A stretch of 64,000 nt of DNA from Streptomyces megasporus (GTDB taxonomy: Bacteria > Actinomycetota > Actinomycetes > Streptomycetales > Streptomycetaceae). The notes under the pieces were generated by a model. The model had not been told where the DNA came from. It was given only the letters and a program-made list of their open reading frames with translations, and made no database searches. The stretch lies in the NCBI RefSeq assembly GCF_000718985.1, contig NZ_JODL01000016.1:124001-188000 (forward strand), read 5' to 3'. Made by a program: the position numbers and the translations under genes. The stretch's first letter is position 1. The number at the start of each line of letters is the position of its first letter. Shown piece after piece: positions 1 to 64,000 of the stretch.

Positions 1-1010
1 GTGGCGCGCCCCTCCACCTCGACGACCCAGTCGGCCGGCAGGGCCGTCTCCCCGTGCAGGGCGCCCAGGAGGTTGCCGCAGATCGATCCGGTGGAGTCGG
101 AGTCCCCGCCGTGGTTCACGGCGAGCAGCAGGCCGTGCCGCACGTCCTCGGCGACCAGGGCGCAGTACACCCCGATGGCCAGTGCCTCCTCGGCCGTCCA
201 GCCCTCCCCCAGCGACTCCACGCGCTCCGCCGTCGGCAGCCCTTGACGCACGGTTCCGAGGGCCTGTTTGAGCGCCTCGCTGGTCTCCTCGTGTCCGGGG
301 TGGGCCGCCAGGTGGACCAGGGAACGCTGTACGGCGGCGTCCAGGCTCTCGCCGCGGGTGACGGCGTGGACGATGACGGCGAAGGCGCCCGCCGCCAGGT
401 AGCCGGTGGGGTGGCCGTGGGTCTGGACGGCGCACTCGACGGCGAGTTGGAAGACCAGTTGCGGCTCCCAGCCGACGAGCAGCCCGAAGGGTGCGGAGCG
501 CATGACGGTGCCGCAGCCCTTGGAGTCGGGGTTCTTCGGTGCCTCCAGCGTGCCCATCCGGTCGTCGGCGAGCCCGGTCAGGCAGGCGCGGCCGGGGGCG
601 CGCTGGGAGTACAGCCACTCCTGGCGGGCCAGCCAGCCGTCCTCCTTCCTGCGCTCGTCCGGCCCCCAGTCCCGCTGGGTGGCGGCCCAGCGGCGGTACG
701 CGGCGTGCACGTCGGTGGGCGGGTGCCAGGCGCCGGTGTCGCGTCGTACATGGGCGCGGATGAGCCCGTCGACGGTGAACAGGGTCATCTGGGTGTCGTC
801 GGTGACGGCGCCGCGCCGCCCGTAGGCGGGCACGTAGTCGGTCACCCCCTGGGGCCCGTGGGCGCCGCGGATGGCCTCGAGCGAGTCGAACTCGACACCC
901 GCGCCGAGCGCGTCGCCGATGGCGCCGCCGAGCAGGCAGCCGCGCACCCGGCCGCGGAAGTCCTGCTGCTCGGCGCGGCCCCATATGCCGACGCCCGATG
1001 TCGCGGTCAC
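1..1010 (-). CDS. ADP-ribosylglycohydrolase family protein (3' end outside window)
   Basis: Reading frame open to the left edge, so the C-terminus is missing; 336 residues are visible. The family removes ADP-ribose from proteins or small molecules using two bound Mg ions. Visible metal-site motifs fit: GDALGAGVEF near residue 35, TDDTQMT near residue 69, and NHGGDSDSTGSI near residue 300. No signal peptide is seen, so it should be cytoplasmic. The GTG start at 1010 is preferred because GGAGGGGA lies about 7 bases upstream; an in-frame ATG at 1043 has no spaced ribosome binding site. The substrate cannot be told from sequence. It stands 198 bases upstream of the fbiC 3' end and is separated from it by a hairpin. 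Confidence 0.9.
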   Translation of the reverse strand, partial: MTATSGVGIWGRAEQQDFRGRVRGCLLGGAIGDALGAGVEFDSLEAIRGAHGPQGVTDYVPAYGRRGAVTDDTQMTLFTVDGLIRAHVRRDTGAWHPPTDVHAAYRRWAATQRDWGPDERRKEDGWLARQEWLYSQRAPGRACLTGLADDRMGTLEAPKNPDSKGCGTVMRSAPFGLLVGWEPQLVFQLAVECAVQTHGHPTGYLAAGAFAVIVHAVTRGESLDAAVQRSLVHLAAHPGHEETSEALKQALGTVRQGLPTAERVESLGEGWTAEEALAIGVYCALVAEDVRHGLLLAVNHGGDSDSTGSICGNLLGALHGETALPADWVVEVEGRA

Positions 1011-1167
1011 TGTGCCGTCCCCTCCACGTCCGGTGCTCCTCATCCACCTCGGTTCGCACTGTAATCGACCGCCGTCCGCCGGCAACCGGCGGAAATCGGC
1101 CCGTCACCGGGCATACGCCGTGGGGACACCGATACGCCGCTCGGAGGACGCGATCGGAAGCGGGGAT

Positions 1168-1206
1168 CGGGCGAGGGGCCAAAGCGGGAGGCCGGCCCCT
1201 CGCCCG
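1168..1206 (-). terminator. Rho-independent-type hairpin after fbiC
   Basis: Perfect 13-bp inverted repeat (1168-1180 with 1194-1206, 13-base loop) starting two bases past the fbiC stop codon. There is no long T run, as is usual in Streptomyces. It probably ends the fbiC transcript. Confidence 0.7.
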
Positions 1207-1208
1207 GC

Positions 1209-3839
1209 TCAGCCGTCGAGGTCGTCGAGCACCGGCAGCAGCTCGGGAAGGTGTCCGTCGGAGGCCAGGGCGGTCCGTACGCGTTCCTCCGGCACCTCGC
1301 CGTAGGTGGTGGTGCGGGGGCGGGCCGGACGGCCGGCGGCCTCGGCGATGGCGACGAGGTCCCGCACGGAGCGGTAGGAGCCGTAGGAGGAGCCCGCCAT
1401 GCGGGAGATCGTCTCCTCCATCAGCGTGCCGCCCAGGTCGTTGGCGCCCGAGCGGAGCATCTCGGCGGCGCCCTCGGCTCCCAACTTCACCCAGCTCGTC
1501 TGGATGTTGGGGATGTGCGGGTGCAGCAGCAGGCGGGCCATCGCGGTCACCGCGCGGTTGTCGCGCATGGTCGGCCCGGGGCGGGCGATGCCCGCGAGGT
1601 AGACCGGTGCGTTGGTGTGGACGAACGGCAGCGTGACGAACTCCGTGAAGCCGCCCGTCTCCCGCTGGACGCGGGACAGGAGGCGCAGGTGGCCGAGCCA
1701 GTGCCGCGGCTGGTCCACGTGGCCGTACATCATCGTGGACGAGGAGCGGATGCCCAGTTCGTGGGCGGTGGTGATCACCTCGACCCAGGTGGCGGTGGGC
1801 AGCTTCCCCTTGGTGAGCACCCAGCGGACCTCGTCGTCGAGGATCTCGGCCGCCGTGCCGGGGATGGTGTCGAGCCCGGCCTCCTTGGCGGCCGTCAACC
1901 AGTCCCGGATCGACATGCCGGTGCGGGTCGCGCCGTTGACGACCTCCATCGGGGAGAAGGCGTGCACGTGGATGTCCGGCACGCGTTCCTTCACCGCCCG
2001 GGCGATGTCGAAGTAGGCGGTGCCGGGCAGGTCCGGGTGGATGCCGCCCTGCATGCACACCTCGACCGCGCCGACGTCCCACGCCTGCCGCGCGCGGTCG
2101 GCGACCTGTTCCAGGGAGAGGGTGTAGGCGTCGGCGTCGGTGCGGCGCTGGGCGAAGGCGCAGAAGCGGCAGCCGGTGTAGCAGACGTTGGTGAAGTTGA
2201 TGTTGCGCGTGACGATGTACGTCACGTCGTCGCCGACGGTGTCACGGCGCACGTCGTCCGCGATCCGGCAGAGCGCGTCCAGGGCCGGACCGTCGGCGTG
2301 CAGCAGGGCCAGGGCCTGGTCGTCGGTGAGGCGGGTGGGGTCGTCGGCCGCGGTGGCGAGGGCGGCGCGCACGTCGGCGTCCACGCCCCCTCCTCGCCCG
2401 CCCTCGGACGGGGTGGGTCCGGGGACCATGCCGGGCGCGGCGCTCTCGCGCAGCGCCTCCCAGTCCCCGTACACCTCGTCGAAGTCCGCTCGCCGGTCGG
2501 TGGCGCGGCCCTCGGTGTCGATGGCGCGGTGCAGGTCGGTGCGGCCGGTGCCGGCGGTGAAGACCTCGTCGGGCTCCTGCCAGGGGCGCCCGGTGGGGGC
2601 GGTGTCCTCGCGGGCCAGGCCCGTGACCGGGTCGGCCAGCGCGGACACGTGCGGCAGCAGCCGGGGGTCGAGCCAGGGCTCGCCGCGCCGGACGAACTCC
2701 GGGTAGATGGTGAGGCGTTCGCGGAGCTCGAAACCGGCGGCTCGGGTGCGTTCGGCGAGTTCGTCGATCTGCGGCCAGGGGCGTTCGGGGTTGACGTGGT
2801 CGGGGGTGAGCGGGGAGACCCCGCCCCAGTCGTCGATCCCGGCGTCGATCATCAGCGCGTACTCCCCCTCGCCCACCAGGTTCGGCGGCGCCTGGATGCG
2901 GGCGGAGGGGCCGAGGACGTGCCGGGCGACGGCGACGGCGGCGGCCAGTTCGTCCAGTTCGGCGTCGGGCATGCCGCGCATGGCCGTGTCGGGCTTGGCG
3001 CGGAAGTTCTGCACGATGACTTCCTGGATGCCGCGGTACGCCCGTTGGACGCGGCGGATGGCGAACAGCGACTCCGCCCGCTCCTGGTACGTCTCGCCGA
3101 TGCCGATGAGGACGCCGGTGGTGAACGGCACGTTGCTGCGGCCCGCGTCCTCCAGCACCCGCAGCCGCACGGCCGGCTCCTTGTCGGGCGAGCCGTGGTG
3201 CGGGCCGCCGGGCTCGGACCACAGCCGGGTGGCGGTGGTCTCCAGCATCATGCCCATGCTCGGGGCGACCGGCTTCAGCCGCTGGAGGTCCGTCCAGGAC
3301 AGCACACCGGGGTTGAGGTGCGGCAGCAGGCCGGTCTCCTCCAGCACCCGGATCGCCATGGCGCGGACGTAGGCGAGGGTGTCGTCGTAGCCGTGGGCGT
3401 CCAGCCACTCGCGCGCCTCGGGCCAGCGGTCCTCGGGCCGGTCGCCGAGGGTGAACAGCGCCTCCTTGCAGCCCATCTCGGCGCCCCGGCGGGCGATGTC
3501 CAGCACCTCGTCCGGGGACAGGTACGCCCCCCGGCCTTCCCGGCGCAGCTTGCCGGGCACGGTGACGAAGGTGCAGTAGTGGCAGCGGTCGCGGCACAGC
3601 CGGGTGAGGGGGATGAAGACCTTGCGCGAGTAGGTGATCACTCCGGGGCGGTCCGCCGCCTCCAGTCCCGCGTCCCGCACCCGTGCGGCGGAGGCCATCA
3701 GGTCGGCGAGGTCGTCGCCGCGGGCCTGGAGCAGCACGGCGGCCTCGGTGACGTCGAGCGCGACACCGTCCCGCGCTCGTCTGAGTGCGCGGCGCATGGC
3801 GGTGGCGGTGGGTGCCGGTGGTGTGGTGCTCGAAGTCAT
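1209..3839 (-). CDS. fbiC: 7,8-didemethyl-8-hydroxy-5-deazariboflavin (FO) synthase, CofG-CofH fusion
   Basis: An 876-residue double radical-SAM enzyme that joins a tyrosine-derived fragment to 5-amino-6-ribitylaminouracil to make FO, the chromophore of coenzyme F420. The CofG half carries [11 protein letters not shown] (Cys 82, 86, 89). The CofH half carries [12 protein letters not shown] near residue 550. Both are CxxxCxxC 4Fe-4S/SAM motifs. The order CofG then CofH and the length match actinobacterial FbiC; archaea and cyanobacteria encode the halves separately. The ATG at 3839 gives [10 protein letters not shown]; a far longer frame extends upstream but lacks homology. The next gene upstream is divergent, and a 273-base region separates the two starts. 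A hairpin follows the stop. Confidence 0.97.
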
Positions 3840-4112
3840 GCCCCGAGCATACGAGCGCCTTCCGCCCGGCCCCGGACCGCCGGTGCGGGCACTCTCGCAC
3901 CGCGCGGACGCGCCGGCCTCGCACGTCGCGTGGTCGGCCGTCGCGGCCGACCGTGGCGCGGCCTCCGCCCGGTGGCGCGGGGGGGGTGCGCCGGGGGCGT
4001 GGCGGCGCGTCATGTGCTGTCGGCCGGGTTGTCCACAGGGCTTTCCCCGACCGTCGGGCGCGCGTAGAACAGTGACGCGCACCACATCCGACACGACAGG
4101 GCGGAGTTCGGC

Positions 4113-5648
4113 ATGGATCGGCGCGACGTGTTGAGGTTGTCCGCCGCCGCGGGGGCGGCGGGCACGCTCACGCTCCCGGCGGTGTCCTTCGCGCACGCGG
4201 CGGACGACGGCGCGCGGGAGCGAAGGGGGGCGCGGACGAGGACGGTCCGCGGGCATCTGCCCACGGGCGCCCCGGACTTCGTGTACCTGCCGGTCGAGGT
4301 GCCGCGCGGGGTGCGGGAGGTGGCCGTCTCGTACTCCTACGACAAGCCCGCCGTGCCCCCCGGCACCCCCGGCAACGCCCTGGACATCGGCATCTTCGAC
4401 GAACGCGGCACGGCACAGCCGGGGCGGGGGTTCCGGGGGTGGTCGGGCGGGTTCCGCACCGAGTTCGCCATCAGCGCGGAGAGGGCGACTCCGGGATACC
4501 TGGCCGGCCCGGTGCGGCCCGGCACCTGGCACGTGGTCCTGGGGCCGTACACCGTCGCCCCGCAGGGCATGGAGTACGAGGTCACCGTCACGCTGCGGTT
4601 CGGCGAGCGGGGCCGTACGCCGAAGCCGGTCCATCCGCCGCAGCGGGCGAAGGGCCGGGGGCACGCCTGGTATCGGGGCGACTGCCACCTGCACACCGTG
4701 CACTCCGACGGCCTGCGCACCCCGGAGGAGGTGGCGGTGGCGGCGCGGGAGGCCGGGCTGGACTTCATCGCCACGACCGAGCACAACACCACGTCCGCGC
4801 ACGGCGCCTGGGAGGGGTTGTGGGGCGACGACCTGCTGATCCTGTGCGGCGAGGAGGTGACCACCCGCAACGGCCACTACCTGGCGATCGGCACCGATCC
4901 GGGCACCTTCGTCGACTGGCGCTACCGGGCGCGCGACGACGCCTACGAGCGGTACGTGCGGATCGTCCACCGGGCGGGTGGACTGGTGGTGCCGGCCCAC
5001 CCCAACTGTCCCTTCGTGGGCTGTCAGTGGAAGTTCGGCCACGCGGGCGCGGACGCGGTCGAGGTGTGGAACGGGCCGTGGACGGCCGACGACGAACTCG
5101 CGCTGGCCACCTGGGACAACATGCTGGTAGCGGCCTGCCGGGAGCGCGCGGACGGCGGGGAGGGCCGGTGGATACCGGCGATGGGCAACAGCGACGCGCA
5201 CCGCGAGCCACAGGTCGTCGGATGGCCGCAGACGGTCGTCCACGCCGAGGACCTGTCGCGCCGGGCCGTGCTGGAGGGCATCCGGGCGGGCCGAAGTTGG
5301 CTGGCGGAGTCCTCGGGGATCGGGTTGGCGCTGTCGGCCGCCGGTCCACGGGGCGAGCACGCCGGGATCGGCGGCCGGCTGCGCGTGGCGCCGGACGCGG
5401 AGGTGACCGTGCGGCTGGAGGTCTCCGGCGTGCCGGACGGCACGGTGCGGCTGATGACCGACCAGGGCGAGATGCGCTCGGCGCGGCTGCCCGCCTCCGG
5501 TGCCGGTGCCGTCGTCTGGCGCACCACCGCGTCACTGGCGGCGTACGTCCGCGCCGAGGTGCGCCGGCCCCGACCGGAGGGCGCCTCCCCGGACCTGCCG
5601 GGACCGATGGCGGCGATGACGAACCCGCTGTGGCTCGATCCGCGTTAA
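4113..5648 (+). CDS. Exported CehA/McbA-type PHP-domain metallohydrolase
   Basis: 511 residues. The N-terminus [17 protein letters not shown] has a twin-arginine pattern followed by a hydrophobic stretch and a likely cleavage site after FAHA, so export by the Tat pathway is expected. A beta-rich domain fills roughly residues 40-175. The PHP domain follows with [11 protein letters not shown] near 190, TTEHNT near 222, PAHPN near 295 and NSDAH near 359; these supply the metal-binding His and Asp residues. The substrate is unknown; family members act on phosphoesters or, in CehA, carbamates. The start has GGAG 7 bases upstream. It is divergent from fbiC and 205 bases upstream of afsR. Confidence 0.88.
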
Positions 5649-5787
5649 CCTACGCTTCCGTAACCACGAACGGCATCCGACGGCAGGCCGTTTGACGGCG
5701 TGTCAGGCGTGAACCGATTCGCCGGAGCGCCGACTTATCGGTTCTGTCGCGGGTTTGCGATGACTGTGGGGAGAGACAGGGGCACGG

Positions 5788-5817
5788 CTGACGTATCGAC
5801 CTTCGGCAAGGCACACT
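5788..5817 (+). promoter_or_regulatory. Candidate afsR promoter
   Basis: CTGACG (5788-5793) and CACACT (5812-5817) with an 18-base spacer resemble a vegetative -35/-10 pair and would place the start of transcription about 30 bases before the afsR ATG. This is inferred from base pattern only. Confidence 0.35.
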
Positions 5818-5853
5818 GACCGCTGCGGGTCGACACACTTCGCAGGGGGCACC

Positions 5854-8799
5854 ATGGACGGCGAGGGGCACACGGGACGCGAGCGACAGCAGTCGGACAA
5901 CCGCCACCACCGGCTGCGTTTCGCCGTGCTGGGGCCCGTGCGCGCCTGGCGCGACGGCGAGGCCGTGGGCGTCGGCTCCCCGCAGCAGCGCGCCCTGCTG
6001 GCGGCCCTGCTGTTGCGCGGCGGGCAGACGGCCACCGCACAGGAGCTGGTGGGCGCGCTGTGGGGCGAGGAACCGCCGCAGCGGGCCCTGGCCGCGCTGC
6101 GCACCTACGCCTCGCGGCTGCGCAAGGTGCTGGGCTCCGAGGCTCTGATCAGCGAGTCCGGCGGCTACGCGATCCGGCTGGGGCCGGACACCGAACTGGA
6201 CGTGGACGCGGCCGGCGCGTGCGTCGCCGAGGCGGAGAAGGCCGCCGCGGAGGGCGACCACCACCGGGCGCGGGGGCTGTACGACGCGGCACTGGCCCGG
6301 TGGGACGGCGAGACGCTCGCCTCGGTGCCGGGGCCGTACGCCGAGAACCAGCGGACCCGGCTGGAGGAGTGGCGGCTGTCCCTGCTGGAGCACCGTCTCG
6401 ACCTCGACCTGCGGCTGGGCTTCCACGCGGAGGCCGTCGGCGAGCTGACCGCCCTGACCGTCGAGCACCCGTTGCGCGAACGGCTGCGGGAGCTGCTGAT
6501 GCTGGCGCTGTACCGCAGCGGCCGGCAGGCCGAGGCGCTGGCCGTCTACGCCGACACCCGCCGGCTGCTCGCCGAGGAGCTGGGCGTGGACCCCCGCCCG
6601 GAGCTGGCGGAGCTCCAGCAGCGCATCCTCCAGGCCGACGAGGAACTCGCCCGGCCTGCCGAGGAGTCAGCGCCCCAGGGCGGGGTCACCTTCGTGCGTC
6701 CCGCCCAACTCCCGGCCACCGTGCCGGACTTCACCGGCCGGGCCGCCTTCGTGACCGAGTTGGGCGACCAGTTGGTCACCGCCGAGTCCAGGATCATGGC
6801 CGTCTCGGCGGTCGCGGGCATCGGCGGGGTCGGCAAGACCACCCTGGCCATCCACGTCGCCCACGCCGCCCGTGACCGGTTCCCCGACGGCCAGCTCTAC
6901 GTCGACCTCCAGGGCGCCGGGCGGTCCCCGGCCGAGCCGGAGACCGTCCTCGGCGCCTTCCTGCGCGCCCTGGGCACCCCCGACTCCGCGATCCCCGAGG
7001 GGCTGGAGGAGCGGGCCGCGCTCTACCGCTCGCTGCTGGCCGGCCGCCGCATCCTGACCCTGCTGGACAACGCCCGCGACGCCGCCCAGGTCCGTCCCCT
7101 GCTGCCCGGCACCGAGGGCTGCGCCGCGCTGATCACCAGCCGGGTGCGGATGGTGGACCTGGCCGGCGCGCACCTGGTGGACCTGGACGTCATGAGCCCC
7201 GAGGAGGCCATGACGCTGTTCACGAAGATCCTCGGCGAGGAGCGGGTCCACGCGGAGCGCGAGGCCGCCATGGACGTGGTCGCCGCCTGCGGCTTCCTGC
7301 CGCTGGCCATCCGCATCGCCGCCTCCCGGTTGGCCGCCCGCCGCACCTGGACGGTCTCGGTGCTGGCCCGCAAGCTCGCCGACGAACGCCGCCGGCTGGA
7401 CGAGCTCCAGGCCGGCGACCAGGCGGTCAAGGCCACCTTCGAGCTGGGCTACGGCCAGTTGGAGCCCGGCCAGGCCCGCGCCTTCCGCCTGCTGAGCCTG
7501 GCCGACGGCCCGGACATCTCCGTGCACGCCGCCGCCGCCCTGCTGGACCGTCCTCCGGAGGAGACCGAGGACCTGCTGGAGTCCCTGGTCGACATCTCCC
7601 TGCTGGAGTCCGCGGCGCCGGGCCGCTACCGCTTCCACGACCTGGTGCGGCTCTACGCCCGCACCTGTGCCGAGCGCGACGAGTCCCCGACCGTCCGGGA
7701 GGCGGCCCTCTCCCGGCTGCTGGACTTCCACCTCGCCACCGCGACCGGGGTGTTCGCCCTGGAGCGCCCCGGCGACCGCACGGCGGAGCACCTGGCGGCC
7801 ACCGAGCACCCCGGTCTGGTCTTCGCCGACCGCGCCGCCGCGCTGGACTGGCTGTTCGCCGAGGCCGACTGCCTGCTGGCCTGCGTGGAGCAGTCGGCCG
7901 GCGGCGCCACGCTGCGCCGCGCGACCGACCTGTTGCTGGCCACCCGCGACCTGGCCGAGTCCGGGGTCAACTCGCCGCGTTACGAACGGGCCGCCCTCGC
8001 CGTCTGCGAGGCCGCGCGGGCGGCCGGGGACGCCTGGGCCGAAGGCCGCGCCCGGCTGAACCTCACCCACGCCTACAGCGTCTCGGGACGCTTCGAGCAG
8101 GCCGACCAGGAGGCCCAGCGGGCCATGGTGCTCGCGCTGACGACGGGCGATCCCGTGCCGAGCTGCCACGCGCCGAACGAGCGCGGCATCATCGCCATCT
8201 ACCGGAACCGACAGGAGAAGGGCGACGCCCTGCTGAACCAGGCCATCGCCGCGTTCCGCGCCGACGGCAACCGCGTCGGCGAGGCGAGCGCCCTGTGCAA
8301 CCTCTCCCGGATCCATCTCGCGCTGGGCCGCAAGGCCAGTGCGATCAAGCTCGCGGAACAGGGCGTGGGGATCTACACGGAGATGGGGCTCAACAGGCGG
8401 CTGGCCAACGCTCGTTACGCGCTGGGGATGGCGCTGACCGGTGCCGGGCGCACCGCCGAGGCCCTCGACCAGCTCGCCCGGGCCCTCACCGCCTTCCACG
8501 AGAGCCGCCAGCCGCTGTGGGAGGGCGTCACCCACTTCCGGCTGGCCGAGGCCCACCTCCAGGCGGGGCGCCCCGCGCAGGCCGCGACCCACGCCGAGCA
8601 GGCCCTCGCCCTGCGCGGCATCGGAGGCGAGTGGCGGCGCGGAACCGTGCTGACGGTCCTGGGGCGGGCCCTCGACGCACTGGGGCAGACGGACCGCGCC
8701 CGCGCCTGCTGGCAGGACGCGCTGAAGATCTTCGACGCCCTGGAGTCGCCCGAGGCGGTGGAGGTCCGAGAACTCCTCTCGCCCGTCATCGCCGCGTGA
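5854..8799 (+). CDS. afsR: AfsR, SARP-family ATPase transcriptional regulator
   Basis: 981 residues, close to the 993 of S. coelicolor AfsR. Domains in order: winged-helix OmpR-type DNA-binding domain (about 22-110), bacterial transcriptional activation domain (about 115-265), NB-ARC-type ATPase with P-loop GIGGVGKTT near residue 322 and LTLLDNARD as the probable Walker B, then C-terminal helical repeats of TPR type to the end. In S. coelicolor AfsR is phosphorylated by AfsK and activates afsS, raising antibiotic production. The neighbours here (afsS directly downstream, afsK and kbpA beyond) support the same role. GCAGGGGG precedes the ATG. The protein has no membrane segment. Confidence 0.95.
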   Translation: MDGEGHTGRERQQSDNRHHRLRFAVLGPVRAWRDGEAVGVGSPQQRALLAALLLRGGQTATAQELVGALWGEEPPQRALAALRTYASRLRKVLGSEALISESGGYAIRLGPDTELDVDAAGACVAEAEKAAAEGDHHRARGLYDAALARWDGETLASVPGPYAENQRTRLEEWRLSLLEHRLDLDLRLGFHAEAVGELTALTVEHPLRERLRELLMLALYRSGRQAEALAVYADTRRLLAEELGVDPRPELAELQQRILQADEELARPAEESAPQGGVTFVRPAQLPATVPDFTGRAAFVTELGDQLVTAESRIMAVSAVAGIGGVGKTTLAIHVAHAARDRFPDGQLYVDLQGAGRSPAEPETVLGAFLRALGTPDSAIPEGLEERAALYRSLLAGRRILTLLDNARDAAQVRPLLPGTEGCAALITSRVRMVDLAGAHLVDLDVMSPEEAMTLFTKILGEERVHAEREAAMDVVAACGFLPLAIRIAASRLAARRTWTVSVLARKLADERRRLDELQAGDQAVKATFELGYGQLEPGQARAFRLLSLADGPDISVHAAAALLDRPPEETEDLLESLVDISLLESAAPGRYRFHDLVRLYARTCAERDESPTVREAALSRLLDFHLATATGVFALERPGDRTAEHLAATEHPGLVFADRAAALDWLFAEADCLLACVEQSAGGATLRRATDLLLATRDLAESGVNSPRYERAALAVCEAARAAGDAWAEGRARLNLTHAYSVSGRFEQADQEAQRAMVLALTTGDPVPSCHAPNERGIIAIYRNRQEKGDALLNQAIAAFRADGNRVGEASALCNLSRIHLALGRKASAIKLAEQGVGIYTEMGLNRRLANARYALGMALTGAGRTAEALDQLARALTAFHESRQPLWEGVTHFRLAEAHLQAGRPAQAATHAEQALALRGIGGEWRRGTVLTVLGRALDALGQTDRARACWQDALKIFDALESPEAVEVRELLSPVIAA

Positions 8800-8894
8800 C
8801 GAGCCCCGCGGCGACCGCGTCGAGCACGTGTCGGGCACGTGTCGGGGCGGGTCGGAGGGTGGGGCGGGGAGCGGATCGAGGGCAGACCGAGGGC

Positions 8895-8936
8895 GTTCAT
8901 CGATTGTTTATCGACGCCCACCATGCTTGTACAAGC
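8895..8936 (+). promoter_or_regulatory. Candidate AfsR-binding direct repeats, -10 and start-site palindrome of afsS
   Basis: Two adjacent 11-mers, GTTCATCGATT (8895-8905) and GTTTATCGACG (8906-8916), differ at three places. SARP activators are known to bind heptamer direct repeats at 11-base spacing, the downstream one about 8 bases before the -10. Here CATGCT (8922-8927) lies 9 bases after the heptamer GTTTATC. A perfect 12-base palindrome GCTTGTACAAGC (8925-8936) overlaps the -10 and the expected start of transcription. If correct, the afsS leader is about 160 bases long. Confidence 0.65.
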
Positions 8937-9092
8937 CGATCCGTCGCATCGGGGGGCAGACGGATCGACCGGGGCGGACGTCCCGATCCTCGGGACAGGG
9001 GGGACGACCCCGGGCACCCGTCCGGCGGCCCACGGGGGAGCCGCCGGACGGACCGGACCGATTCGCCACCACAGCAAGGAGTCCAACTTCCG

Positions 9093-9242
9093 ATGACCAC
9101 CGACAACGACTTCCAGACCCAGGACAGCCACGCCTCGGGCGGGGGGCAGGACGGCGCCGCTGCGGACGAGGCGAAGACCTACAAGCCCGGCGGCGGGCCC
9201 AGCAAGGGCGACAGCCACGCCTCGGGCGAGGGCGCCAGGTAA
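9093..9242 (+). CDS. afsS: AfsS-like small regulator (49 aa) with two D-S-H-A-S repeats
   Basis: A 49-residue hydrophilic, acidic, glycine-rich protein with no signal peptide. QDSHASGGG (residues 10-18) and GDSHASGEG (39-47) are near copies. AAGGAG lies about 10 bases before the ATG. S. coelicolor AfsS is a 63-residue protein encoded immediately downstream of afsR, needed for AfsR-dependent stimulation of antibiotic synthesis; its biochemical mode is not settled. Identification here rests on position, size, repeats and the AfsR-like direct repeats upstream; I cannot align it to known AfsS. Confidence 0.75.
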   Translation: MTTDNDFQTQDSHASGGGQDGAAADEAKTYKPGGGPSKGDSHASGEGAR

Positions 9243-9472
9243 ATCCGACCGGACCACGTTTCCTCGGGGGAGTACAGGGGCCGGCAAGGCGGCAGAGGGG
9301 GGCCGTCATGCTGGTCCCTGTGCCATTCCCGGTGATCGCTGCCCCGAGTGCGCAAAACCGCCAGTCTTCGACTGTTTCCAGCCTGAAGTTCCCGCCCGAA
9401 GATCGAACGCTCGTCCACCCGTCGCTAAGTTACCCAGGCACGGGAACACCGTTCCGCACAGAGGAGTCGAAC

Positions 9473-9655
9473 ATGCCTCGTCCCAAGAGGATCCTCGCGG
9501 CCTTCGCCATCGCCGCGGCCATGGTGAGCGGCGTGGCCGCGCCGGCCGTGGCGGACACCCACGCGTCGGTCGCGCCGCAGGCCGATGATCACGCTTCCGC
9601 CCCCTGGTCGGACGACCGGGCGTCGAGTCCCGAGAGGGACACCCACGCCTCCTGA
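9473..9655 (+). CDS. Small exported protein with D-x-H/R-A-S repeats
   Basis: 60 residues. Residues 1-27 form a Sec signal peptide (MPRPKR, a hydrophobic Ala-rich core, then AVA as the cleavage box). The mature peptide would be only 33 residues and consists largely of four repeats: DTHAS (28-32), DDHAS (38-42), DDRAS (47-51) and DTHAS at the extreme C-terminus (56-60). The same pentad occurs twice in the AfsS-like protein 230 bases upstream. GAGGAG lies 7 bases before the ATG. A strong terminator follows. The function is unknown. Its place suggests a link to the Afs module, but that is inference. Confidence 0.72.
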   Translation: MPRPKRILAAFAIAAAMVSGVAAPAVADTHASVAPQADDHASAPWSDDRASSPERDTHAS

Positions 9656-9667
9656 GGCGGTCGGACG

Positions 9668-9717
9668 GACACGTCGAGGGGTGGGGCCGGTTCTCCGGCC
9701 CCACCCCTCGACGTGTC
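9668..9717 (+). terminator. Strong bidirectional terminator
   Basis: Perfect 23-bp stem (9668-9690 with 9695-9717) closed by the loop TTCT, located between converging genes ending at 9655 and 9751, so it can serve both strands. Confidence 0.9.
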
Positions 9718-9750
9718 GTTCCCGTCCCGCGGCGTCCCGCCCGCGTCGAC

Positions 9751-10236
9751 TCAGACGACGTCGTCGATGCGGCAGGCGTCCACCCGGTGCACCGGTACCC
9801 GGTCCGGCTCCAGCTCGACGCGCTTGGTGGCACCGGACTTCAGACTCACGCGCCTGGAGCCGGTGTCCACGACCTCCCCGGAATCGTCGAGGAAGTCGAC
9901 GTGGACCGTGAACGTCTCCGTCCTGCCCCGGGAGACCAGCTCGACCACCGTCTTCCCGCCCGTGGCGGCACAACTGACGATCCTGGCGTCCGGCTCGCGG
10001 CTCCTGGAGGAGGAACCGGAGCCGGAGGAACCGCTGCCGCCGGTGGTGGAGTTGTACCGGTAGCCGCCGTTGTAGCGCGAGCTGCTGGACTTGTCCTTGC
10101 CGCACCCCCCGCCGCCACTGCCGCCGCCGCTCCTGCTCCCGCCGCCCTTGCCCCCGCCGCTGCGGGCGAGGTTGAACCCGGACAGGGCCATCACCACGAC
10201 GGTGACGACGGCTATCAGCTTCAGATGACGCTTCAC
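9751..10236 (-). CDS. Secreted or membrane-anchored hypothetical protein, Gly/Ser-rich linker
   Basis: 161 residues. The N-terminal segment KLIAVVTVVVMALSGFNLA (residues 6-24) is a signal or anchor helix. A Gly/Ser-rich low-complexity linker spans about 26-80. The C-terminal half (about 82-161) has alternating hydrophobic strands and two cysteines (about 88 and 154) and looks like a small beta-sandwich, as in proteins that stabilise at the cell surface. GTG start with GGGGGAG 7 bases upstream. It lies between afsS and afsK, as does an uncharacterised gene in S. coelicolor. Not recognised beyond this. Confidence 0.75.
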   Translation of the reverse strand: MKRHLKLIAVVTVVVMALSGFNLARSGGGKGGGSRSGGGSGGGGCGKDKSSSSRYNGGYRYNSTTGGSGSSGSGSSSRSREPDARIVSCAATGGKTVVELVSRGRTETFTVHVDFLDDSGEVVDTGSRRVSLKSGATKRVELEPDRVPVHRVDACRIDDVV

Positions 10237-10361
10237 ACCGAACTCCCCCGATCACCTACCGTACGCGCCCGCGTTTCCGATGTGACGTGTCCACCGCGAG
10301 CACCCGGACTTCTTACCAGTACGTCCCCGGCTGCCATGCGCCGGGTCCATATGGCAGGACG

Positions 10362-12863
10362 TCAGGAACGGGCCTGTCCGGTTCCCTTCGCCGCGTCCAG
10401 GGCGTACACGCAGCGGTCCCGGCTGCACGCGTAGACCACTCCGCCCGTCACCACCGGGGAACCGGTGATCTCGCCGTCCGTGGCGAGTTTCCAGCGGAGC
10501 CGGCCCCCGACCGCGTCCAGCGTGTACAGGCAGTGGTCCGCCGAGCCGAAGTGGACGCGGCCGTCCGCCACGACCGGGGCCCCGGTGATCTCGCCGCCCG
10601 TCGCGAAGCGCCAGCGCGGGGTGCCGCTGACCGCGTCCAGCGTGTAGAGCGCGCCGCCGCTGCCGAGGTGGACCAGCCCGTCGGCCACCACCACCGGCTC
10701 GGTGGACTGGCGGGCCTCCGTGGCGATCCGCCAGCGGTCGTGGCCGTTGGCCGCGTCCAGCGCGTACACCGTGCCCAGGTAGTCCGCCAGGTAGACGCCG
10801 CCGCCCGCGATCGCCGCGCCCGGGACGAACGTGGGCGGGCACAGGAACGCGGCGGGCGCGTCGAAGCGCCACCGCTCCGTGCCGGCGGCCGCGTCCAGCG
10901 CGAAGACCCGCGAGCCCGCGCTCACGTACACCGCCCCGTCGTCGGCGGGCAGCAGCCGCACCGCGACCCCGCCGGTCACCGAGGTGTCCCCGACCGGGTA
11001 CGACCACCGCTCGGCGCCCGAGCGCGCGTCCAGGGCGTACAGCCGTCCGTCGCCCCAGACGTAGACCGTGCCCGCCCGGATCACCGGGCCGCCCTCGGGG
11101 GTCTCGAAGTCCGTCTGCGCGCCCGACAGCTCCCACAGGCGCTCGCCGGTCGCGGCCTCCCACGCCTGGACGCCTCCGCCCCGGGTGGCCGTGACGACCG
11201 TGCCGCGGTCGGCCCGCAGCGCGTACACCCAGCCCTCCGCCGGCAGCCGCCAGCGCTCGGAGCCGTCCCTGGCGTCCAGCGCGTAGAGGCTGGGGCCGTC
11301 GGAGGCGTGCACCCGACCGTTGTCGACGGTCATCGACCACGCCACCTCGCGGGTCTTGAACTGCCGCCGGCCGGTCGCCACGTCCAGCGCGTGGACCTCG
11401 AAGGAGGTGACGTAGAGCAGGCCGTCCGCGACGATCGGCGTGCCCCACACGTCGTTGGACATCCTAAAGCGCCACGGCCGCCAGCGCGCCGGCGCGGCGG
11501 TGTCCTCCCGGGGCGGCGGGTGGGCCGCGGTCGCGCCGAGGCCGGCCGTGCCGGCCGTGCCGGGACCACCGCCCGACGCGCGCAGCACCCACGACGTGGC
11601 GCCGCCGACCTCGGGCCGCCGGCCCAGCGCGCGCCGCGGGCCGGGACCGATCGGCACCTGGGCGCCCGGCAGCCGCACGGGTCCGTCGTGGGGGGCGTAC
11701 GCCGGGGCGTGAGGTGGCGGCGGGGGCACGGTGCGGGGCGGGGCGGCCACCACGGCGGACGCTCCCCCGCCGCGCGGATCGGCGACCGGGGGGCGCCAGT
11801 CGGGAGCGGGCCCCGCGCTCGCCACGGCCGGTGCGGGCGAGTGCTCCGGCTGCCGGTGGCCGTGTTCAGCATGGCGTTCGGGGTGGGGTTCCGGGTGGGG
11901 TTCGGGACGCGGCTCCGGCTCCGGCCGGGGCTCGGGGTTCGGCGCGGGCGGGCGGACGGGTCTCGACCGGCCGCCCCGGTGCCGTTCGATCAGTTCCACG
12001 GCGCCGGCCGGCAACCACGCCGAGGCCGTGCCGCTGTCGTCCCCGCCCGAGGAGAACAGGTGCGGGGCGAGCTGGGCCTGGAGGTCCGCCGGGGTGGGCC
12101 GCTGCTCGGGCTCCATCCGCATGCAGGACTCGATGAGCGGCCGCAGCTCGTCGGGCAGCCCTTCCAGGTCGGGGCCCTCGCGGAGCAGCATGAAGACCGT
12201 CTCGACCGGGTTGGCGCCGTGGTAGGGAGGGTGGCCGGTGGCGGCGAACACCAGGGTCGAGCCGAGGGAGAAGACGTCGCTGGCGCCCGTCACACTGCGT
12301 GAGTCCCGCGCCTGCTCGGGCGACATGTAGGAGGGGGTGCCGACGGCCACGTTGGTCATCGTCAGTCGGGTGTTGGACACCCCGGAGGCGATGCCGAAGT
12401 CGATCACCCGCGGGCCGTCCTCCACCACCAGCACGTTGGAGGGCTTCAGGTCGCGGTGGACCAGGCCCGCCCCGTGGATGGACTGGAGCGCCTCGGCGAC
12501 CCCGGCGGCCAGCCAGCGGACGGCCTGCGCCGGGAGCGGCCCGCACTCGTTGACTATCTCCTCCAGGGAGGGCGCGGGCACGTACGCCGTCGCCAGCCAC
12601 GGCACCGCGGCACGCGGGTCGGCGTCCACCACGGCGGCCGTGTAGAAGCCGCTGACGGCGCGGGCCGCCTCCACCTCGCGGGTGAAGCGGACGCGGAACA
12701 GTTGGTCCTCGGCGAGTTCGGAGCGCACCGTCTTGATCGCCACGCGCCGCCCGGACGCCGAGCGGGCGAGGTAGACCAGCCCCATGCCTCCGGCGCCGAG
12801 TCGGCCGAGCACCTCGAACGGGCCGATCCGCCGCGGATCGTGCTGCGTAAGCTGCTCCACCAC
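10362..12863 (-). CDS. afsK: AfsK, Ser/Thr protein kinase with C-terminal PQQ-type propeller
   Basis: 833 residues. The kinase domain (about 14-275) shows the glycine loop [16 protein letters not shown] (Lys44), HRDLKPSN (Asp138), DFG (Asp155) and [10 protein letters not shown]. Thr168 sits in the activation loop, the position reported for AfsK autophosphorylation in S. coelicolor. A Pro/Arg-rich linker (about 280-470) leads to a set of PQQ-like blades with repeated YALDA-x-G-x-E-R-W motifs to the C-terminus. No membrane helix is seen. The kinase phosphorylates AfsR in the known pathway; S-adenosylmethionine enhances it and KbpA restrains it. GTG start preceded by GGGGAGG. The kbpA candidate lies 180 bases upstream on the same strand. 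Confidence 0.94.
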
Positions 12864-13043
12864 TTGCCTGCCACCTCCCCGTCGGGGTCGACGAACGCCG
12901 CCCCGTGCAGCTTCTCACCGCCGTACCGGTCCCCGCGGTCCGAGTGCCGATTCTTCCTGGCGTGGCTCGCGGTTGCGAACCGGGGGGCGGTGAGTCGCCC
13001 GAACCGGGGCCGGCGGAGGCCGCCGTCCGGCCTCCCGCACCCC

Positions 13044-13934
13044 TCAGGAGACCGTGGAGGTGTCGAGTACTCCGAAGCGCGCGCCCTGGTTGTCCAGGAG
13101 GACGGCGTAGCGCCCGAAAGGCGTGTCCTGGGGGCCTTCGACCGCCCTGCCGCCCAGGCGCGTGGTCGTGCGGACCGCCGCGTCGCAGTCGGCGACCGCG
13201 AAGTGGACGAGGAAGTGGGCCGGCATCTCCACCGGGTACGTCTCGTCGATCATGGTACGTCCGCCGATGGCGTGCTCGTCGTCGAGCGGCGCCCCGGCGG
13301 GGACCCAGACCGCGATGTCCGAGGCGTCCTCCCCCGCGCTCTCCCCCGTGCCTTCCCCCGCTCCCTCCCTCGCGCTCTCCTCCGCCTCCTCGGGAACCTC
13401 CGGGGCCGCCCCGGCGCCCCCGCCGCCGGCCGCGTACATGCCGAAGCCGAAGACCCGCGCGTAGAAGACGTCCACGGCCGCCTTCTCCCGGGTGCAGACC
13501 TCGGTCCACACGTAGGAGCCGGGCCTGCGCGTCACCTCGAAGCCGGTCAGCGCGCCCCGCTGCCACAGGCCGAAGGCCGCGCCGCCCGGGTCGACGGCCG
13601 TCGCCATGACCCCGGCCCTGCCCACCGGGGCCGGTTCCGTCACGAGCTGCCCGCCCGCCGCGCGGATGCGTTCGGCGGTCGCCTCCGCATCGGGGGTGGC
13701 GAAGTAGATCGTCCACACCGTCGGCAGCCGTCCGTCCGGCTTGTGCGACAGCGCGGCGACCCGTCGGCCGTCGAGGCGGGCCACCGTGTAGGACCCCCGT
13801 TCGGGCGGTGCGGGGTCGCCGTAGGTCCAACCGAACAGCTCACCGTAGAAACGCTTGCCCGCCTCCAGGTCGGGCAGCATCGCGTCGGTCCAGCAGGGCG
13901 TGCCCTCCGCGAACGCGGCTCCGGCGTCGGCCAT
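13044..13934 (-). CDS. kbpA: VOC (glyoxalase-fold) protein, candidate AfsK-binding protein KbpA
   Basis: 296 residues with two VOC domains (about 8-125 and 137-296), the layout of proteins once annotated as hydroxylases in Streptomyces. In S. coelicolor the gene beside afsK encodes KbpA, a 252-residue inhibitor of AfsK autophosphorylation, so the location argues for that role. An odd feature is an Ala/Gly then Glu-rich stretch at residues 169-205 inside the second domain, which explains most of the extra length. GGAAGGGA precedes the ATG. The dyad at 14010 lies in the shared divergent region with the TetR gene. Assignment to kbpA is by position and length, not by alignment. Confidence 0.7.
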   Translation of the reverse strand: MADAGAAFAEGTPCWTDAMLPDLEAGKRFYGELFGWTYGDPAPPERGSYTVARLDGRRVAALSHKPDGRLPTVWTIYFATPDAEATAERIRAAGGQLVTEPAPVGRAGVMATAVDPGGAAFGLWQRGALTGFEVTRRPGSYVWTEVCTREKAAVDVFYARVFGFGMYAAGGGGAGAAPEVPEEAEESAREGAGEGTGESAGEDASDIAVWVPAGAPLDDEHAIGGRTMIDETYPVEMPAHFLVHFAVADCDAAVRTTTRLGGRAVEGPQDTPFGRYAVLLDNQGARFGVLDTSTVS

Positions 13935-14009
13935 CGTCCGGTTCCCTTCCGTACAGTCCTGTCCCGATACCGGAACGCTATCCGTGTATCACCCTTTATG
14001 CAGTAGCAC

Positions 14010-14059
14010 ACCCCATTTGGGGTCAGTCGAATCGCGTGCCGATCATCCCTCGGTAAGCT
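14010..14059 (+). promoter_or_regulatory. Divergent promoter region with dyad and probable leaderless TetR start
   Basis: ACCCCATTTGGGGT (14010-14023) is a perfect dyad and could be the TetR operator. TAAGCT (14054-14059) lies 6 bases before the TetR ATG, which has no ribosome binding site, so the mRNA is probably leaderless. Confidence 0.45.
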
Positions 14060-14065
14060 GACGAC

Positions 14066-14713
14066 ATGACAGGACAAGTACGAACTGTTGACGGTCGGGT
14101 GGCCGGGCGACGCGGCCAGGAGACGCGACAGAAGTTGCTCGATTGCCTCGACGAGATGCTCGGCTCGTCGCCGTACCGCGACGTCAGGGTCATCGACGTC
14201 GCACGGCGCGCGGGGACCTCCCCCGCCACCTTCTACCAGTACTTTCCCGATGTGGAGGGCGCCGTCCTGGAGCTGGCCGAGGGGATGGCGAAGGAGGGTT
14301 CCTCCCTGTCCGACCTGGCCACCGACCGCCCCTGGAGCGGCAAGGCCGGCTGGCAGACGGCGGAGGAGCTGGTGGACGGCTTCCTCTCCTTCTGGCAGCG
14401 GAACGACGCGATCCTGCGTGTGGTGGACCTGGGCGCCGCGGAGGGCGACAAGCGGTTCTCCAAGATCCGCGCGAGGGTCCTGGGCAACGTCATCGGCCCC
14501 TTGACCGACTCCATCGAGAAGCTCCAGTCCAGGGGCAAGGGGGACCGGGCCGTCAGTCCGGCCGCCGTCGCCGGCTCCCTGGTGTCGATGCTCGCCGCGG
14601 TGGCCGGGCAGCAGAAGGCCGTCCAGAGCTGGGGCGCCAAGCGGGCCGACCTGAAACCCAACCTCGCCTACCTGCTCTACCTCGGCGTCACGGGCCGCAA
14701 GCCCACTCGGTAG
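14066..14713 (+). CDS. TetR-family transcriptional regulator
   Basis: 215 residues. The N-terminal helix-turn-helix covers about residues 18-65 with VIDVARRAGTSPATFYQYF as the recognition part. The C-terminal ligand domain is helical and its ligand is unknown. It is divergent from the kbpA candidate, with a GC-rich dyad between them, so autoregulation and control of the neighbour are possible. No Shine-Dalgarno is evident and a -10-like hexamer ends 6 bases before the ATG. After the stop comes a 145-base pyrimidine-rich tract and then a strong hairpin. Confidence 0.9.
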   Translation: MTGQVRTVDGRVAGRRGQETRQKLLDCLDEMLGSSPYRDVRVIDVARRAGTSPATFYQYFPDVEGAVLELAEGMAKEGSSLSDLATDRPWSGKAGWQTAEELVDGFLSFWQRNDAILRVVDLGAAEGDKRFSKIRARVLGNVIGPLTDSIEKLQSRGKGDRAVSPAAVAGSLVSMLAAVAGQQKAVQSWGAKRADLKPNLAYLLYLGVTGRKPTR

Positions 14714-14861
14714 GGCGCCGCTCGCCCTCTCCCTCGCGGTCTTCCGGCCGTCGACGTTCCGTCGTTCCTGTCGTCTTCCCTCGTCCCGTCCGACCCCCGC
14801 GTCCGACCCTGCGTCCGACTTTCGCGTCCCGCCCCCCCGCTTCCGTCCCTCGCGTTCCGCC

Positions 14862-14908
14862 CGGCGCCCCGGACGGCCGGCTCCTGTCACCGGCCGTCCG
14901 GGGCGCCG
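14862..14908 (+). terminator. Strong bidirectional terminator
   Basis: Perfect 19-bp stem (14862-14880 with 14890-14908), 9-base loop, between the TetR gene and the converging subtilase gene. The stretch 14714-14861 before it is unusually rich in C and T (Tcc/Cgtcc-type short repeats) and shows no gene. Confidence 0.88.
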
Positions 14909-14941
14909 ATGGCGTCGGGCCCGGCCCCGGGGCCGACGGGT

Positions 14942-16174
14942 TCAGAACCGGCTGTGGAGCAGCTTGTTCGGCGAGCCCTCCCCCGGACCCGTCACACGGT
15001 CGGCGCTCGCCGTGTCCAGCAGCGCCCGGGTCACCTGCGCGGGAGTGGCGGTCGGGTGCTTCGAGACGTAGAGCGCCGCGGCGCCCGTCACGTGCGGCGC
15101 CGACATCGACGTGCCGCTCATCGTCCTCGTCGCCGTCGTCGAGTCGATCCCGACCGACGGGATGGACGCGCCCGGTGCGAACAGGTCCACACAGGTGCCG
15201 TGGTTGGACCAACTCGGCCTGGAGTCGTCCACCGCCGTCGCCGCGACCGTGATCACGGACGGCTCGCGGGCGGGCGACTGCGTGCACGCGTCGGTGCCCT
15301 TGTTGCCCGCCGAGACCGAGACGGTGATGCCCGCCTGGACCATCCTCCGCACCGCCGCGTCCTTGGCGTCGCTCGCGCTGCCGCCGATGCTGACGTTGGC
15401 GACGGCGGGCTTGACGGCGTTCTTGACGACCCAGTCGTAGCCGGCCAGGACGCCCTCGGTGGTGCCCGAGTTCGCACAGTCGAGCACCTTCACCGCGACC
15501 AGCTTCACGTCCTTGGCGACGCCGTGCGTCTCGCCGCCCACGATGCCCGCCACGTGCGTGCCGTGTCCATGACAGTCGGAGGCCGTCTTGGTGCCGTCGA
15601 CGAAGTTCCAGCCGTGGGAGGCGCGTCCCTCGAAGTCCCGGTGGGCGATGTTGACGCCGGAGTCCACGATGTACGCGGTGACGTTCGGGGCCGTGGTGTC
15701 GTAGGTGTAGCCGGCGTCCAGCGGCAGGTCACGCTGGTCGACGCGGTCCAGGCCCCAGGCCGGGTCGGTCTGTGTGGCGTCGCCGCGCTCGATACGGTTG
15801 GCCTCGACGTACGCGACCGCCGGGTGGGCCGCCAGACGCCGGGCCTGCTTCTCGGTGGCCTTCAGCGAGAAGCCCTTGAGGGCCGAGGCGTAGGTGCGGA
15901 CGGCCTCGCCGCCGAAGGTGTCGGTCAGCTCCCGGGCCCGTTCCCTCACATCGCCCGGGGCCTTGAGCGTGCGGGCGGCGGCGCCGGAGTCCTTCAGCAC
16001 CACGATGTACCGGCCGTCCAGCGCGTTCGGCGCCTCGGCGCCCCGGATGACGCCCAGGGGCGCGGCGTCCGGTCCGGGGGTGGCGGCCGACGCCGTCGCG
16101 ACCGTGGCGCCGACGAGGGCGAGCGCCGCGACGGCGGCGCCCATGGCTATGCGGGGTCTTCTCGATCTCTTCAC
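14942..16174 (-). CDS. Secreted subtilisin-like serine protease (peptidase S8, proteinase K type)
   Basis: 410 residues. Signal peptide about 1-31 (MKRSRRPR then hydrophobic core, ATASA), inhibitor I9 propeptide about 55-125, catalytic domain about 137-405. The triad is Asp171 (IVDSGV), His204 (GHGTHVAG) and Ser356 (GTSMSAP), with Asn291 at the oxyanion hole. All are present, so it should be an active extracellular endopeptidase after propeptide removal. No C-terminal binding domain. The terminator at 14862 follows. A TTA-containing regulator is encoded 166 bases further upstream on the same strand and might control it, which is only a guess from position. Confidence 0.95.
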   Translation of the reverse strand: MKRSRRPRIAMGAAVAALALVGATVATASAATPGPDAAPLGVIRGAEAPNALDGRYIVVLKDSGAAARTLKAPGDVRERARELTDTFGGEAVRTYASALKGFSLKATEKQARRLAAHPAVAYVEANRIERGDATQTDPAWGLDRVDQRDLPLDAGYTYDTTAPNVTAYIVDSGVNIAHRDFEGRASHGWNFVDGTKTASDCHGHGTHVAGIVGGETHGVAKDVKLVAVKVLDCANSGTTEGVLAGYDWVVKNAVKPAVANVSIGGSASDAKDAAVRRMVQAGITVSVSAGNKGTDACTQSPAREPSVITVAATAVDDSRPSWSNHGTCVDLFAPGASIPSVGIDSTTATRTMSGTSMSAPHVTGAAALYVSKHPTATPAQVTRALLDTASADRVTGPGEGSPNKLLHSRF

Positions 16175-16340
16175 CGTGTGGGTCTCTCTTCGCTGGGGGG
16201 CCTGCCTGGAAAGTGCTCACGGTTCTAGTCGATGGCGGGCGTTCGCGGGGCACCGGGGTGCCATGGCACATCGGTGCCTCGTCGCACTTCCGTGCCGGCG
16301 CGCACTTCGGACACGCGCTCCGGACGCGCGCTCGGAGCCG

Positions 16341-17390
16341 TCACAGCCAGCCCCGGCGCTGCGCCTGGAGCGCCAACTGGAAACGGCTGGCCGCGCCGGC
16401 CTGCGCCATCAGCAGCTCCATGCGGCGGAAGAACGTCCGGCGGCTGACGCCCAGTTCACGGATGATCCGGCTGTCGGGGACCCCCGCGACGAGCATCGCC
16501 AGGATGCGGCGCTCGGCCGGGCCGGGACGCGCTCCGCCCGTCGCGGTCCCGCTCTCGGGGTGGACGGGCAGGGCCCGGTCCCAGTACGTCTCGAACAGCG
16601 CGCGCAGCGCGGCCAGTAACGCGCTCGGCCGGACGACCAGCGTGCCGCGGCCGACGTCCACGTCCGCGATGGACATCGACACGAAGCCGATCCGGCCGTC
16701 CACCACCATCAGCTTCACCGGCAGTTCGGAGACCACGCGGGCCTCCTCGCCCGCGTCCACGCAGGGTTGGACGTTCTCGGTGAGGTAGCCGGGGTGGGCC
16801 AGCGACGCCCGCGTGTACACCACCCGGTACCGCACCCCTCGGCGAAGCTGCGCGATCTCGTCCTTGGCTCCGCGTCCGATGTCCCAGAAGTACGGCGGCG
16901 AGTCGAAGCGCAGCACCTCCTGCCGCGCCCCGCCCAGCGTCTCGCCCAGCACTCGTTCCATGTCGTCGCCGGTGAGTTCCTCGGCGACGCGGTCGCCCAC
17001 GGCCGACGGAGTGCGGCGCCGGTACAGCTCGTAGGCGCGGGTGACCGCCGAGCGGGCCTCCTCCAGCCGGAGCGTCTCCCGGCGGGTGAGCAGCTCCAGC
17101 GCGGAGGCGGGCGGTACGGGCACCAGGACGGTCGCGGCGTCGCCGGGACCTTCGGCGGGGGTCTCGGCGGGGGGTTCCGCGGGGGATTCGGAGTCCGGCA
17201 CCTCGGTCGCCAGGCCGAGCGAGAGCAGGGTCCGCCGCGCGGCGGCGGACGCCGAGGGCGCGTCCGCGCCCGCCAGCAGCGCCACGTACAGGGCGACGGC
17301 CTCGTCGTCCACGCCGAACGCGGACAACCCGGCCGCCAGGGCATCGGGACACGGCTCCTCGGCAGCCGTCCCGCCTCCGTCACGCCTCAT
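16341..17390 (-). CDS. TrmB/LuxR-like transcriptional regulator with a TTA codon
   Basis: 349 residues. The N-terminal part (about 15-60) resembles a degenerate TrmB-type winged helix, the middle (about 125-265) the sensor domain typical of such actinobacterial regulators (ELYRRRTPSAVGDRV onward). The C-terminal helix-turn-helix (about 290-340, AERRILAMLVAGVPDSRI then VSRRTFFRRM) is LuxR-like. Residue Leu of RPSALLAALR is encoded by TTA at 16617-16619, a codon read by the bldA tRNA and rare in Streptomyces, so expression is probably tied to development. The ATG at 17390 is chosen because homology and the AAGGTG upstream fit; a longer frame to 17555 is less likely. Target genes unknown. Confidence 0.85.
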   Translation of the reverse strand: MRRDGGGTAAEEPCPDALAAGLSAFGVDDEAVALYVALLAGADAPSASAAARRTLLSLGLATEVPDSESPAEPPAETPAEGPGDAATVLVPVPPASALELLTRRETLRLEEARSAVTRAYELYRRRTPSAVGDRVAEELTGDDMERVLGETLGGARQEVLRFDSPPYFWDIGRGAKDEIAQLRRGVRYRVVYTRASLAHPGYLTENVQPCVDAGEEARVVSELPVKLMVVDGRIGFVSMSIADVDVGRGTLVVRPSALLAALRALFETYWDRALPVHPESGTATGGARPGPAERRILAMLVAGVPDSRIIRELGVSRRTFFRRMELLMAQAGAASRFQLALQAQRRGWL

Positions 17391-17840
17391 GGCGCGGCAC
17401 CTTAGTGCCGCTGTCCCACAGGTGTCACCGGCCGTGCGCGTCCTGCTGTAGAACGTACGCACGGCCCGCCCGCCGGTCGGCACGCGACCCCGTCCGGCGA
17501 GCGGCACGCCGCCGCCCTGATCGGCGACCACGGCCCGGCATCCGACCGATCTCACCGGGTGCCGCGCACACCGGTCCGGCGGTGACGGTCCCGGGTGTCC
17601 GGGCCCGGAGCGTCGGTCCCGCGCCTCCGGTCACCGGACACACGGCGACCGACGCCCGGTGACCGGCGTCGACGCGGGTGGCGGCACCTCCCCGCACGGC
17701 GGTCGGGGGCCGTCGGCTCCGGCGATCCCGACGGCCCCCGGTCGTGCGCGGAACCGCCCCCGCGCGGCCGGCCCCGAGCCGGGCCCCACCACCCCCGCCG
17801 TCGCCGTCCCGTTCCGGGGCGACCGACGCACGGAGGAGGA
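17391..17840. other. 450-base divergent intergenic region with repeated dyad
   Basis: No gene seen. It holds two copies of the dyad CCGGT-S-ACCGG (17627-17637 and 17656-17666, 29 bases apart), a spacing near three helical turns, which may be an operator pair. A purine-rich stretch at 17831-17840 is the ribosome binding site of the next gene. Confidence 0.5.
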
Positions 17841-19010
17841 ATGGGGATAGGCTCTATCGCCATGCCCATGTCCGACAACAGCAGACCCGTGCACATCATC
17901 GGAGCGGGGCCGGGAGGACTGGCCACCGCGGCGGCCCTGCGAAGGCGCGGCATCCGCTCGGTCGTGCTGGAGAGGTCGGACGCCGTCGGGGCCTCCTGGC
18001 GCGGCCACTACGACCGGCTCCGGTTGCACACCACGCGCCGCCGCTCCTCGCTCCCCGGGCTGACGATCCCGCGCTCGTACGGACGCTGGGTGCGCCGCGA
18101 CGACCTGGTGCGCTACCTGGAGGAGTACACGCGCCGGCACCGGTTGGAGGTGGCCACGGGCGTGGAGGTCGCCCGGATCGACCGGGCCGACGACGGGAGT
18201 TGGGTGCTGCGGGCCAACGGCGGCCGGGAACTGACCTCCCCGGTGGTCGTGGTGGCCACCGGGAACAACCACACCCCGCGCGTGCCCGACTGGCCGGGCC
18301 GCGACGCCTACGAGGGCGAGCTGCTGCACGCCCGCGACTACCGCCACGCCGAACCGTACGCGGGCAAGGACGTGTTGGTCGTCGGCACCGGCAACACGGG
18401 CACGGAGATCGCCCTGGACCTGGCCGAGGGCGGCGCGGCGCGGGTGCGGCTCGCGGTCCGCACCCCGCCCCACATCCTCCGCCGCTCCACGCTGGGCCGG
18501 TCCGCCCAGGCCAACGCCGTCGCGGTGCGACGGCTGCCGGTGCGCCTGGTGGACGGCATGGCCCGGGGATTGACGAAGGTGACGATCCCGGACCTGTCGG
18601 CGCACGGCCTGCCGCGTCCGGAGACCGGGCTGTACACGCGCGTGCGGCAGGGCGCGATCCCCGTCCTGGACACGGGCTTCGTCAAGGCGGTGCGCAAGGG
18701 CCGGATAGAGCCGGTCGCGGCGGTGGAGTCCTTCGACGGGTCCAGGGTCGTCCTCGGCGACGGCACCGCGATCACCCCCGACGTCGTCATAGCCGCCACC
18801 GGCTACCGGCGCGGACTGGAGGACGTGGTCGGCCACCTCGGCGTGCTGGACGAACGCGGCGCGCCCCTCGTCCACGGCCCCCGCGAACTGCGCACCGCCG
18901 CGGGCCTGCACTTCATCGGCTACACCAACCCGATCAGCGGCACACTGCGCGAACTGGCCATCGACGCGCGGCGGATCGCCCGGGCCGTCGCCCGCACGAC
19001 GACCGGCTGA
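17841..19010 (+). CDS. Flavin-containing monooxygenase-like NAD(P)/FAD oxidoreductase
   Basis: 389 residues from ATG 17841. The FAD Rossmann motif HIIGAGPGGLATA lies near residue 17, VVVATGNNHTPRVPDW near 140, and the NADP motif VLVVGTGNTGTEIALD near 180. This layout is that of class B monooxygenases and related flavoproteins sometimes annotated in K+ transport. The substrate is unknown. GGAGG is only 4 bases before ATG 17841; ATG 17862 and 17868 (MPMSDN) are in frame alternatives and would still keep the FAD motif. It is divergent from the TTA-containing regulator. Confidence 0.88.
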   Translation: MGIGSIAMPMSDNSRPVHIIGAGPGGLATAAALRRRGIRSVVLERSDAVGASWRGHYDRLRLHTTRRRSSLPGLTIPRSYGRWVRRDDLVRYLEEYTRRHRLEVATGVEVARIDRADDGSWVLRANGGRELTSPVVVVATGNNHTPRVPDWPGRDAYEGELLHARDYRHAEPYAGKDVLVVGTGNTGTEIALDLAEGGAARVRLAVRTPPHILRRSTLGRSAQANAVAVRRLPVRLVDGMARGLTKVTIPDLSAHGLPRPETGLYTRVRQGAIPVLDTGFVKAVRKGRIEPVAAVESFDGSRVVLGDGTAITPDVVIAATGYRRGLEDVVGHLGVLDERGAPLVHGPRELRTAAGLHFIGYTNPISGTLRELAIDARRIARAVARTTTG

Positions 19011-19316
19011 GCGTCCGCCGCGAGGACGGTACGGGCAGCGCGGGGACGGTGCCGGTCGGGTGTCGGTCGGCCGGCGGTCCGCGCGTGCGCGCCCCGAGCA
19101 CGGCACGGCGGACCGCCATCCGGCTCCGGCGCTCGGGCCCTGTCGCTCCCCTGGGAGCCGACGGCGCCGGACCGCGCCCCGTACTCGCCGAGGCGCCCGA
19201 GGCGCTTCGACGTCCCCTCGCGACGGGGGCGCTGCCCCAAGCGTGATCAAACAGGCACGTTCCGTCAACACCCGGTGGGATTCGGAAGCCTCCCACACCG
19301 AGGCCGGGGGCGGACG
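19011..19316. other. Intergenic region between converging genes
   Basis: 306 bases with no gene seen. A short hairpin GTGGGA/TCCCAC (19276-19281 with 19292-19297) near its right end could end the transcript of the leftward ATPase gene. Confidence 0.4.
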
Positions 19317-19844
19317 TCAGGTGTGAACCGCCCGGTCGCGTGCCCGGTCGTCGAGGGCGCCGGCCGGCGGCGTCCCGGGAGACGGGTTCCGCCCGACGTC
19401 CCCGGCGTCGGCGACGCCCGTGCCCGCCGGGACCGCGCCGTGTCCGCGGTCCAGTTCGCACCAGATCCGCTTGCCGACGCCCTCTTGACGCCAACCCCAG
19501 CGGTCGGCGAGCGCACAGATCAGTTCCAGGCCGCGCCCGCCGGGCTCCTCGTCCTCGACCCGTCTCCGTCTCGGCGGTCTGCTGCTGGTGTCGAAGACCT
19601 CGACGCGCACCGTTCCGCCGCCCGTCACCAGGCAACCGGAGAGGACTATGCGCAGCAGGGCGGGACGGCCGGTGTGGACAACGGCGTTGGTGACCAGTTC
19701 GGAGACCAGCAGGACCAGGGTCTCCTCCAGAGACTCGTCCGCTCCCGCGCCGAGCGCCGTGAGGCGCGAGCGGGCCCACCGGCGGGCTCTTCCCACCTCC
19801 GTGGGATCGGTTCCGACCTCCATCTGCGCCTGAAGCATCTGCAC
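19317..19844 (-). CDS. RsbW-like serine kinase/ATP-binding anti-sigma-type protein
   Basis: 175 residues with a single GHKL ATPase domain (about 12-130). The N box is SELVTNAVVH and the G1/G2 region GGRGLELICALADRWGW. Such proteins bind a sigma factor or phosphorylate a STAS antagonist; Streptomyces encode dozens. The C-terminal 45 residues are Pro/Gly-rich and unstructured. A STAS-domain gene lies 780 bases away on the same strand and is a plausible partner, though this pairing is inferred. The start ATG follows GGTGTGAAGGGTGCAG. Confidence 0.88.
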   Translation of the reverse strand: MQMLQAQMEVGTDPTEVGRARRWARSRLTALGAGADESLEETLVLLVSELVTNAVVHTGRPALLRIVLSGCLVTGGGTVRVEVFDTSSRPPRRRRVEDEEPGGRGLELICALADRWGWRQEGVGKRIWCELDRGHGAVPAGTGVADAGDVGRNPSPGTPPAGALDDRARDRAVHT

Positions 19845-20087
19845 CCTTCACACCATCCTGCCCGGGAGCAACATGGCCGCGCGCCGATGCGAGACCACCG
19901 TCCGTTCCCCCGGTGCAGCACAGCCTGATGGACCCGCGGTTGCGACAACAAGCGCTTCGGGCATATTCCGGCGCAAAGGAGTAGCGGTACCGCATACTGT
20001 GCGACGCTCCCGCCGAGGAGTCGAACGCCCGGACCCGAGTGCGTCAACAACCGTTCTTCTCGGGCCTTTTCGTGATCGACCGGAGCC

Positions 20088-20600
20088 ATGGAAGCGATGG
20101 CGGCGGTCATCGCCGTCCTCGGAACCCCGATGGGTGCGGGCATCACCCACGTCCTCCGGCGCCGCACCACCGCCTACGGCGAGGAAATCGCGCGCCGGGA
20201 GAGACTGCGACAGGAGGGGATCGACGCGTACTGCCTGTACGCGGGCGCCCTCCACAACCACCGGCGCACGCCGGCGCACCGGTGATTCGCGGTGCACGAG
20301 CGGCCCGACGAGGAGGACATGCCGTCCCTCGCCCGGGAGATCCACCGACTGCGCTCGGAGGCGCACGAGTCGCTGTTCCGCGTGCGCCTCCTCACCCGCG
20401 ACTCCGATGTGGAGGACGAGGCGCGGTCCGCCCTGAGACGGTGACCGAACTCCACGACACCCGCCTGGACCGGGAGGAGTCGGACGCCCGCCGGATCGCC
20501 TCGAAACGGGCGCCCGAGGACGTCGGAGCCGCCGCCTCGGTGGCGGCCCGGTACGTGGGCGAGCCGTCGGGCGCGGGCGCTCGGGCGGCGCGCGACCGCC
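20088..20600 (+). pseudogene. Decayed small helical protein gene (in-frame stop plus frameshift)
   Basis: ATG 20088 begins MEAMAAVIAVLGTPMGAG, a hydrophobic helix, then a charged helix (AYGEEIARRERLRQEG). The frame hits TGA at 20283 but continues to read sensibly beyond it (FAVHERPDEEDMPSLA to TRDSDVEDEARSALRR, stop 20442). The next plausible segment, TVTELHDTRLDREESD and onward, is in another frame from about 20435. This resembles a common streptomycete family of about 150-170 residues with an N-terminal helix and a long coiled region. The TGA is consistent with a mutated TGG. No intact product is expected unless these are sequence errors. The 3' limit is approximate. Confidence 0.65.
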
Positions 20601-20628
20601 TGAGCGGGGCCGGCGGCCCCGCTCAGGC
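20598..20628 (-). terminator. Hairpin overlapping the STAS gene stop codon
   Basis: Perfect 14-bp stem (20598-20611 with 20615-20628) and 3-base loop; the STAS gene stop codon (20623-20625) lies within it. Confidence 0.75.
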
Positions 20629-20997
20629 GCTGAGGGGGCTCGCGGCGTCGTCCGTGGCGGCGTCGAGGTCCGGATAGCAGTCGAAGAGACGCCGGACGCC
20701 GAGCGCCGCGAGGACGCGGTTGACGTGGGAGCCCTCCACCGCGCCCTGGGCGGGGAGGATCAGCCGCAGACGGCCCGCGCACGAGCGCATCAGACGGCGT
20801 GAGGCTATGAGGACGCCGACACCGCTGGAGTCGCAGAACAGCACTTGGGAGAGGTCGAGCACGAGGTTCCGGCGGCCGTCGGCCACGGCGTCGTGCACCC
20901 GCTGGCGCACCCCCGGGGAGGTCATGAGATCCAGCTCACCCGACACCCGCAGGACCGTCCACTCCCCCCGCTCCTCCACGATCACCTTCAACGACAC
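20623..20997 (-). CDS. STAS-domain anti-sigma factor antagonist
   Basis: 124 residues, one STAS domain. The phosphorylatable serine region is CDSSGVGVLIAS near residue 55. The family binds and is phosphorylated by RsbW-like kinases, freeing sigma factors when dephosphorylated. The last 20 residues are acidic and not conserved in such domains. The nearest kinase candidate is the ATPase gene at 19317. It is divergent from the broken ECF sigma gene. Confidence 0.9.
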   Translation of the reverse strand: MSLKVIVEERGEWTVLRVSGELDLMTSPGVRQRVHDAVADGRRNLVLDLSQVLFCDSSGVGVLIASRRLMRSCAGRLRLILPAQGAVEGSHVNRVLAALGVRRLFDCYPDLDAATDDAASPLSA

Positions 20998-21328
20998 GTG
21001 CCTGTAGTCCCTTCGTCCGCCGACACCGACCGGAACGATCTCTTCCCGTCCTCTCCCACGCCGGCCGTCCCCGCCGGCCTCCTCTCGAACAGTTGCAGAC
21101 CTCGACCCTATGTCGAATCAGGTCTCACCCTCTCCCCACTTCCGGTCACACCCGCATAACACAGCGCCAGAACCGGACAGGAACGAACCCGACCACTCCA
21201 CACAAGGCACTCGAAGCGACGGGTTCGCCACCGTGTGCGACCGCCACCGGGAACGTTGTCGTAAAAGAGGGAATCCCGCCGGCCCCTGCCACTACATTCG
21301 AGACGAGCGGGAGGACTGGGGGTGGGAC
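20998..21328. other. Divergent intergenic region before the sigma gene
   Basis: 331 bases, somewhat lower in G+C than its surroundings. An 8-bp inverted repeat CGAACCCG/CGGGTTCG (21184-21191 with 21220-21227) lies about 100 bases before the sigma gene start. I see no open frame with coding character, although one frame is open from 21110. Confidence 0.4.
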
Positions 21329-21906
21329 ATGCCGGACGAGACACCGAACGGAACACCCGCCGAGCCACAGTCTCACCAGGACCACGAGCTGTGGCGGCGG
21401 CTGGCGCGGGGCGAGGAGCCCGCGCTGGGCGAACTGTACGACAGGTACGCCTCGATGGTGCACGGCCTCGCCCTCCGCTTCCTCGACGAGGAGGAGGCCG
21501 CGGACCGCGTCATGGGGGAGGTCTTCGCCGAGGCGTGGGAACACCCCTTGGCGTACGAGCCGAAGCGGGGTCGCTCCGCTCCTGGCTCGCCGAACTCACC
21601 CACCGACAGTCCGTGCGGCACCTGTGCGAGCGCATCTCGTGCGGTGAGTCGTGCGAGAGGCTGGAGGAGCGGGTCCGCGACGCGGCGGCGGCCGCCCGCG
21701 CGGACCTGATGGCCACCGCCATGCCCGCCTCGCTGCGAAGCGCCCTGGAACTGGCCTACGTCCGCCGTCGGGACTACCGCGCCACCGCCGCCGAGCTGGG
21801 CGTGAGCGAGGACGAGGCGCGGCGGAGGCTGCGCCTGGGCCTGCAGTTGCTGTCCACGGCCGTGACGCGCACGGTCACGGACCCCGGCGCCGGCAGGGCC
21901 TCGTGA
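21329..21906 (+). pseudogene. ECF-type RNA polymerase sigma factor gene with a one-base frameshift
   Basis: The first part reads MPDETPNG to WEHPLAYEPKRG and holds a sigma region 2 (LGELYDRYASMVHGLALRFL). At the G run 21567-21570 one base is missing; the other frame continues SLRSWLAELTHRQSVRHL and the region 4 helix-turn-helix YRATAAELGVSEDEARRRL to the stop at 21904-21906. The two halves join into a normal protein of about 190 residues. The downstream anti-sigma-type gene overlaps by GTGA and is intact. Either the gene is recently inactivated, the frame is shifted during translation, or the assembly has an error in the G run. Confidence 0.8.
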
Positions 21907-23072
21907 GCCTCCCCGAGAGCGGGCCGACGGACGGCGGGCCGGCCGGTGAGGACGGTGCACCGTCCCTCGGCGAGGGCATTCCGCCCTGGTACGACCACTT
22001 CGCGCTGAAGTCCCTGCTCGGCGCGTGGGCCCTGTCGGCCTGCTCGCCCGAGGAGACCGCCGCCGTCGAGGCGCACCTGGCCCACTGCGCGCCCTGCGCC
22101 GACGAGGCGCTGCGGCTGCGCGAGGCCGTGAGCCTGATGCACCGCGAGGAGACCCTCGACCTCGATCCCCTGCTGCGCTCGCGCGTGCTCCGGGAGTGCC
22201 TGCGCCGCCGCCCGGCCGAACTCCCCCTGCCCCGGTGGGCGGCGCCGTACGACGCGGAGACCGCGCGGCTGGACGCCCTGCTGCGCGACATGGGCGACGC
22301 GGAGTGGAACACCCCGGTGCGGCTGCGCTGGACGGAGGGCGAGCGCACGCTCACGCTCTGCGGGGTGCTGGCCCACCTCGGCTCGGTGGACGGCCTCGTG
22401 GCCACCACGCTCGGCCTTCCGGACCCGCTCGGCCCCGGCGCCCCGCGCACGGTGGCCGAACGCACGGAGGCCGCGATCGAGCGCTGCCGCCGGCACGGAC
22501 CGCCGTTCGTGCGGAACAAGTGGCGCACCCAGACCAGGAGCATCGCGAGCGCGGTGACCCTCCGGGCGTCGGAGGTGGCCGACGTCCCGGTGAGCTTCGA
22601 CGACGTCCGGCGGCCGGTGCGCGACGCGCTGGTCGGCCGGGCGTTCGCGTGCTGGGTCCACGCGGGGGACATCGCGGCGGCCATCGACTACCCGTACGGG
22701 CCGCCCGCGCCCGAACACCTCGGCCCGATGGTGGACTTCGTCGTCCGGCGCCTGCCCTCGGCCATCGCGGAACGCCGCCGTGCCGGGCTGGCCGCCCCAC
22801 CGCGCCGGCTGACGGCGGCGGGGGCGCCGGGCCGCACCCTCCGGTTGGAGATCGAGGGCAGCGGCGGCGGCGACTGGTACATCCCCCTGGACTCCCCGGC
22901 GGCCCTGGCCGTCCCCGAGGCGACGGTCGCCCACCTGGCGATGGAGGACACCGAGTTCTGCCTGCTGGCGGCGGGGCACGTCCCTCCGCCGGAGGTGGCC
23001 GCGGGCCGGGAGGGCGACCGGGAGGCGATCCACGACGTCCTGTGGGCCGTGGCCTCCCTCTCCCGGATGTGA
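21903..23072 (+). CDS. Zinc-finger (zf-HC2) anti-sigma / mycothiol-dependent maleylpyruvate isomerase-like protein
   Basis: 389 residues from GTG 21903, which overlaps the sigma gene stop (GTGA). The zf-HC2 motif is HLAHCAPC near residues 57-65, typical of anti-sigma factors that release sigma on zinc or redox change. Residues about 110-385 resemble the DinB-like mycothiol-dependent maleylpyruvate isomerase fold, with DMGDAEWNTPV and ACWVHAGDI. Such fusions occur next to ECF sigma genes in Streptomyces and suggest thiol-linked sensing. No membrane helix is seen. Its cognate sigma gene upstream is frameshifted. Confidence 0.85.
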   Translation: MSLPESGPTDGGPAGEDGAPSLGEGIPPWYDHFALKSLLGAWALSACSPEETAAVEAHLAHCAPCADEALRLREAVSLMHREETLDLDPLLRSRVLRECLRRRPAELPLPRWAAPYDAETARLDALLRDMGDAEWNTPVRLRWTEGERTLTLCGVLAHLGSVDGLVATTLGLPDPLGPGAPRTVAERTEAAIERCRRHGPPFVRNKWRTQTRSIASAVTLRASEVADVPVSFDDVRRPVRDALVGRAFACWVHAGDIAAAIDYPYGPPAPEHLGPMVDFVVRRLPSAIAERRRAGLAAPPRRLTAAGAPGRTLRLEIEGSGGGDWYIPLDSPAALAVPEATVAHLAMEDTEFCLLAAGHVPPPEVAAGREGDREAIHDVLWAVASLSRM

Positions 23073-23144
23073 GCCGGCCCGGGGGCCCCGCCGCGCCGCC
23101 GAGTCACCGTCGCGCCGCGGAGCCCCGGAGTCCGGCCTCGGGTC

Positions 23145-24047
23145 TCAGGCGAAGACCACCGTGCGGCGGCCGTTGAGCAGGACGCGGTGCTCGCTGTGCC
23201 ACTTCACCGCGCGGGCCAGCGCCTGGCACTCGACGTCGCGGCCGACCGCCACGAGCTGCTCGGGCGTGACCTCGTGGCCCACCCGCTCCACCTCCTGCTC
23301 GATGATCGGCCCCTCGTCCAGTTCGGCGGTGACGTAGTGCGCCGTGGCGCCGATCAGCTTCACACCGCGCGCGTGGGCCTGGTGATAGGGCCGGGCGCCC
23401 TTGAAGCTCGGCAGGAACGAGTGGTGGATGTTGATGATCCGGCCCGACAGCTCCTTGCACAGGTCGTCCGAGAGCACCTGCATGTAGCGGGCCAGCACCA
23501 CCAGCTCCACGTCCTCGTCCCGCACCAGCTTCAGCAGCCGCGCCTCCGCCTCGGGCTTGGTGTCCTGGGTGACCGGGATGTGGTGGAAGGGGATGTTGTA
23601 GGAGGCGACCAGTTCCTCGAAATCCGTGTGGTTGGAGACCACGGCCACGATCTCCACCGGCAGGGCGCCGATCCGGGTGCGGAACAGCAGGTCGTTCAGG
23701 CAGTGGCCGAATTTGCTGACCATCAGGATCACGCGCATCCTGTCGCCCGCGCGGTGGATCTGCCAGTCCATGGCGAAGGAGTCGCCCACCGCCGCGAAGC
23801 TCGCCCGCAGTTTCTCCAGGGTCACCGGCCTCTCGGCGCTGAAGTGCACCCGCATGAAGAACAGCCCGGTGTCGTGGTCACCGAACTGCCTGCTGTCCTC
23901 GATGTTGCAGCCGGTCATGAAGAGGTAGCTGGAAACGGCGTGCACGATGCCCTGTTTGTCCGGGCACGAGAGCGTCAGGACGTACTGTTCGCGCTCCTCG
24001 GAGCGCTCGGACTGGCCTGACACCGGGGTGGACTGCGGCTGACTCAT
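23145..24047 (-). CDS. purU: Formyltetrahydrofolate deformylase
   Basis: 300 residues, with an N-terminal extension of about 20 residues. The ACT domain (about 22-100, LSCPDKQGIVHAVSSYLF) precedes the formyltransferase-like domain (about 105-300), which shows NIHHSFLPSFKGARPYHQA and ELDEGPIIEQ; the Asn, His and Asp of the active site are present. It hydrolyses 10-formyl-tetrahydrofolate to formate and tetrahydrofolate, balancing one-carbon units and supplying formate to PurT where present. It converges with the anti-sigma gene and lies just downstream of an SCO4402-family gene on the same strand. Confidence 0.96.
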   Translation of the reverse strand: MSQPQSTPVSGQSERSEEREQYVLTLSCPDKQGIVHAVSSYLFMTGCNIEDSRQFGDHDTGLFFMRVHFSAERPVTLEKLRASFAAVGDSFAMDWQIHRAGDRMRVILMVSKFGHCLNDLLFRTRIGALPVEIVAVVSNHTDFEELVASYNIPFHHIPVTQDTKPEAEARLLKLVRDEDVELVVLARYMQVLSDDLCKELSGRIINIHHSFLPSFKGARPYHQAHARGVKLIGATAHYVTAELDEGPIIEQEVERVGHEVTPEQLVAVGRDVECQALARAVKWHSEHRVLLNGRRTVVFA

Positions 24048-24090
24048 GCGGACAAGCGTGGCACACCGGCGGGACGTTCAGAACGGGTGG

Positions 24091-24591
24091 TCAGGCGGCT
24101 CCCAGCATGGCCGCCAGCACATCGAGGGAATGAGGCGGATTGTCGGGGTTGTCCCCGTCGTTCGTCGCCAGCAGGACGTGGGCGTCGCGGGCCGCGCGGA
24201 CAGCCTCCGGCCAACCGTGGTGCTCCATGTACGCCGTGACCGGGGCGTCCGCGCCGACCTGGTGCATGATCCGCAGGACGCGCAGCACCGCCACGTCGAC
24301 GAGCGCCGCCTCCTGGGCGTCGCGGAAGATCGTGCCTATGTACTTGTCCGCCGACCAGTTGTCCAGCCAGGTGTCCTCGACCAGGCGGTAGACGGCGTCC
24401 GTGACGTCGCCGTACCCTGGGCGGCCCGCCAACCAGCACTCCTGCTGGAACACGGGATCGGAGAGCATGTGCAGCGCGGAGCGCACGTTGCTGCGCCAGC
24501 GCCACCAGGGCATGTCTTTGCTCGGCATGCCGTCCATGGTGATGGAACGACCGCCTCGACGTGAAGACCTCTCCTGTGCGTGCACGGTCAT
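24091..24591 (-). CDS. SCO4402-family conserved protein
   Basis: 166 residues, or 148 if translation begins at ATG 24537 (MDGMPSKDMPWWRWR), which may be the family start. Tryptophan-rich N-terminus, then an all-alpha protein with RSALHMLSDPVFQQECWL and TDAVYRLVEDTWLDNWSA. No signal peptide or known catalytic motif. The family is conserved through Streptomyces next to purU and has no known role. GGGTGG is 11 bases before the longer start. It is 43 bases upstream of purU and probably cotranscribed with it. Confidence 0.85.
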   Translation of the reverse strand: MTVHAQERSSRRGGRSITMDGMPSKDMPWWRWRSNVRSALHMLSDPVFQQECWLAGRPGYGDVTDAVYRLVEDTWLDNWSADKYIGTIFRDAQEAALVDVAVLRVLRIMHQVGADAPVTAYMEHHGWPEAVRAARDAHVLLATNDGDNPDNPPHSLDVLAAMLGAA

Positions 24592-24709
24592 CGATCGTAC
24601 GTTCCACCCGGAAAGCGATCATCACGGCCCCCGCTGTTCACCCCTCGATCGCCCTCCGTTCGACTTTCATCACTCGGCCGTTACAGCCGGAGCGGAATCA
24701 TGTGGACCC

Positions 24710-26017
24710 ATGACCGCAAGGCGTCGCAAACGTTCCGCCAGGACCACGATCACCCTCGCCGCCGCCCTGGGGGGGTGCGCGTCGCTGCTCACCGGCTGTG
24801 GCGTGCTGCCCGGTGACGCGAGAGCCGACGACGGCACCGTGACCGTGATGACCTGGGCTCCGCAGGACACCAAGGCCACCAACATGCCGGGCATGCCCGC
24901 CATGGCGGAGGCGTACGCACGCTGGGTGAACGCCACCGGAGGCATCAACGGACGCAAGCTCCGCGTTCTCACCTGCAACGACCACAACGACTCGGTGCGC
25001 GCCGCCCGGTGCGCCAACCGGGCCCGCACCGAGGGGGCGGTCGCGGTCGTCGGCTCCTACAGCCAGCACGGCCGCACGTTCATGGCGGCCCTGGAGTCGG
25101 CCGGCATCCCCTACATCGGCGGATACGGCATCACGGACGAGGAGTTCACCAGTCCGCTGTCGTACCCCGTCAACGGCGGTCAGGCCACGCTGCTCGCCGG
25201 GAACGGGCACCAGCTCGCCGCGCGGTGCGAGCGGGTCTCCCTCGTCCGTCCCGACACCGTCGCCGGCGACCAGCTCCCCGATCTGCTGAACGCCGGTCTC
25301 GCCGCGGGGGGACGCGGTGAGGCCGCGGACATCCGCGCGCCGGAGGACTCCTCCGACTACACCCACCACGCCAGGCAGGCGCTGAAGGGCGTGGGCCTGG
25401 ACGCCGACGGGGAGGGAGTCGTCACGGCCTCCGACCGGGCCCCCTCCGACGTCTGCGTCACCGCCGTGCTCGGCGGCCGCACCGACACCTTCTTCGACTC
25501 CTTCCGGCGGCTGGGCGAGGAGGGCCCGCGGGTGCGGATCGCCTCGGTGCTCGGCAGCGTGCGGCAGTCCCTCGTGGACCGCACCGGCGGCCCGAACAGC
25601 CAGTGGGAGGGCGCGTACGCCACCGGCTGGTACCCGGTCTCCACCGACCCGCGCTGGGCCCGGATGAAGGCGGTCGTCCGCGAGCACGCCTTCGGCGACA
25701 ACCGGATCGACCCGGCCGACCCGGGCGTCCAGACGACGTGGATCGCCTACACCGTGCTGCGCGCCGCGCTGGAGCACGTGGACGGCGCGGTCACGGCCCG
25801 GTCCGTGCAGCGCGCCCTGGAGACCATGCCACCGGTGGACACCGGCGGGCTCACGCCCGAGCTGAGCTGGGGCTACGACGACATGCTGGCCGTCCGCGAC
25901 CATCCGCGGCTGGTGAACTCGATGGTGACCTTCCAGCGAGTGGAGAAGGGCACGTTGACCCCGGTCCGGAAGGGCTTCGTCGACGTGCGGAAGACCCTGG
26001 AGGCCGCGCCCGAGTAA
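24710..26017 (+). CDS. ABC-type branched-chain amino acid/urea substrate-binding lipoprotein
   Basis: 435 residues. Residues 1-30 form a lipoprotein signal with the lipobox LLTGC (Cys30). The mature part is a type I periplasmic-binding fold of the LivJ/urea type: AYARWVNATGGINGRKL near 65, VVGSYSQHGRTFMAAL near 110, GAYATGWYP near 300. It should capture an extracellular small molecule, but no permease or ATPase genes lie nearby, so it may be a sensor or an orphan receptor. The ATG 24710 is in frame with the lipoprotein signal; ATG 24700 is in another frame. It is divergent from the SCO4402-family gene. Confidence 0.88.
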   Translation: MTARRRKRSARTTITLAAALGGCASLLTGCGVLPGDARADDGTVTVMTWAPQDTKATNMPGMPAMAEAYARWVNATGGINGRKLRVLTCNDHNDSVRAARCANRARTEGAVAVVGSYSQHGRTFMAALESAGIPYIGGYGITDEEFTSPLSYPVNGGQATLLAGNGHQLAARCERVSLVRPDTVAGDQLPDLLNAGLAAGGRGEAADIRAPEDSSDYTHHARQALKGVGLDADGEGVVTASDRAPSDVCVTAVLGGRTDTFFDSFRRLGEEGPRVRIASVLGSVRQSLVDRTGGPNSQWEGAYATGWYPVSTDPRWARMKAVVREHAFGDNRIDPADPGVQTTWIAYTVLRAALEHVDGAVTARSVQRALETMPPVDTGGLTPELSWGYDDMLAVRDHPRLVNSMVTFQRVEKGTLTPVRKGFVDVRKTLEAAPE

Positions 26018-26185
26018 ACCCGAGCGCGGCCCCCTTCGCCGCTTTCCCGCCGCTTTCCCTCCGATGGTTCCTTCGAAGTCGCTCCGGGGCCCTTCGGCGT
26101 TCCTCCGAGGTCCTTTTCGAACTCCGGTCTCGCGGCCCCACGAACGACCGCGGACCCGAAGCCGCCCGAGGCGGTCGCGGCCGGT

Positions 26186-27667
26186 CTACAACTGGCTGAA
26201 CTGGCGCTCGGGCAGGCCGTACTCGCGGGCGGTCGGATTCCACAGTCCGGCCGCCTCCTTCTTGGCCGCCGTGGCCTCGCCACTGGCGCGGTTGCCCTGG
26301 GCCGTCCGGTCGGTGACGCGCGCCTGGCCCTTGCGGCAGCCCTTCTTGCCCGCGACCTGGTCGGCCCACGCCGCGTAGTGGTCGTCCGCCGCGGCCGACG
26401 CCTTCCACGCCCTGGTGAGGGCGTCGGCCAGCGCCTGGTGGTTGGGCAGCGCGTCGATCTCCAGCTTGCCCAGTCGGGTCACCAGATCGTTGCGCTGACG
26501 GGCGGCGTCGCGCAGGTCGGCGGCGGCCTTGTCGAGGTCCTTGCACTTCTTGATGTTCTCGACCGAGCTGATGACCGTGTTGCGGCTGTTGTTGCTGTCG
26601 GCGAGCAGCTTGTCCAGTTCCTTGGCCTGTTCCTCGGCCGGGTCGACGGTGGGGGACGGGGGCGCCGGCTCCTCCGCCACGGCCGAGGGCGACGCCTCCG
26701 CCCGCTGCGGCTTGTCGTCCTGACCGCCGTCGCTGCTCAGTGCCGCTCCGGCGGCCAGCCCGGCCACGGCGCAGCCCGCGACCACGATCCCGGCGACCGC
26801 GACGCGCGGCAGGCCGCGCCGCCCGCCGGAGGAGGAACGGCCGCGGGGCTCGTATCCGTCGCCCCCGCCGCCGTACCCACCGCCGTATCCACCGCCGTGG
26901 GACGGTCCCGGCGGGGGCGGGGCGGCCGGGTCGATGGGCGGCAGTTGCTGGGTGGCGTCGGCGGGCTGCGCGCCGGGCCGGGAGTCGGAGGAGCGGAACA
27001 GGCCGTCGAAGTCCGCGTGCGGGGGACGGTCTCCCGGAGCGCCGGGCCGTATCCCGTACGGAGCGCCGGCGGGCGGTGGCGGCACCGCGTGCCGTGGGGC
27101 GGCGGGCGCGGAAGCCCCCTCCGGGGGCAGGGGCCTGCGGAGCACCGTCGTGCTCTCGACGTCCCGCTCCGGGGTGCCGGGGACGGGACGTATGACGCGG
27201 GTGGCGTCGTCCTGCTCGCCCCCCGCGGGCGTGGCCGCGGTCATCGGCGGCAGCAGTTGGGTCTCGTCGGCCGCTCCGGGCACCGCGCCCGCCGGCGGCT
27301 GGGGCGGCGCCTGCGGGGGCATGGGCGGCGGCATGGACGGCATGGACGGCGACACGGGCGGGGCCGCGGGCGGCGGCATGGGAGGGGCCGTGTGCGGCGG
27401 CATGGGAGGGGCCGTGTGCGGCGGCATGGGCGGAGGAGTCCCCGGCTGTCCGGGCACCTGCTGTCCGGGCGTCTGCTGAGGCGGCCCGTACGGCTGCGGG
27501 AACGGTTGCGCCCCGGCCGACGACTGGGGACCCCACGGCTGTCCCCAGGGCTGCCCTGCCGGCGGGGCCGCCTGGGAGTCGCCGTGGCCGGGGGTCCACG
27601 GATCACCGTTCGACGGCAGGACAACACCCTCACGCGCCTCGTCGCCCTGTCGGCTGTGCGTCGTCAC
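26186..27667 (-). CDS. Proline-rich single-pass membrane protein
   Basis: 493 residues. Residues 1-280 are low-complexity: Pro/Gln/Gly-rich with four near-identical units of APPMPPHT type (about 79-100) and later GGYGGGYGGGG. A basic stop-transfer segment (RRGLPR) precedes the only membrane helix, VAVAGIVVAGCAVAGLAAGAA (about 292-312). The outer part (about 315-493) is helical, charged, and has a pair of cysteines (about 376 and 453). Topology would be inside N, outside C. Similar proteins are common in actinobacteria and unassigned. GTG start with GAGGAG 6 bases upstream. Confidence 0.82.
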   Translation of the reverse strand: MTTHSRQGDEAREGVVLPSNGDPWTPGHGDSQAAPPAGQPWGQPWGPQSSAGAQPFPQPYGPPQQTPGQQVPGQPGTPPPMPPHTAPPMPPHTAPPMPPPAAPPVSPSMPSMPPPMPPQAPPQPPAGAVPGAADETQLLPPMTAATPAGGEQDDATRVIRPVPGTPERDVESTTVLRRPLPPEGASAPAAPRHAVPPPPAGAPYGIRPGAPGDRPPHADFDGLFRSSDSRPGAQPADATQQLPPIDPAAPPPPGPSHGGGYGGGYGGGGDGYEPRGRSSSGGRRGLPRVAVAGIVVAGCAVAGLAAGAALSSDGGQDDKPQRAEASPSAVAEEPAPPSPTVDPAEEQAKELDKLLADSNNSRNTVISSVENIKKCKDLDKAAADLRDAARQRNDLVTRLGKLEIDALPNHQALADALTRAWKASAAADDHYAAWADQVAGKKGCRKGQARVTDRTAQGNRASGEATAAKKEAAGLWNPTAREYGLPERQFSQL

Positions 27668-27808
27668 CGGGACTCCTCGTTCGCCTGACTGTCACGATCG
27701 TCGGCTCACGCTACCGGGTCGCTCGGGCGCCCGACCACGCCCCCGGAAGTGACGGCCGAGCATTCCCGCTCACAGCCGGGACGAAACTCCTCACAATGCC
27801 GTTTCTCC

Positions 27809-29203
27809 TCAGCCGGGGACGGGTTCCGCCTCCAACCGCTCCGTGAACTCCCGGACCGCCCGCTCCTCCCGGTAGGGCTCCAGGAGGCCTCGGAAGTCGT
27901 CCAGGTACTCCGCGCCCCGCCGGGAGCGCAGGCCCCCCAGGAGTTCGACCGCCTGCGCGCCCGTGTGGCAGGCGTGTTCGACCTCGCGCTGTCGCAACCG
28001 TGCCGTGGCCAGCAGCAGCAGGTCGATCGCGCGCCGCCGCGTCCGTCGCTCCGGAAGGCCCGCCAGGGCCTCCTCGGCACGGCGCTGGGCGGGGATGGGC
28101 TGGTCCAGGTCGCGGTGGCAGTGGGCGAGTTCGTCGGCCAGATAGGCGGCGTCGAAGTGGGAGATCCACTCCGGGTCGTCGCCCGCGTCCGTGGCCGACT
28201 CGGCCCGGTCGAACGCGGCCAGGGCCCGTCCGGCGGCGAGTTGGCAGGCGCGGGCGTCGCCCATCAGCGCGTGGCCGCGGGCCTCCGCCGCGTGGAACAT
28301 CGCCTGCGCCCGCGGGGTCACCCGTCCCCGCGCGCCCTCCTGCGCGGCCCGGGCGAGCTGGGCTATCTCTCTCGGGGTGCCGAGGGCGGCGGCCAGGTGG
28401 CTCATGCCCGCGGCCAGGACGTACCCGCCGTACGCCCGGTCGTCCGCGGCCTGGGCCAGCCGCAGCGCCTGGATGTAGTACCGCTGCGCCAGCCCCGGTT
28501 GCCCGGTGTCCACGGCCATGTAGCCCGCCAGTTCGGTGAGTCGCGCGACCGCGCCGAACAACTCCCGCCCCACCGACTCCGGGTAGGAGCCCGTCAGCAG
28601 CCCGGAGACCACGCTGTTGAGGTAGTGGACGACGACCGGCCGCACATGGCCGCTGCCGAAGCGGTGGTCCAGCTCCGACAGGGCCGCGGTGGTCTCCCGC
28701 ACGGCCGCGACGTCCGAGGCCCCCACCCGCGGCCCGGAGGCGCGCGCCACCTTCGGGTCCGGGGGTGTGATGAGCCAGTCGCGGCTGGGCTCGACCAGGG
28801 CGGAGAACATCGTCGGTTGGGCGGCGAGGAGATCGCGGCGTCCCACGTCGCTGCGCCACAGCTCGCTCGCCTGCTCGACGGCGCCCGAGACGGTGGACGC
28901 GAACCGCAGTCCGACGCCGGCCGCCGCGTTCCTGCCGCCGGCCATGCCGATCTCCTCGACCGTGACGGTCCGGCCGAGCTTGCGGCCCAGTGCCTCGGCG
29001 ATGATGGCGGGCGCCCGGCCGCGCGGCTGCTGGCCGCGCAGCCAGCGGGCGACGGACGTCTTGTCGTAACGCAGGTCGAGCCCGTGCTCGGCGCCGCACA
29101 TGTTGACGCGGCGGGCCAGTCCGGCGTTGGAACAGCCCGCCTCCTGGATGAGCGCCTGCAACCGTTCGTTCGGCTGCCGTGCGACCAACGGCCTGGCGGC
29201 CAT
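27809..29203 (-). CDS. NsdA-like regulator: helix-turn-helix plus TPR-like helical repeats
   Basis: 464 residues from ATG 29203, which has AGGAGGGG 6 bases upstream. The N-terminal XRE-like region (about 10-75: LQALIQEAGCSNAGLARRVN, then TSVARWLRGQQPRGRAPA) resembles Streptomyces NsdA and its paralogues, negative regulators of differentiation and antibiotic production. The rest (about 130-450) is helical with TPR-like repeats (AQRYYIQALRLAQAADDRA). It may bind a peptide or small partner. Divergent from the primase-like gene. Family assignment is by pattern; the exact paralogue is not clear. Confidence 0.85.
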   Translation of the reverse strand: MAARPLVARQPNERLQALIQEAGCSNAGLARRVNMCGAEHGLDLRYDKTSVARWLRGQQPRGRAPAIIAEALGRKLGRTVTVEEIGMAGGRNAAAGVGLRFASTVSGAVEQASELWRSDVGRRDLLAAQPTMFSALVEPSRDWLITPPDPKVARASGPRVGASDVAAVRETTAALSELDHRFGSGHVRPVVVHYLNSVVSGLLTGSYPESVGRELFGAVARLTELAGYMAVDTGQPGLAQRYYIQALRLAQAADDRAYGGYVLAAGMSHLAAALGTPREIAQLARAAQEGARGRVTPRAQAMFHAAEARGHALMGDARACQLAAGRALAAFDRAESATDAGDDPEWISHFDAAYLADELAHCHRDLDQPIPAQRRAEEALAGLPERRTRRRAIDLLLLATARLRQREVEHACHTGAQAVELLGGLRSRRGAEYLDDFRGLLEPYREERAVREFTERLEAEPVPG

Positions 29204-29510
29204 GCGGTCCCCCTCCTGCTGGTGGCCCGTGTCCCGGAGCGCTCGTGGCTCCGGACGGATCGGGATGGTCAAGACGGTCGGGAGTGCGCGGACGCTCCCC
29301 GCGCGCCGCACCTGCCCGCCGAGCGCATATGCCAAGATTTCCGGCACGGCGCCGCACAGTGAACTACCCATCCACAGCGGCCCGTTCATGCGCGCGCCCC
29401 CGTCCGTGCACCTGTGCGCCCCGCGTGCGGGGGCGGTGCTCCCCCATGAATCCATGACCAAGCCGTAACCCTTGGTCACGGGTAAAGTTGTGATGGTCGT
29501 GGAGGAGGCC
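29204..29510. other. 307-base divergent region between NsdA-like and primase-like genes
   Basis: No gene with coding character. An imperfect dyad TAACCC/GGGTAA (29466-29471 with 29480-29485) lies just upstream of the rightward gene and overlaps its likely promoter. Confidence 0.4.
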
Positions 29511-30203
29511 ATGAACATCACAACAGCGACAACGTCCGTCACGGCGGAACCGCAACTCCCCGAACGGCACGACGGATCGCCGACCGGCCCGATGGTCGAG
29601 CACGCGATGCGTTATGCGGAGGAGCGGCACTGGGACGTGTTCCCCGGCGCGTGGCTGGATTTCTCGAGAGGTGTACCGCGCTGCTCCTGTGGAGCGGCCG
29701 ATTGCGAGGCGCCCGGCGCCCATCCCGTCCATGCGGACTGGGCGGAACAGGCGACGGGCAGCGTGACGGTGGTGCGCCGCCTGTGGTCCGACCGTCCGGA
29801 CGCCTCGGTGCTGCTGCCGACGGGGCGGACCTTCGACGTCATCGAGGTGCCGGAAACCACCGGCTTCCTGGCGTTGGCGCGGATGGAACGCATGGAGGTG
29901 GAACTCGGCCCGGTCATCGGCACACCGGATGGGCGGATGCTCTTCTTCGTCCTGCCGGGCGGCGCCGCCAAGCTCTCCGATCTCGTGCGGAAGTTGGGGT
30001 GGTCGCCGAACGGGCTCGGGCTGACCGCGCTGGGCGAGGGCGGCTGGGTGGCCGCGCCGCCGAGCCGGATGGGCACGCGCGGCCCGGTGCTGTGGGCGAG
30101 GCAGCCGACGGACGCCAACCGCTGGCTCCCCGACGTCGAGGAGATCATCGCGCCGCTGGCGTACGCCTGCGGCCGGGACGCCGCCGCGGCGCGCGGAGAC
30201 TGA
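29511..30203 (+). CDS. Primase-polymerase-like N-terminal domain protein
   Basis: 230 residues from ATG 29511 (GGAGG 5 bases upstream). Residues about 20-215 resemble the bifunctional primase/polymerase N-terminal domain: AMRYAEERHWDVFPGAWL, a CSCGAADCEAPGAHP zinc-knuckle-like turn, then VLLPTGRTFDVIEVP. In active primases the last motif carries catalytic acids (D-x-D); here there is FDVIEVP with only scattered acids, so activity is uncertain. Streptomycete relatives are standalone proteins of unknown function. Divergent from the NsdA-like gene. Confidence 0.75.
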   Translation: MNITTATTSVTAEPQLPERHDGSPTGPMVEHAMRYAEERHWDVFPGAWLDFSRGVPRCSCGAADCEAPGAHPVHADWAEQATGSVTVVRRLWSDRPDASVLLPTGRTFDVIEVPETTGFLALARMERMEVELGPVIGTPDGRMLFFVLPGGAAKLSDLVRKLGWSPNGLGLTALGEGGWVAAPPSRMGTRGPVLWARQPTDANRWLPDVEEIIAPLAYACGRDAAAARGD

Positions 30204-30253
30204 CCTGCCCCATCCCGAGACCCGCGGAGGGCGCACGGAGGACGTCGAGCACG

Positions 30254-30278
30254 GCGGCCGACCCGACCGGTCGGCCGC
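30254..30278 (+). terminator. Bidirectional terminator
   Basis: Perfect 10-bp stem (30254-30263 with 30269-30278), 5-base loop, between converging genes ending at 30203 and 30327. Confidence 0.75.
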
Positions 30279-30326
30279 TCTCCCCTCCGGCTCCCCCGGC
30301 GGCCCGCGCCTTCGGTGGGCGGGCCG

Positions 30327-31208
30327 TCAGGCCGAGAGCGCGCCCTGGAGGAAGGGCTCGACGATCCGCCGCCACTCCTCGGGCCGGTCGTGGTGGACGA
30401 GGTGCCCCGCGCCGTCCACCTCGGCGTAGACGCCCTGGGGCAGCACGCGGACCATCTCCTGCGCCTCCGCCCGGCCCAGCTCGCCGTCGATGCCGCGGAC
30501 CACCAGGGCCGGGCAGCGGACCAGGGCCAGCTCCTCCCAGTGCGCCTCGTGGACCCAGGACTGACGGATCATCAATATCTGGCGGCGGGAGAACACCGGC
30601 CGCCAGCCGTCCATGCGCTCGGCCATCACCTCGGCGAAGAAGTCGCCGCGCGAGGGGTAGGGGCGCTCCAGGAACGGATCCTCCTCCCCGAACCACCTGC
30701 GGACGTCGGCGAGGGTGGCGAAGGGCACCGGCCACGTCGCGAGCCACTGCTCCCACTCCCGCTGGGAACGCGTGCCCAGCGCCGAGGCCCGCATGTCGCA
30801 GATCACCACGGCACGGACCAGATCGGGGCGTTTGGCGGCGAGTTGCCAGGCGGTGAGCGCGCCCATGGCGTGCCCCACGAGCGCCACCGGAGCCAGGCCG
30901 AGCCGCTCGATCACGGCCTCGGCGTCCGCCACGTAGGCCTCGCGGTCGAACGGCCCGTCGGTGGGTTTGTCGCTGCGGCCGTGCCCGCGTTGGTCGAGGC
31001 CGACGGCGCGGTAGCGCTCGGAGAGCCAGCGGGCGGTGGTCGCCCAGTGCGAGGCACGGCCCATCAGCCCGTGCAACAGCAGCACGCCCGGCGCCGGTCG
31101 GTCGCCCCCCGCCTGCGCGCCCTTGGGCGGGTCGGCGAACTCCCAGGCAGCGAGCCGCAGACCGCCCGCTCCCCTGACATTGATGCGTCGAACCATGCGT
31201 CCTGGCAC
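30327..31208 (-). CDS. Alpha/beta hydrolase-fold protein with Ala at the nucleophile position
   Basis: 293 residues from GTG 31208, which has AGGAGG 7 bases upstream; ATG 31214 is too close to that site. The fold is clear: oxyanion HGLMG near 47, DQRGHGRSD near 73, nucleophile elbow VGHAMG near 113, acid within RGIDGELG and His in GAGHLVHHDRP. The elbow should be G-x-S-x-G; the serine is Ala114. The catalytic acid and His remain. The protein may be a non-hydrolytic member that binds a ligand or protein. An SOS-type dyad lies 46 bases upstream of the start. Confidence 0.9.
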   Translation of the reverse strand: MPGRMVRRINVRGAGGLRLAAWEFADPPKGAQAGGDRPAPGVLLLHGLMGRASHWATTARWLSERYRAVGLDQRGHGRSDKPTDGPFDREAYVADAEAVIERLGLAPVALVGHAMGALTAWQLAAKRPDLVRAVVICDMRASALGTRSQREWEQWLATWPVPFATLADVRRWFGEEDPFLERPYPSRGDFFAEVMAERMDGWRPVFSRRQILMIRQSWVHEAHWEELALVRCPALVVRGIDGELGRAEAQEMVRVLPQGVYAEVDGAGHLVHHDRPEEWRRIVEPFLQGALSA

Positions 31209-31253
31209 CCCCATCCCTCCTGTCCGCTCATCCCCGTGCCGGCGCTCACATTA

Positions 31254-31269
31254 TCGAACTTCCATTCGA
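31254..31269 (-). promoter_or_regulatory. Candidate LexA (SOS) box
   Basis: TCGAAC-TTCC-ATTCGA matches the actinobacterial SOS consensus TCGAAC-N4-GTTCGA at 11 of 12 fixed positions, 46 bases before the alpha/beta hydrolase start codon. Confidence 0.45.
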
Positions 31270-31665
31270 ACAAGCCTCTCTGACGTGCAACACCCCTCTT
31301 TTGAGTGACACACGGCGAGTGTCGGCCGCTCGGGCCGGGGGGAGACAGCTACCGGGAGGCGGACCGCTCGGGGACAAGGGTCCGCGGGGAGCGACCCTGG
31401 GAGTTCGGGGCCCAGGGACGCACCGGGGGGCAGCGGGAAACAGAGGGGGGAAAGAGGGGCGGGAAAAGGGGGGACACGGGGAGGCGAGGTCCCGGTGCCA
31501 CACGGCACCGGGACTTCGGTGTCGCCACGACCCCATGGACCGGCCCCTCCCCTCCTCCGCGCACGCCTCTCCGAAAGCGTGTCACGGCGCGGCCCTCGCC
31601 GCTCAGGTTCCGGCAACTCCGGTGGGGACGAATCCACCACGGCCCGGCGCGGCGGGAGACGGATC
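31270..31665. other. Gene-free stretch with G-quadruplex-like tract and hairpin
   Basis: Together with the flanking sites this is a 507-base gap. From 31425 to 31481 the plus strand has seven runs of three to six G separated by loops of 1-7 bases, a canonical G-quadruplex pattern. An 11-bp hairpin (31489-31499 with 31504-31514, loop ACAC) follows. No frame looks coding. Confidence 0.6.
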
Positions 31666-31704
31666 GGGGCGCCGCGGAGGACCCGTCGTCCTCCACGGCG
31701 CCCC
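31666..31704 (-). terminator. dmdR1 terminator
   Basis: 17-bp stem with one mismatch (31666-31682 with 31688-31704), 5-base loop, beginning 11 bases after the dmdR1 stop codon. Confidence 0.8.
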
Positions 31705-31715
31705 TCCGCCGTCCG

Positions 31716-32411
31716 TCAGCGCTTGGCCACGAACACGTGCGAGGCCACCGCGGGGGTCAGCTCGGCCGTCTCGCCGCTGCTGCCGACCTGTACGCCGCCG
31801 CCCGCGCCCGCCGTCACGCTGACCACCGCGCCGGGCTGCACGCCGGCGCGGCGCAGCGTGTACATGAGCTGGGCGTCCGTCTGGATCGGCTCGCCGATGC
31901 GGCGCACCACGACCGTCTTGCCGCCGTCGCCCGCGTCCAGCTCGGCCAGGCTCACCATGTCGTCGCTCAGGAACGGGGGAGCCTCCGACGTCTCGCCCAG
32001 CTCCTCCAGGCCCGGGATCGGGTTGCCGTACGGAGACTCGGTGGGGTGCCGCAGCAGCTCCAGGACGCGGCGCTCGACCGCCTCGCTCATCACGTGCTCC
32101 CAGCGGCACGCCTCCGCGTGCACCTGCTCCCACTCCAGGCCGATCACGTCGACGAGCAGGCACTCGGCCAGCCGGTGCTTGCGCATCACGCGCGTCGCCA
32201 GCCGCCGCCCCTCCTCGGTGAGCTCCAGGTGTCGGTCCCCGGCCACGGTCAGCAGCCCGTCGCGTTCCATGCGCGCGACCGTCTGGCTCACCGTCGGGCC
32301 GCTCTGGTCGAGCCGCTCGGCGATCCGGGCACGCATGGGGACCACACCCTCCTCCTCCAGCTCCAGGATGGTGCGGAGATACATCTCCGTGGTGTCGATG
32401 AGTCCGGACAT
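31716..32411 (-). CDS. dmdR1: DmdR1, DtxR/IdeR-family iron-dependent repressor
   Basis: 231 residues. Winged helix (about 1-70, [38 protein letters not shown]), dimerisation and metal domain (about 70-140) with the diagnostic CRWEH, and a C-terminal SH3-like domain (about 150-231). With Fe2+ it represses siderophore genes by binding iron boxes. The terminal lysine-arginine end and length match streptomycete DmdR1. GAGGGG precedes the ATG. A long open frame exists on the opposite strand, as reported for the S. coelicolor adm gene. No iron box was found in the immediate promoter. Confidence 0.95.
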
Positions 32412-32627
32412 GCGCGCCCCTCGTCAGTTCGTGCGGTGGCCCTGACGTTCAATTCTGACGCATACGGCGGACAACCGGGTCCGGCCCGTCGAGCACCGCC
32501 CGATCCGTCGCACCCGCTTGACAGGGACGCGGTCCGAACCTCACCGTGATCGCGGTGTCACACGGCGTCCCGGAGGGGTACGGGACGTCCGACGGAGCGT
32601 GTCGCGACGACGGGAGGCCGTACGGAC

Positions 32628-33380
32628 ATGGGCGGGAACGGACCGGCGGAACGCTTCATCGACGCGGCCATCGGCCTGCTGGCACGGGTGCGGGAGGAGG
32701 AGTCCGACACCATCGCGGCGGCCGGGAAGCTGATCGCGGACGCCTTCACCGCCGGCGGTCGCGTCTTCGCCTTCGGCGCGGGGCACTCCTCGCTGCCCGC
32801 CCAGGACGTGGTCTACCGGGCGGGCGGGCTCGCCGTGATGAACCTCCTGCCCGTGCCGGGCGCCGTCGGCGTGGACGTCGTGCCCGCGACGCTGGGCAGC
32901 GCGCTGGAGCGGGTGGCGGGCCTGGCGTCCGCCGTGCTGGAGACGGGCCCGACGCGGGCCAGCGACGTCCTGGTGGTGATCTCCCTGTCCGGCCGCAACA
33001 CGCTGCCCGTGGAGATGGCCTCCCGCGCCCGTGAGCTCGGCCTGAAGGTGATCGGCGTGACCTCCGTGGCGTACGCGGAGGCCACCACGCCGCGGAACGC
33101 CTCGGGCACGTTCCTGAAGGACCACTGCGACGTCGTCGTCGACAGCAAGATCGCGGTGGGCGACGCGGAGCTGACGGTGGACGGCGTCGACGCCCCCTTC
33201 GCCCCCGCCTCGACGGTCGTGACGAGCGCGATCATGCAGGCCGTCGTCGCCTCCGCGGCCGGCGAGCTGGCCGCCCGCGGCGTCGCCCCGCCCCTGCTGC
33301 GCTCGGGCAACGTGGACGGCGGGCACGAGTGGAACGACCGCGTGCTGAAGGAGCACGCGGACCGCATCTTCTACCGCTGA
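32628..33380 (+). CDS. SIS-domain sugar isomerase-like protein (UPF0309 type)
   Basis: 250 residues, single SIS domain. Phosphosugar-binding loops are VFAFGAGHSSL near 46 and VLVVISLSGRNTLPVEMA near 115. The family binds phosphorylated sugars, often N-acetylhexosamine phosphates. Ends with HEWNDRVLKEHADRIFYR, typical of the UPF0309 group. No enzyme partners nearby. GGGAGG lies 11 bases before the ATG. Divergent from dmdR1; converges with the PAS gene. Confidence 0.9.
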   Translation: MGGNGPAERFIDAAIGLLARVREEESDTIAAAGKLIADAFTAGGRVFAFGAGHSSLPAQDVVYRAGGLAVMNLLPVPGAVGVDVVPATLGSALERVAGLASAVLETGPTRASDVLVVISLSGRNTLPVEMASRARELGLKVIGVTSVAYAEATTPRNASGTFLKDHCDVVVDSKIAVGDAELTVDGVDAPFAPASTVVTSAIMQAVVASAAGELAARGVAPPLLRSGNVDGGHEWNDRVLKEHADRIFYR

Positions 33381-33430
33381 ACGGACCGGACGGCCCGCGG
33401 CCGACGCCCCGGCCCGAGCGCCCGGCGGGC

Positions 33431-34876
33431 TCAGGCCAGGACGCGGGCGAGGTCGACCGCGGCGGCCACGCGGTCCGCGACGGCCTCCGCACAGGTGACG
33501 TCCGAGCGGTCGAACGCGCGACGGCTCGGGCCCCGCAGGAACGTGAGCACGCCCAGGGACCGTCCCCGGCTGCGCAGGACCACGCACAGCCCGTGCACCG
33601 TGCCCTCCGGCCATTTGCGGGCCCGCGCCCACCCCGACACCGCCGCGCCGCCCACGCTCGTGCGGACCGGACCGCAGCGCTCGTACGCCTGGAGTGCCGG
33701 ATGCTCCCGCGGGTAGCACACCGGGACGCCCGTCGCCGCCGTGCCCGGCGCCGGGGCCTCGGCGGTGCGGATCAGCCGGACCGGGGAGTCGCCGGCCGCC
33801 AGGTCCAGCAGCGCGTGGTCGGCGAAGCCCGCCAGCGCGAAGTCCAGGTGGACCGCCGCCGCCTCCATCGGGTCCTCGCACTCGGCCGCGGCCCGGGCCG
33901 CCCGGTGGAGCTGGTTGCCGCGGAAGCGGAACCGCGCCGCGTCCTGCTCGGCCCGCCGGGTGTCGGTGACGTCCTGGAAGAACCACGCCACGCCCAGCGG
34001 CACCGGCGCCTCCTCCGCCATCGGGGAGACCAGCCGCAGGAAGCCGCTGCGCCAGCAGCGGCGCGCGTCCCCGCCGCCCGCACCGCCACCCGCGCCGCCG
34101 CCCAGGGAGCCCCGGTCCGCCCGGTCGGGGTCTTTGCGCAACGTCACCCACAGCTCCGCCGGGCCCTGCGCCGGGCCCTCCGCCAGCACGTGCTGGAGCG
34201 CGCTCTCCAGCTCCTCCACGCCCTCCCCCACCAGCTCGCCCAGCGGTCGCCCCAGCATCGACGTGCGGCCGACGCGCAGCGCGCGGGCGGCGTGGGCGTT
34301 GGCGACGGCCGGACGCAGATCGGCGTCGACCAGGACCACGCCCCACGAGGCGTCCTCGAACAGCGCCTCGCTCAGGGCGATCGACCGCTCCAGGTCGATC
34401 TGCGTGCGCGCCTCGCTGAACGCGCAGTAGACGCCGATGGGCCCGCCGTCCGCGCCGCGCACCCCGGAGGACTGGGTGCGCACCAGCACCCGCCCGCCGT
34501 CCTTGCGCAGCAGCGCGAACTCGTGGACCTGCCGGCCGGGCGCGGTCAGCGCGCCGAGCAGCCGCGCCTGGACGTCCTCGGCGTCGGCCGCGCGCACCGC
34601 CCAGCCCGCCAGCCCCCGGCGGCCGATGGCCTCCTGTCTCGTCCAGCCCAGGATGCGTTCGGCCTCGCGGTTCCAGTGGGTCACGACGCCCTCGGCGTCG
34701 AAGGCGCACAAGGCCGCGTCCATGCCGTCCAGCAGGGACGCGAGCAGCAGCTCGTCCTCGAGGCCCCCGGCGCCCCGGGAGTCCGGGACCGTCGGGGCCG
34801 GCCCGGTGGAGCCACCGCGGACGTCTCCTCCGTCACCGGCGCCGTGTTCGAAGTGGGTCTCGGACTGAGCGGTCAC
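33431..34876 (-). CDS. PAS-PAS-GAF sensor protein without an output domain
   Basis: 481 residues from GTG 34876, with GGGGGT 5 bases upstream; a longer start at 34912 is possible. First PAS about 45-155 (VVTHWNREAERILGW), second PAS about 165-320, which is interrupted by a Gly-rich insert (GGGAGGGAGGG), then a GAF-like domain about 335-481. There is no kinase, phosphatase or helix-turn-helix, so it likely acts by protein contact or is a decoupled relative of PAS-PP2C regulators. The signal is unknown. It converges with the SIS gene, and its promoter region holds the RNA element described at 35016. Confidence 0.82.
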   Translation of the reverse strand: MTAQSETHFEHGAGDGGDVRGGSTGPAPTVPDSRGAGGLEDELLLASLLDGMDAALCAFDAEGVVTHWNREAERILGWTRQEAIGRRGLAGWAVRAADAEDVQARLLGALTAPGRQVHEFALLRKDGGRVLVRTQSSGVRGADGGPIGVYCAFSEARTQIDLERSIALSEALFEDASWGVVLVDADLRPAVANAHAARALRVGRTSMLGRPLGELVGEGVEELESALQHVLAEGPAQGPAELWVTLRKDPDRADRGSLGGGAGGGAGGGDARRCWRSGFLRLVSPMAEEAPVPLGVAWFFQDVTDTRRAEQDAARFRFRGNQLHRAARAAAECEDPMEAAAVHLDFALAGFADHALLDLAAGDSPVRLIRTAEAPAPGTAATGVPVCYPREHPALQAYERCGPVRTSVGGAAVSGWARARKWPEGTVHGLCVVLRSRGRSLGVLTFLRGPSRRAFDRSDVTCAEAVADRVAAAVDLARVLA

Positions 34877-34985
34877 CTGACACCCCCGACTGGACGCTGC
34901 GCGCACCTGCACTCCCGATCATTCAACTCGAACGTGACGCAGCCCACACGCGGTTCGGGAAAATCGTTGTACCCCCGAAATTCGC

Positions 34986-35015
34986 TTGCCGTTGCCCGGT
35001 ACCGGGTCTTAACGT
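34986..35015 (+). promoter_or_regulatory. Candidate strong promoter of the small RNA/leader element
   Basis: TTGCCG (34986-34991), 18-base spacer, TAACGT (35010-35015). It lies 33 bases upstream of the small frame at 35049 and is in a local region of lower G+C. Confidence 0.5.
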
Positions 35016-35286
35016 GCGAGGTACACGAGAAGGGAGGTGGTTCGGCAAATGAGTTGTTACCGGACGCGTGAGGTGGCTGCGGCCTAGGGGCCGTACGTCA
35101 CAGCGTGACGCCGGCACCGCCGGCCAATCCCAAGCAGTCACCCGACCCGCGGGCTGTCGGTACGTCCGACCGACCTCCGTCGCGCATCGCGCGACCGGGG
35201 CCAGGCCCGCGGGTTGTCCGCGTTCCGGCGCACCGCGTCGGAACGCGCCCTTCGGGGCCGAACCCCAGGGACATCGGGGCCGAAGC
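35016..35286 (+). ncRNA. Candidate structured RNA (hairpin series) with embedded 12-codon frame
   Basis: After the promoter the plus strand holds, in order, the short frame at 35049, then consecutive hairpins: CGGCC-TAGG-GGCCG over the stop codon, GTCAC-AGC-GTGAC, GCCGGC-ACC-GCCGGC, GTCGCGC-ATC-GCGCGAC and a 9-bp stem CGCGTTCCG/CGGAACGCG. The element TCGGGGCCGAA then occurs twice. No gene is downstream in this direction; the pdxH gene ends head-on at 35287. Best explained as a small RNA or a dual-function RNA. Ends are approximate; there is no experimental support here. Confidence 0.4.
35049..35087 (+). CDS. 12-residue peptide frame (MSCYRTREVAAA)
   Basis: ATG 35049 to TAG 35087. AAGGGAGGTGG lies 8 bases before the ATG and is almost a full complement of the 16S 3' end, much stronger than for most genes in this window. 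The stop sits in a hairpin. No gene follows on this strand, so it is not an ordinary attenuation leader. Confidence 0.45.
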   Translation: MSCYRTREVAAA

Positions 35287-35994
35287 TCAGGGGCAGAGGC
35301 GTTCGACCGTCCAGCCGGTGTCCGTCCTGACGTAGCGCAGCCGGTCGTGGAGGCGGTTCTCGCGGCCCTGCCAGAACTCCACCGTCTCCGCCCGGACCCG
35401 GTAGCCGCCCCACTGCGGCGGGACCGGGACGCCCTCCGTCTCCGGGTAGCGGGCCGCCAGGGCCGCGTACGTGCGGTCCAGCTCCTCCCTGGAGGCCACC
35501 TTCGAGGACTGTTCGCTGGCCCACGCGCCCAGCTTCGAACCGTGCGGGCGGGTGCGGAAGTAGGCCGCCGTCTCATCCCGGCCGGTGCGCTCCGCCGTGC
35601 CCGAGACGATCACCTGGCGGGCGACGGAGTGCCAGGGGAAGAGCAGCGAGACGTACGGGTTCGCCTCGATCTCGCGCCCCTTGCGGGAGCCGTAGTTGGT
35701 GTAGAACACGAAGCCGCGTTCGTCGAACTGCTTGAGCAGGACCGTGCGGGAGCTGGGTCGTCCGCGGTCGTCCGCCGTGGAGACGACCATCGCGTTGGGC
35801 TCGTGCAGTCCGGCGGTCACCGCGTCCTCGAACCAGCGCAGGAACTGCTCGTACGGGTCGTCGGCGAGGTCCTCCTCGCGGAGCCCCTCCGCGCGGTAGT
35901 GGGCCCGCATCGAGGCGGGGTCCAGGTGCGGGCGGTGGGCGAGGGCTTCACGGGCTGCGTCGTCGGCTTGAGGCACGCGTTCATCTTGCAGCAT
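35287..35994 (-). CDS. pdxH: Pyridoxamine 5'-phosphate oxidase
   Basis: 235 residues from ATG 35994. FMN enzyme that oxidises pyridoxamine or pyridoxine 5'-phosphate to pyridoxal 5'-phosphate. Diagnostic stretches are [50 protein letters not shown] and the C-terminal [17 protein letters not shown]. No clear ribosome binding site is present at 35994 or at GTG 36003, so a leaderless or weakly initiated mRNA is possible. It is divergent from citrate synthase. Confidence 0.96.
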
Positions 35995-36339
35995 GACCGT
36001 CACACGGTGTCGGCGCGGACGGACGAGCCTGCCCGTTCTCCACCGCGCGTACACCTGGCGACGGGAGCGGCGAAGTGTGCCGCATCTCACTCTTCCCCGC
36101 ACCTGAGGAATCCGGACAGAATGACCGGTCGGACGACTGTGGCCTTCGCACATCGCGGGCTATCGTGTCCGAAGAGCCGCTGTCGGTGACCACCAGCAGC
36201 GCGGGCATGACCGGGCACCGGCCCGGCCCGCCGGCCCCACGACGGCGGAGCCGCACCGGTGGACCTCCGAGAGCCGACCGGCCCCACGGGTCTCCCCCGC
36301 CGTCGCCCTCCCGCCGAACCACACACGAGGAGCCGCCTG
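35995..36339. other. Divergent region between pdxH and citrate synthase
   Basis: 345 bases, no coding frame supported. TATCGT (36161-36166) is a possible -10 for the rightward gene, leaving a leader of about 170 bases. Nothing else stands out. Confidence 0.4.
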
Positions 36340-37443
36340 ATGTCCGACTTCGTACCCGGGCTCGAGGGAATCGTCGCGTTCGAGACGGAGATCGCCGAAC
36401 CGGACAAGGAGGGCGGCGCCCTTCGCTACCGGGGCGTGGACATCGAGGACCTGGTGGGCCACGTCTCCTTCGGCAACGTGTGGGGTCTGCTGGTGGACGG
36501 CAGCTTCAACCCCGGCCTGCCCCCGGCCGAGCCCTTCCCCATCCCGGTGCACTCCGGCGACGTCCGGGTGGACGTGCAGTCCGCGCTGGCGATGCTCGCG
36601 CCCGTGTGGGGCCTGAAACCGCTGCTCGACATCGACGAGGAGCAGGCCCGCGAGGACCTGGCGCGGGCCGCGGTGATGGCGCTGTCCTACGTGGCCCAGT
36701 CGGCGCGCGGGCAGGGCCTGCCGATGGTCCCGCAGAAGGAGATCGACAAGGCCGAGACCGTCGTGGAGCGCTTCATGCGCCGCTGGCGGGGCGAGCCCGA
36801 TCCCAAGCACGTCGCGGCCGTGGACGCCTACTGGACGTCGGCCGCCGAGCACGGCATGAACGCCTCCACCTTCACCGCCCGCGTCATCGCCTCCACCGGC
36901 GCGGACGTGGCGGCGGCGCTGTCGGGCGCGGTCGGCGCGATGTCCGGACCGCTGCACGGTGGCGCGCCCTCCCGCGTGCTGGGCATGATCGAGGAGATCG
37001 AGCGGACCGGGGACGCCGAGGCGTACGTCAAGCGGACCTTGGACAGGGGCGAGCGCCTGATGGGCTTCGGTCACCGCGTCTACCGCGCCGAGGACCCGCG
37101 GGCGCGCGTGCTGCGCCGTACCGCCAAGGAGTTGGGCGCGCCGCGCTACGAGGTCGCCGAGGCGCTGGAGAAGGCGGCGCTGGAGGAGCTCCACAACCGT
37201 CGTCCGGACCGGGTGTTGGCCACCAACGTGGAGTTCTGGGCGGCCATCGTGCTGGACTTCGCCGAGGTCCCGGCGCACATGTTCACCTCGATGTTCACCT
37301 GTGCCCGCACCGCCGGCTGGTCGGCGCACATCCTGGAGCAGAAGCGCACCGGGCGGCTGGTGCGTCCCTCCGCCCGCTACGTCGGCCCCGGCTCGCGCGA
37401 CCCGCGTGAGATCGAGGGCTACGACGAGATAGCCCGCCGCTGA
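36340..37443 (+). CDS. Citrate synthase (second, short type)
   Basis: 367 residues. Condenses acetyl-CoA and oxaloacetate, or propionyl-CoA in methylcitrate synthases of the same size. Typical motifs: LRYRGVDIEDL near 27, LHGGAPSRVLGMI near 205, MGFGHRVYRAEDPRARVL near 240 and ARTAGWSAHILEQKRTGRL near 325; the catalytic His and Asp regions are present. A shorter, type II-like enzyme suggests a paralogue of the main hexameric citrate synthase. GAGGAG lies 8 bases before the ATG. A strong bidirectional terminator follows. Confidence 0.94.
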   Translation: MSDFVPGLEGIVAFETEIAEPDKEGGALRYRGVDIEDLVGHVSFGNVWGLLVDGSFNPGLPPAEPFPIPVHSGDVRVDVQSALAMLAPVWGLKPLLDIDEEQAREDLARAAVMALSYVAQSARGQGLPMVPQKEIDKAETVVERFMRRWRGEPDPKHVAAVDAYWTSAAEHGMNASTFTARVIASTGADVAAALSGAVGAMSGPLHGGAPSRVLGMIEEIERTGDAEAYVKRTLDRGERLMGFGHRVYRAEDPRARVLRRTAKELGAPRYEVAEALEKAALEELHNRRPDRVLATNVEFWAAIVLDFAEVPAHMFTSMFTCARTAGWSAHILEQKRTGRLVRPSARYVGPGSRDPREIEGYDEIARR

Positions 37444-37456
37444 GCCCCCTCGGACG

Positions 37457-37502
37457 ACGCCACGGCCCCGGCGCGGGGTTCACCGCGCCGGGGCCGTGGC
37501 GT
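37457..37502 (+). terminator. Strong bidirectional terminator
   Basis: Perfect 20-bp stem (37457-37476 with 37483-37502), 6-base loop, between the converging citrate synthase and the next gene. Confidence 0.9.
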
Positions 37503-37550
37503 TCCGCGTCCGTCACCGGAGCCCGACAGGGCGCCCCGTCACTCCGACCG

Positions 37551-37907
37551 TCACCTCGGCCGTCCGGCGCGCCGGATGAGGTCGACGGTGGCGCGGGGGT
37601 CGTCGACCTCCACCACGAGGCGGGCGTACCGCTCGTCGGCGAGCTCGATGACGACGGCCTTGTCGGGGTTCTTCACGTCCCAGAAGACGCGCTCGCCGCC
37701 GCGGTGGTAGGTGCCCGCGACGATGACGCCGGGTATGTGGGTGCCGGGTGCGCGTATGCCCTTGTACTCGTGGACGATGCCGGGGTCGCGGGCGGCTCCG
37801 CGGACGTTGGCGAGAGGTATCCGCAGGCGGCCCTTGAACGCCCAGAGCTTGTCGAGCCCCTCCATCTCGACGGTGAGGGTGTCGTCGGTGACGGTGACAC
37901 GGGCCAT
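37551..37907 (-). CDS. Small PH-like domain protein
   Basis: 118 residues, all-beta prediction: VTDDTLTVEMEGLDKLWAFKGRLRI, then IPGVIVAGTYHRGGERVFWDVKNP. This fits the bacterial PH-like family in which a beta barrel carries no catalytic residues. No signal peptide or membrane segment. AGGAG lies 9 bases before the ATG. Transcribed away from the CocE-type esterase, separated from it by a hairpin. Function unknown. Confidence 0.8.
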   Translation of the reverse strand: MARVTVTDDTLTVEMEGLDKLWAFKGRLRIPLANVRGAARDPGIVHEYKGIRAPGTHIPGVIVAGTYHRGGERVFWDVKNPDKAVVIELADERYARLVVEVDDPRATVDLIRRAGRPR

Positions 37908-38042
37908 GGTCGGTCTCCTGTCGCTCCTGTCGGGCGGTCGTCGGTCGGGTGCGCGAGGCACGCGGGCGGCGCGGGCGCCGCTTCGGGGCCGGCTCGGCGG
38001 CGCCCGTGGCACGGGAGCGTAGTCGCAGGCCGCGCACGGTCG

Positions 38043-38083
38043 CGGCCGGCCGCGCTCCGTCGGGGACGGGGCGCGGCCGGCCG
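38043..38083 (-). terminator. Terminator after the CocE-type gene
   Basis: 13-bp stem (38043-38055 with 38071-38083) whose 15-base loop holds a smaller 5-bp hairpin; 26 bases after the stop. Confidence 0.75.
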
Positions 38084-38109
38084 TCGGTGACGCCGGGTCG
38101 GCCGGCGGG

Positions 38110-39681
38110 TCAGTCGCGCACCGGGATCTCGACGTGGGAGGACTTCCCGCCGGGTGAGGAGAAGGTGAGCTTCGCGCCGAACGGGTTGTGCTCGGCGTAG
38201 AGGGGGTCGACGGTGTCGATCACCAGGGCGAGCCGGTGCCCGGCCGGCACGTCGTAGGCCGTGGAGAACAGCTCCAGGTCCACGTCGAACGCCTCGCCCG
38301 GCGTCCTGTCGTGGAAGCTGAACGGCGCGTGGGTGACCAACCTGCCGACGCCCAGCGCGTTCACGTCGTACAGGTGGGCGACGAAGGTGCCGCTGGAGCG
38401 GTTGCTCGTCACCGTGGTGCGCAGCTTCACGGTGCCGCGTATCCGCCGTTTCTCGGTGTACCGCTCCGACGTCCAGACGGCGGAGTACCAGTCGGGCAGC
38501 AGCGGGACGGACACCGTCGGCGGGAGTTCGACGAGTTGGTCGAGGAGGCCGGAGAGCATGACGATTCCGCCGTTGGCTCCCGAGTCGACGCCCGTCAGGA
38601 CGCGCTCGGTGTCGTTCAGGGCGATCCGCTCCGTGCCGGACGTCGCGTCCTTCCAGCTCGCGTGGCTCTCCTCGCCCCCGCCGCGGACGCCGAACACGAC
38701 GGGGTCCTCCTCGTCGATGCCGTTGTCCTCGCCCTTGAGGTGGTGGTCGAGCCAGCGTTCGGCGTTGTTCCACACGTCGTTGGGCAGCCCCAGCAGGCCG
38801 CCGATCTCCGGGGTGGCGTGGTCGCCGGCCCGGAACTCCAGCCGCTTGGGGCCGGTCAGCTTCTCGTAGAAGTCGACGTACTGGTTGGGCGGGAAGATGG
38901 AGTCGCCCCAGGCGTTGCCCAGCATGATCGCGGCGCCGTTCGCGTTGATCCGATCGACGTGGACGGAGGCGGAGCGCTTCTTCCCCCAGTCGATCATGTT
39001 CTGTTCCTTCTCCAGGTCGGAGCCGAGGAAGCCGGTGATGATCTCCTCGAACTCGTCGCCGGGGCGGCCGGTGAGGTAGCCGGCGCCGGTGAGGAACGCG
39101 GCTGCCTGGGTGTGCTGGGTGCGACCGCTGTAGATGGAGTCGACGAGGTCCGCCCAGCCGCTCATCGCGACCACGGCCTTGATCCGGTCGTCGAACGCGG
39201 AGGCCAGCAGGCTGATGCCGGCGCCGTAGGAGACGCCGGCCATGCCGACGCGCTCGGGGTCGGCGGGGGTGTTGGCCAGCGCCCAGTCGATGACCCTCGA
39301 CGCGTCGGCGATGTCGGGCGGGCCAGCGACCTCGATCTCGCCGCCGGACTGCCAGAAGCCGCGCGAGTTGTAGCCGAGCACGACGTAACCGGACGCGGCG
39401 AGCTTCTTCGCCTGGGCGAGGTACTCGATCTGCGGCATGGACCAACTGGTGGGGAGGACGACGAGCGGATAGCGACTCCCGTCCGCCGGGACGTCGGCGG
39501 GGGCGACGACGTTGGCGGCGAGCTTCGTGCCGCCGTCGCCGGGGATGTCGACGAACCGGACGGTCGTCGAGCCGGACGCGGCGTGGGCGGTGGTGGCCGG
39601 GCCGACGACGGTCCCGGCCACCACCGCGGCCGAGGCGACGAAGGCGGCGGACGTGCGCAGGTGCCTGTGAGGGTGTCCCAT
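38110..39681 (-). CDS. Secreted CocE/NonD-family hydrolase (peptidase S15 type)
   Basis: 523 residues. Sec signal about 1-34 (TSAAFVASAAVVAG, TAHA). The catalytic alpha/beta domain (about 40-320) has VLPTSWS, the nucleophile elbow GVSYGAG near 150 and GDHATPE near 296 as the His region; the C-terminal beta-sandwich (about 355-523) is the X-Pro dipeptidyl-peptidase C-terminal type. It should be an extracellular Xaa-Pro dipeptidyl-peptidase or esterase. The operator-like repeats at 39761-39800 lie 80-120 bases upstream of its ATG. Confidence 0.9.
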   Translation of the reverse strand: MGHPHRHLRTSAAFVASAAVVAGTVVGPATTAHAASGSTTVRFVDIPGDGGTKLAANVVAPADVPADGSRYPLVVLPTSWSMPQIEYLAQAKKLAASGYVVLGYNSRGFWQSGGEIEVAGPPDIADASRVIDWALANTPADPERVGMAGVSYGAGISLLASAFDDRIKAVVAMSGWADLVDSIYSGRTQHTQAAAFLTGAGYLTGRPGDEFEEIITGFLGSDLEKEQNMIDWGKKRSASVHVDRINANGAAIMLGNAWGDSIFPPNQYVDFYEKLTGPKRLEFRAGDHATPEIGGLLGLPNDVWNNAERWLDHHLKGEDNGIDEEDPVVFGVRGGGEESHASWKDATSGTERIALNDTERVLTGVDSGANGGIVMLSGLLDQLVELPPTVSVPLLPDWYSAVWTSERYTEKRRIRGTVKLRTTVTSNRSSGTFVAHLYDVNALGVGRLVTHAPFSFHDRTPGEAFDVDLELFSTAYDVPAGHRLALVIDTVDPLYAEHNPFGAKLTFSSPGGKSSHVEIPVRD

Positions 39682-39760
39682 GGGCCCTCTCTCCTCTGTG
39701 GGTCGCCGGCCTGGGGAAACCGGCGTGTGGGGGAAAGTGACCCGAGAGTAGGAGTATTGA

Positions 39761-39800
39761 TTACCAGCGGTAACCCCTCAAGGGGTTACGCATCCGTAAC
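39761..39800 (-). promoter_or_regulatory. Two TTAC-N5/6-GTAA boxes joined by a palindrome
   Basis: TTAC (39761) N5 GTAA (39770) and TTAC (39786) N6 GTAA (39796); the inner halves form the 9-bp palindrome GTAACCCCT-CA-AGGGGTTAC. Pattern suggests a regulator binding as two dimers, although it could also end the transcript of the oxidoreductase gene. Confidence 0.45.
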
Positions 39801-39836
39801 TTTTGTCCCAGGCACCACTCGTCTCCTCGACCGCCC

Positions 39837-43911
<4,075 letters not shown>

Positions 43912-43940
43912 GCACACCACCGCGCGTGACCGCCGCCGGC

Positions 43941-44780
43941 TCAGCGCGACAGCCGCTGGAAGCGGCGCACCGCCAGGGGCAGGAAGACGGCCGTGATGAC
44001 CAGCGGCCAGACCACCGCCATCAGCGCCGCGTTCTCCTCGATCCAACTCCCGCCGCTCGCCACCGGGTTGCCGAACAGCTCCCGGATCGCGTCGGCGGTG
44101 GAGGAGACCGGGTTCCACATCGCGATGGCGCCCAGCCAGTCCGGCATCATCGAGGGCGGCGTGAAGACGCTGGAGATCATCCCGAAGGGGAAGGCCACGG
44201 CGAACAGGTTCCCCGCCGCCTCCTGGTTGGGGACGAGCAGCCCGAGGAACACCCCGACCCAGATCAGCGCGGAGCGCAGCAGGAGCAGCAGCACGAAGGC
44301 CCAGAGGGTCGCGAGCACCCCGCCGTCCGAGCGCCAGCCGACGGCCAGGGCGATCAGGACCAGCACCACCAGGTCCAGCGCGGCGTGGAGCACGTCGGAG
44401 ACGCCGCGGCCGGTGACCACCGCGGAGGGGGACATCGGCATGGACCGGAACCGGTCGGTGACCCCGCGGTCCTTGTCGATGACGACGGCCATGGCGGTGT
44501 TCATGAAGCCGAAGGCCATCGTCATGGTGAACATGCCGGGCAGCGCGTACGCCTCGTAGTCCGCCGTGCCCACGTCCATGGCGCTGCCGAAGACGTAGAC
44601 GAACAGCAGCACCGAGACGATCGGGAAGCCGAGCTGCCAGGCGACGATGGACGGCTGCTTGACGAGGTGGAGGAGGTCGCGGCGGACGATCGTCCAGCAG
44701 TCCGCGACCGCCCAGTACAGGCGCCGTCCGTCCCCGTCGGGGAGGACGGGGGCGGGGGTGGTGTCGGGTGCGGCGCTCAC
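43941..44780 (-). CDS. ABC-2 type exporter permease (DrrB-like)
   Basis: 279 residues, six predicted membrane segments (for example [59 protein letters not shown]). The signature [19 protein letters not shown] is typical of drug exporters. GTG start at 44780 overlaps the stop of the ATPase gene (GTGA), so the two are translated together. The two form one exporter; the substrate is unknown but a TetR-regulated hydrophobic drug is likely. Confidence 0.92.
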
Positions 44781-45838
44781 GCTGCGGTCTCCTTCTTCTC
44801 CGTCTTCTCGTGTTCTCCGGTCCGCCCGTTCCTCTCGTTCCCCCCGGTCGCGCCCTCCGTCCCGTCCCGGTCCGCGCGGTGGCCGGTCAGGTGCAGGAAG
44901 ACCTCGTCCAGGGTGGGGCGGCGCAGCCCGATGTCCTCCACCCCGACGCCCTCGTCCTGGAGGGTCCGGGCCACCTCGGTGAGCGCGGCCACCCGGTCGG
45001 TGACCGGCGCGTGCACCCGGCGCTCCTCGGGGTCGGTGTGGGGTTCGGCGCCGTCCGCGACCGTGGCGAGGACGCGGACGGCGGTGGGGATGTCGGCCGC
45101 GTCGCGGAGCACGACCTCGACGCGGTCGCCGCCGATGGAGCCCTTCAGCCCGGCCGGGGTGTCGTCGGCGATGCGCACGCCCCGGTCGAGGACGGTGATG
45201 CGGTCGGCGAGCTTGTCGGCCTCGTCCAGGTACTGCGTGGTGAGCAGCACCGTGGTGCCGCCCGCGACCAGGGAGCGCACCGCCTCCCACACCTCGTTGC
45301 GGCTGCGCGGGTCCAGGCCGGTGGTGGGCTCGTCCAGGAAGAGCACGTCGGGTGCGAGGATCATGCCCGCGGCCAGGTCGAGCCGCCGCCGCATGCCGCC
45401 GCTGTAGGTCTTGAGCTGCTTGTCGCCGGCGTCCGTCAGGCCGAAGCGCTCCAGCAGTTCGTCGGCGCGCCGGCGGGCGCGGCGGGTGCCGAGGTGGAAC
45501 AGTCGGCCGAACATCTCCAGGTTCTGCCGGCCGGTGAGGATCTCGTCGACCGCCGCGTACTGGCCGACCAGCCCGATCCCGCGGCGCACCCGGCCGGGCT
45601 CGCGGACCACGTCGTGACCGGCCACGGTGGCGCGCCCGCCGTCGAGGCGGACGAGCGTGGCCAGGATGCGCACGGCGGTGGTCTTGCCCGCGCCGTTGGG
45701 GCCGAGCAGGCCGTGCACGGTGCCCCGCCGGACGGCGAGGTCGAAGCCGTCCAGGGCGTGCTTGTCGCCGTACCGCTTGACCAGCCCTTCCGCCAGCACG
45801 GCGTACTCGGCGCTTCCGGCGCCGTGGGGTGTCGTCAT
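44777..45838 (-). CDS. ABC exporter ATP-binding protein (DrrA-like)
   Basis: 353 residues. Walker [10 protein letters not shown], signature [16 protein letters not shown], Walker [13 protein letters not shown] and switch His region [15 protein letters not shown] are all intact. The C-terminal domain after about residue 230 is typical of the daunorubicin-resistance type. The last 25 residues are Glu/Lys/Gly-rich. GGAGGGAGG precedes the ATG. Divergent from the TetR gene; a 17-bp palindrome sits between. Confidence 0.95.
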
Positions 45839-45852
45839 GGTGCCTCCCTCCG

Positions 45853-45896
45853 AACCGGGTACACCGTACTCGATTGCGCGTACGGTGTACCCGGTT
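45853..45896. promoter_or_regulatory. 17-bp inverted repeat operator between exporter and TetR genes
   Basis: Arms 45853-45869 and 45880-45896 are exact inverted complements (CCGGGTACACCGTAC inside), 10-base spacer. The length and its place between divergent genes fit the binding site of the adjacent TetR protein. The rightmost arm ends in a T run. Confidence 0.8.
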
Positions 45897-45924
45897 TTTT
45901 CGCCCACCCGTAGGATCGGGTGCG

Positions 45925-46734
45925 ATGAGCACCGAAAGAAGCGGCGACTACCTGCGGCGCAGCCTCGAACTCCTGTGGGGGCGACGCGAGCGCCCCACCC
46001 GCGGCCCCAAGCCGGCCCTGACGCTGGAGCGCATCGTCGCCGCGGGCGTCCGGATCGCCGACGCCGAGGGGATCGAGGCGTTGTCCATGCGCCGCGTCGC
46101 CGCCGAACTGAGGGTCGGCACGATGTCGCTCTACCGCTACGTGCCGGGCAAGGCCGAACTGCTGGAGCTGATGATCGACCGCGCCTACGGCATGACGGAC
46201 GGCACCGACGCGCCCGAGGGAGCCAACTGGCGCACGGTCCTGCGGTACGTCGCCCTCGGCACGTGGCGGATGTACCTGGACCACCCCTGGCTGCTCCAGG
46301 TGAACCTGGCCCGGCCCGTGCTCGGACCCGCCGCCGTGGCCGGCTTCGACTACGCCCTCTCCGGCCTGGCCGACCTGGACATCACCGACCACGAGCGGAT
46401 CGGGTTCGTCGCCGCCGTCGACGGCTACGTCGCCGGCTGCGCCCGCACCCATGTCAACGCCGCCCAGGCCGCCCGGCAGACCGGCATCAGCGACGAGGAA
46501 TTCTGGGCCGCGCACGGGCCCATGCTGGAGAAGGCGATGCTCAGCGGCGCCTACCCGCACGTCGCGGCCCTCGCCGAGGACACCTTCGCCGTCCCCGGCG
46601 AGAGACTCTTCGAGTTCGGCCTGGAACGGCTGCTCGACGGACTGGAGACGTTCCTCGCCCGCCGGTCCGGCGCGGGCGGCGGGGCGAACGGCGGGGAAGC
46701 GAGCGGCGGCACGGACGGCATCGAGGCCGACTGA
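45925..46734 (+). CDS. TetR-family repressor of the adjacent exporter
   Basis: 269 residues. HTH about 35-80 ([38 protein letters not shown]), and the C-terminal TetR_C domain (about 100-245) is the type found in TetracyclinR-like regulators. The last 20 residues are Gly-rich. It is encoded divergently from DrrAB-like genes with a long palindrome between, so local repression relieved by a drug is the likely role. ATG 45925 follows the palindrome by 28 bases. Confidence 0.92.
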
Positions 46735-46861
46735 ACGTCGCGCACCCCGTCGACAACCGCTCCCCCGTCCACCACCATGGCTCCGTCCCGGACGGTCCGG
46801 AACGGTCCGGGAGGGTCCGACGCGGGCGGCACACGGGGAGGCACGGGTGGGGGCGGAATCG

Positions 46862-47425
46862 ATGGGCCGGTTCGGACGGTTCGGCCGGCGGGGCGCGACG
46901 GTCGTCGCCGCGGTGCTCCTGGCGGTGACCGCGACGGCGGGATGCGACGCGGAAGGGGCGACCGCCCCGGACGGCAAGACGACCGGCATGCCGTCCCCCG
47001 ACCCGACGACCCGGAAAACGTCTCCCGCCGCCTCCCCCGACCCGACGACCACCCCGTCCGTGGCCCCTCTCGGGAAGACGCTGCTCGCCGTGACCAAGAC
47101 CGGTGGCATCGCGGGCGTGTACGTGGGCGTCGTCGTCGAACGGGACGGTTCGGTGGAGGTCCTGGACGGCTCGGGCAAAGCCGCGCGGTCCGATCGGATG
47201 CCGGGGGAGGACCTGGCCGAACTGCGCGCCCTCCTGGAGAGCGAGGAGTTCCGGAGCCTGCCGCGGCGCCTCCTCGACCGGCAGGTCGCCGACGCGTTCG
47301 TCTACGAGTTCGTCACGCCGGGGCACGCCGTCCTCACCGACGAGACCTCCCTGCGCGATCCGCTGCGGGACGTCCTGGCGCTGGTCGGCCCCTGGCTGGA
47401 CGACGAGGGTCGGACGTCACCGTGA
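46862..47425 (+). CDS. Hypothetical lipoprotein
   Basis: 187 residues. Signal with basic start MGRFGRFGRRG, hydrophobic core and lipobox TAGC (Cys27). A Thr/Pro/Ser-rich linker covers about 33-65 with two PSPDPTT-type units. The rest is a small alpha/beta domain (TGGIAGVYVGVVVERDGSVEVL). GGGGGCGG lies 4-11 bases before the ATG. No recognised family; possibly a cell-wall-associated protein. Confidence 0.78.
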   Translation: MGRFGRFGRRGATVVAAVLLAVTATAGCDAEGATAPDGKTTGMPSPDPTTRKTSPAASPDPTTTPSVAPLGKTLLAVTKTGGIAGVYVGVVVERDGSVEVLDGSGKAARSDRMPGEDLAELRALLESEEFRSLPRRLLDRQVADAFVYEFVTPGHAVLTDETSLRDPLRDVLALVGPWLDDEGRTSP

Positions 47426-47473
47426 CACGGCTCCCGGCGCGACCCCTCGACGGCGGGGCGTCGTCCTGCCGCC

Positions 47474-48517
47474 TCACCCCCTGAGCCGGGCCGCCCGGCG
47501 CACGGCGAGGACGAGGACGGCGACCGAGGCGAGAGCCAGGACGAGGACGGCGGTGGCCCCCTCCCCCTCTCCCGCCCCGTCGTCCGCCCGATCGTCCGCC
47601 CGATCGTCGGACGTCTCCGTGCCGCCGTCCGCCGCGTCCCCCTTCCCGTCCCGGGGACGCTCCGACGCCTCCTGACGCCGCGCTCCCTCGGGGAGTTGGT
47701 CACCGGACAGCTCCACCGCCCGGACCGCGCCGCGCTCGCCCTCCGTGCCGTACAGCAGGGTGCGGCCGTCCGGAGTGAAGGTCAGCGACTCGCCCTGACG
47801 CTGCATCGGCACGGTCAACCGCCCCAGCTCGTGCGGCTTCCCGTCCCGCCAGGCGTACATGGTCCCGCCGAAGTAGCCGCGCACCGCCAGCCGGGTGCCG
47901 TCCGGGGAGAAGGCGGCGTCGGTCGCCCACACGTCGACGGCGGCGACACGGGTGAAGGTGTTGACGCCGGACTCCGAGAGCTCCTCGGGCCCGGCGTACA
48001 GCGCGCCGCCGTCCTCGTGCTTGCTGACGATGTAAGCCCGCCCGGTGTCGGGGTGGACCGCCAGCGACTCGGCGTCGCGCGGGCCGTCGGCGTAGCGCAC
48101 GGTGAAGCGGGTGACCGGCACTTCCCGGTCGACCAGTTTCTCGGGCTCGGCGAAGCGGTAGATCCACACCTCCGGCCACCGACCGCCGAAGTTGTCGCCG
48201 ATGTCGCCCACGTACACGTGGCCGTCCGGGCCGACCGAGACGGCCTCGACGTCGCGCGGGGCGATACCGCTCAGGGTGATCGTGGCGACCGTCCGCCCGG
48301 TACGGCCGTCCACCGCGTAGACGTACGGCCCGTCGTCGCTGTCGTTGTGCGTCCAGTACACGCCGGGGTGCGCGCGGCTCGCGGCCAGTCCGCTGGACTC
48401 GGTGATCCGCTCGTCCTCGATGGTGAAGCCGGCGTCGCCGTCGGCGGCCCCCGCCGTCCCGGCCGTCCCGAACACGATCACCGTCGCCGCGCCCAGGGCG
48501 CACACCAACCTCCGCAT
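47474..48517 (-). CDS. Secreted WD40-like beta-propeller, C-terminal membrane anchor
   Basis: 347 residues from ATG 48517 (GTG 48547 is an alternative). Signal peptide about 1-25, propeller blades with repeated VSVGPDGHVYVGDIGDNFG and FSPDGTRLAVRG motifs to about residue 265, then an Asp/Glu/Gly-rich linker and a C-terminal helix AVLVLALASVAVLVLAV followed by RRAARLRG, the pattern of a membrane-anchored surface protein. Converges with the lipoprotein gene. Function unknown. Confidence 0.85.
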   Translation of the reverse strand: MRRLVCALGAATVIVFGTAGTAGAADGDAGFTIEDERITESSGLAASRAHPGVYWTHNDSDDGPYVYAVDGRTGRTVATITLSGIAPRDVEAVSVGPDGHVYVGDIGDNFGGRWPEVWIYRFAEPEKLVDREVPVTRFTVRYADGPRDAESLAVHPDTGRAYIVSKHEDGGALYAGPEELSESGVNTFTRVAAVDVWATDAAFSPDGTRLAVRGYFGGTMYAWRDGKPHELGRLTVPMQRQGESLTFTPDGRTLLYGTEGERGAVRAVELSGDQLPEGARRQEASERPRDGKGDAADGGTETSDDRADDRADDGAGEGEGATAVLVLALASVAVLVLAVRRAARLRG

Positions 48518-48585
48518 GGCTCCCAGCCTGCCATTCACCGGGGGCACCCCGGGCGGGCGACGTTCACCCGCGGTCGGTCACCGGG

Positions 48586-49647
48586 TCACCAACGCTCCGT
48601 CCGCGGCCCGGTGAACTCCTTCTCGGACTTCCCGGGCTTCCCGCAGAACTCCGCCTCCGGCACGGAGCCGGTCGATGCCGAGGTGTTGACGTTGTACGCC
48701 ATGGTGCGCGAACCGTTCCGGGTGGAGACGACGAGGGAGGTCGAGCCGTGGATGCCGCCGCTGTGGCCCCACACCGTCACACCGCACGACAGGGGCCGGG
48801 CCTGGATGCCCAGCCCGTACCGGTCGCCCTCCCCGGTGGGGACGGTGGAGAGCAGCTCGGCCATGCTCTCCTCGGAGAGCAGCCGGCCGTCCAGCAGCGC
48901 CCGCAGGAAGCGGTTGAGGTCGTCCACGGTGGAGATCATCTCGCCCGCCGCCCCGGCGACCGACGGGTTGATCTCGGTCACGTCGACCAACTCCCCCTCA
49001 CTGCCGAACCGTTCGTAGGCCCGGCCGTGCGGAGGCGGCATCGTCGCGCGGGTGCCCGGCACCACCGTGGAGCGCAGCCCCAACGGCTCGATCACGCGCC
49101 GCTCCACCTCGTCGGCGTAGGAGTGGCCGGTGACCGCCTCGATCACCAGGCCCGCCAGGACGTAGTTGGTGTTGGAGTAGCTCCAGTCCGTGCCCGGCGC
49201 GAAGACGGGCTCGTGCTCCATGGCGATGGCGACGAGTTGCTCGGGGGTCCAGGTGTCGTAGCGGTGTTCGAAGAAGCCCGACTTGAAGACCTTCTCCTGA
49301 AACTCGAGATCGGAGGTGACGTCGTAGATCCCGCTGGTGTGGTTGAGGAGCTGCCGGACGGTGACCTCCCGGCCGTCGTGCCCATGGCCCCGCACCAGGC
49401 CGGGCAGCCACCGCTCCACCGAATCGTCCAGATCCAATCGCCCCTCCTCCTGCAACCGCAGCAGAACGGTGGCGACGAACGTCTTGGTGATGCTGCCGAT
49501 CCGGAACCGGTCCGGACGCACCCGAGGCCGCTCCGTCGGGACCGAAAACGCCGGCGCACCGTTGACCACACCCATGCCGGTTGAGTCGGATCCGGCCATC
49601 CCGCCGTGCTCCGGGCCCTGCTCCGGAGCGCGGCGGGACACCGTCAC
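48586..49647 (-). CDS. Beta-lactamase/DD-peptidase-fold serine hydrolase, copy A (N-terminally shortened)
   Basis: 353 residues, or 337 from ATG 49599 which has GGAG 9 bases upstream. Class C fold motifs: SxxK as SITK (Ser52), YSNTNY (Y-x-N) and WGHSGG. Secreted relatives normally have a signal peptide and about 60-100 residues before SxxK; here there are 51 and no signal. Homology to the upstream copy begins abruptly at TERPRVRPDRF. It starts 13 bases after the other copy stops, suggesting an operon of duplicates. Could be a cytoplasmic esterase or a non-functional remnant. Confidence 0.72.
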   Translation of the reverse strand: MTVSRRAPEQGPEHGGMAGSDSTGMGVVNGAPAFSVPTERPRVRPDRFRIGSITKTFVATVLLRLQEEGRLDLDDSVERWLPGLVRGHGHDGREVTVRQLLNHTSGIYDVTSDLEFQEKVFKSGFFEHRYDTWTPEQLVAIAMEHEPVFAPGTDWSYSNTNYVLAGLVIEAVTGHSYADEVERRVIEPLGLRSTVVPGTRATMPPPHGRAYERFGSEGELVDVTEINPSVAGAAGEMISTVDDLNRFLRALLDGRLLSEESMAELLSTVPTGEGDRYGLGIQARPLSCGVTVWGHSGGIHGSTSLVVSTRNGSRTMAYNVNTSASTGSVPEAEFCGKPGKSEKEFTGPRTERW

Positions 49648-49660
49648 ACAAGCGTCGGCG

Positions 49661-50773
49661 TCAGCGGACGTTCGGTACCGGGCGGGACCGCCGCGGCACC
49701 TCGGACTCCCCCGGCAGCTCGAACGTCTCGAACACCTCGGGCGTCCGGGAGTCGTCGCCCTTACCGGGGGCCGTGCCGCAGAACTCCGCCTCCAGCACGG
49801 AGCCGAGGGGGCCCCAGGTGGCGTTGGCGTTGAACGCCATCGTGTGGTCGCCGTCCCGGGTGGAGAAGACGTAGGAGAGCGAGCCGTGGACGGAACCGTC
49901 GTGGCCCCACAGCCCCACCCCGCACGACAGGTCGAGGTTGAGGACGCCGAGCCCGTACCGGGCGCTCCCCTCCCCGCCGGTGGGGACGGCGGCGAACATC
50001 TCCGCCATGCTCTCCTCGGAGAGCAGCCGGCCGTCCAGCAGCGCCCGCAGGAAGCGGTTGAGGTCGTCCACGGTGGAGATCATCTCGCCCGCCGCCCAGG
50101 CCCAGGAGGGGTTGACGTCGGTCACATCGGCCCACTTCACCCCCTCGCCCTCGGGCAGCAGGCCGTAGCCCCGGCCGTGCGGACGCGGCATCGTCGCGCG
50201 GGTGCCCGGCACCACCGTGGAGCGCAGCCCCAACGGCTCGATCACGCGCCGCTCCACCTCGTCGGCGTAGGGCTTCCCGGTGACCGCCTCGATCACCAGG
50301 CCCGCCAGGACGTAGTTGGTGTTGGAGTAGCTCCACCCCTCACCCGGCGCGAAGACGGGCTCGTGCTCCATCGCGATGCCGACCAACTCCTCCGGCGTGA
50401 AGGAGTCGTAGCGGTGCTCGAAGAAGCCCAGGCCGAACATCCTCTCGGCCAGTTCCGGGTCCTCGGTGTAGTTGAAGATCCCGCTGGTGTGGTTGAGGAG
50501 CTGCCGCACGGTGACCTCCCGGCCGTCGTGCCCATGACCCCGCACCAGACCGGGCAGCCACCGCTCCACCGAATCGTCCAGATCCAACCGCCCCTCCTCC
50601 TGCAACCGCAGCAGAACGGTGGCGACGAACGTCTTGGTGATGCTGCCGATCCGGAACCGGTCCGGACGCACCCGAGGCCGCTCCGTCCCGCCACGCGGGG
50701 ACGCGCATCGAAGGACCGCCAGGGGCGTCGAACAGTTGATCTTCACTCGTCCGGACCGACCGATTCCGGCCAC
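49661..50773 (-). CDS. Beta-lactamase/DD-peptidase-fold serine hydrolase, copy B (N-terminally shortened)
   Basis: 370 residues from GTG 50773, no clear ribosome binding site. Motifs: SITK (Ser44), YSNTNY and WGHDGS in place of HSGG. Over the SITK region it is nearly identical in bases to copy A (see repeat). N-terminus (MAGIGRSGRVKINC) is unrelated to copy A and is not a signal peptide. The C-terminus ends EVPRRSRPVPNVR. Its start region overlaps the promoter side of the divergent SGNH gene, so the original 5' end may have been lost by recombination. Confidence 0.7.
   Translation of the reverse strand: MAGIGRSGRVKINCSTPLAVLRCASPRGGTERPRVRPDRFRIGSITKTFVATVLLRLQEEGRLDLDDSVERWLPGLVRGHGHDGREVTVRQLLNHTSGIFNYTEDPELAERMFGLGFFEHRYDSFTPEELVGIAMEHEPVFAPGEGWSYSNTNYVLAGLVIEAVTGKPYADEVERRVIEPLGLRSTVVPGTRATMPRPHGRGYGLLPEGEGVKWADVTDVNPSWAWAAGEMISTVDDLNRFLRALLDGRLLSEESMAEMFAAVPTGGEGSARYGLGVLNLDLSCGVGLWGHDGSVHGSLSYVFSTRDGDHTMAFNANATWGPLGSVLEAEFCGTAPGKGDDSRTPEVFETFELPGESEVPRRSRPVPNVR
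50508..50687. repeat. Near-identical block shared by the tandem hydrolases
   Basis: Bases 50508-50687 match 49358-49537 (offset 1150) with only about four differences. Similarity stops sharply at CTCCGTC (49537 and 50687). Other blocks, such as 49037-49115 against 50187-50265, are also nearly identical while stretches between differ much more, a mosaic typical of gene conversion. Confidence 0.8.
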
Positions 50774-50841
50774 GTGCCGGGGCCTGTCGGGTGACGGGCA
50801 TCACGTCGCAGGCCCGAACCGCCGTCCGGGAGGATGTGCGA

Positions 50842-51543
50842 ATGCGTTTCCTCTTCATCGGCGACTCCATGACCATCGGCAGTGCCGGTGAGCACACCTG
50901 GCGCCACCGCATGTGGCGGCACCTGGAGCAGACGTGCGGGTCCCTGGGCGAGACGTACGGGATCGTCGGCCCGCGCGACACGCTGTACGACAAGGCGGCC
51001 GACGCGCCCGTCTCCCACGACTACGCCGACCCGGCCTTCCCCGCTCCCGCCCGCCGCCACCTCGCGGGCTGGGGGGAGGGGTGGCTGCACATGGCGCCCC
51101 TGATAGCCGAGGCGGTGCGGGAGCACCGCCCCGACACCCTGCTGATCTTCCTCGGCCTGATCGACCTGGGCTTCTACACCGACTCGGCCGCCACCGCGGC
51201 CAACGTCCGCCGCTTCTTCGTCGAGGCCCGCTCCGCCGATCCGGGAATCCGGGCGGTGGTGCTGCCGGTGATCCCCAACGTCCGGGCGCGGCACGACGTC
51301 TTCTTCGCCGCCGAGTGCGAGCGCTTCAACGAACTGTTGGCCAAGGCCGTGGCCGAGTTGTCGACGCCCGCCTCGCCCCTGCTGTTGGCCTCACCGCCGC
51401 ACGACTGGGACCTCGACCGCGACACCTACGACGGCACCCACCCCACCGCGTCCGGCGAACACCGCATCGCCGCCGCCTTCGCGGACGCGATGCACCAGGC
51501 GTGGGGGGTCGGCGGCCCGTACGCCGCGGCCACCGTGGGGTGA
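50842..51543 (+). CDS. SGNH/GDSL-type hydrolase
   Basis: 233 residues. Block I FIGDSMTIGS gives the catalytic Ser near residue 8; block V DGTHPTASGEH supplies Asp and His near 205. The Asn and Gly blocks are less clear. No signal peptide, so cytoplasmic. Esterase or acyl hydrolase of unknown substrate. GGGAGG lies 8 bases before the ATG. Followed by an aldo/keto reductase on the same strand. Confidence 0.87.
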   Translation: MRFLFIGDSMTIGSAGEHTWRHRMWRHLEQTCGSLGETYGIVGPRDTLYDKAADAPVSHDYADPAFPAPARRHLAGWGEGWLHMAPLIAEAVREHRPDTLLIFLGLIDLGFYTDSAATAANVRRFFVEARSADPGIRAVVLPVIPNVRARHDVFFAAECERFNELLAKAVAELSTPASPLLLASPPHDWDLDRDTYDGTHPTASGEHRIAAAFADAMHQAWGVGGPYAAATVG

Positions 51544-51610
51544 CGTCCGATCAGGGACTCGCCCGGGATGCTCTTGCCTCGGGCGCACTTCACCGCGTTG
51601 GCTGGTACCC

Positions 51611-52606
51611 ATGAAGTACACGCAGCTCGGACGCACGGGTCTCAAGGTCAGTCGCCTGGTTCTCGGCACGATGAACTTCGGCCCCCAGACCGACGAGGCA
51701 GACAGCCACGCCATCATGGACGCCGCCCTCGACTCGGGCGTCAACTTCTTCGACACCGCCAACGTCTACGGTTGGGGCGAGAACAAGGGACGCACCGAGG
51801 AGATCATCGGCTCCTGGTTCGCCAAGGGCGGGGGACGCCGGGACAAGGTGGTGCTGGCCACCAAGGTGTACGGCAACATGGGCGCCGACGGCGAGGTCTG
51901 GCCCAACCACGACAAGCTGTCGGCGGTGAACATCCGCCGGGCCGTGGACGCCTCCCTCAAGCGGCTCCGGACGGACCACATCGACCTGTACCAGTTCCAC
52001 CACGTGGACCGGAACACCCCGTGGGAGGAGATCTGGCAGGCCATCGACGTCCTGGTGCAGCAGGGCAAGATCATCTACGCCGGATCGTCGAACTTCGCCG
52101 GCTGGCACATCGCCCAGGCCAACGAGGCCGCCGCCCGCCGGAGCAGCCTGGGGCTGGTCAGCGAGCAGTGCCTGTACAACCTGGCCGAGCGCCGCGCCGA
52201 GATGGAGGTCATCCCGGCCGCCCGGGGCTACGGCCTGGGGGTCATCCCCTGGTCGCCGCTCCACGGCGGCCTGCTGGGCGGTGCGATCCGCAAGGAGAGG
52301 GAGGGCGGCGGCGCGCGCACGTCCTCCGGACGCTCGGCCGACGCGCTGGCGAACACCAAGGTCCGCGAGCAGATCCAGGCGTACGAGGACCTGCTGGACA
52401 AGCACGGTCTGGAGCCGGGCGAGGTGGCCCTGGCCTGGCTGCTGACCCGGCCGGGCGTGACGGGGCCGATCACCGGCCCGCGCACGGTGGAGCAGCTCTC
52501 GTCCGCGCTGCGCGCGGTGGAGCTGGAGCTGAGCGAGGAGCTGCTGGCGTCGCTGGAGGAGATCTTCCCCGGTCCGGGTCCGTCCCCGGAGGCGTTCGCC
52601 TGGTGA
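51611..52606 (+). CDS. Aldo/keto reductase
   Basis: 331 residues, (beta/alpha)8 barrel. Catalytic tetrad residues are visible: Asp in FFDTANVYG, Tyr in the same segment, Lys in VVLATKVYG and His in YQFHHVD. C-terminal NADPH segments SEQCLYNL and VEQLSSALRAVEL. Reduces carbonyl compounds with NADPH; the natural substrate is unknown. The ATG has no convincing ribosome binding site. Ends before a terminator hairpin. Confidence 0.93.
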   Translation: MKYTQLGRTGLKVSRLVLGTMNFGPQTDEADSHAIMDAALDSGVNFFDTANVYGWGENKGRTEEIIGSWFAKGGGRRDKVVLATKVYGNMGADGEVWPNHDKLSAVNIRRAVDASLKRLRTDHIDLYQFHHVDRNTPWEEIWQAIDVLVQQGKIIYAGSSNFAGWHIAQANEAAARRSSLGLVSEQCLYNLAERRAEMEVIPAARGYGLGVIPWSPLHGGLLGGAIRKEREGGGARTSSGRSADALANTKVREQIQAYEDLLDKHGLEPGEVALAWLLTRPGVTGPITGPRTVEQLSSALRAVELELSEELLASLEEIFPGPGPSPEAFAW

Positions 52607-52667
52607 GCGGGCGAGCGGGTGAGCCGGTGACCCCGAGTGAGCCGGTGACCCGGTGAACGGACGAGTG

Positions 52668-52693
52668 GAGGGCGCCCGGCGGCGGGCGCCCTC
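52668..52693 (+). terminator. Terminator after aldo/keto reductase
   Basis: 11-bp perfect stem (52668-52678 with 52683-52693), 4-base loop. Confidence 0.75.
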
Positions 52694-52725
52694 GCCGTCC
52701 CGACGGTGTCGGGCCCGGCGGTCCG

Positions 52726-52812
52726 TCAGCCGAACACGGCCGCCAGGACCACCACGGCGAGCATCAGCACGAGCGCACCGCTCACGATGCGGGTACGGGT
52801 CTTCGGGTCCAC
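52726..52812 (-). CDS. 28-residue single-span membrane peptide
   Basis: GTG 52812 to stop 52726. Sequence VDPKTRTRIVSGALVLML then AVVVLAAVFG: basic N-terminus and one membrane helix. GGGGAC precedes the GTG closely. A short hydrophobic peptide of this type is often found next to transporter genes in Streptomyces. Coding status rests on composition only. Confidence 0.45.
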   Translation of the reverse strand: MDPKTRTRIVSGALVLMLAVVVLAAVFG

Positions 52813-52835
52813 GTCCCCAACGGTAGCCGGACCGC

Positions 52836-53405
52836 TCAGCCGTCCAGCGACCAGGCCTCCAGCGTCTCGTACCGGGGGTGCTCGCCGGGCACCCCGGAGG
52901 AGGGCAGGAAGCTGCGGACGAGGGCCACCTCGCGCGCCTGCCAGTCGCTGCCGGAGAAGCCGTCCAGACTCGCCACGAACGGGCGCAGGTCGACGCGGTG
53001 GGCCGTGCGGCCGGCGCGGGCGACGGTCAGGTGCGGCTTGTAGGGGCGGTCCTCCGTCGGCACCCCGGCGCGGCGGACCGCTGCCGTGACGGAGTCCGCC
53101 AGTCGGCGCAGGGTCGTGTGGTCGCCCTCCACCCCGATCCACAGGACCCGGTCGCCGAAACGACCGCCTCCGGCCAGTCGGAGGCCGAAGGCGGGGTGAC
53201 GGTGTGCGGCGCGTGCCAGGCGCTCGCGCAGTTCGGGGAGGAGGGCCTCGTCCACCTCGCCCAGGAAGGCGAGGGTGAAGTGCCATCCCTCGGGCCTGGC
53301 CCAACGCAGTCGGTCCGCGTCGGGCAGGCCCTTCAGTCGGTCCACCGCCGCCTCCAGTTCGGTCAGGACGCCCGGAGGCGGCAGGACGGCGGTGAAGAGT
53401 CTCAC
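52836..53405 (-). CDS. thpR: RNA 2',3'-cyclic phosphodiesterase (ThpR / 2H superfamily)
   Basis: 189 residues. Both HxTx motifs are present: HFTL (His42) and HLTV (near 124), the active sites of 2H phosphoesterases. It cleaves 2',3'-cyclic phosphate ends of RNA. GTG start at 53405 overlaps the MFS gene stop (GTGA), so it is translated after the transporter. Length matches the family. Confidence 0.92.
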   Translation of the reverse strand: MRLFTAVLPPPGVLTELEAAVDRLKGLPDADRLRWARPEGWHFTLAFLGEVDEALLPELRERLARAAHRHPAFGLRLAGGGRFGDRVLWIGVEGDHTTLRRLADSVTAAVRRAGVPTEDRPYKPHLTVARAGRTAHRVDLRPFVASLDGFSGSDWQAREVALVRSFLPSSGVPGEHPRYETLEAWSLDG

Positions 53406-54901
53406 GCCAGTACTTCCTTGCGGTGGTCCCTGTCCCCGCCGGAGGCGGTGGACGGGGAGGTGGGCGGGGCGGTCGCGGGAGCGACGGCCGGGGCGGTGGG
53501 CGACGAGCAGGCCGGGGTCTTCCCGGCGCTCGTTATGCTCTCCTGCCCTTTCCCGCCCGCCACCGGCACGAACGTCAGGACGCGACGGCCACGCCGACGG
53601 AGGTCGACCTTCAGCCGCAGTCCGCTGACCCGGGCCAGCACCAGTCCGGTCGCGCCGGCCGCCAGGGCGGAGATCAGGCCGCCCGACAGGAAGCCGATCC
53701 GGGCGCCGTAGGCGTCGGTGATCCAGCCCATCAGCGGACCGCCGAGCGGGGTGCCGCCCATGAACACCATCATGTAGAGGCTCATCACACGGCCGCGCAT
53801 CACCGGGTCGGAGGCGAGCTGGACGGTGGAGTTGGCGGTCACGTTGAAGGTCAGGCCCATGACGCCGATGGGCACCATCAGGGCGGCGAAGAGCCAGAAC
53901 GTCGGGGAGAGGGCCGCCGCCATCTCCAGGACGCTGAAGACCAGCGCGGCGCCGACCATGACCCGCATCCGGCTCGTGCCGCGCCGGGCGGCGAGCAGCG
54001 CGCCGGTCACCGAGCCGATCGCCATCAGGGTGTTGAGCAGGCCGTAGGTACCCGCGCCCTCGTTGAAGACCTCGTCGGTGAAGGCGGTGAGCCAGATCGG
54101 GAAGTTGTAGGCGAAGGTCCCGACGAAGCCGACGAGTGTGATCGGCCAGATCAGGTCCGGCCTGCTCCTGACGTAGCGCAGGCCCTCCCTGAGCTGTCCC
54201 TTGGCGCGCGGGGCGGTCTCCACCCGGTACAGCTCGGCGGGGCGCATCATCAGCAGGCCGATGATCGGCGCGATGAAGGACAGCCCGTTGAGCAGGAACG
54301 CCCAGCCGCTGCCCACGGCCGTGATCAGCACACCGGCGACGGCCGGGCCGACCAGGCGGGCGGACTGGAAGTTGGCGCTGTTGAGCGAGACCGCGTTGGG
54401 CAGTTGGCGCGGGCCGACCATCTCGGAGACGAAGCTCTGCCGGGCGGGGTTGTCCACGACGGTCGCCAGTCCCAGGGCGAAGGCGAGCGCGTAGACGTGC
54501 CAGACCTGGACCTGGCCGCTGAGGGTGAGCGCGGCCAGTGCCAGACCGGTGAGGCCCATCGCCGACTGGGTGAACAGCAGCAGCTTGCGCTTCGAGTAGC
54601 GGTCGGCGATGACGCCGCCGTACAGCCCGAAGAGCAGCATGGGCAGGAACTGCAGCGCGGTGGTGATGCCGACGGCCGTCGCCGACCCGGTGAGGCTGAG
54701 CACCAGCCAGTCCTGGGCGATGCGCTGCATCCAGGTACCGGTGTTGGAGACGAGTTGGCCCATCGCGAACAGCCGGTAGTTGCGTACGCGCAGCGAGCTG
54801 AACGTCGAGGGTTTGGGTTCGTCGGCCTCGGCGGTGGTGGTGCCTTGGTTCGTGTTCTCGTCAGGTGCGGGTGCGGAGTGTGCTCCGGGTCCCGAACTCA
54901 A
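53402..54901 (-). CDS. MFS transporter, enterobactin-exporter-like
   Basis: 499 residues with 11-12 membrane helices. After a cytoplasmic N-tail (about 1-35) come FAMGQLVSNTGTWMQRIAQD and the loop GVIADRYSKRK between helices 2 and 3. The last 55 residues are Pro/Ala/Thr-rich and cytoplasmic. A TTG codon (MSSGPG) at 54901 is the likely start, with AAGGAGG 11 bases upstream; TTG is rare here. Likely exports a small molecule under control of the MarR gene just upstream on the same strand. Confidence 0.9.
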   Translation of the reverse strand: MSSGPGAHSAPAPDENTNQGTTTAEADEPKPSTFSSLRVRNYRLFAMGQLVSNTGTWMQRIAQDWLVLSLTGSATAVGITTALQFLPMLLFGLYGGVIADRYSKRKLLLFTQSAMGLTGLALAALTLSGQVQVWHVYALAFALGLATVVDNPARQSFVSEMVGPRQLPNAVSLNSANFQSARLVGPAVAGVLITAVGSGWAFLLNGLSFIAPIIGLLMMRPAELYRVETAPRAKGQLREGLRYVRSRPDLIWPITLVGFVGTFAYNFPIWLTAFTDEVFNEGAGTYGLLNTLMAIGSVTGALLAARRGTSRMRVMVGAALVFSVLEMAAALSPTFWLFAALMVPIGVMGLTFNVTANSTVQLASDPVMRGRVMSLYMMVFMGGTPLGGPLMGWITDAYGARIGFLSGGLISALAAGATGLVLARVSGLRLKVDLRRRGRRVLTFVPVAGGKGQESITSAGKTPACSSPTAPAVAPATAPPTSPSTASGGDRDHRKEVLA

Positions 54902-54935
54902 AACGATTTCGCCTCCTTGGGGTGCGACTCCTCAC

Positions 54936-55373
54936 TTACAGGTGCGCGAGCTTCTCCAGGACGGGTGCCGCGGCGCGCAGTCGCGCCCAGTCCTCCTCGT
55001 CCAACTGGCCGATGAGCTCCGCCAGCCAGGCGTTCCGCTTGCGGCGGCTCGCCTCCAGCACTTCATCCGCCAGCTCCGTCCGGGTCACCACCTTCTGGCG
55101 GCGGTCCCCGGGGTGCGGCTCCATCCGGACGAGGCCCTTGCCCTCCAACATCGCCACGATGCGGGTCATCGACGGCGGCTGTACGTGCTCCTTGCGCGCC
55201 AGCTCGCCGGGGGTGGCCGAGCCACAGCGAGAGAGAGTGCCGAGGACCGACATCTCGGTCGGGCTCAGCGACTCGTCGACGCGCTGGTGCTTGATGCGGC
55301 GTGCGAGACGCATCGTGGCGGAGCGGAGAGCGTTCACCGCTGCGGCGTCCTCGCTCCGGGACATATCCGGCAT
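54936..55373 (-). CDS. MarR-family transcriptional regulator
   Basis: 145 residues, winged helix about 35-110: SPTEMSVLGTLSRCGSATPGE, VQPPSMTRIVAMLEGKGLV and the wing DRRQKVV. It precedes the MFS transporter by 34 bases, so it probably regulates it and itself. The promoter (55380-55407) is very A+T-rich and contains GTTAGGCTAA (minus strand), a core shared with iron boxes, and TTAG repeats. Start 55373; ATG 55364 is possible. Confidence 0.92.
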   Translation of the reverse strand: MPDMSRSEDAAAVNALRSATMRLARRIKHQRVDESLSPTEMSVLGTLSRCGSATPGELARKEHVQPPSMTRIVAMLEGKGLVRMEPHPGDRRQKVVTRTELADEVLEASRRKRNAWLAELIGQLDEEDWARLRAAAPVLEKLAHL

Positions 55374-55625
55374 GTTTTTTAGCCTAACTCATTACTTTAT
55401 CTAAGGACAACCTGAAAGAAGGCCCGTGGAGGGTGTCCTTCATCACCCGCATGGACGAGACCGTACGGAGAGTCGACACGCCGCCCCTCCTTCCCCCTGA
55501 ACCGTGCCCTCATGAAACCGACAGGACCGAAAGTGCCCAGCCTACGGATGGGTGACGCACCGCTCGACGGCCCTGTCCATCCGGGGTCCGTCCGGAGTCT
55601 GTCCGGGGTCCGTCCGGGCCACGGA
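55374..55625. other. Gene-free region with A+T-rich MarR promoter
   Basis: With the palindrome at 55626 the gap to the next gene is 349 bases. The part 55376-55410 is strikingly A+T-rich and includes TTAGCCTAACTCATTAC on the plus strand. The remainder has short repeats of GGGTCCGTCC type and no gene. Confidence 0.5.
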
Positions 55626-55675
55626 ACACGGAACGAGGGTGTGGGACCACGTGGTCCCACACCCTCGTTCCGTGT
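55626..55675 (-). terminator. 50-base perfect palindrome, terminator of the purine permease gene
   Basis: Left arm 55626-55650 and right arm 55651-55675 are exact reverse complements with no spacer, 47 bases after the permease stop. The RNA would form a very stable hairpin with a loop of a few bases around CCACGTGG. Confidence 0.85.
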
Positions 55676-55722
55676 CGTTGTCGGTCGACGTTGGTCGACG
55701 TCGGCGGGCGAACCCGCCGGGC

Positions 55723-57204
55723 TCACCCGATGCCCAGCACCTGCTCGATCGGGTCGAGCAGGAAGTACACCAGGAAGCAGGCCCCGACGACGTTCAGCAG
55801 CCAGGGGAGCTCGCGGAACCGCCCGGTGGCGGCGCGCAGCAGGATGTAGGACAGCACACCGATGCCGATGCCGTTGGTGATGCTGTAGGTGAACGGCATC
55901 GAGATCAGCGTCAGGAACGCCGGCACCGCGACGGTGTGGTCGCTCCAGTCGATCTGCCGCACGTTCGACGCCATGATCATGAAGCCCACGACGACCAGCG
56001 CGGGGGTGGCCGCGTGGGACGGCACCACGGTGGCCAGCGGGGTGAAGACCAGGGCCAGCAGGAACAGGGCGCCGGTCATGATGTTGGCCAGACCCGTGCG
56101 GGCGCCCTCGCCGACGCCCGCGGTGGACTCCACGAAGCAGGTGTTGGCCGAGCAGGAACCGAAGCCGCCGCCCGCGACGCCGATGCCGTCCACCATCAGG
56201 ATGCGGCCCATGCGGGGCATCCGGCCCTCCTCGTCGGTGAGCTTCGCCTCCTGGCCGACGCCGATGATCGTGCCCATCGCGTCGAAGAAGCCGGACAGCA
56301 GCACGGTGAAGACGAACAGGCAGCCGGTCAGCAGGCCGACCTCCTCGAAGCCGCCGAAGAGACTGACCTGCCCCAGCAGGGAGAAGTCGGGGGTGCTGAC
56401 GATCTTCTCGGGCATGTTGGGCACGGCCAGGCCCCACGCCGCGTCGGGGATCTCGGCGATGACGTTGATCACCACGGCCACGACGGTCATCGCGACGATG
56501 CTGATCAGGATCGCGCCCTTGACGCCCCGTGTGACCAGGACGAACGTCAACGCGAGGCCGAGCACGAAGACCAGCACCGGCCAGCCCGTCAACTGGCCGC
56601 CCTGCCCGAGGCCGAGCGGGACGGTGGTGTGCGCGGCGTCGGGGTTGCGGGTGACGAACCCGGAGTCCACCAGACCGATGAAGGTGATGAACAGGCCGAT
56701 GCCGATCGCGATGGCCTGCCGCAGCCCGTTGGGTATGGCGTCCATGACGCGCTCGCGCAGCCCGGAGGCGACCAGGAGCATCAGGACGAAGCCCGCCAGG
56801 ACCACCATGCCCATGGCGTCGGGCCAGCTCATCTGGGGCGCGAGCTGGAGGGAGACCACGGCGTTGATGCCCAGGCCCGCGGCCAGGGCGATGGGGACGT
56901 TGCCGACGACCCCCATCAGGAGGGTGGTCAGACCGGCCATCAGCGCGGTGGCGGTGACGAGCTGGGCGTTGTCGAGCTGGTTGCCGAACTTGTCCTGGCC
57001 CGCGCCGAGGATGATCGGGTTCAGCACGATGATGTAGGCCATCGCGAAGAACGTGGCCAGCCCGCCACGCAGTTCGCGGCCCACCGTCGAGCCTCGCTCG
57101 GAGATCTTGAAGAACCGGTCGACACCGTTGCCTGGCGGCGGTGTGCCGGTGTCCTTGCCTGGAGAGTCGGGCGTGGCCGGGGTGTCGGTGACCGGAGCGG
57201 ACAT
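55723..57204 (-). CDS. NCS2-family purine permease (AzgA/GhxP type)
   Basis: 493 residues, about 12-14 helices. Signatures: GGLATFFAMAYIIVLNP, VALAAGLGINAVVS-like helix (GNVPIALAAGLGINAVV), SCSANTCFVESTAGVGEGA and GFMIMASNVRQIDW. Transports adenine, guanine or hypoxanthine by proton symport. The first 40 residues are a cytoplasmic Thr/Pro-rich tail. AAGG precedes the ATG by 6 bases. A dyad in its leader and a perfect palindrome after it frame a single-gene unit. Confidence 0.95.
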   Translation of the reverse strand: MSAPVTDTPATPDSPGKDTGTPPPGNGVDRFFKISERGSTVGRELRGGLATFFAMAYIIVLNPIILGAGQDKFGNQLDNAQLVTATALMAGLTTLLMGVVGNVPIALAAGLGINAVVSLQLAPQMSWPDAMGMVVLAGFVLMLLVASGLRERVMDAIPNGLRQAIAIGIGLFITFIGLVDSGFVTRNPDAAHTTVPLGLGQGGQLTGWPVLVFVLGLALTFVLVTRGVKGAILISIVAMTVVAVVINVIAEIPDAAWGLAVPNMPEKIVSTPDFSLLGQVSLFGGFEEVGLLTGCLFVFTVLLSGFFDAMGTIIGVGQEAKLTDEEGRMPRMGRILMVDGIGVAGGGFGSCSANTCFVESTAGVGEGARTGLANIMTGALFLLALVFTPLATVVPSHAATPALVVVGFMIMASNVRQIDWSDHTVAVPAFLTLISMPFTYSITNGIGIGVLSYILLRAATGRFRELPWLLNVVGACFLVYFLLDPIEQVLGIG

Positions 57205-57244
57205 GCGTGACCTTCGGTGATCGGCTCGGGGACGAGGTTTGGAG

Positions 57245-57291
57245 GTTCATACGAGTAGAACCAGCCATACCAGGATTCTTTCAGTATGAAC
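57245..57291 (-). promoter_or_regulatory. Leader dyad of purine permease gene (possible RNA switch or operator)
   Basis: GTTCATAC (57284-57291 on the minus strand) pairs exactly with GTATGAAC (57245-57252), enclosing a 31-base insert whose GAATC and GGTTC can form a second stem. It lies 41 bases before the permease start. Confidence 0.45.
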
Positions 57292-57393
57292 GCACCATGA
57301 CCGGAAAGACCATCTCCGCGCGTAGACATTCCACGGCCCCGTCGTGACTCTCCCCACACGCGCCCCCTGGCTACGCTGGTGCGAGCACCGCGG

Positions 57394-57453
57394 GACGACG
57401 AGCGACGAGCGACCGCGGCGAGCGACACGCGACAACGGGCGGCGACGAGCGAC
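57394..57453. repeat. Imperfect tandem GCGACGA-type repeats
   Basis: Short units of GCGACGAGCGAC and GCGACACGCGAC recur five times in about 60 bases upstream of the DUF2530 gene. No function assigned. Confidence 0.5.
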
Positions 57454-57497
57454 AGGGTGGACGCGGGGTGGGCGAGAACCGAAGAAGGGGCCGGACG

Positions 57498-57845
57498 ATG
57501 GACCTGAGCAGGTGGACGAGCGGCGAGCGCGAGGCTCCCGAGCCCCTGGAGGGCAACGTCGTCGCCACGGTCGTGGGCGGCACGATCATCTGGTTCGTGC
57601 TGTTCCTGGTCCAACTCCCCTTCTACGGCTGGTTCGCCGACCACGACCGCACCTGGTGGCTGTGGACCTGCCTGACCGGTGGCCTCCTGGGCCTGGTCGG
57701 CATCTGGTACGTCCGCCGCCGCGACGAGGCCATCCGCCGCGCCCGGCAGCAGCGCGCCGCCGGCACCCCCGGCACCACCGGCTCCGAGAGCACCGAAGGC
57801 ACCGAGGGCACCACCAACCCCGACGGCACCCCCCTCACCGACTGA
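57498..57845 (+). CDS. DUF2530 family membrane protein
   Basis: 115 residues. Two membrane helices: VVGGTIIWFVLFLVQLPF (about 25-42) and LWTCLTGGLLGLVGIWYV (about 54-72), with YGWFADHDRTWW between. The rest is a basic segment and a Thr/Gly/Glu-rich tail. The family is conserved in actinobacteria next to NCS2 permeases and is of unknown role. AAGGGG lies 8 bases before the ATG. Divergent from the permease. Confidence 0.9.
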   Translation: MDLSRWTSGEREAPEPLEGNVVATVVGGTIIWFVLFLVQLPFYGWFADHDRTWWLWTCLTGGLLGLVGIWYVRRRDEAIRRARQQRAAGTPGTTGSESTEGTEGTTNPDGTPLTD

Positions 57846-57916
57846 CCGTCCCGTCGGCGCGGGCCGGCCACCGGGCCCGATTCGCCCCGTCGAGCCCCTC
57901 CTGTACGGAGAACTCC

Positions 57917-57970
57917 CCGGCCGAGAGGGCCGGAGAGCCATTGGGGATTCCCGGATTTCCCCCGGGGAAA
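57917..57970 (+). promoter_or_regulatory. Dyads upstream of P-type ATPase gene
   Basis: CCGGCC-GAGAG-GGCCGG (57917-57933) may end the DUF2530 mRNA. The dyad TTTCCCC-C-GGGGAAA (57956-57970) lies inside an outer TTGGG/CCCAA pair and 60 bases before the next ATG; candidate operator. Confidence 0.4.
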
Positions 57971-58015
57971 ACCCAAAGGTGGCGCAGAACACGCCCACCA
58001 TCCCGTGATCGCCCG

Positions 58016-58021
58016 TACTGT
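58016..58021 (+). promoter_or_regulatory. -10-like hexamer at leaderless P-type ATPase start
   Basis: TACTGT ends 8 bases before the ATG at 58030, where no ribosome binding site is seen. Confidence 0.45.
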
Positions 58022-58029
58022 CTTGGGTC

Positions 58030-60504
58030 ATGACCGAACGGGCTGAGATCACACGCGGCACCCTGGAGCCGCCCGATGGCACGGCGCGGGCCGTGACGAC
58101 CCTCGACGCGGACGCCGGTAAAGGGACCGGACCGGACACCTCCGCGAGGCCGTCCGGCCTCACCACCGCCGAGGTCGCCGAACGCGTCGCCCGTGGCGAG
58201 GTCAACGACGTCCCCGTCCGGTCCTCCCGCTCCACGGCCGACATCGTCCGCGCCAACGTCTTCACCCGCTTCAACGCCATCATCGGCGTCCTGTTCGCGA
58301 TCATCCTGGTCGTCGGCCCCATCCAGGACGGCCTGTTCGGCTTCGTCATCCTCGCCAACACCCTCATCGGCATCGTCCAGGAGCTCCGTGCCAAGCGGAC
58401 GTTGGACAACCTCGCCGTCATCGGCGAGTCCCGGCCCACCGTCCGCCGCGACGGGGTGAGCACCGAGGTCCGCACCGGCGAGATCGTCCTGGGCGACCTG
58501 GTGGAGCTGGGCCCCGGCGACAAGGTCGTCGTGGACGGCACCGTCGCCGAGTCCGAGGGGCTGGAGGTGGACGAGTCCCTGCTCACCGGCGAGGCGGACC
58601 CCGTCCACAAACGGCCCGGCGACACCGTGATGTCCGGCAGCTTCGTCGTCGCCGGCAGCGGCTCCTTCACCACCACCAAGGTCGGCCGCGAGGCCTACGC
58701 CGCCCAGCTCGCCGAGGAGGCGTCCCGCTTCACGCTCGTCCACTCCGAGCTGCGCAGCGGCATCAGCCAGATCCTCAAGTACATCACCTGGATGATCGTT
58801 CCCGCGGCGATCGGTCTGGTGCTCAGCCAGATGCTGGTGGAGGACAACGACCCCGACGAGGCGATCCGCCGCATGGTCGGCGGCATCGTGCCGATGGTCC
58901 CGGAGGGCCTGGTCCTGCTCACCTCCATCGCCTTCGCCATCGGCGTCATCCGGCTGGGCCGCAAGCAGTGCCTGGTCCAGGAACTGCCCGCCATCGAGGG
59001 CCTGGCCCGCGTCGACGTCGTCTGCCTGGACAAGACCGGCACCCTCACCGAGGGCGGCATGGACGTGACCGAGGTCCGCCCGCTGGGCGACGCCGACCCG
59101 GCCCACACGGAGCGGGTCCTGGCCGCCCTCGGCGCCTGCGACCCGCGCCCCAACGCCAGCCTCAAGGCCATCATCGACGCCCACCCCGCCGACGGCGCGG
59201 CCGGCTGGACGTGCACCGGCACCCTGCCCTTCTCCTCCGCCCGCAAGTACAGCGGCGCGTCCTTCACCGAGCCCGACGGCACCGAGAGCACCTGGCTGCT
59301 GGGCGCCCCGGACGTGCTGCTGGCCCCCGGCGACCCCACCCTGGCCGAGACCGACCGGCTCAACCGGGAGGGCCTGCGCGTCCTGCTGCTGGCCCGCACC
59401 TCCCGCGCCCTGGACACCCCGAATCCGGCCGGCGACCCCACCGCCGACAGCACCCCCGTGGCCCTGGTCGTCCTCGAACAGCGGCTGCGCCCCGACGCCT
59501 CCGACACCCTGCGCTACTTCGCCGACCAGGACGTCTCGGCCAAGGTCATCTCCGGCGACAACGCCGTCTCCGTGGGGGCCGTCGCCGCCAAGCTGGACCT
59601 GCCGGGAGCGGAGTCCGCGGTGGACGCCCGCACCCTCCCCGCCGACCGCGACGAGCTGGCGACCGCCCTGGAGGACGGCGCCGTGTTCGGCCGCGTCACC
59701 CCGCAGCAGAAGCGCGACATGGTCGACGCCCTCCAGTCCCGCGGCCACACCGTCGCGATGACCGGCGACGGCGTCAACGACGTCCTGGCGCTGAAGGACG
59801 CCGACATCGGCGTCTCGATGGGTTCGGGCTCGGAGGCGACCAAGGCCGTGGCGCAGATCGTGCTGCTCAACAACTCCTTCTCCACCCTGCCGTCGGTGGT
59901 CGCCGAGGGACGGCGGGTCATCGGCAACATCGAGCGCGTCGCCAACCTCTTCCTCACCAAGACCGTCTACTCGGTGCTGCTGGCCCTGCTGGTCATCTGC
60001 TCCCAGGTGCCCTACCCGTTCCTGCCCCGGCACCTGACCCTGCTGGGCGGCCTGACCATCGGCATACCCGCCTTCTTCCTGGCCCTGGCTCCCAACAAGG
60101 AGCGCGCCCGCCCGCACTTCGTCAAGCGCGTGATGCGGTACGCGATCCCCTCCGGCCTCATCGCGGCGACGGCCACCTTCACCGTCTACCTGCTGGCCCG
60201 CTCCCACTACACCGGCGCGGGCGCGCTGGAGGCCGAGACCAGCGCGGCGACGCTGACGCTGTTCCTGGTGGCGCTGTGGGTGCTGGCGATCATCGCCCGC
60301 CCCTACACCTGGTGGCGGATCGGCCTGGTGCTCACCATGGCGGCGGCGTTCGTGGTCGTCCTGGTCACCCCGTTCCTCCAGGACTTCTTCGCCGTCCGCC
60401 TCGTCGGCACGGTGATGCCGTGGACGGCCGTGGGCGTCGCGGCCTGCTCGGCGGTGGTGCTGGAGATCGTCTGGCGCTGGATCGGCCGCCGCTTCCCCGA
60501 CTGA
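58030..60504 (+). CDS. P-type cation-translocating ATPase
   Basis: 824 residues. Actuator motif LLTGEAD near 187, phosphorylation motif CLDKTGTLTEG near 334, hinge MTGDGVNDVLALKDADIG near 579, 10 or so helices with a long cytoplasmic N-tail. This is the general cation-transporting type (P2-like), not a CPx heavy-metal pump; there is no N-terminal metal-binding domain and no CPC/CPH. Ion unknown. The mRNA is probably leaderless and a dyad lies upstream. Confidence 0.93.
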   Translation: MTERAEITRGTLEPPDGTARAVTTLDADAGKGTGPDTSARPSGLTTAEVAERVARGEVNDVPVRSSRSTADIVRANVFTRFNAIIGVLFAIILVVGPIQDGLFGFVILANTLIGIVQELRAKRTLDNLAVIGESRPTVRRDGVSTEVRTGEIVLGDLVELGPGDKVVVDGTVAESEGLEVDESLLTGEADPVHKRPGDTVMSGSFVVAGSGSFTTTKVGREAYAAQLAEEASRFTLVHSELRSGISQILKYITWMIVPAAIGLVLSQMLVEDNDPDEAIRRMVGGIVPMVPEGLVLLTSIAFAIGVIRLGRKQCLVQELPAIEGLARVDVVCLDKTGTLTEGGMDVTEVRPLGDADPAHTERVLAALGACDPRPNASLKAIIDAHPADGAAGWTCTGTLPFSSARKYSGASFTEPDGTESTWLLGAPDVLLAPGDPTLAETDRLNREGLRVLLLARTSRALDTPNPAGDPTADSTPVALVVLEQRLRPDASDTLRYFADQDVSAKVISGDNAVSVGAVAAKLDLPGAESAVDARTLPADRDELATALEDGAVFGRVTPQQKRDMVDALQSRGHTVAMTGDGVNDVLALKDADIGVSMGSGSEATKAVAQIVLLNNSFSTLPSVVAEGRRVIGNIERVANLFLTKTVYSVLLALLVICSQVPYPFLPRHLTLLGGLTIGIPAFFLALAPNKERARPHFVKRVMRYAIPSGLIAATATFTVYLLARSHYTGAGALEAETSAATLTLFLVALWVLAIIARPYTWWRIGLVLTMAAAFVVVLVTPFLQDFFAVRLVGTVMPWTAVGVAACSAVVLEIVWRWIGRRFPD

Positions 60505-60538
60505 CCGGCCCGCTCACCCGCCGCCCCGGACACCCGCC

Positions 60539-60564
60539 GCCCCGGACACCGAAGCGTCCGGGGC
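60539..60564 (+). terminator. Terminator after P-type ATPase
   Basis: 9-bp perfect stem (60539-60547 with 60556-60564); its left arm is part of a 16-base direct repeat (CGCCGCCCCGGACACC) present twice. Confidence 0.65.
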
Positions 60565-60591
60565 AGCGGTGTGTCGGGGCGTCGGGGACCG

Positions 60592-60930
60592 TCAGGCGTC
60601 CTTGGCCGCCGCCGCCTCCCTGGTCAGCTCCACCGCCGAGCGCAGGCTCAGGGACGGTTCGGCCTCGCGCAGGGCCTTGACGGCCCGGACCGAGTCCAGC
60701 GGCCCGTCGAAGCCGACCGCCTCCAGCCTCCGGCGCGTCCACCGGACCCGCACCCGCGCCTCGTTCCCCACCACGGTCTCGGCGGCCTCGGTCGCGACCG
60801 CCACGGCCCGCTCCAGGCCGGGCCGTTCCTCCTCCGAGGCCGTCTCCAGGGCCTGTTCCAGGGCCGCGAGGATCTCCTGGGAGTCCCGCACGACCACGAC
60901 CGCCGTCTCACGCTTTCCCGCACCGAACAT
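60592..60930 (-). CDS. Small conserved hypothetical protein
   Basis: 112 residues, helical and charged: SQEILAALEQALETASEEER, AVAVATEAAETVVG, RWTRRRLEAVGFDGPLDS and LRSAVELTREAAAAKDA. No signal, no metal motif. The last part resembles the ribosomal protein L7/L12 C-terminal domain seen in unrelated small proteins. ATG 60930 has GAGGGGGA about 7 bases upstream. Not recognised. Confidence 0.65.
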   Translation of the reverse strand: MFGAGKRETAVVVVRDSQEILAALEQALETASEEERPGLERAVAVATEAAETVVGNEARVRVRWTRRRLEAVGFDGPLDSVRAVKALREAEPSLSLRSAVELTREAAAAKDA

Positions 60931-61083
60931 GAGGCCATCGTCCCCCTCGCGAGGGATGCCGTTCCACCGGGTCGCACGTTTTCCGAGCCGCCCGGTGCGC
61001 GGGTAAAACCCTTCGCGTGCCCGTCGGGTGCGTTGTTACGGTCCGACCCGCATCGCGCGCACCTCCGGAGGAACACGAACGCC

Positions 61084-61836
61084 ATGAGCACGCATCTGAT
61101 CGGCGGCGGCTGGGACGAGCAGGCCGCCGCCGAGATCTACGGACCGTTCCTCTCCGAGGCCGAGACCGCCCCCACCGTCGCCTGTCTGGTGTTCGACGGA
61201 AGCGGCGGGCCGGACGAGCCGGGCGAGCCGGGTGACGGCGCCGGGGTCTTCGCCCGCTTCGAGGCCGTCCTGCGCGCCGTCGACCCCTCGTGCACGCCGG
61301 TGCCGGTGGTGGTGTCACCGGGCGGCGGACTCGATCCGAGCGCGCTGGACGGCGCGGACGCGCTGCTGGTCTGCGACGGCCCCGCCCCCGCCTTCCACGA
61401 CGCCCTGGTCGACGTGCTCGACGCCCTCACCCTGCGCGTCCTCCGGGGCCTGCCGTACGCGGGGGTCTCGGCGGGCGCGGCGCTCGCCGCCGAACACGCG
61501 GTGCTCGGCGGCCGGCTCTCGGACGGGGTGCCCGTCTGCCCCGACGGCGCCGCCGAGGGGATGGCGGAGCTGGACGTCCGTCCGGGGCTGGGTCTGCTGC
61601 CGGGCGCCGTCGAGGTCCACGCCGCGCAGCGGGGGACGCTCTCCCGGCTGGTGGAGGTGGTCGCGCGGAGGCTCTCCCGGCAGGGCGTGGCGCTGGACGA
61701 GAACACCCTGCTGACCGTGGACGGGGGCCGGGCCCGGGTCTCCGGTGCGGGCCGGGTCCACCTGGTCCGTGCCGGGGCCGTTCCCGGAGAGACGGTGGTG
61801 CGCTCCCACCGCGCCGGAGAGGAGTTCGTCCTGTGA
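61084..61836 (+). CDS. Peptidase S51/cyanophycinase-like protein
   Basis: 250 residues, class I glutaminase-like fold. Nucleophile region YAGVSAGAALAAEHAVLGGR (Ser near 132) matches the S51 G-x-S-A-G pattern. The second motif, EVHAAQRGTLSRLVEVV (near 178), corresponds to DQHFxxRxRxGRL and keeps the His, though other positions differ. Possibly a dipeptidase or beta-aspartyl peptidase. Its stop overlaps the start of a decayed hydrolase (GTGA), suggesting former coupling. GGAGGA is 11 bases before the ATG. Confidence 0.78.
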   Translation: MSTHLIGGGWDEQAAAEIYGPFLSEAETAPTVACLVFDGSGGPDEPGEPGDGAGVFARFEAVLRAVDPSCTPVPVVVSPGGGLDPSALDGADALLVCDGPAPAFHDALVDVLDALTLRVLRGLPYAGVSAGAALAAEHAVLGGRLSDGVPVCPDGAAEGMAELDVRPGLGLLPGAVEVHAAQRGTLSRLVEVVARRLSRQGVALDENTLLTVDGGRARVSGAGRVHLVRAGAVPGETVVRSHRAGEEFVL

Positions 61837-62240
61837 CCCTCGCCCACGACACGGCCGGCGCCGGCCGACGGGCGGTGCGCTGCGACTTCCACGGGTTCGG
61901 CGGCACCCCGGCGACCTGGTGGCCCTGGAGGTCGCCGCCCGCCGCCCGGACCGGGTGACGTCCCTGGTGCTGCTCTGCTCCGGGATGCCCGGTCACCAAC
62001 CCTCCGCCGAACCACGGGCGTTCGACGAACGCGAGGAGGCGCTGTTCGCGGGGGCGACCTCGCCGGGCCCGTCGAGCTCAATGGGGACACCTGGCTCGGT
62101 CCCGAGGCCGACGCGGCCGTCCGGGAAGAGGTGCGTCGGATGCAACGGCACGCCTTCGAGGTCCAGTCGGCGGCCGAGGACATCGGGCCTCCCGAGATGG
62201 AGGTCGACCTCACGCCGGCACCGAACCGCCTCCCGCGCCC
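61833..62240 (+). pseudogene. Remnant of an alpha/beta hydrolase gene
   Basis: GTG 61833 begins VTLAHDTAGAGRRAVRCDFHGFGGTP, then about 90 residues expected before GDLVALEVAARRP are missing. The reading frame continues DRVTSLVLLCSGMPGHQPSA, shifts by one base at the G run near 62050-62055, and goes on DLAGPVELNGDTWLGPEADA and RRMQRHAFEVQSAAEDIGPP before fading out. The nucleophile elbow is gone. No intact product. The Nudix gene overlaps its former 3' end from the other strand. Confidence 0.7.
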
Positions 62241-62255
62241 CGGACGCGGTGGGCG

Positions 62256-62654
62256 TCAGGGCACGAGGACCTCGGCCAGGTACCGCCGCACCGGTTCGTA
62301 CAGCCCGTGCGGCACCCGCTCCACCACCCCGGCGTACCCGCACCAGGCCAGTGCGGCCAGTTCCTCGGTGTCCCGCACCCGTGCCGTCCCGGACGGCGCC
62401 TCACACGCCCAGTACGTCACGACCCGCCGCGTCACCGGATGCGTCCGCTCCCCCAGCGGCGCGACCGCCCGTACCACCAGGCCCGTCTCCTCGGCCGCCT
62501 CCCGCACGGCGGCCTCCCGGCCCGACTCCCCCGGCTCGACCTCGCCGGCCGGGAACTGCCACGACAGCGCGCCCTCGGCGACCCGTCGCCGCACCATCAG
62601 CACCCGGCCGCCGCGCACGACGACCGCCACCGCGATCCCCGGCCTCTCGTCCAC
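62256..62654 (-). CDS. Nudix hydrolase
   Basis: 132 residues from GTG 62654, with AGAGGAG 5 bases upstream; a longer start at 62669 is possible. Nudix box GEVEPGESGREAAVREAAEETG has all key residues. N-terminal IAVAVVVRGGRVLMVRRR is typical of nucleotide- or NADH-type members. Cleans modified nucleotides or hydrolyses nucleoside diphosphate compounds; exact substrate unknown. The 3' end overlaps the decayed hydrolase. Confidence 0.92.
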   Translation of the reverse strand: MDERPGIAVAVVVRGGRVLMVRRRVAEGALSWQFPAGEVEPGESGREAAVREAAEETGLVVRAVAPLGERTHPVTRRVVTYWACEAPSGTARVRDTEELAALAWCGYAGVVERVPHGLYEPVRRYLAEVLVP

Positions 62655-62808
62655 CCTGTCTCCTCTCACGGCGCTTCACGTCTCCTCACGGCGCATCACG
62701 GCGCTTCACGAGCCCTCCGAAGATGGCCGGTTGTGCACGTCCGGGTGTCTTCCGCCCGTCCGCTCCCGGCCGCACACTGCCCCCATGCGGGGGAACACAA
62801 GGGACACC

Positions 62809-63102
62809 ATGACCGCGTTGCTGGTCATCGGGGGGCTCGGCGTCGGCGCGGGCTCCATCGGTTGGGCCGTCTTCACCGAGGCGCCCGCCACCGTCGGATG
62901 GGGCGGCGCGTTCGCCGGCCTCCTCCTCTACGTGGCCGGCGGTGCCATCGCGCCCGAGATCGAGGAGAAGGCAGCCCAGGCCGAGGACCGGGCTCAGGAC
63001 GGGGACGGCTGGTGGACGGTGGGGAAGGACGAGGGGAACGGCACCGGCTGTGGTGCCGTGACCGGCGGGGACGGCTGCGGCGGGTGCGGTTGCGGCGGGT
63101 GA
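62809..63102 (+). CDS. Small membrane protein with Cys-Gly-rich tail
   Basis: 97 residues. Two hydrophobic segments: ALLVIGGLGVGAGSIGWAVF and VGWGGAFAGLLLYVAGGAI; then an acidic region and a tail GTGCGAVTGGDGCGGCGCGG with four cysteines. AAGGGA lies 5 bases before the ATG 62809; 62785 is in frame but has no site. Resembles small streptomycete membrane proteins ending in a glycine-cysteine tail. Function unknown; the tail could bind metal or be modified. Confidence 0.72.
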   Translation: MTALLVIGGLGVGAGSIGWAVFTEAPATVGWGGAFAGLLLYVAGGAIAPEIEEKAAQAEDRAQDGDGWWTVGKDEGNGTGCGAVTGGDGCGGCGCGG

Positions 63103-63201
63103 CGGCGGTTCGGGGTTCCGGGGCCGGTCGTGGGTCACCCGAACGGCTTCGCCGGACGGAAGCGGACACATCCGCGCGCGGGGCGGGATAGGACTGGTGC
63201 C

Positions 63202-63741
63202 ATGACCGCTACCAGTGACGAGCCCGCCGGCCTGCCCTTCCCCATGTCGCAGGCGGACTACCTGGCCACCCTGCCCAAGGCCACCGTCTACGCCTGCCTG
63301 TACTTCACCGACCTGCGCGGACGCCCGCTGCAGATGCGCTCGGTCTACCGGAACCGGCCGTGGCAGATCCCCGGCGGCAACCTGGACGCGGGCGAGGACC
63401 CGTACCAGACGGCCGTCCGCGAGACGTTCGAGGAGACCGGCCTGCGTGTGGAGGGCCCGCGCCCGCTGCTGCTGGTCCACTACATCCGCGAGGACCGGGA
63501 CCGGGCGCCGCTGGCCAAGATCGGTTTCTGCTTCGACGGCGGCACCCTGGACGACGACCAGCTCGCCTCCATCCGGCTCGATCCGGAGGAGCACGACCGC
63601 TGGGCGGTGGAGGACTGGCCCACCTGGGAACGGCTGATGTCCCCCGAGGGCTACCGGCGGCTGGCCGCCCTCGCCGAGGCCCGTCGCACCGGCCGCGCGG
63701 ACCTGCTGGTGAGCGAGCCGATCATCTCGGGATCCGCCTGA
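63202..63741 (+). CDS. Nudix hydrolase
   Basis: 179 residues. Nudix box GGNLDAGEDPYQTAVRETFEE-TG is complete with the REx2EE core. The N-terminal stretch MSQADYLATLPKATVYACLY and the later RDRAPLAKIGFCFDGG are typical of a streptomycete Nudix subgroup. Substrate unknown. Weak ribosome binding site (AGGA about 11 bases before the ATG). Unrelated in its flanking sequence to the Nudix gene at 62256. Confidence 0.9.
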   Translation: MTATSDEPAGLPFPMSQADYLATLPKATVYACLYFTDLRGRPLQMRSVYRNRPWQIPGGNLDAGEDPYQTAVRETFEETGLRVEGPRPLLLVHYIREDRDRAPLAKIGFCFDGGTLDDDQLASIRLDPEEHDRWAVEDWPTWERLMSPEGYRRLAALAEARRTGRADLLVSEPIISGSA

Positions 63742-63856
63742 CTGGCGGTTCCGCCCATGCCGTGACGACACGGACGTGGCGGGGCCGCTCCCGCCGGACC
63801 GAGGCCCCGGTTCCGGAAGGCACGATGGCCACTCGGCCGGCCCGAGCGCCGTGGGG

Positions 63857-64000
63857 TCACGTCCCGCCCGCCACGATCCGGTCGCCCGTATCGGGGGATG
63901 TTCGCGGATCGCCGTCCAGGACGTGGAGCAGGTGGCCCGCCTCGCGCGGCATCACCCCGATCCACACCTCGCCCTCGGCCGAGGCGCACTCGATCACCAG
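63857..64000 (-). CDS. C-terminal end of an unidentified protein (continues beyond window)
   Basis: Open frame from the right edge to TGA at 63857, with 47 visible residues: LVIECASAEGEVWIGVMPRE, then AGHLLHVLDGDPRTSPDTGD and RIVAGGT. Codon use fits coding sequence. No domain can be named. Confidence 0.45.
   Translation of the reverse strand: MVIECASAEGEVWIGVMPREAGHLLHVLDGDPRTSPDTGDRIVAGGT

Follow-up and report, generated by a model that had tools for sequence, protein, structure and literature searches.

Streptomyces genomes encode, beside the global activator of antibiotic production AfsR, a small cytoplasmic repeat protein, AfsS, and in some cases also a small exported protein carrying a variant of the same five-residue motif. 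We found that the AfsS and exported motifs coevolve, that identity between them is avoided, and that the AfsS pentad coevolves with residues of the AfsR TPR domain. We consider it fairly probable that the TPR groove of AfsR binds the pentad, with AfsS presenting it inside the cell and a one-residue variant, exported and reimported, serving as a peptide signal.

In the window (the whole 64,000-nucleotide stretch of Streptomyces megasporus DNA analysed), afsR (5854..8799, plus strand) encodes a 981-aa regulator with SARP, NB-ARC (NOD), arm and TPR domains. Its product matches the AfsR equivalog model NCBIfam NF053617 above cut-off (1675.7 bits versus 1430), with Pfam matches to Trans_reg_C and BTAD at the N-terminus (the SARP part), then to NB-ARC and TPR. 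The TPR sensor domain, residues 766-981 (8149..8796, plus strand), is the proposed pentad receptor, a role suggested by TPR-specific covariation, an AlphaFold model and a residue code that includes Tyr783 (codon 8200-8202) and Arg928 (codon 8635-8637). Directly downstream, behind an afs box of two 11-bp direct repeats that is the AfsR operator of afsS (GGCGTTCATCGATTGTTTATCGACGC; 8892..8917, plus strand; 41 bits versus a shuffled median of -29), lies the afsS-like gene (9093..9242, plus strand). As the initial annotation had described, it encodes 49 residues with DSHAS twice; the protein has no signal peptide, and searches of Pfam and NCBIfam returned no match. An afs box preceded afsS in 217 of 217 loci examined, scored with a matrix refined on these same loci. 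A strong hairpin follows (9268..9330, plus strand), a candidate terminator or attenuator: a folding energy of -52.1 kcal/mol was computed for 9243-9330 (z -3.9), and in 47 of 64 loci the 90 nt 3′ of afsS had z scores below -2.

The next gene (9473..9655, plus strand) encodes a 60-aa exported-peptide precursor. By simple sequence rules its first 27 residues are a predicted signal peptide with a basic n-region, a hydrophobic core and an AVA site, and the 33-residue mature part carries DTHAS, DDHAS, DDRAS and, at the C-terminus, DTHAS, again as first annotated. This gene order and the signal-peptide-like N-terminus are shown by the sequence analysis, and GGAG precedes the start codon of both small genes. 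Neither consensus sigma-70 promoters nor T-tailed terminators were found in 8800-9800, and no afs box was found 5′ of the exported gene; with a hairpin usually following afsS as well, the two genes may or may not be co-regulated. A 23-bp perfect stem-loop (9668..9717) separates the exported gene from a convergent gene and is likely a two-way terminator closing the cluster, the stretch 9656-9730 folding at -66.9 kcal/mol (z -8.5; 0 of 200 shuffles equally stable). The convergent gene (9751..10236, minus strand) encodes a 161-aa Ser/Gly-rich, secreted-looking protein with no family match, which we do not claim as part of the system, and is followed by afsK (10362..12863, minus strand), a Ser/Thr kinase with a PQQ beta-propeller (AfsK equivalog NF053615, 1494 bits versus a cut-off of 1300). 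The D-x-H-A-S codon pattern, counted with TCN serine codons only, occurs five times in the window, all five inside the two small genes; shuffled windows averaged 1.19 and reached five in 1 of 100 shuffles, and both strands of the 5.85-Mb genome hold 47 matches, five of them within this ~530-bp stretch. The pentad thus proved rare and common to both genes, as had been claimed, and not widespread in unrelated proteins of this genome.

Scans of Streptomyces genomes yielded 237 AfsR-type loci, the window included; two without the AfsR C-terminus were dropped, leaving 235. The listed loci are mostly best matches to the window's AfsR, and the sample is weighted accordingly towards relatives of the latter. 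In 217 of these loci we recognised an AfsS-type repeat protein, with one to nine repeat copies (median 3), L071 and L087 being excluded from this set because the wrong frame had been picked. Across species the AfsS motifs of these 217 loci are hypervariable, yet they recur within a given protein, even at loci without an exported partner that passed our filter. That filter, which was blind to the motif and used signal-peptide features, ribosome site and codon bias, passed an exported ORF downstream of afsR in 74 of the 235 loci and none in 161. Removing five loci with near-identical AfsR left 69, and removing five ORFs judged unrelated by eye (L100, L156, L198, L220, L224) left 64.

Single-sequence searches for the family were fruitless: either small protein, queried against 5.8 billion proteins, retrieved itself only, and the 60-aa protein gave mostly chance-level matches in 150 genomes, so that a 25-row profile was needed. 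Met1, Ala25 and Ala27 are invariant in all 25 chosen members of the alignment. Among 7,988 scored candidates the profile matched 18 proteins at E<=1, the window's own included, mostly annotated "hypothetical protein" and lying in Streptomyces such as S. platensis, S. armeniacus and S. lydicamycinicus; in the first profile scan, 18 of 20 fetched loci (window included) also held an AfsR C-terminus. At E<=1e-6 the family had matches in 77 of 392 Streptomyces genomes, some away from afsR. The exported gene is therefore a real family beside afsR, widespread but patchy, and the search for it in relatives, which the initial annotation had proposed, placed it beside afsR in dozens of other genomes. 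Given this patchiness (77 of 392 genomes, 74 of 235 loci) against the presence of AfsS in 217 of 235 loci, the system cannot need the exported gene everywhere. A later set of 47 loci was reduced to 36 by removing seven without the AfsR C-terminus and four without a passing exported ORF. Found with a profile made partly from first-set proteins, it offers fresh evidence on the motif rule and the residue code, not on family membership, and includes close relatives of one another (for example, L315 and L317). It contributed 34 loci to the motif rule (L312 was a wrong ORF, L326 a duplicate of the first set) and 35 rows to the residue-code tally (L326 included), with residue 783 readable in 34.

Exported pentads follow the AfsS pentads of their own genomes. 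When the exported pentad was picked blind to its AfsS partner, own-genome pairs shared 3.36 of 5 residues compared to 1.91 for permuted partners across the 64 non-redundant loci (0 of 20,000 permutations), and each of the five positions exceeded all permutations. In 32 disjoint sister contrasts, identity scored 17 for, 2 against and 13 tied (p=7e-4), a BLOSUM version 18 for, 4 against and 10 tied (p=0.004), and an ungapped score 7 against. With the five by-eye rejects put back, the ungapped-score test still gave 0 of 20,000, and the sister contrasts 22 for, 9 against and 3 tied (p 0.029). Unusual paired changes (AfsS/exported) included ERNQT/ERNST, DSNRP/DNNRP, DSWAT/DSWST, DNYGT/DNWGT, DHYAS/DHYSS and DHHQT/DFHQT; the first three of these, together with DNGMP/DNPMP, come from lineages in which the histidine is gone from both partners.

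The two motifs nevertheless stay apart. Three of the 64 loci (L116, L207, L238) have no exported copy matching at 3 of 5 residues or better; in the remaining 61, the best AfsS/exported pair differed by one residue in 47, by two in 13 and by none in 1, whereas independent positions predicted 13.6 identical pairs. The later loci contained no identical pair among 34 (8.5 expected). Both sets together comprise 95 loci with a match: a single residue separates the best pair in 76, two residues in 18, and 1 pair is identical, against 22.5 +/- 2.7 expected identical. The differing residue in the 76 one-off pairs falls at position 4 in 33, position 2 in 17, position 5 in 11, position 3 in 8 and position 1 in 7, a spread over all five positions that speaks against one fixed difference. 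Among exported proteins with several copies, 24 of 37 contain two identical ones. In 26 of 64 loci the exported protein ends in five residues that match the AfsS motif of the same genome, compared to 6.6 +/- 2.1 when motifs are permuted; the motif stands behind an A/V/S/T/G-x-A/G triplet in 33 of 64, at both ends in 12, and at neither terminus, even by this looser triplet rule, in 17. A strict A-x-A at residues 20-32 directly precedes the motif at 22 of 64 mature N-termini. Because exported pentads so often lie at the C-terminus or right behind the signal-peptidase site, proteolysis could free short peptides.

We then compared AfsS motifs with AfsR itself in 211 of the 217 loci, which form 105 disjoint sister pairs. 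Change in the AfsS motif correlated with TPR divergence (partial r 0.39, p 4e-5), and no partial correlation was seen in these pairs for SARP, NOD or the equally fast arm; adding the TPR domain also improved a logistic model already holding the arm and the rest of the protein (p 2e-4). The strongest window spanned AfsR residues 820-859 (r 0.45, p 1e-6). A NOD window, 505-544, was also positive (r 0.31, p 0.0013). Negative partial correlations came from several windows in SARP and NOD, the lowest being -0.39 at 295-334. The TPR effect was seen in sister pairs inside and outside the exported-gene set, including 69 pairs in which neither member belongs to that set; coupling between AfsS and AfsR thus does not need the exported gene.

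Individual residues suggest a code, although, the species being related, the raw tallies that follow make independent events look more numerous than they are. Where AfsS motif position 5 is S/T, AfsR has Tyr at residue 783 in 148 of 150 genomes; where it is P, in 0 of 48 (13 of the 211 loci, with neither residue class, are left out). The later loci give 11 of 12 for S/T motifs and 0 of 22 for P motifs. In nine independent contrasts of the Tyr783 rule, eight differ, all in the same direction, and 4 of 512 orientation flips were as consistent at any site. Arg928 likewise accompanies S/T in 150 of 150 genomes and P in 6 of 48 (later loci, 12 of 12 and 1 of 23). Picked without reference to its AfsS partner, the exported pentad has P as its last residue in 3 of 42 genomes with Tyr783 and in 16 of 20 others, two of the 64 loci being absent from the alignment. 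Lys849 occurs with Asn at motif position 1 in 14 of 23 Asn motifs and in 0 of 188 others, a rule largely kept in the later loci (Lys in 3 of 4 Asn motifs, Arg in 31 of 31 D/E motifs). In the main set, motif position 2 pairs with AfsR 772/776 and position 4 with 782 (sister-pair test, FWER 0/300). A strong main-set pairing of the position 3 histidine with Tyr841 failed in the later loci, where 7 of 9 non-His motifs still have Tyr. A stratified sister-pair scan returned six sites at FWER 0.05 or better, 815, 837, 782, 820 and 888 in the TPR domain and 453 in NOD, the last being the top site for motif position 1 (FWER 0.007); neither 783 nor 928 stood out in this site-by-site scan. Coevolving AfsR positions showed no significant excess of groove-facing helix-A residues (p 0.15). 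Together with the coevolving, one-off motifs, the coevolution of AfsR TPR residues lends support to the initial proposal of a paired inside/outside system linked to AfsR; that the exported pentad acts as a signal is what we infer from sequence.

An AlphaFold model of AfsR residues 602-981 has a mean pLDDT of 93, and the modelled TPR region aligns with the Rap and NprR pheromone receptors over 317-324 residues. LGN and APPBP2 match it as well or better, and superposition is equally good on other TPR proteins. A phmmer search of AfsR residues 583-981 against PDB sequences gave 18 matches at E<=1 (AfsR, LGN/Pins, other TPR proteins and a few chains unrelated to these) and no RRNPP chain.

Because both pentads change in step with the AfsR sensor domain, the trigger of AfsR may be a small peptide. 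We propose that the C-terminal TPR superhelix would be the receptor for a species-specific five-residue ligand of consensus D-x-H-x-[S/T or P], supplied in two forms, both encoded beside afsR. Cytoplasmic AfsS, made from an AfsR-activated promoter and presenting one to nine pentad copies, would be an intracellular feedback ligand. The neighbouring gene would make a Sec-type precursor, mostly with one to six copies of a version nearly always one residue off AfsS; an oligopeptide importer would return the freed peptides, and these and AfsS would be competitors for a single groove of AfsR. Through the one differing residue AfsR could discriminate between the imported signal and the product whose gene it activates, much as PrgX separates an activating from an inhibiting peptide. 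We infer direct binding, export, processing, import and the sign of each effect, and our guess is that the imported form would be the inducer and AfsS a modulator.

This arrangement resembles the RRNPP(A) systems (Rap-Phr, NprR-NprX, PlcR-PapR) in several respects: an adjoining gene for a small Sec-type propeptide (here with a signal peptide by simple rules, in the window and 64 loci), a motif often C-terminal and often repeated in the propeptide, a species-specific ligand of pentapeptide size, and a cytoplasmic TPR receptor, which here is a candidate. It differs in that AfsR is a SARP/NB-ARC (STAND) activator with no HTH or Rap-type N-terminal domain, that a second, cytoplasmic protein, AfsS, would present the ligand, and that the host is an actinomycete, with import and binding as predicted steps. 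Both ligands of PrgX are secreted peptides, whereas one ligand in the AfsR system would be a multi-copy cytoplasmic protein. The SARP regulator NosP of nosiheptide production reportedly also responds to peptides, in its case to ligands derived from the nosiheptide precursor peptide and not to a dedicated exported pentad. Two different peptides acting on one receptor domain, as proposed here for AfsR, have a precedent in PrgX of pCF10, where an excerpt of PMC5552905 describes activating and inhibiting peptides that bind the same domain with opposite outcomes; propeptides holding several pheromones are described in an excerpt of PMC11343458.

The loci share AfsR and AfsK equivalogs, an afs box and an AfsS with short repeats with the AfsK-AfsR-AfsS cascade of S. 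coelicolor, whose AfsS has three 12-aa repeats, short tandem repeats being thought crucial for activity (PMC2267785). In that cascade, an exported partner and a ligand role of the AfsS repeat were not found among the best-ranked matches of the full-text literature searched, nor was any exported AfsS-repeat peptide or AfsR peptide ligand, subscription papers lying mostly beyond the reach of that search. According to excerpts of PMC10936776, the NOD and TPR domains of AfsR inhibit its SARP domain, and whether an inducer binds the sensor domain remains elusive. In PMC10972967, AfsS is described as working below AfsR in the cascade and influencing pathway activators by a mechanism still to be explained, and on that account AfsR binding by itself would not explain AfsS action.

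Several other readings of the paired motifs deserve weighing. AfsS alone might be the AfsR ligand, the exported repeat protein having been recruited for an outside role (surface, envelope or kinase sensing) from which it never returns, with the motif match owed to descent and another shared binding partner. The AfsS-TPR covariation in pairs outside the exported-gene set would fit this, as would the patchy exported gene with no afs box of its own; yet the blind-chosen exported pentad also follows the Tyr783 code, and an unrelated outside role does not predict that it keeps pace with AfsS over many changes and yet remains one residue away, so we regard this as unlikely. Concerted evolution without function, with the motifs kept alike by gene conversion or by an exchange of repeats between the two adjacent genes, draws on a small, ambiguous excess in codon identity: 0.782 between AfsS and exported motifs versus 0.730 expected from codon usage (p 0.015, 60 loci), and 0.795 versus 0.693 among AfsS repeats. 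Against it, the similarity stops short of the 15-nt flanks, which show no excess identity in 44 loci and make long conversion tracts unlikely. Conversion should also give identical pentads, but the match is exact in 1 of 95 loci, although AfsS contains two or more identical copies in 61 of the 61 genomes where it has several, and it leaves the covariation with AfsR TPR residues unexplained. We judge it highly improbable.

The motif could instead bind metal, a free N-terminal D-x-H after signal-peptide removal forming an ATCUN-type copper/nickel site, and the 22 mature N-termini that would start with the motif straight after A-x-A are mostly D/E-x-H. AfsS repeats, however, are internal and, without a free N-terminal X-X-His, cannot be ATCUN sites, and the pairing is kept where both proteins have lost the histidine, leaving this reading barely credible. 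Hardly more credible is the beta-propeller of AfsK, in place of the AfsR TPR domain, as the shared receptor: afsK adjoins, and propeller divergence correlates with motif change (rho 0.68, p 0.016, 12 pairs), but no partial correlation persists once other domains are controlled (0.21, p 0.52), in only 12 pairs in which the TPR signal is also lost (0.01), and that TPR signal is clear in 105 pairs. We therefore retain the pentad as an AfsR ligand with an inside and an outside form.

It is quite possible, if short of probable, that this amounts to peptide quorum sensing in Streptomyces through AfsR, with the exported pentapeptide as the missing inducer or anti-inducer of the TPR sensor, AfsS as a multivalent intracellular ligand of the same groove, and the motif together with AfsR residues such as 849, 772/776, 782, 783 and 928 as a species-specific code. 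If so, RRNPP-like peptide signalling would be brought to actinomycetes, and short peptides might simply switch on silent antibiotic clusters. Such a ligand code could explain both the inducer question raised in an excerpt of PMC10936776 and the AfsS action outlined in an excerpt of PMC10972967, and at residue level it is a concrete, cheaply checkable prediction for short peptides on the AfsR TPR domain.

Related sequences extend beyond the paired loci. L329 (G398, reverse complement 2001-2216) holds an exported precursor with ERNQT/DRNNT-type motif units, and neither an AfsR C-terminus nor an AfsS-like repeat ORF was found in the fetched ~2.8 kb. L281 (G096, reverse strand 1324-1746), a ~3.2-kb locus with no AfsR-like match, encodes a longer exported protein that looks bacteriocin-like, opening with D-x-H repeats of this kind, followed by a Trp-rich C-terminal domain with two Cys. 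At five loci (L076, L078, L079, L088, L089) we recognised no AfsS-like repeat ORF 3′ of the AfsR-type gene; at least some of these genes are likely paralogues, and the TPR domains of their products may have other ligands. The window's AfsR (5854-8799) also matches, below cut-off, the NCBIfam models for HaaT and the FxSxx-COOH system TPR protein, which are TPR proteins of two peptide systems and may share peptide recognition with AfsR.
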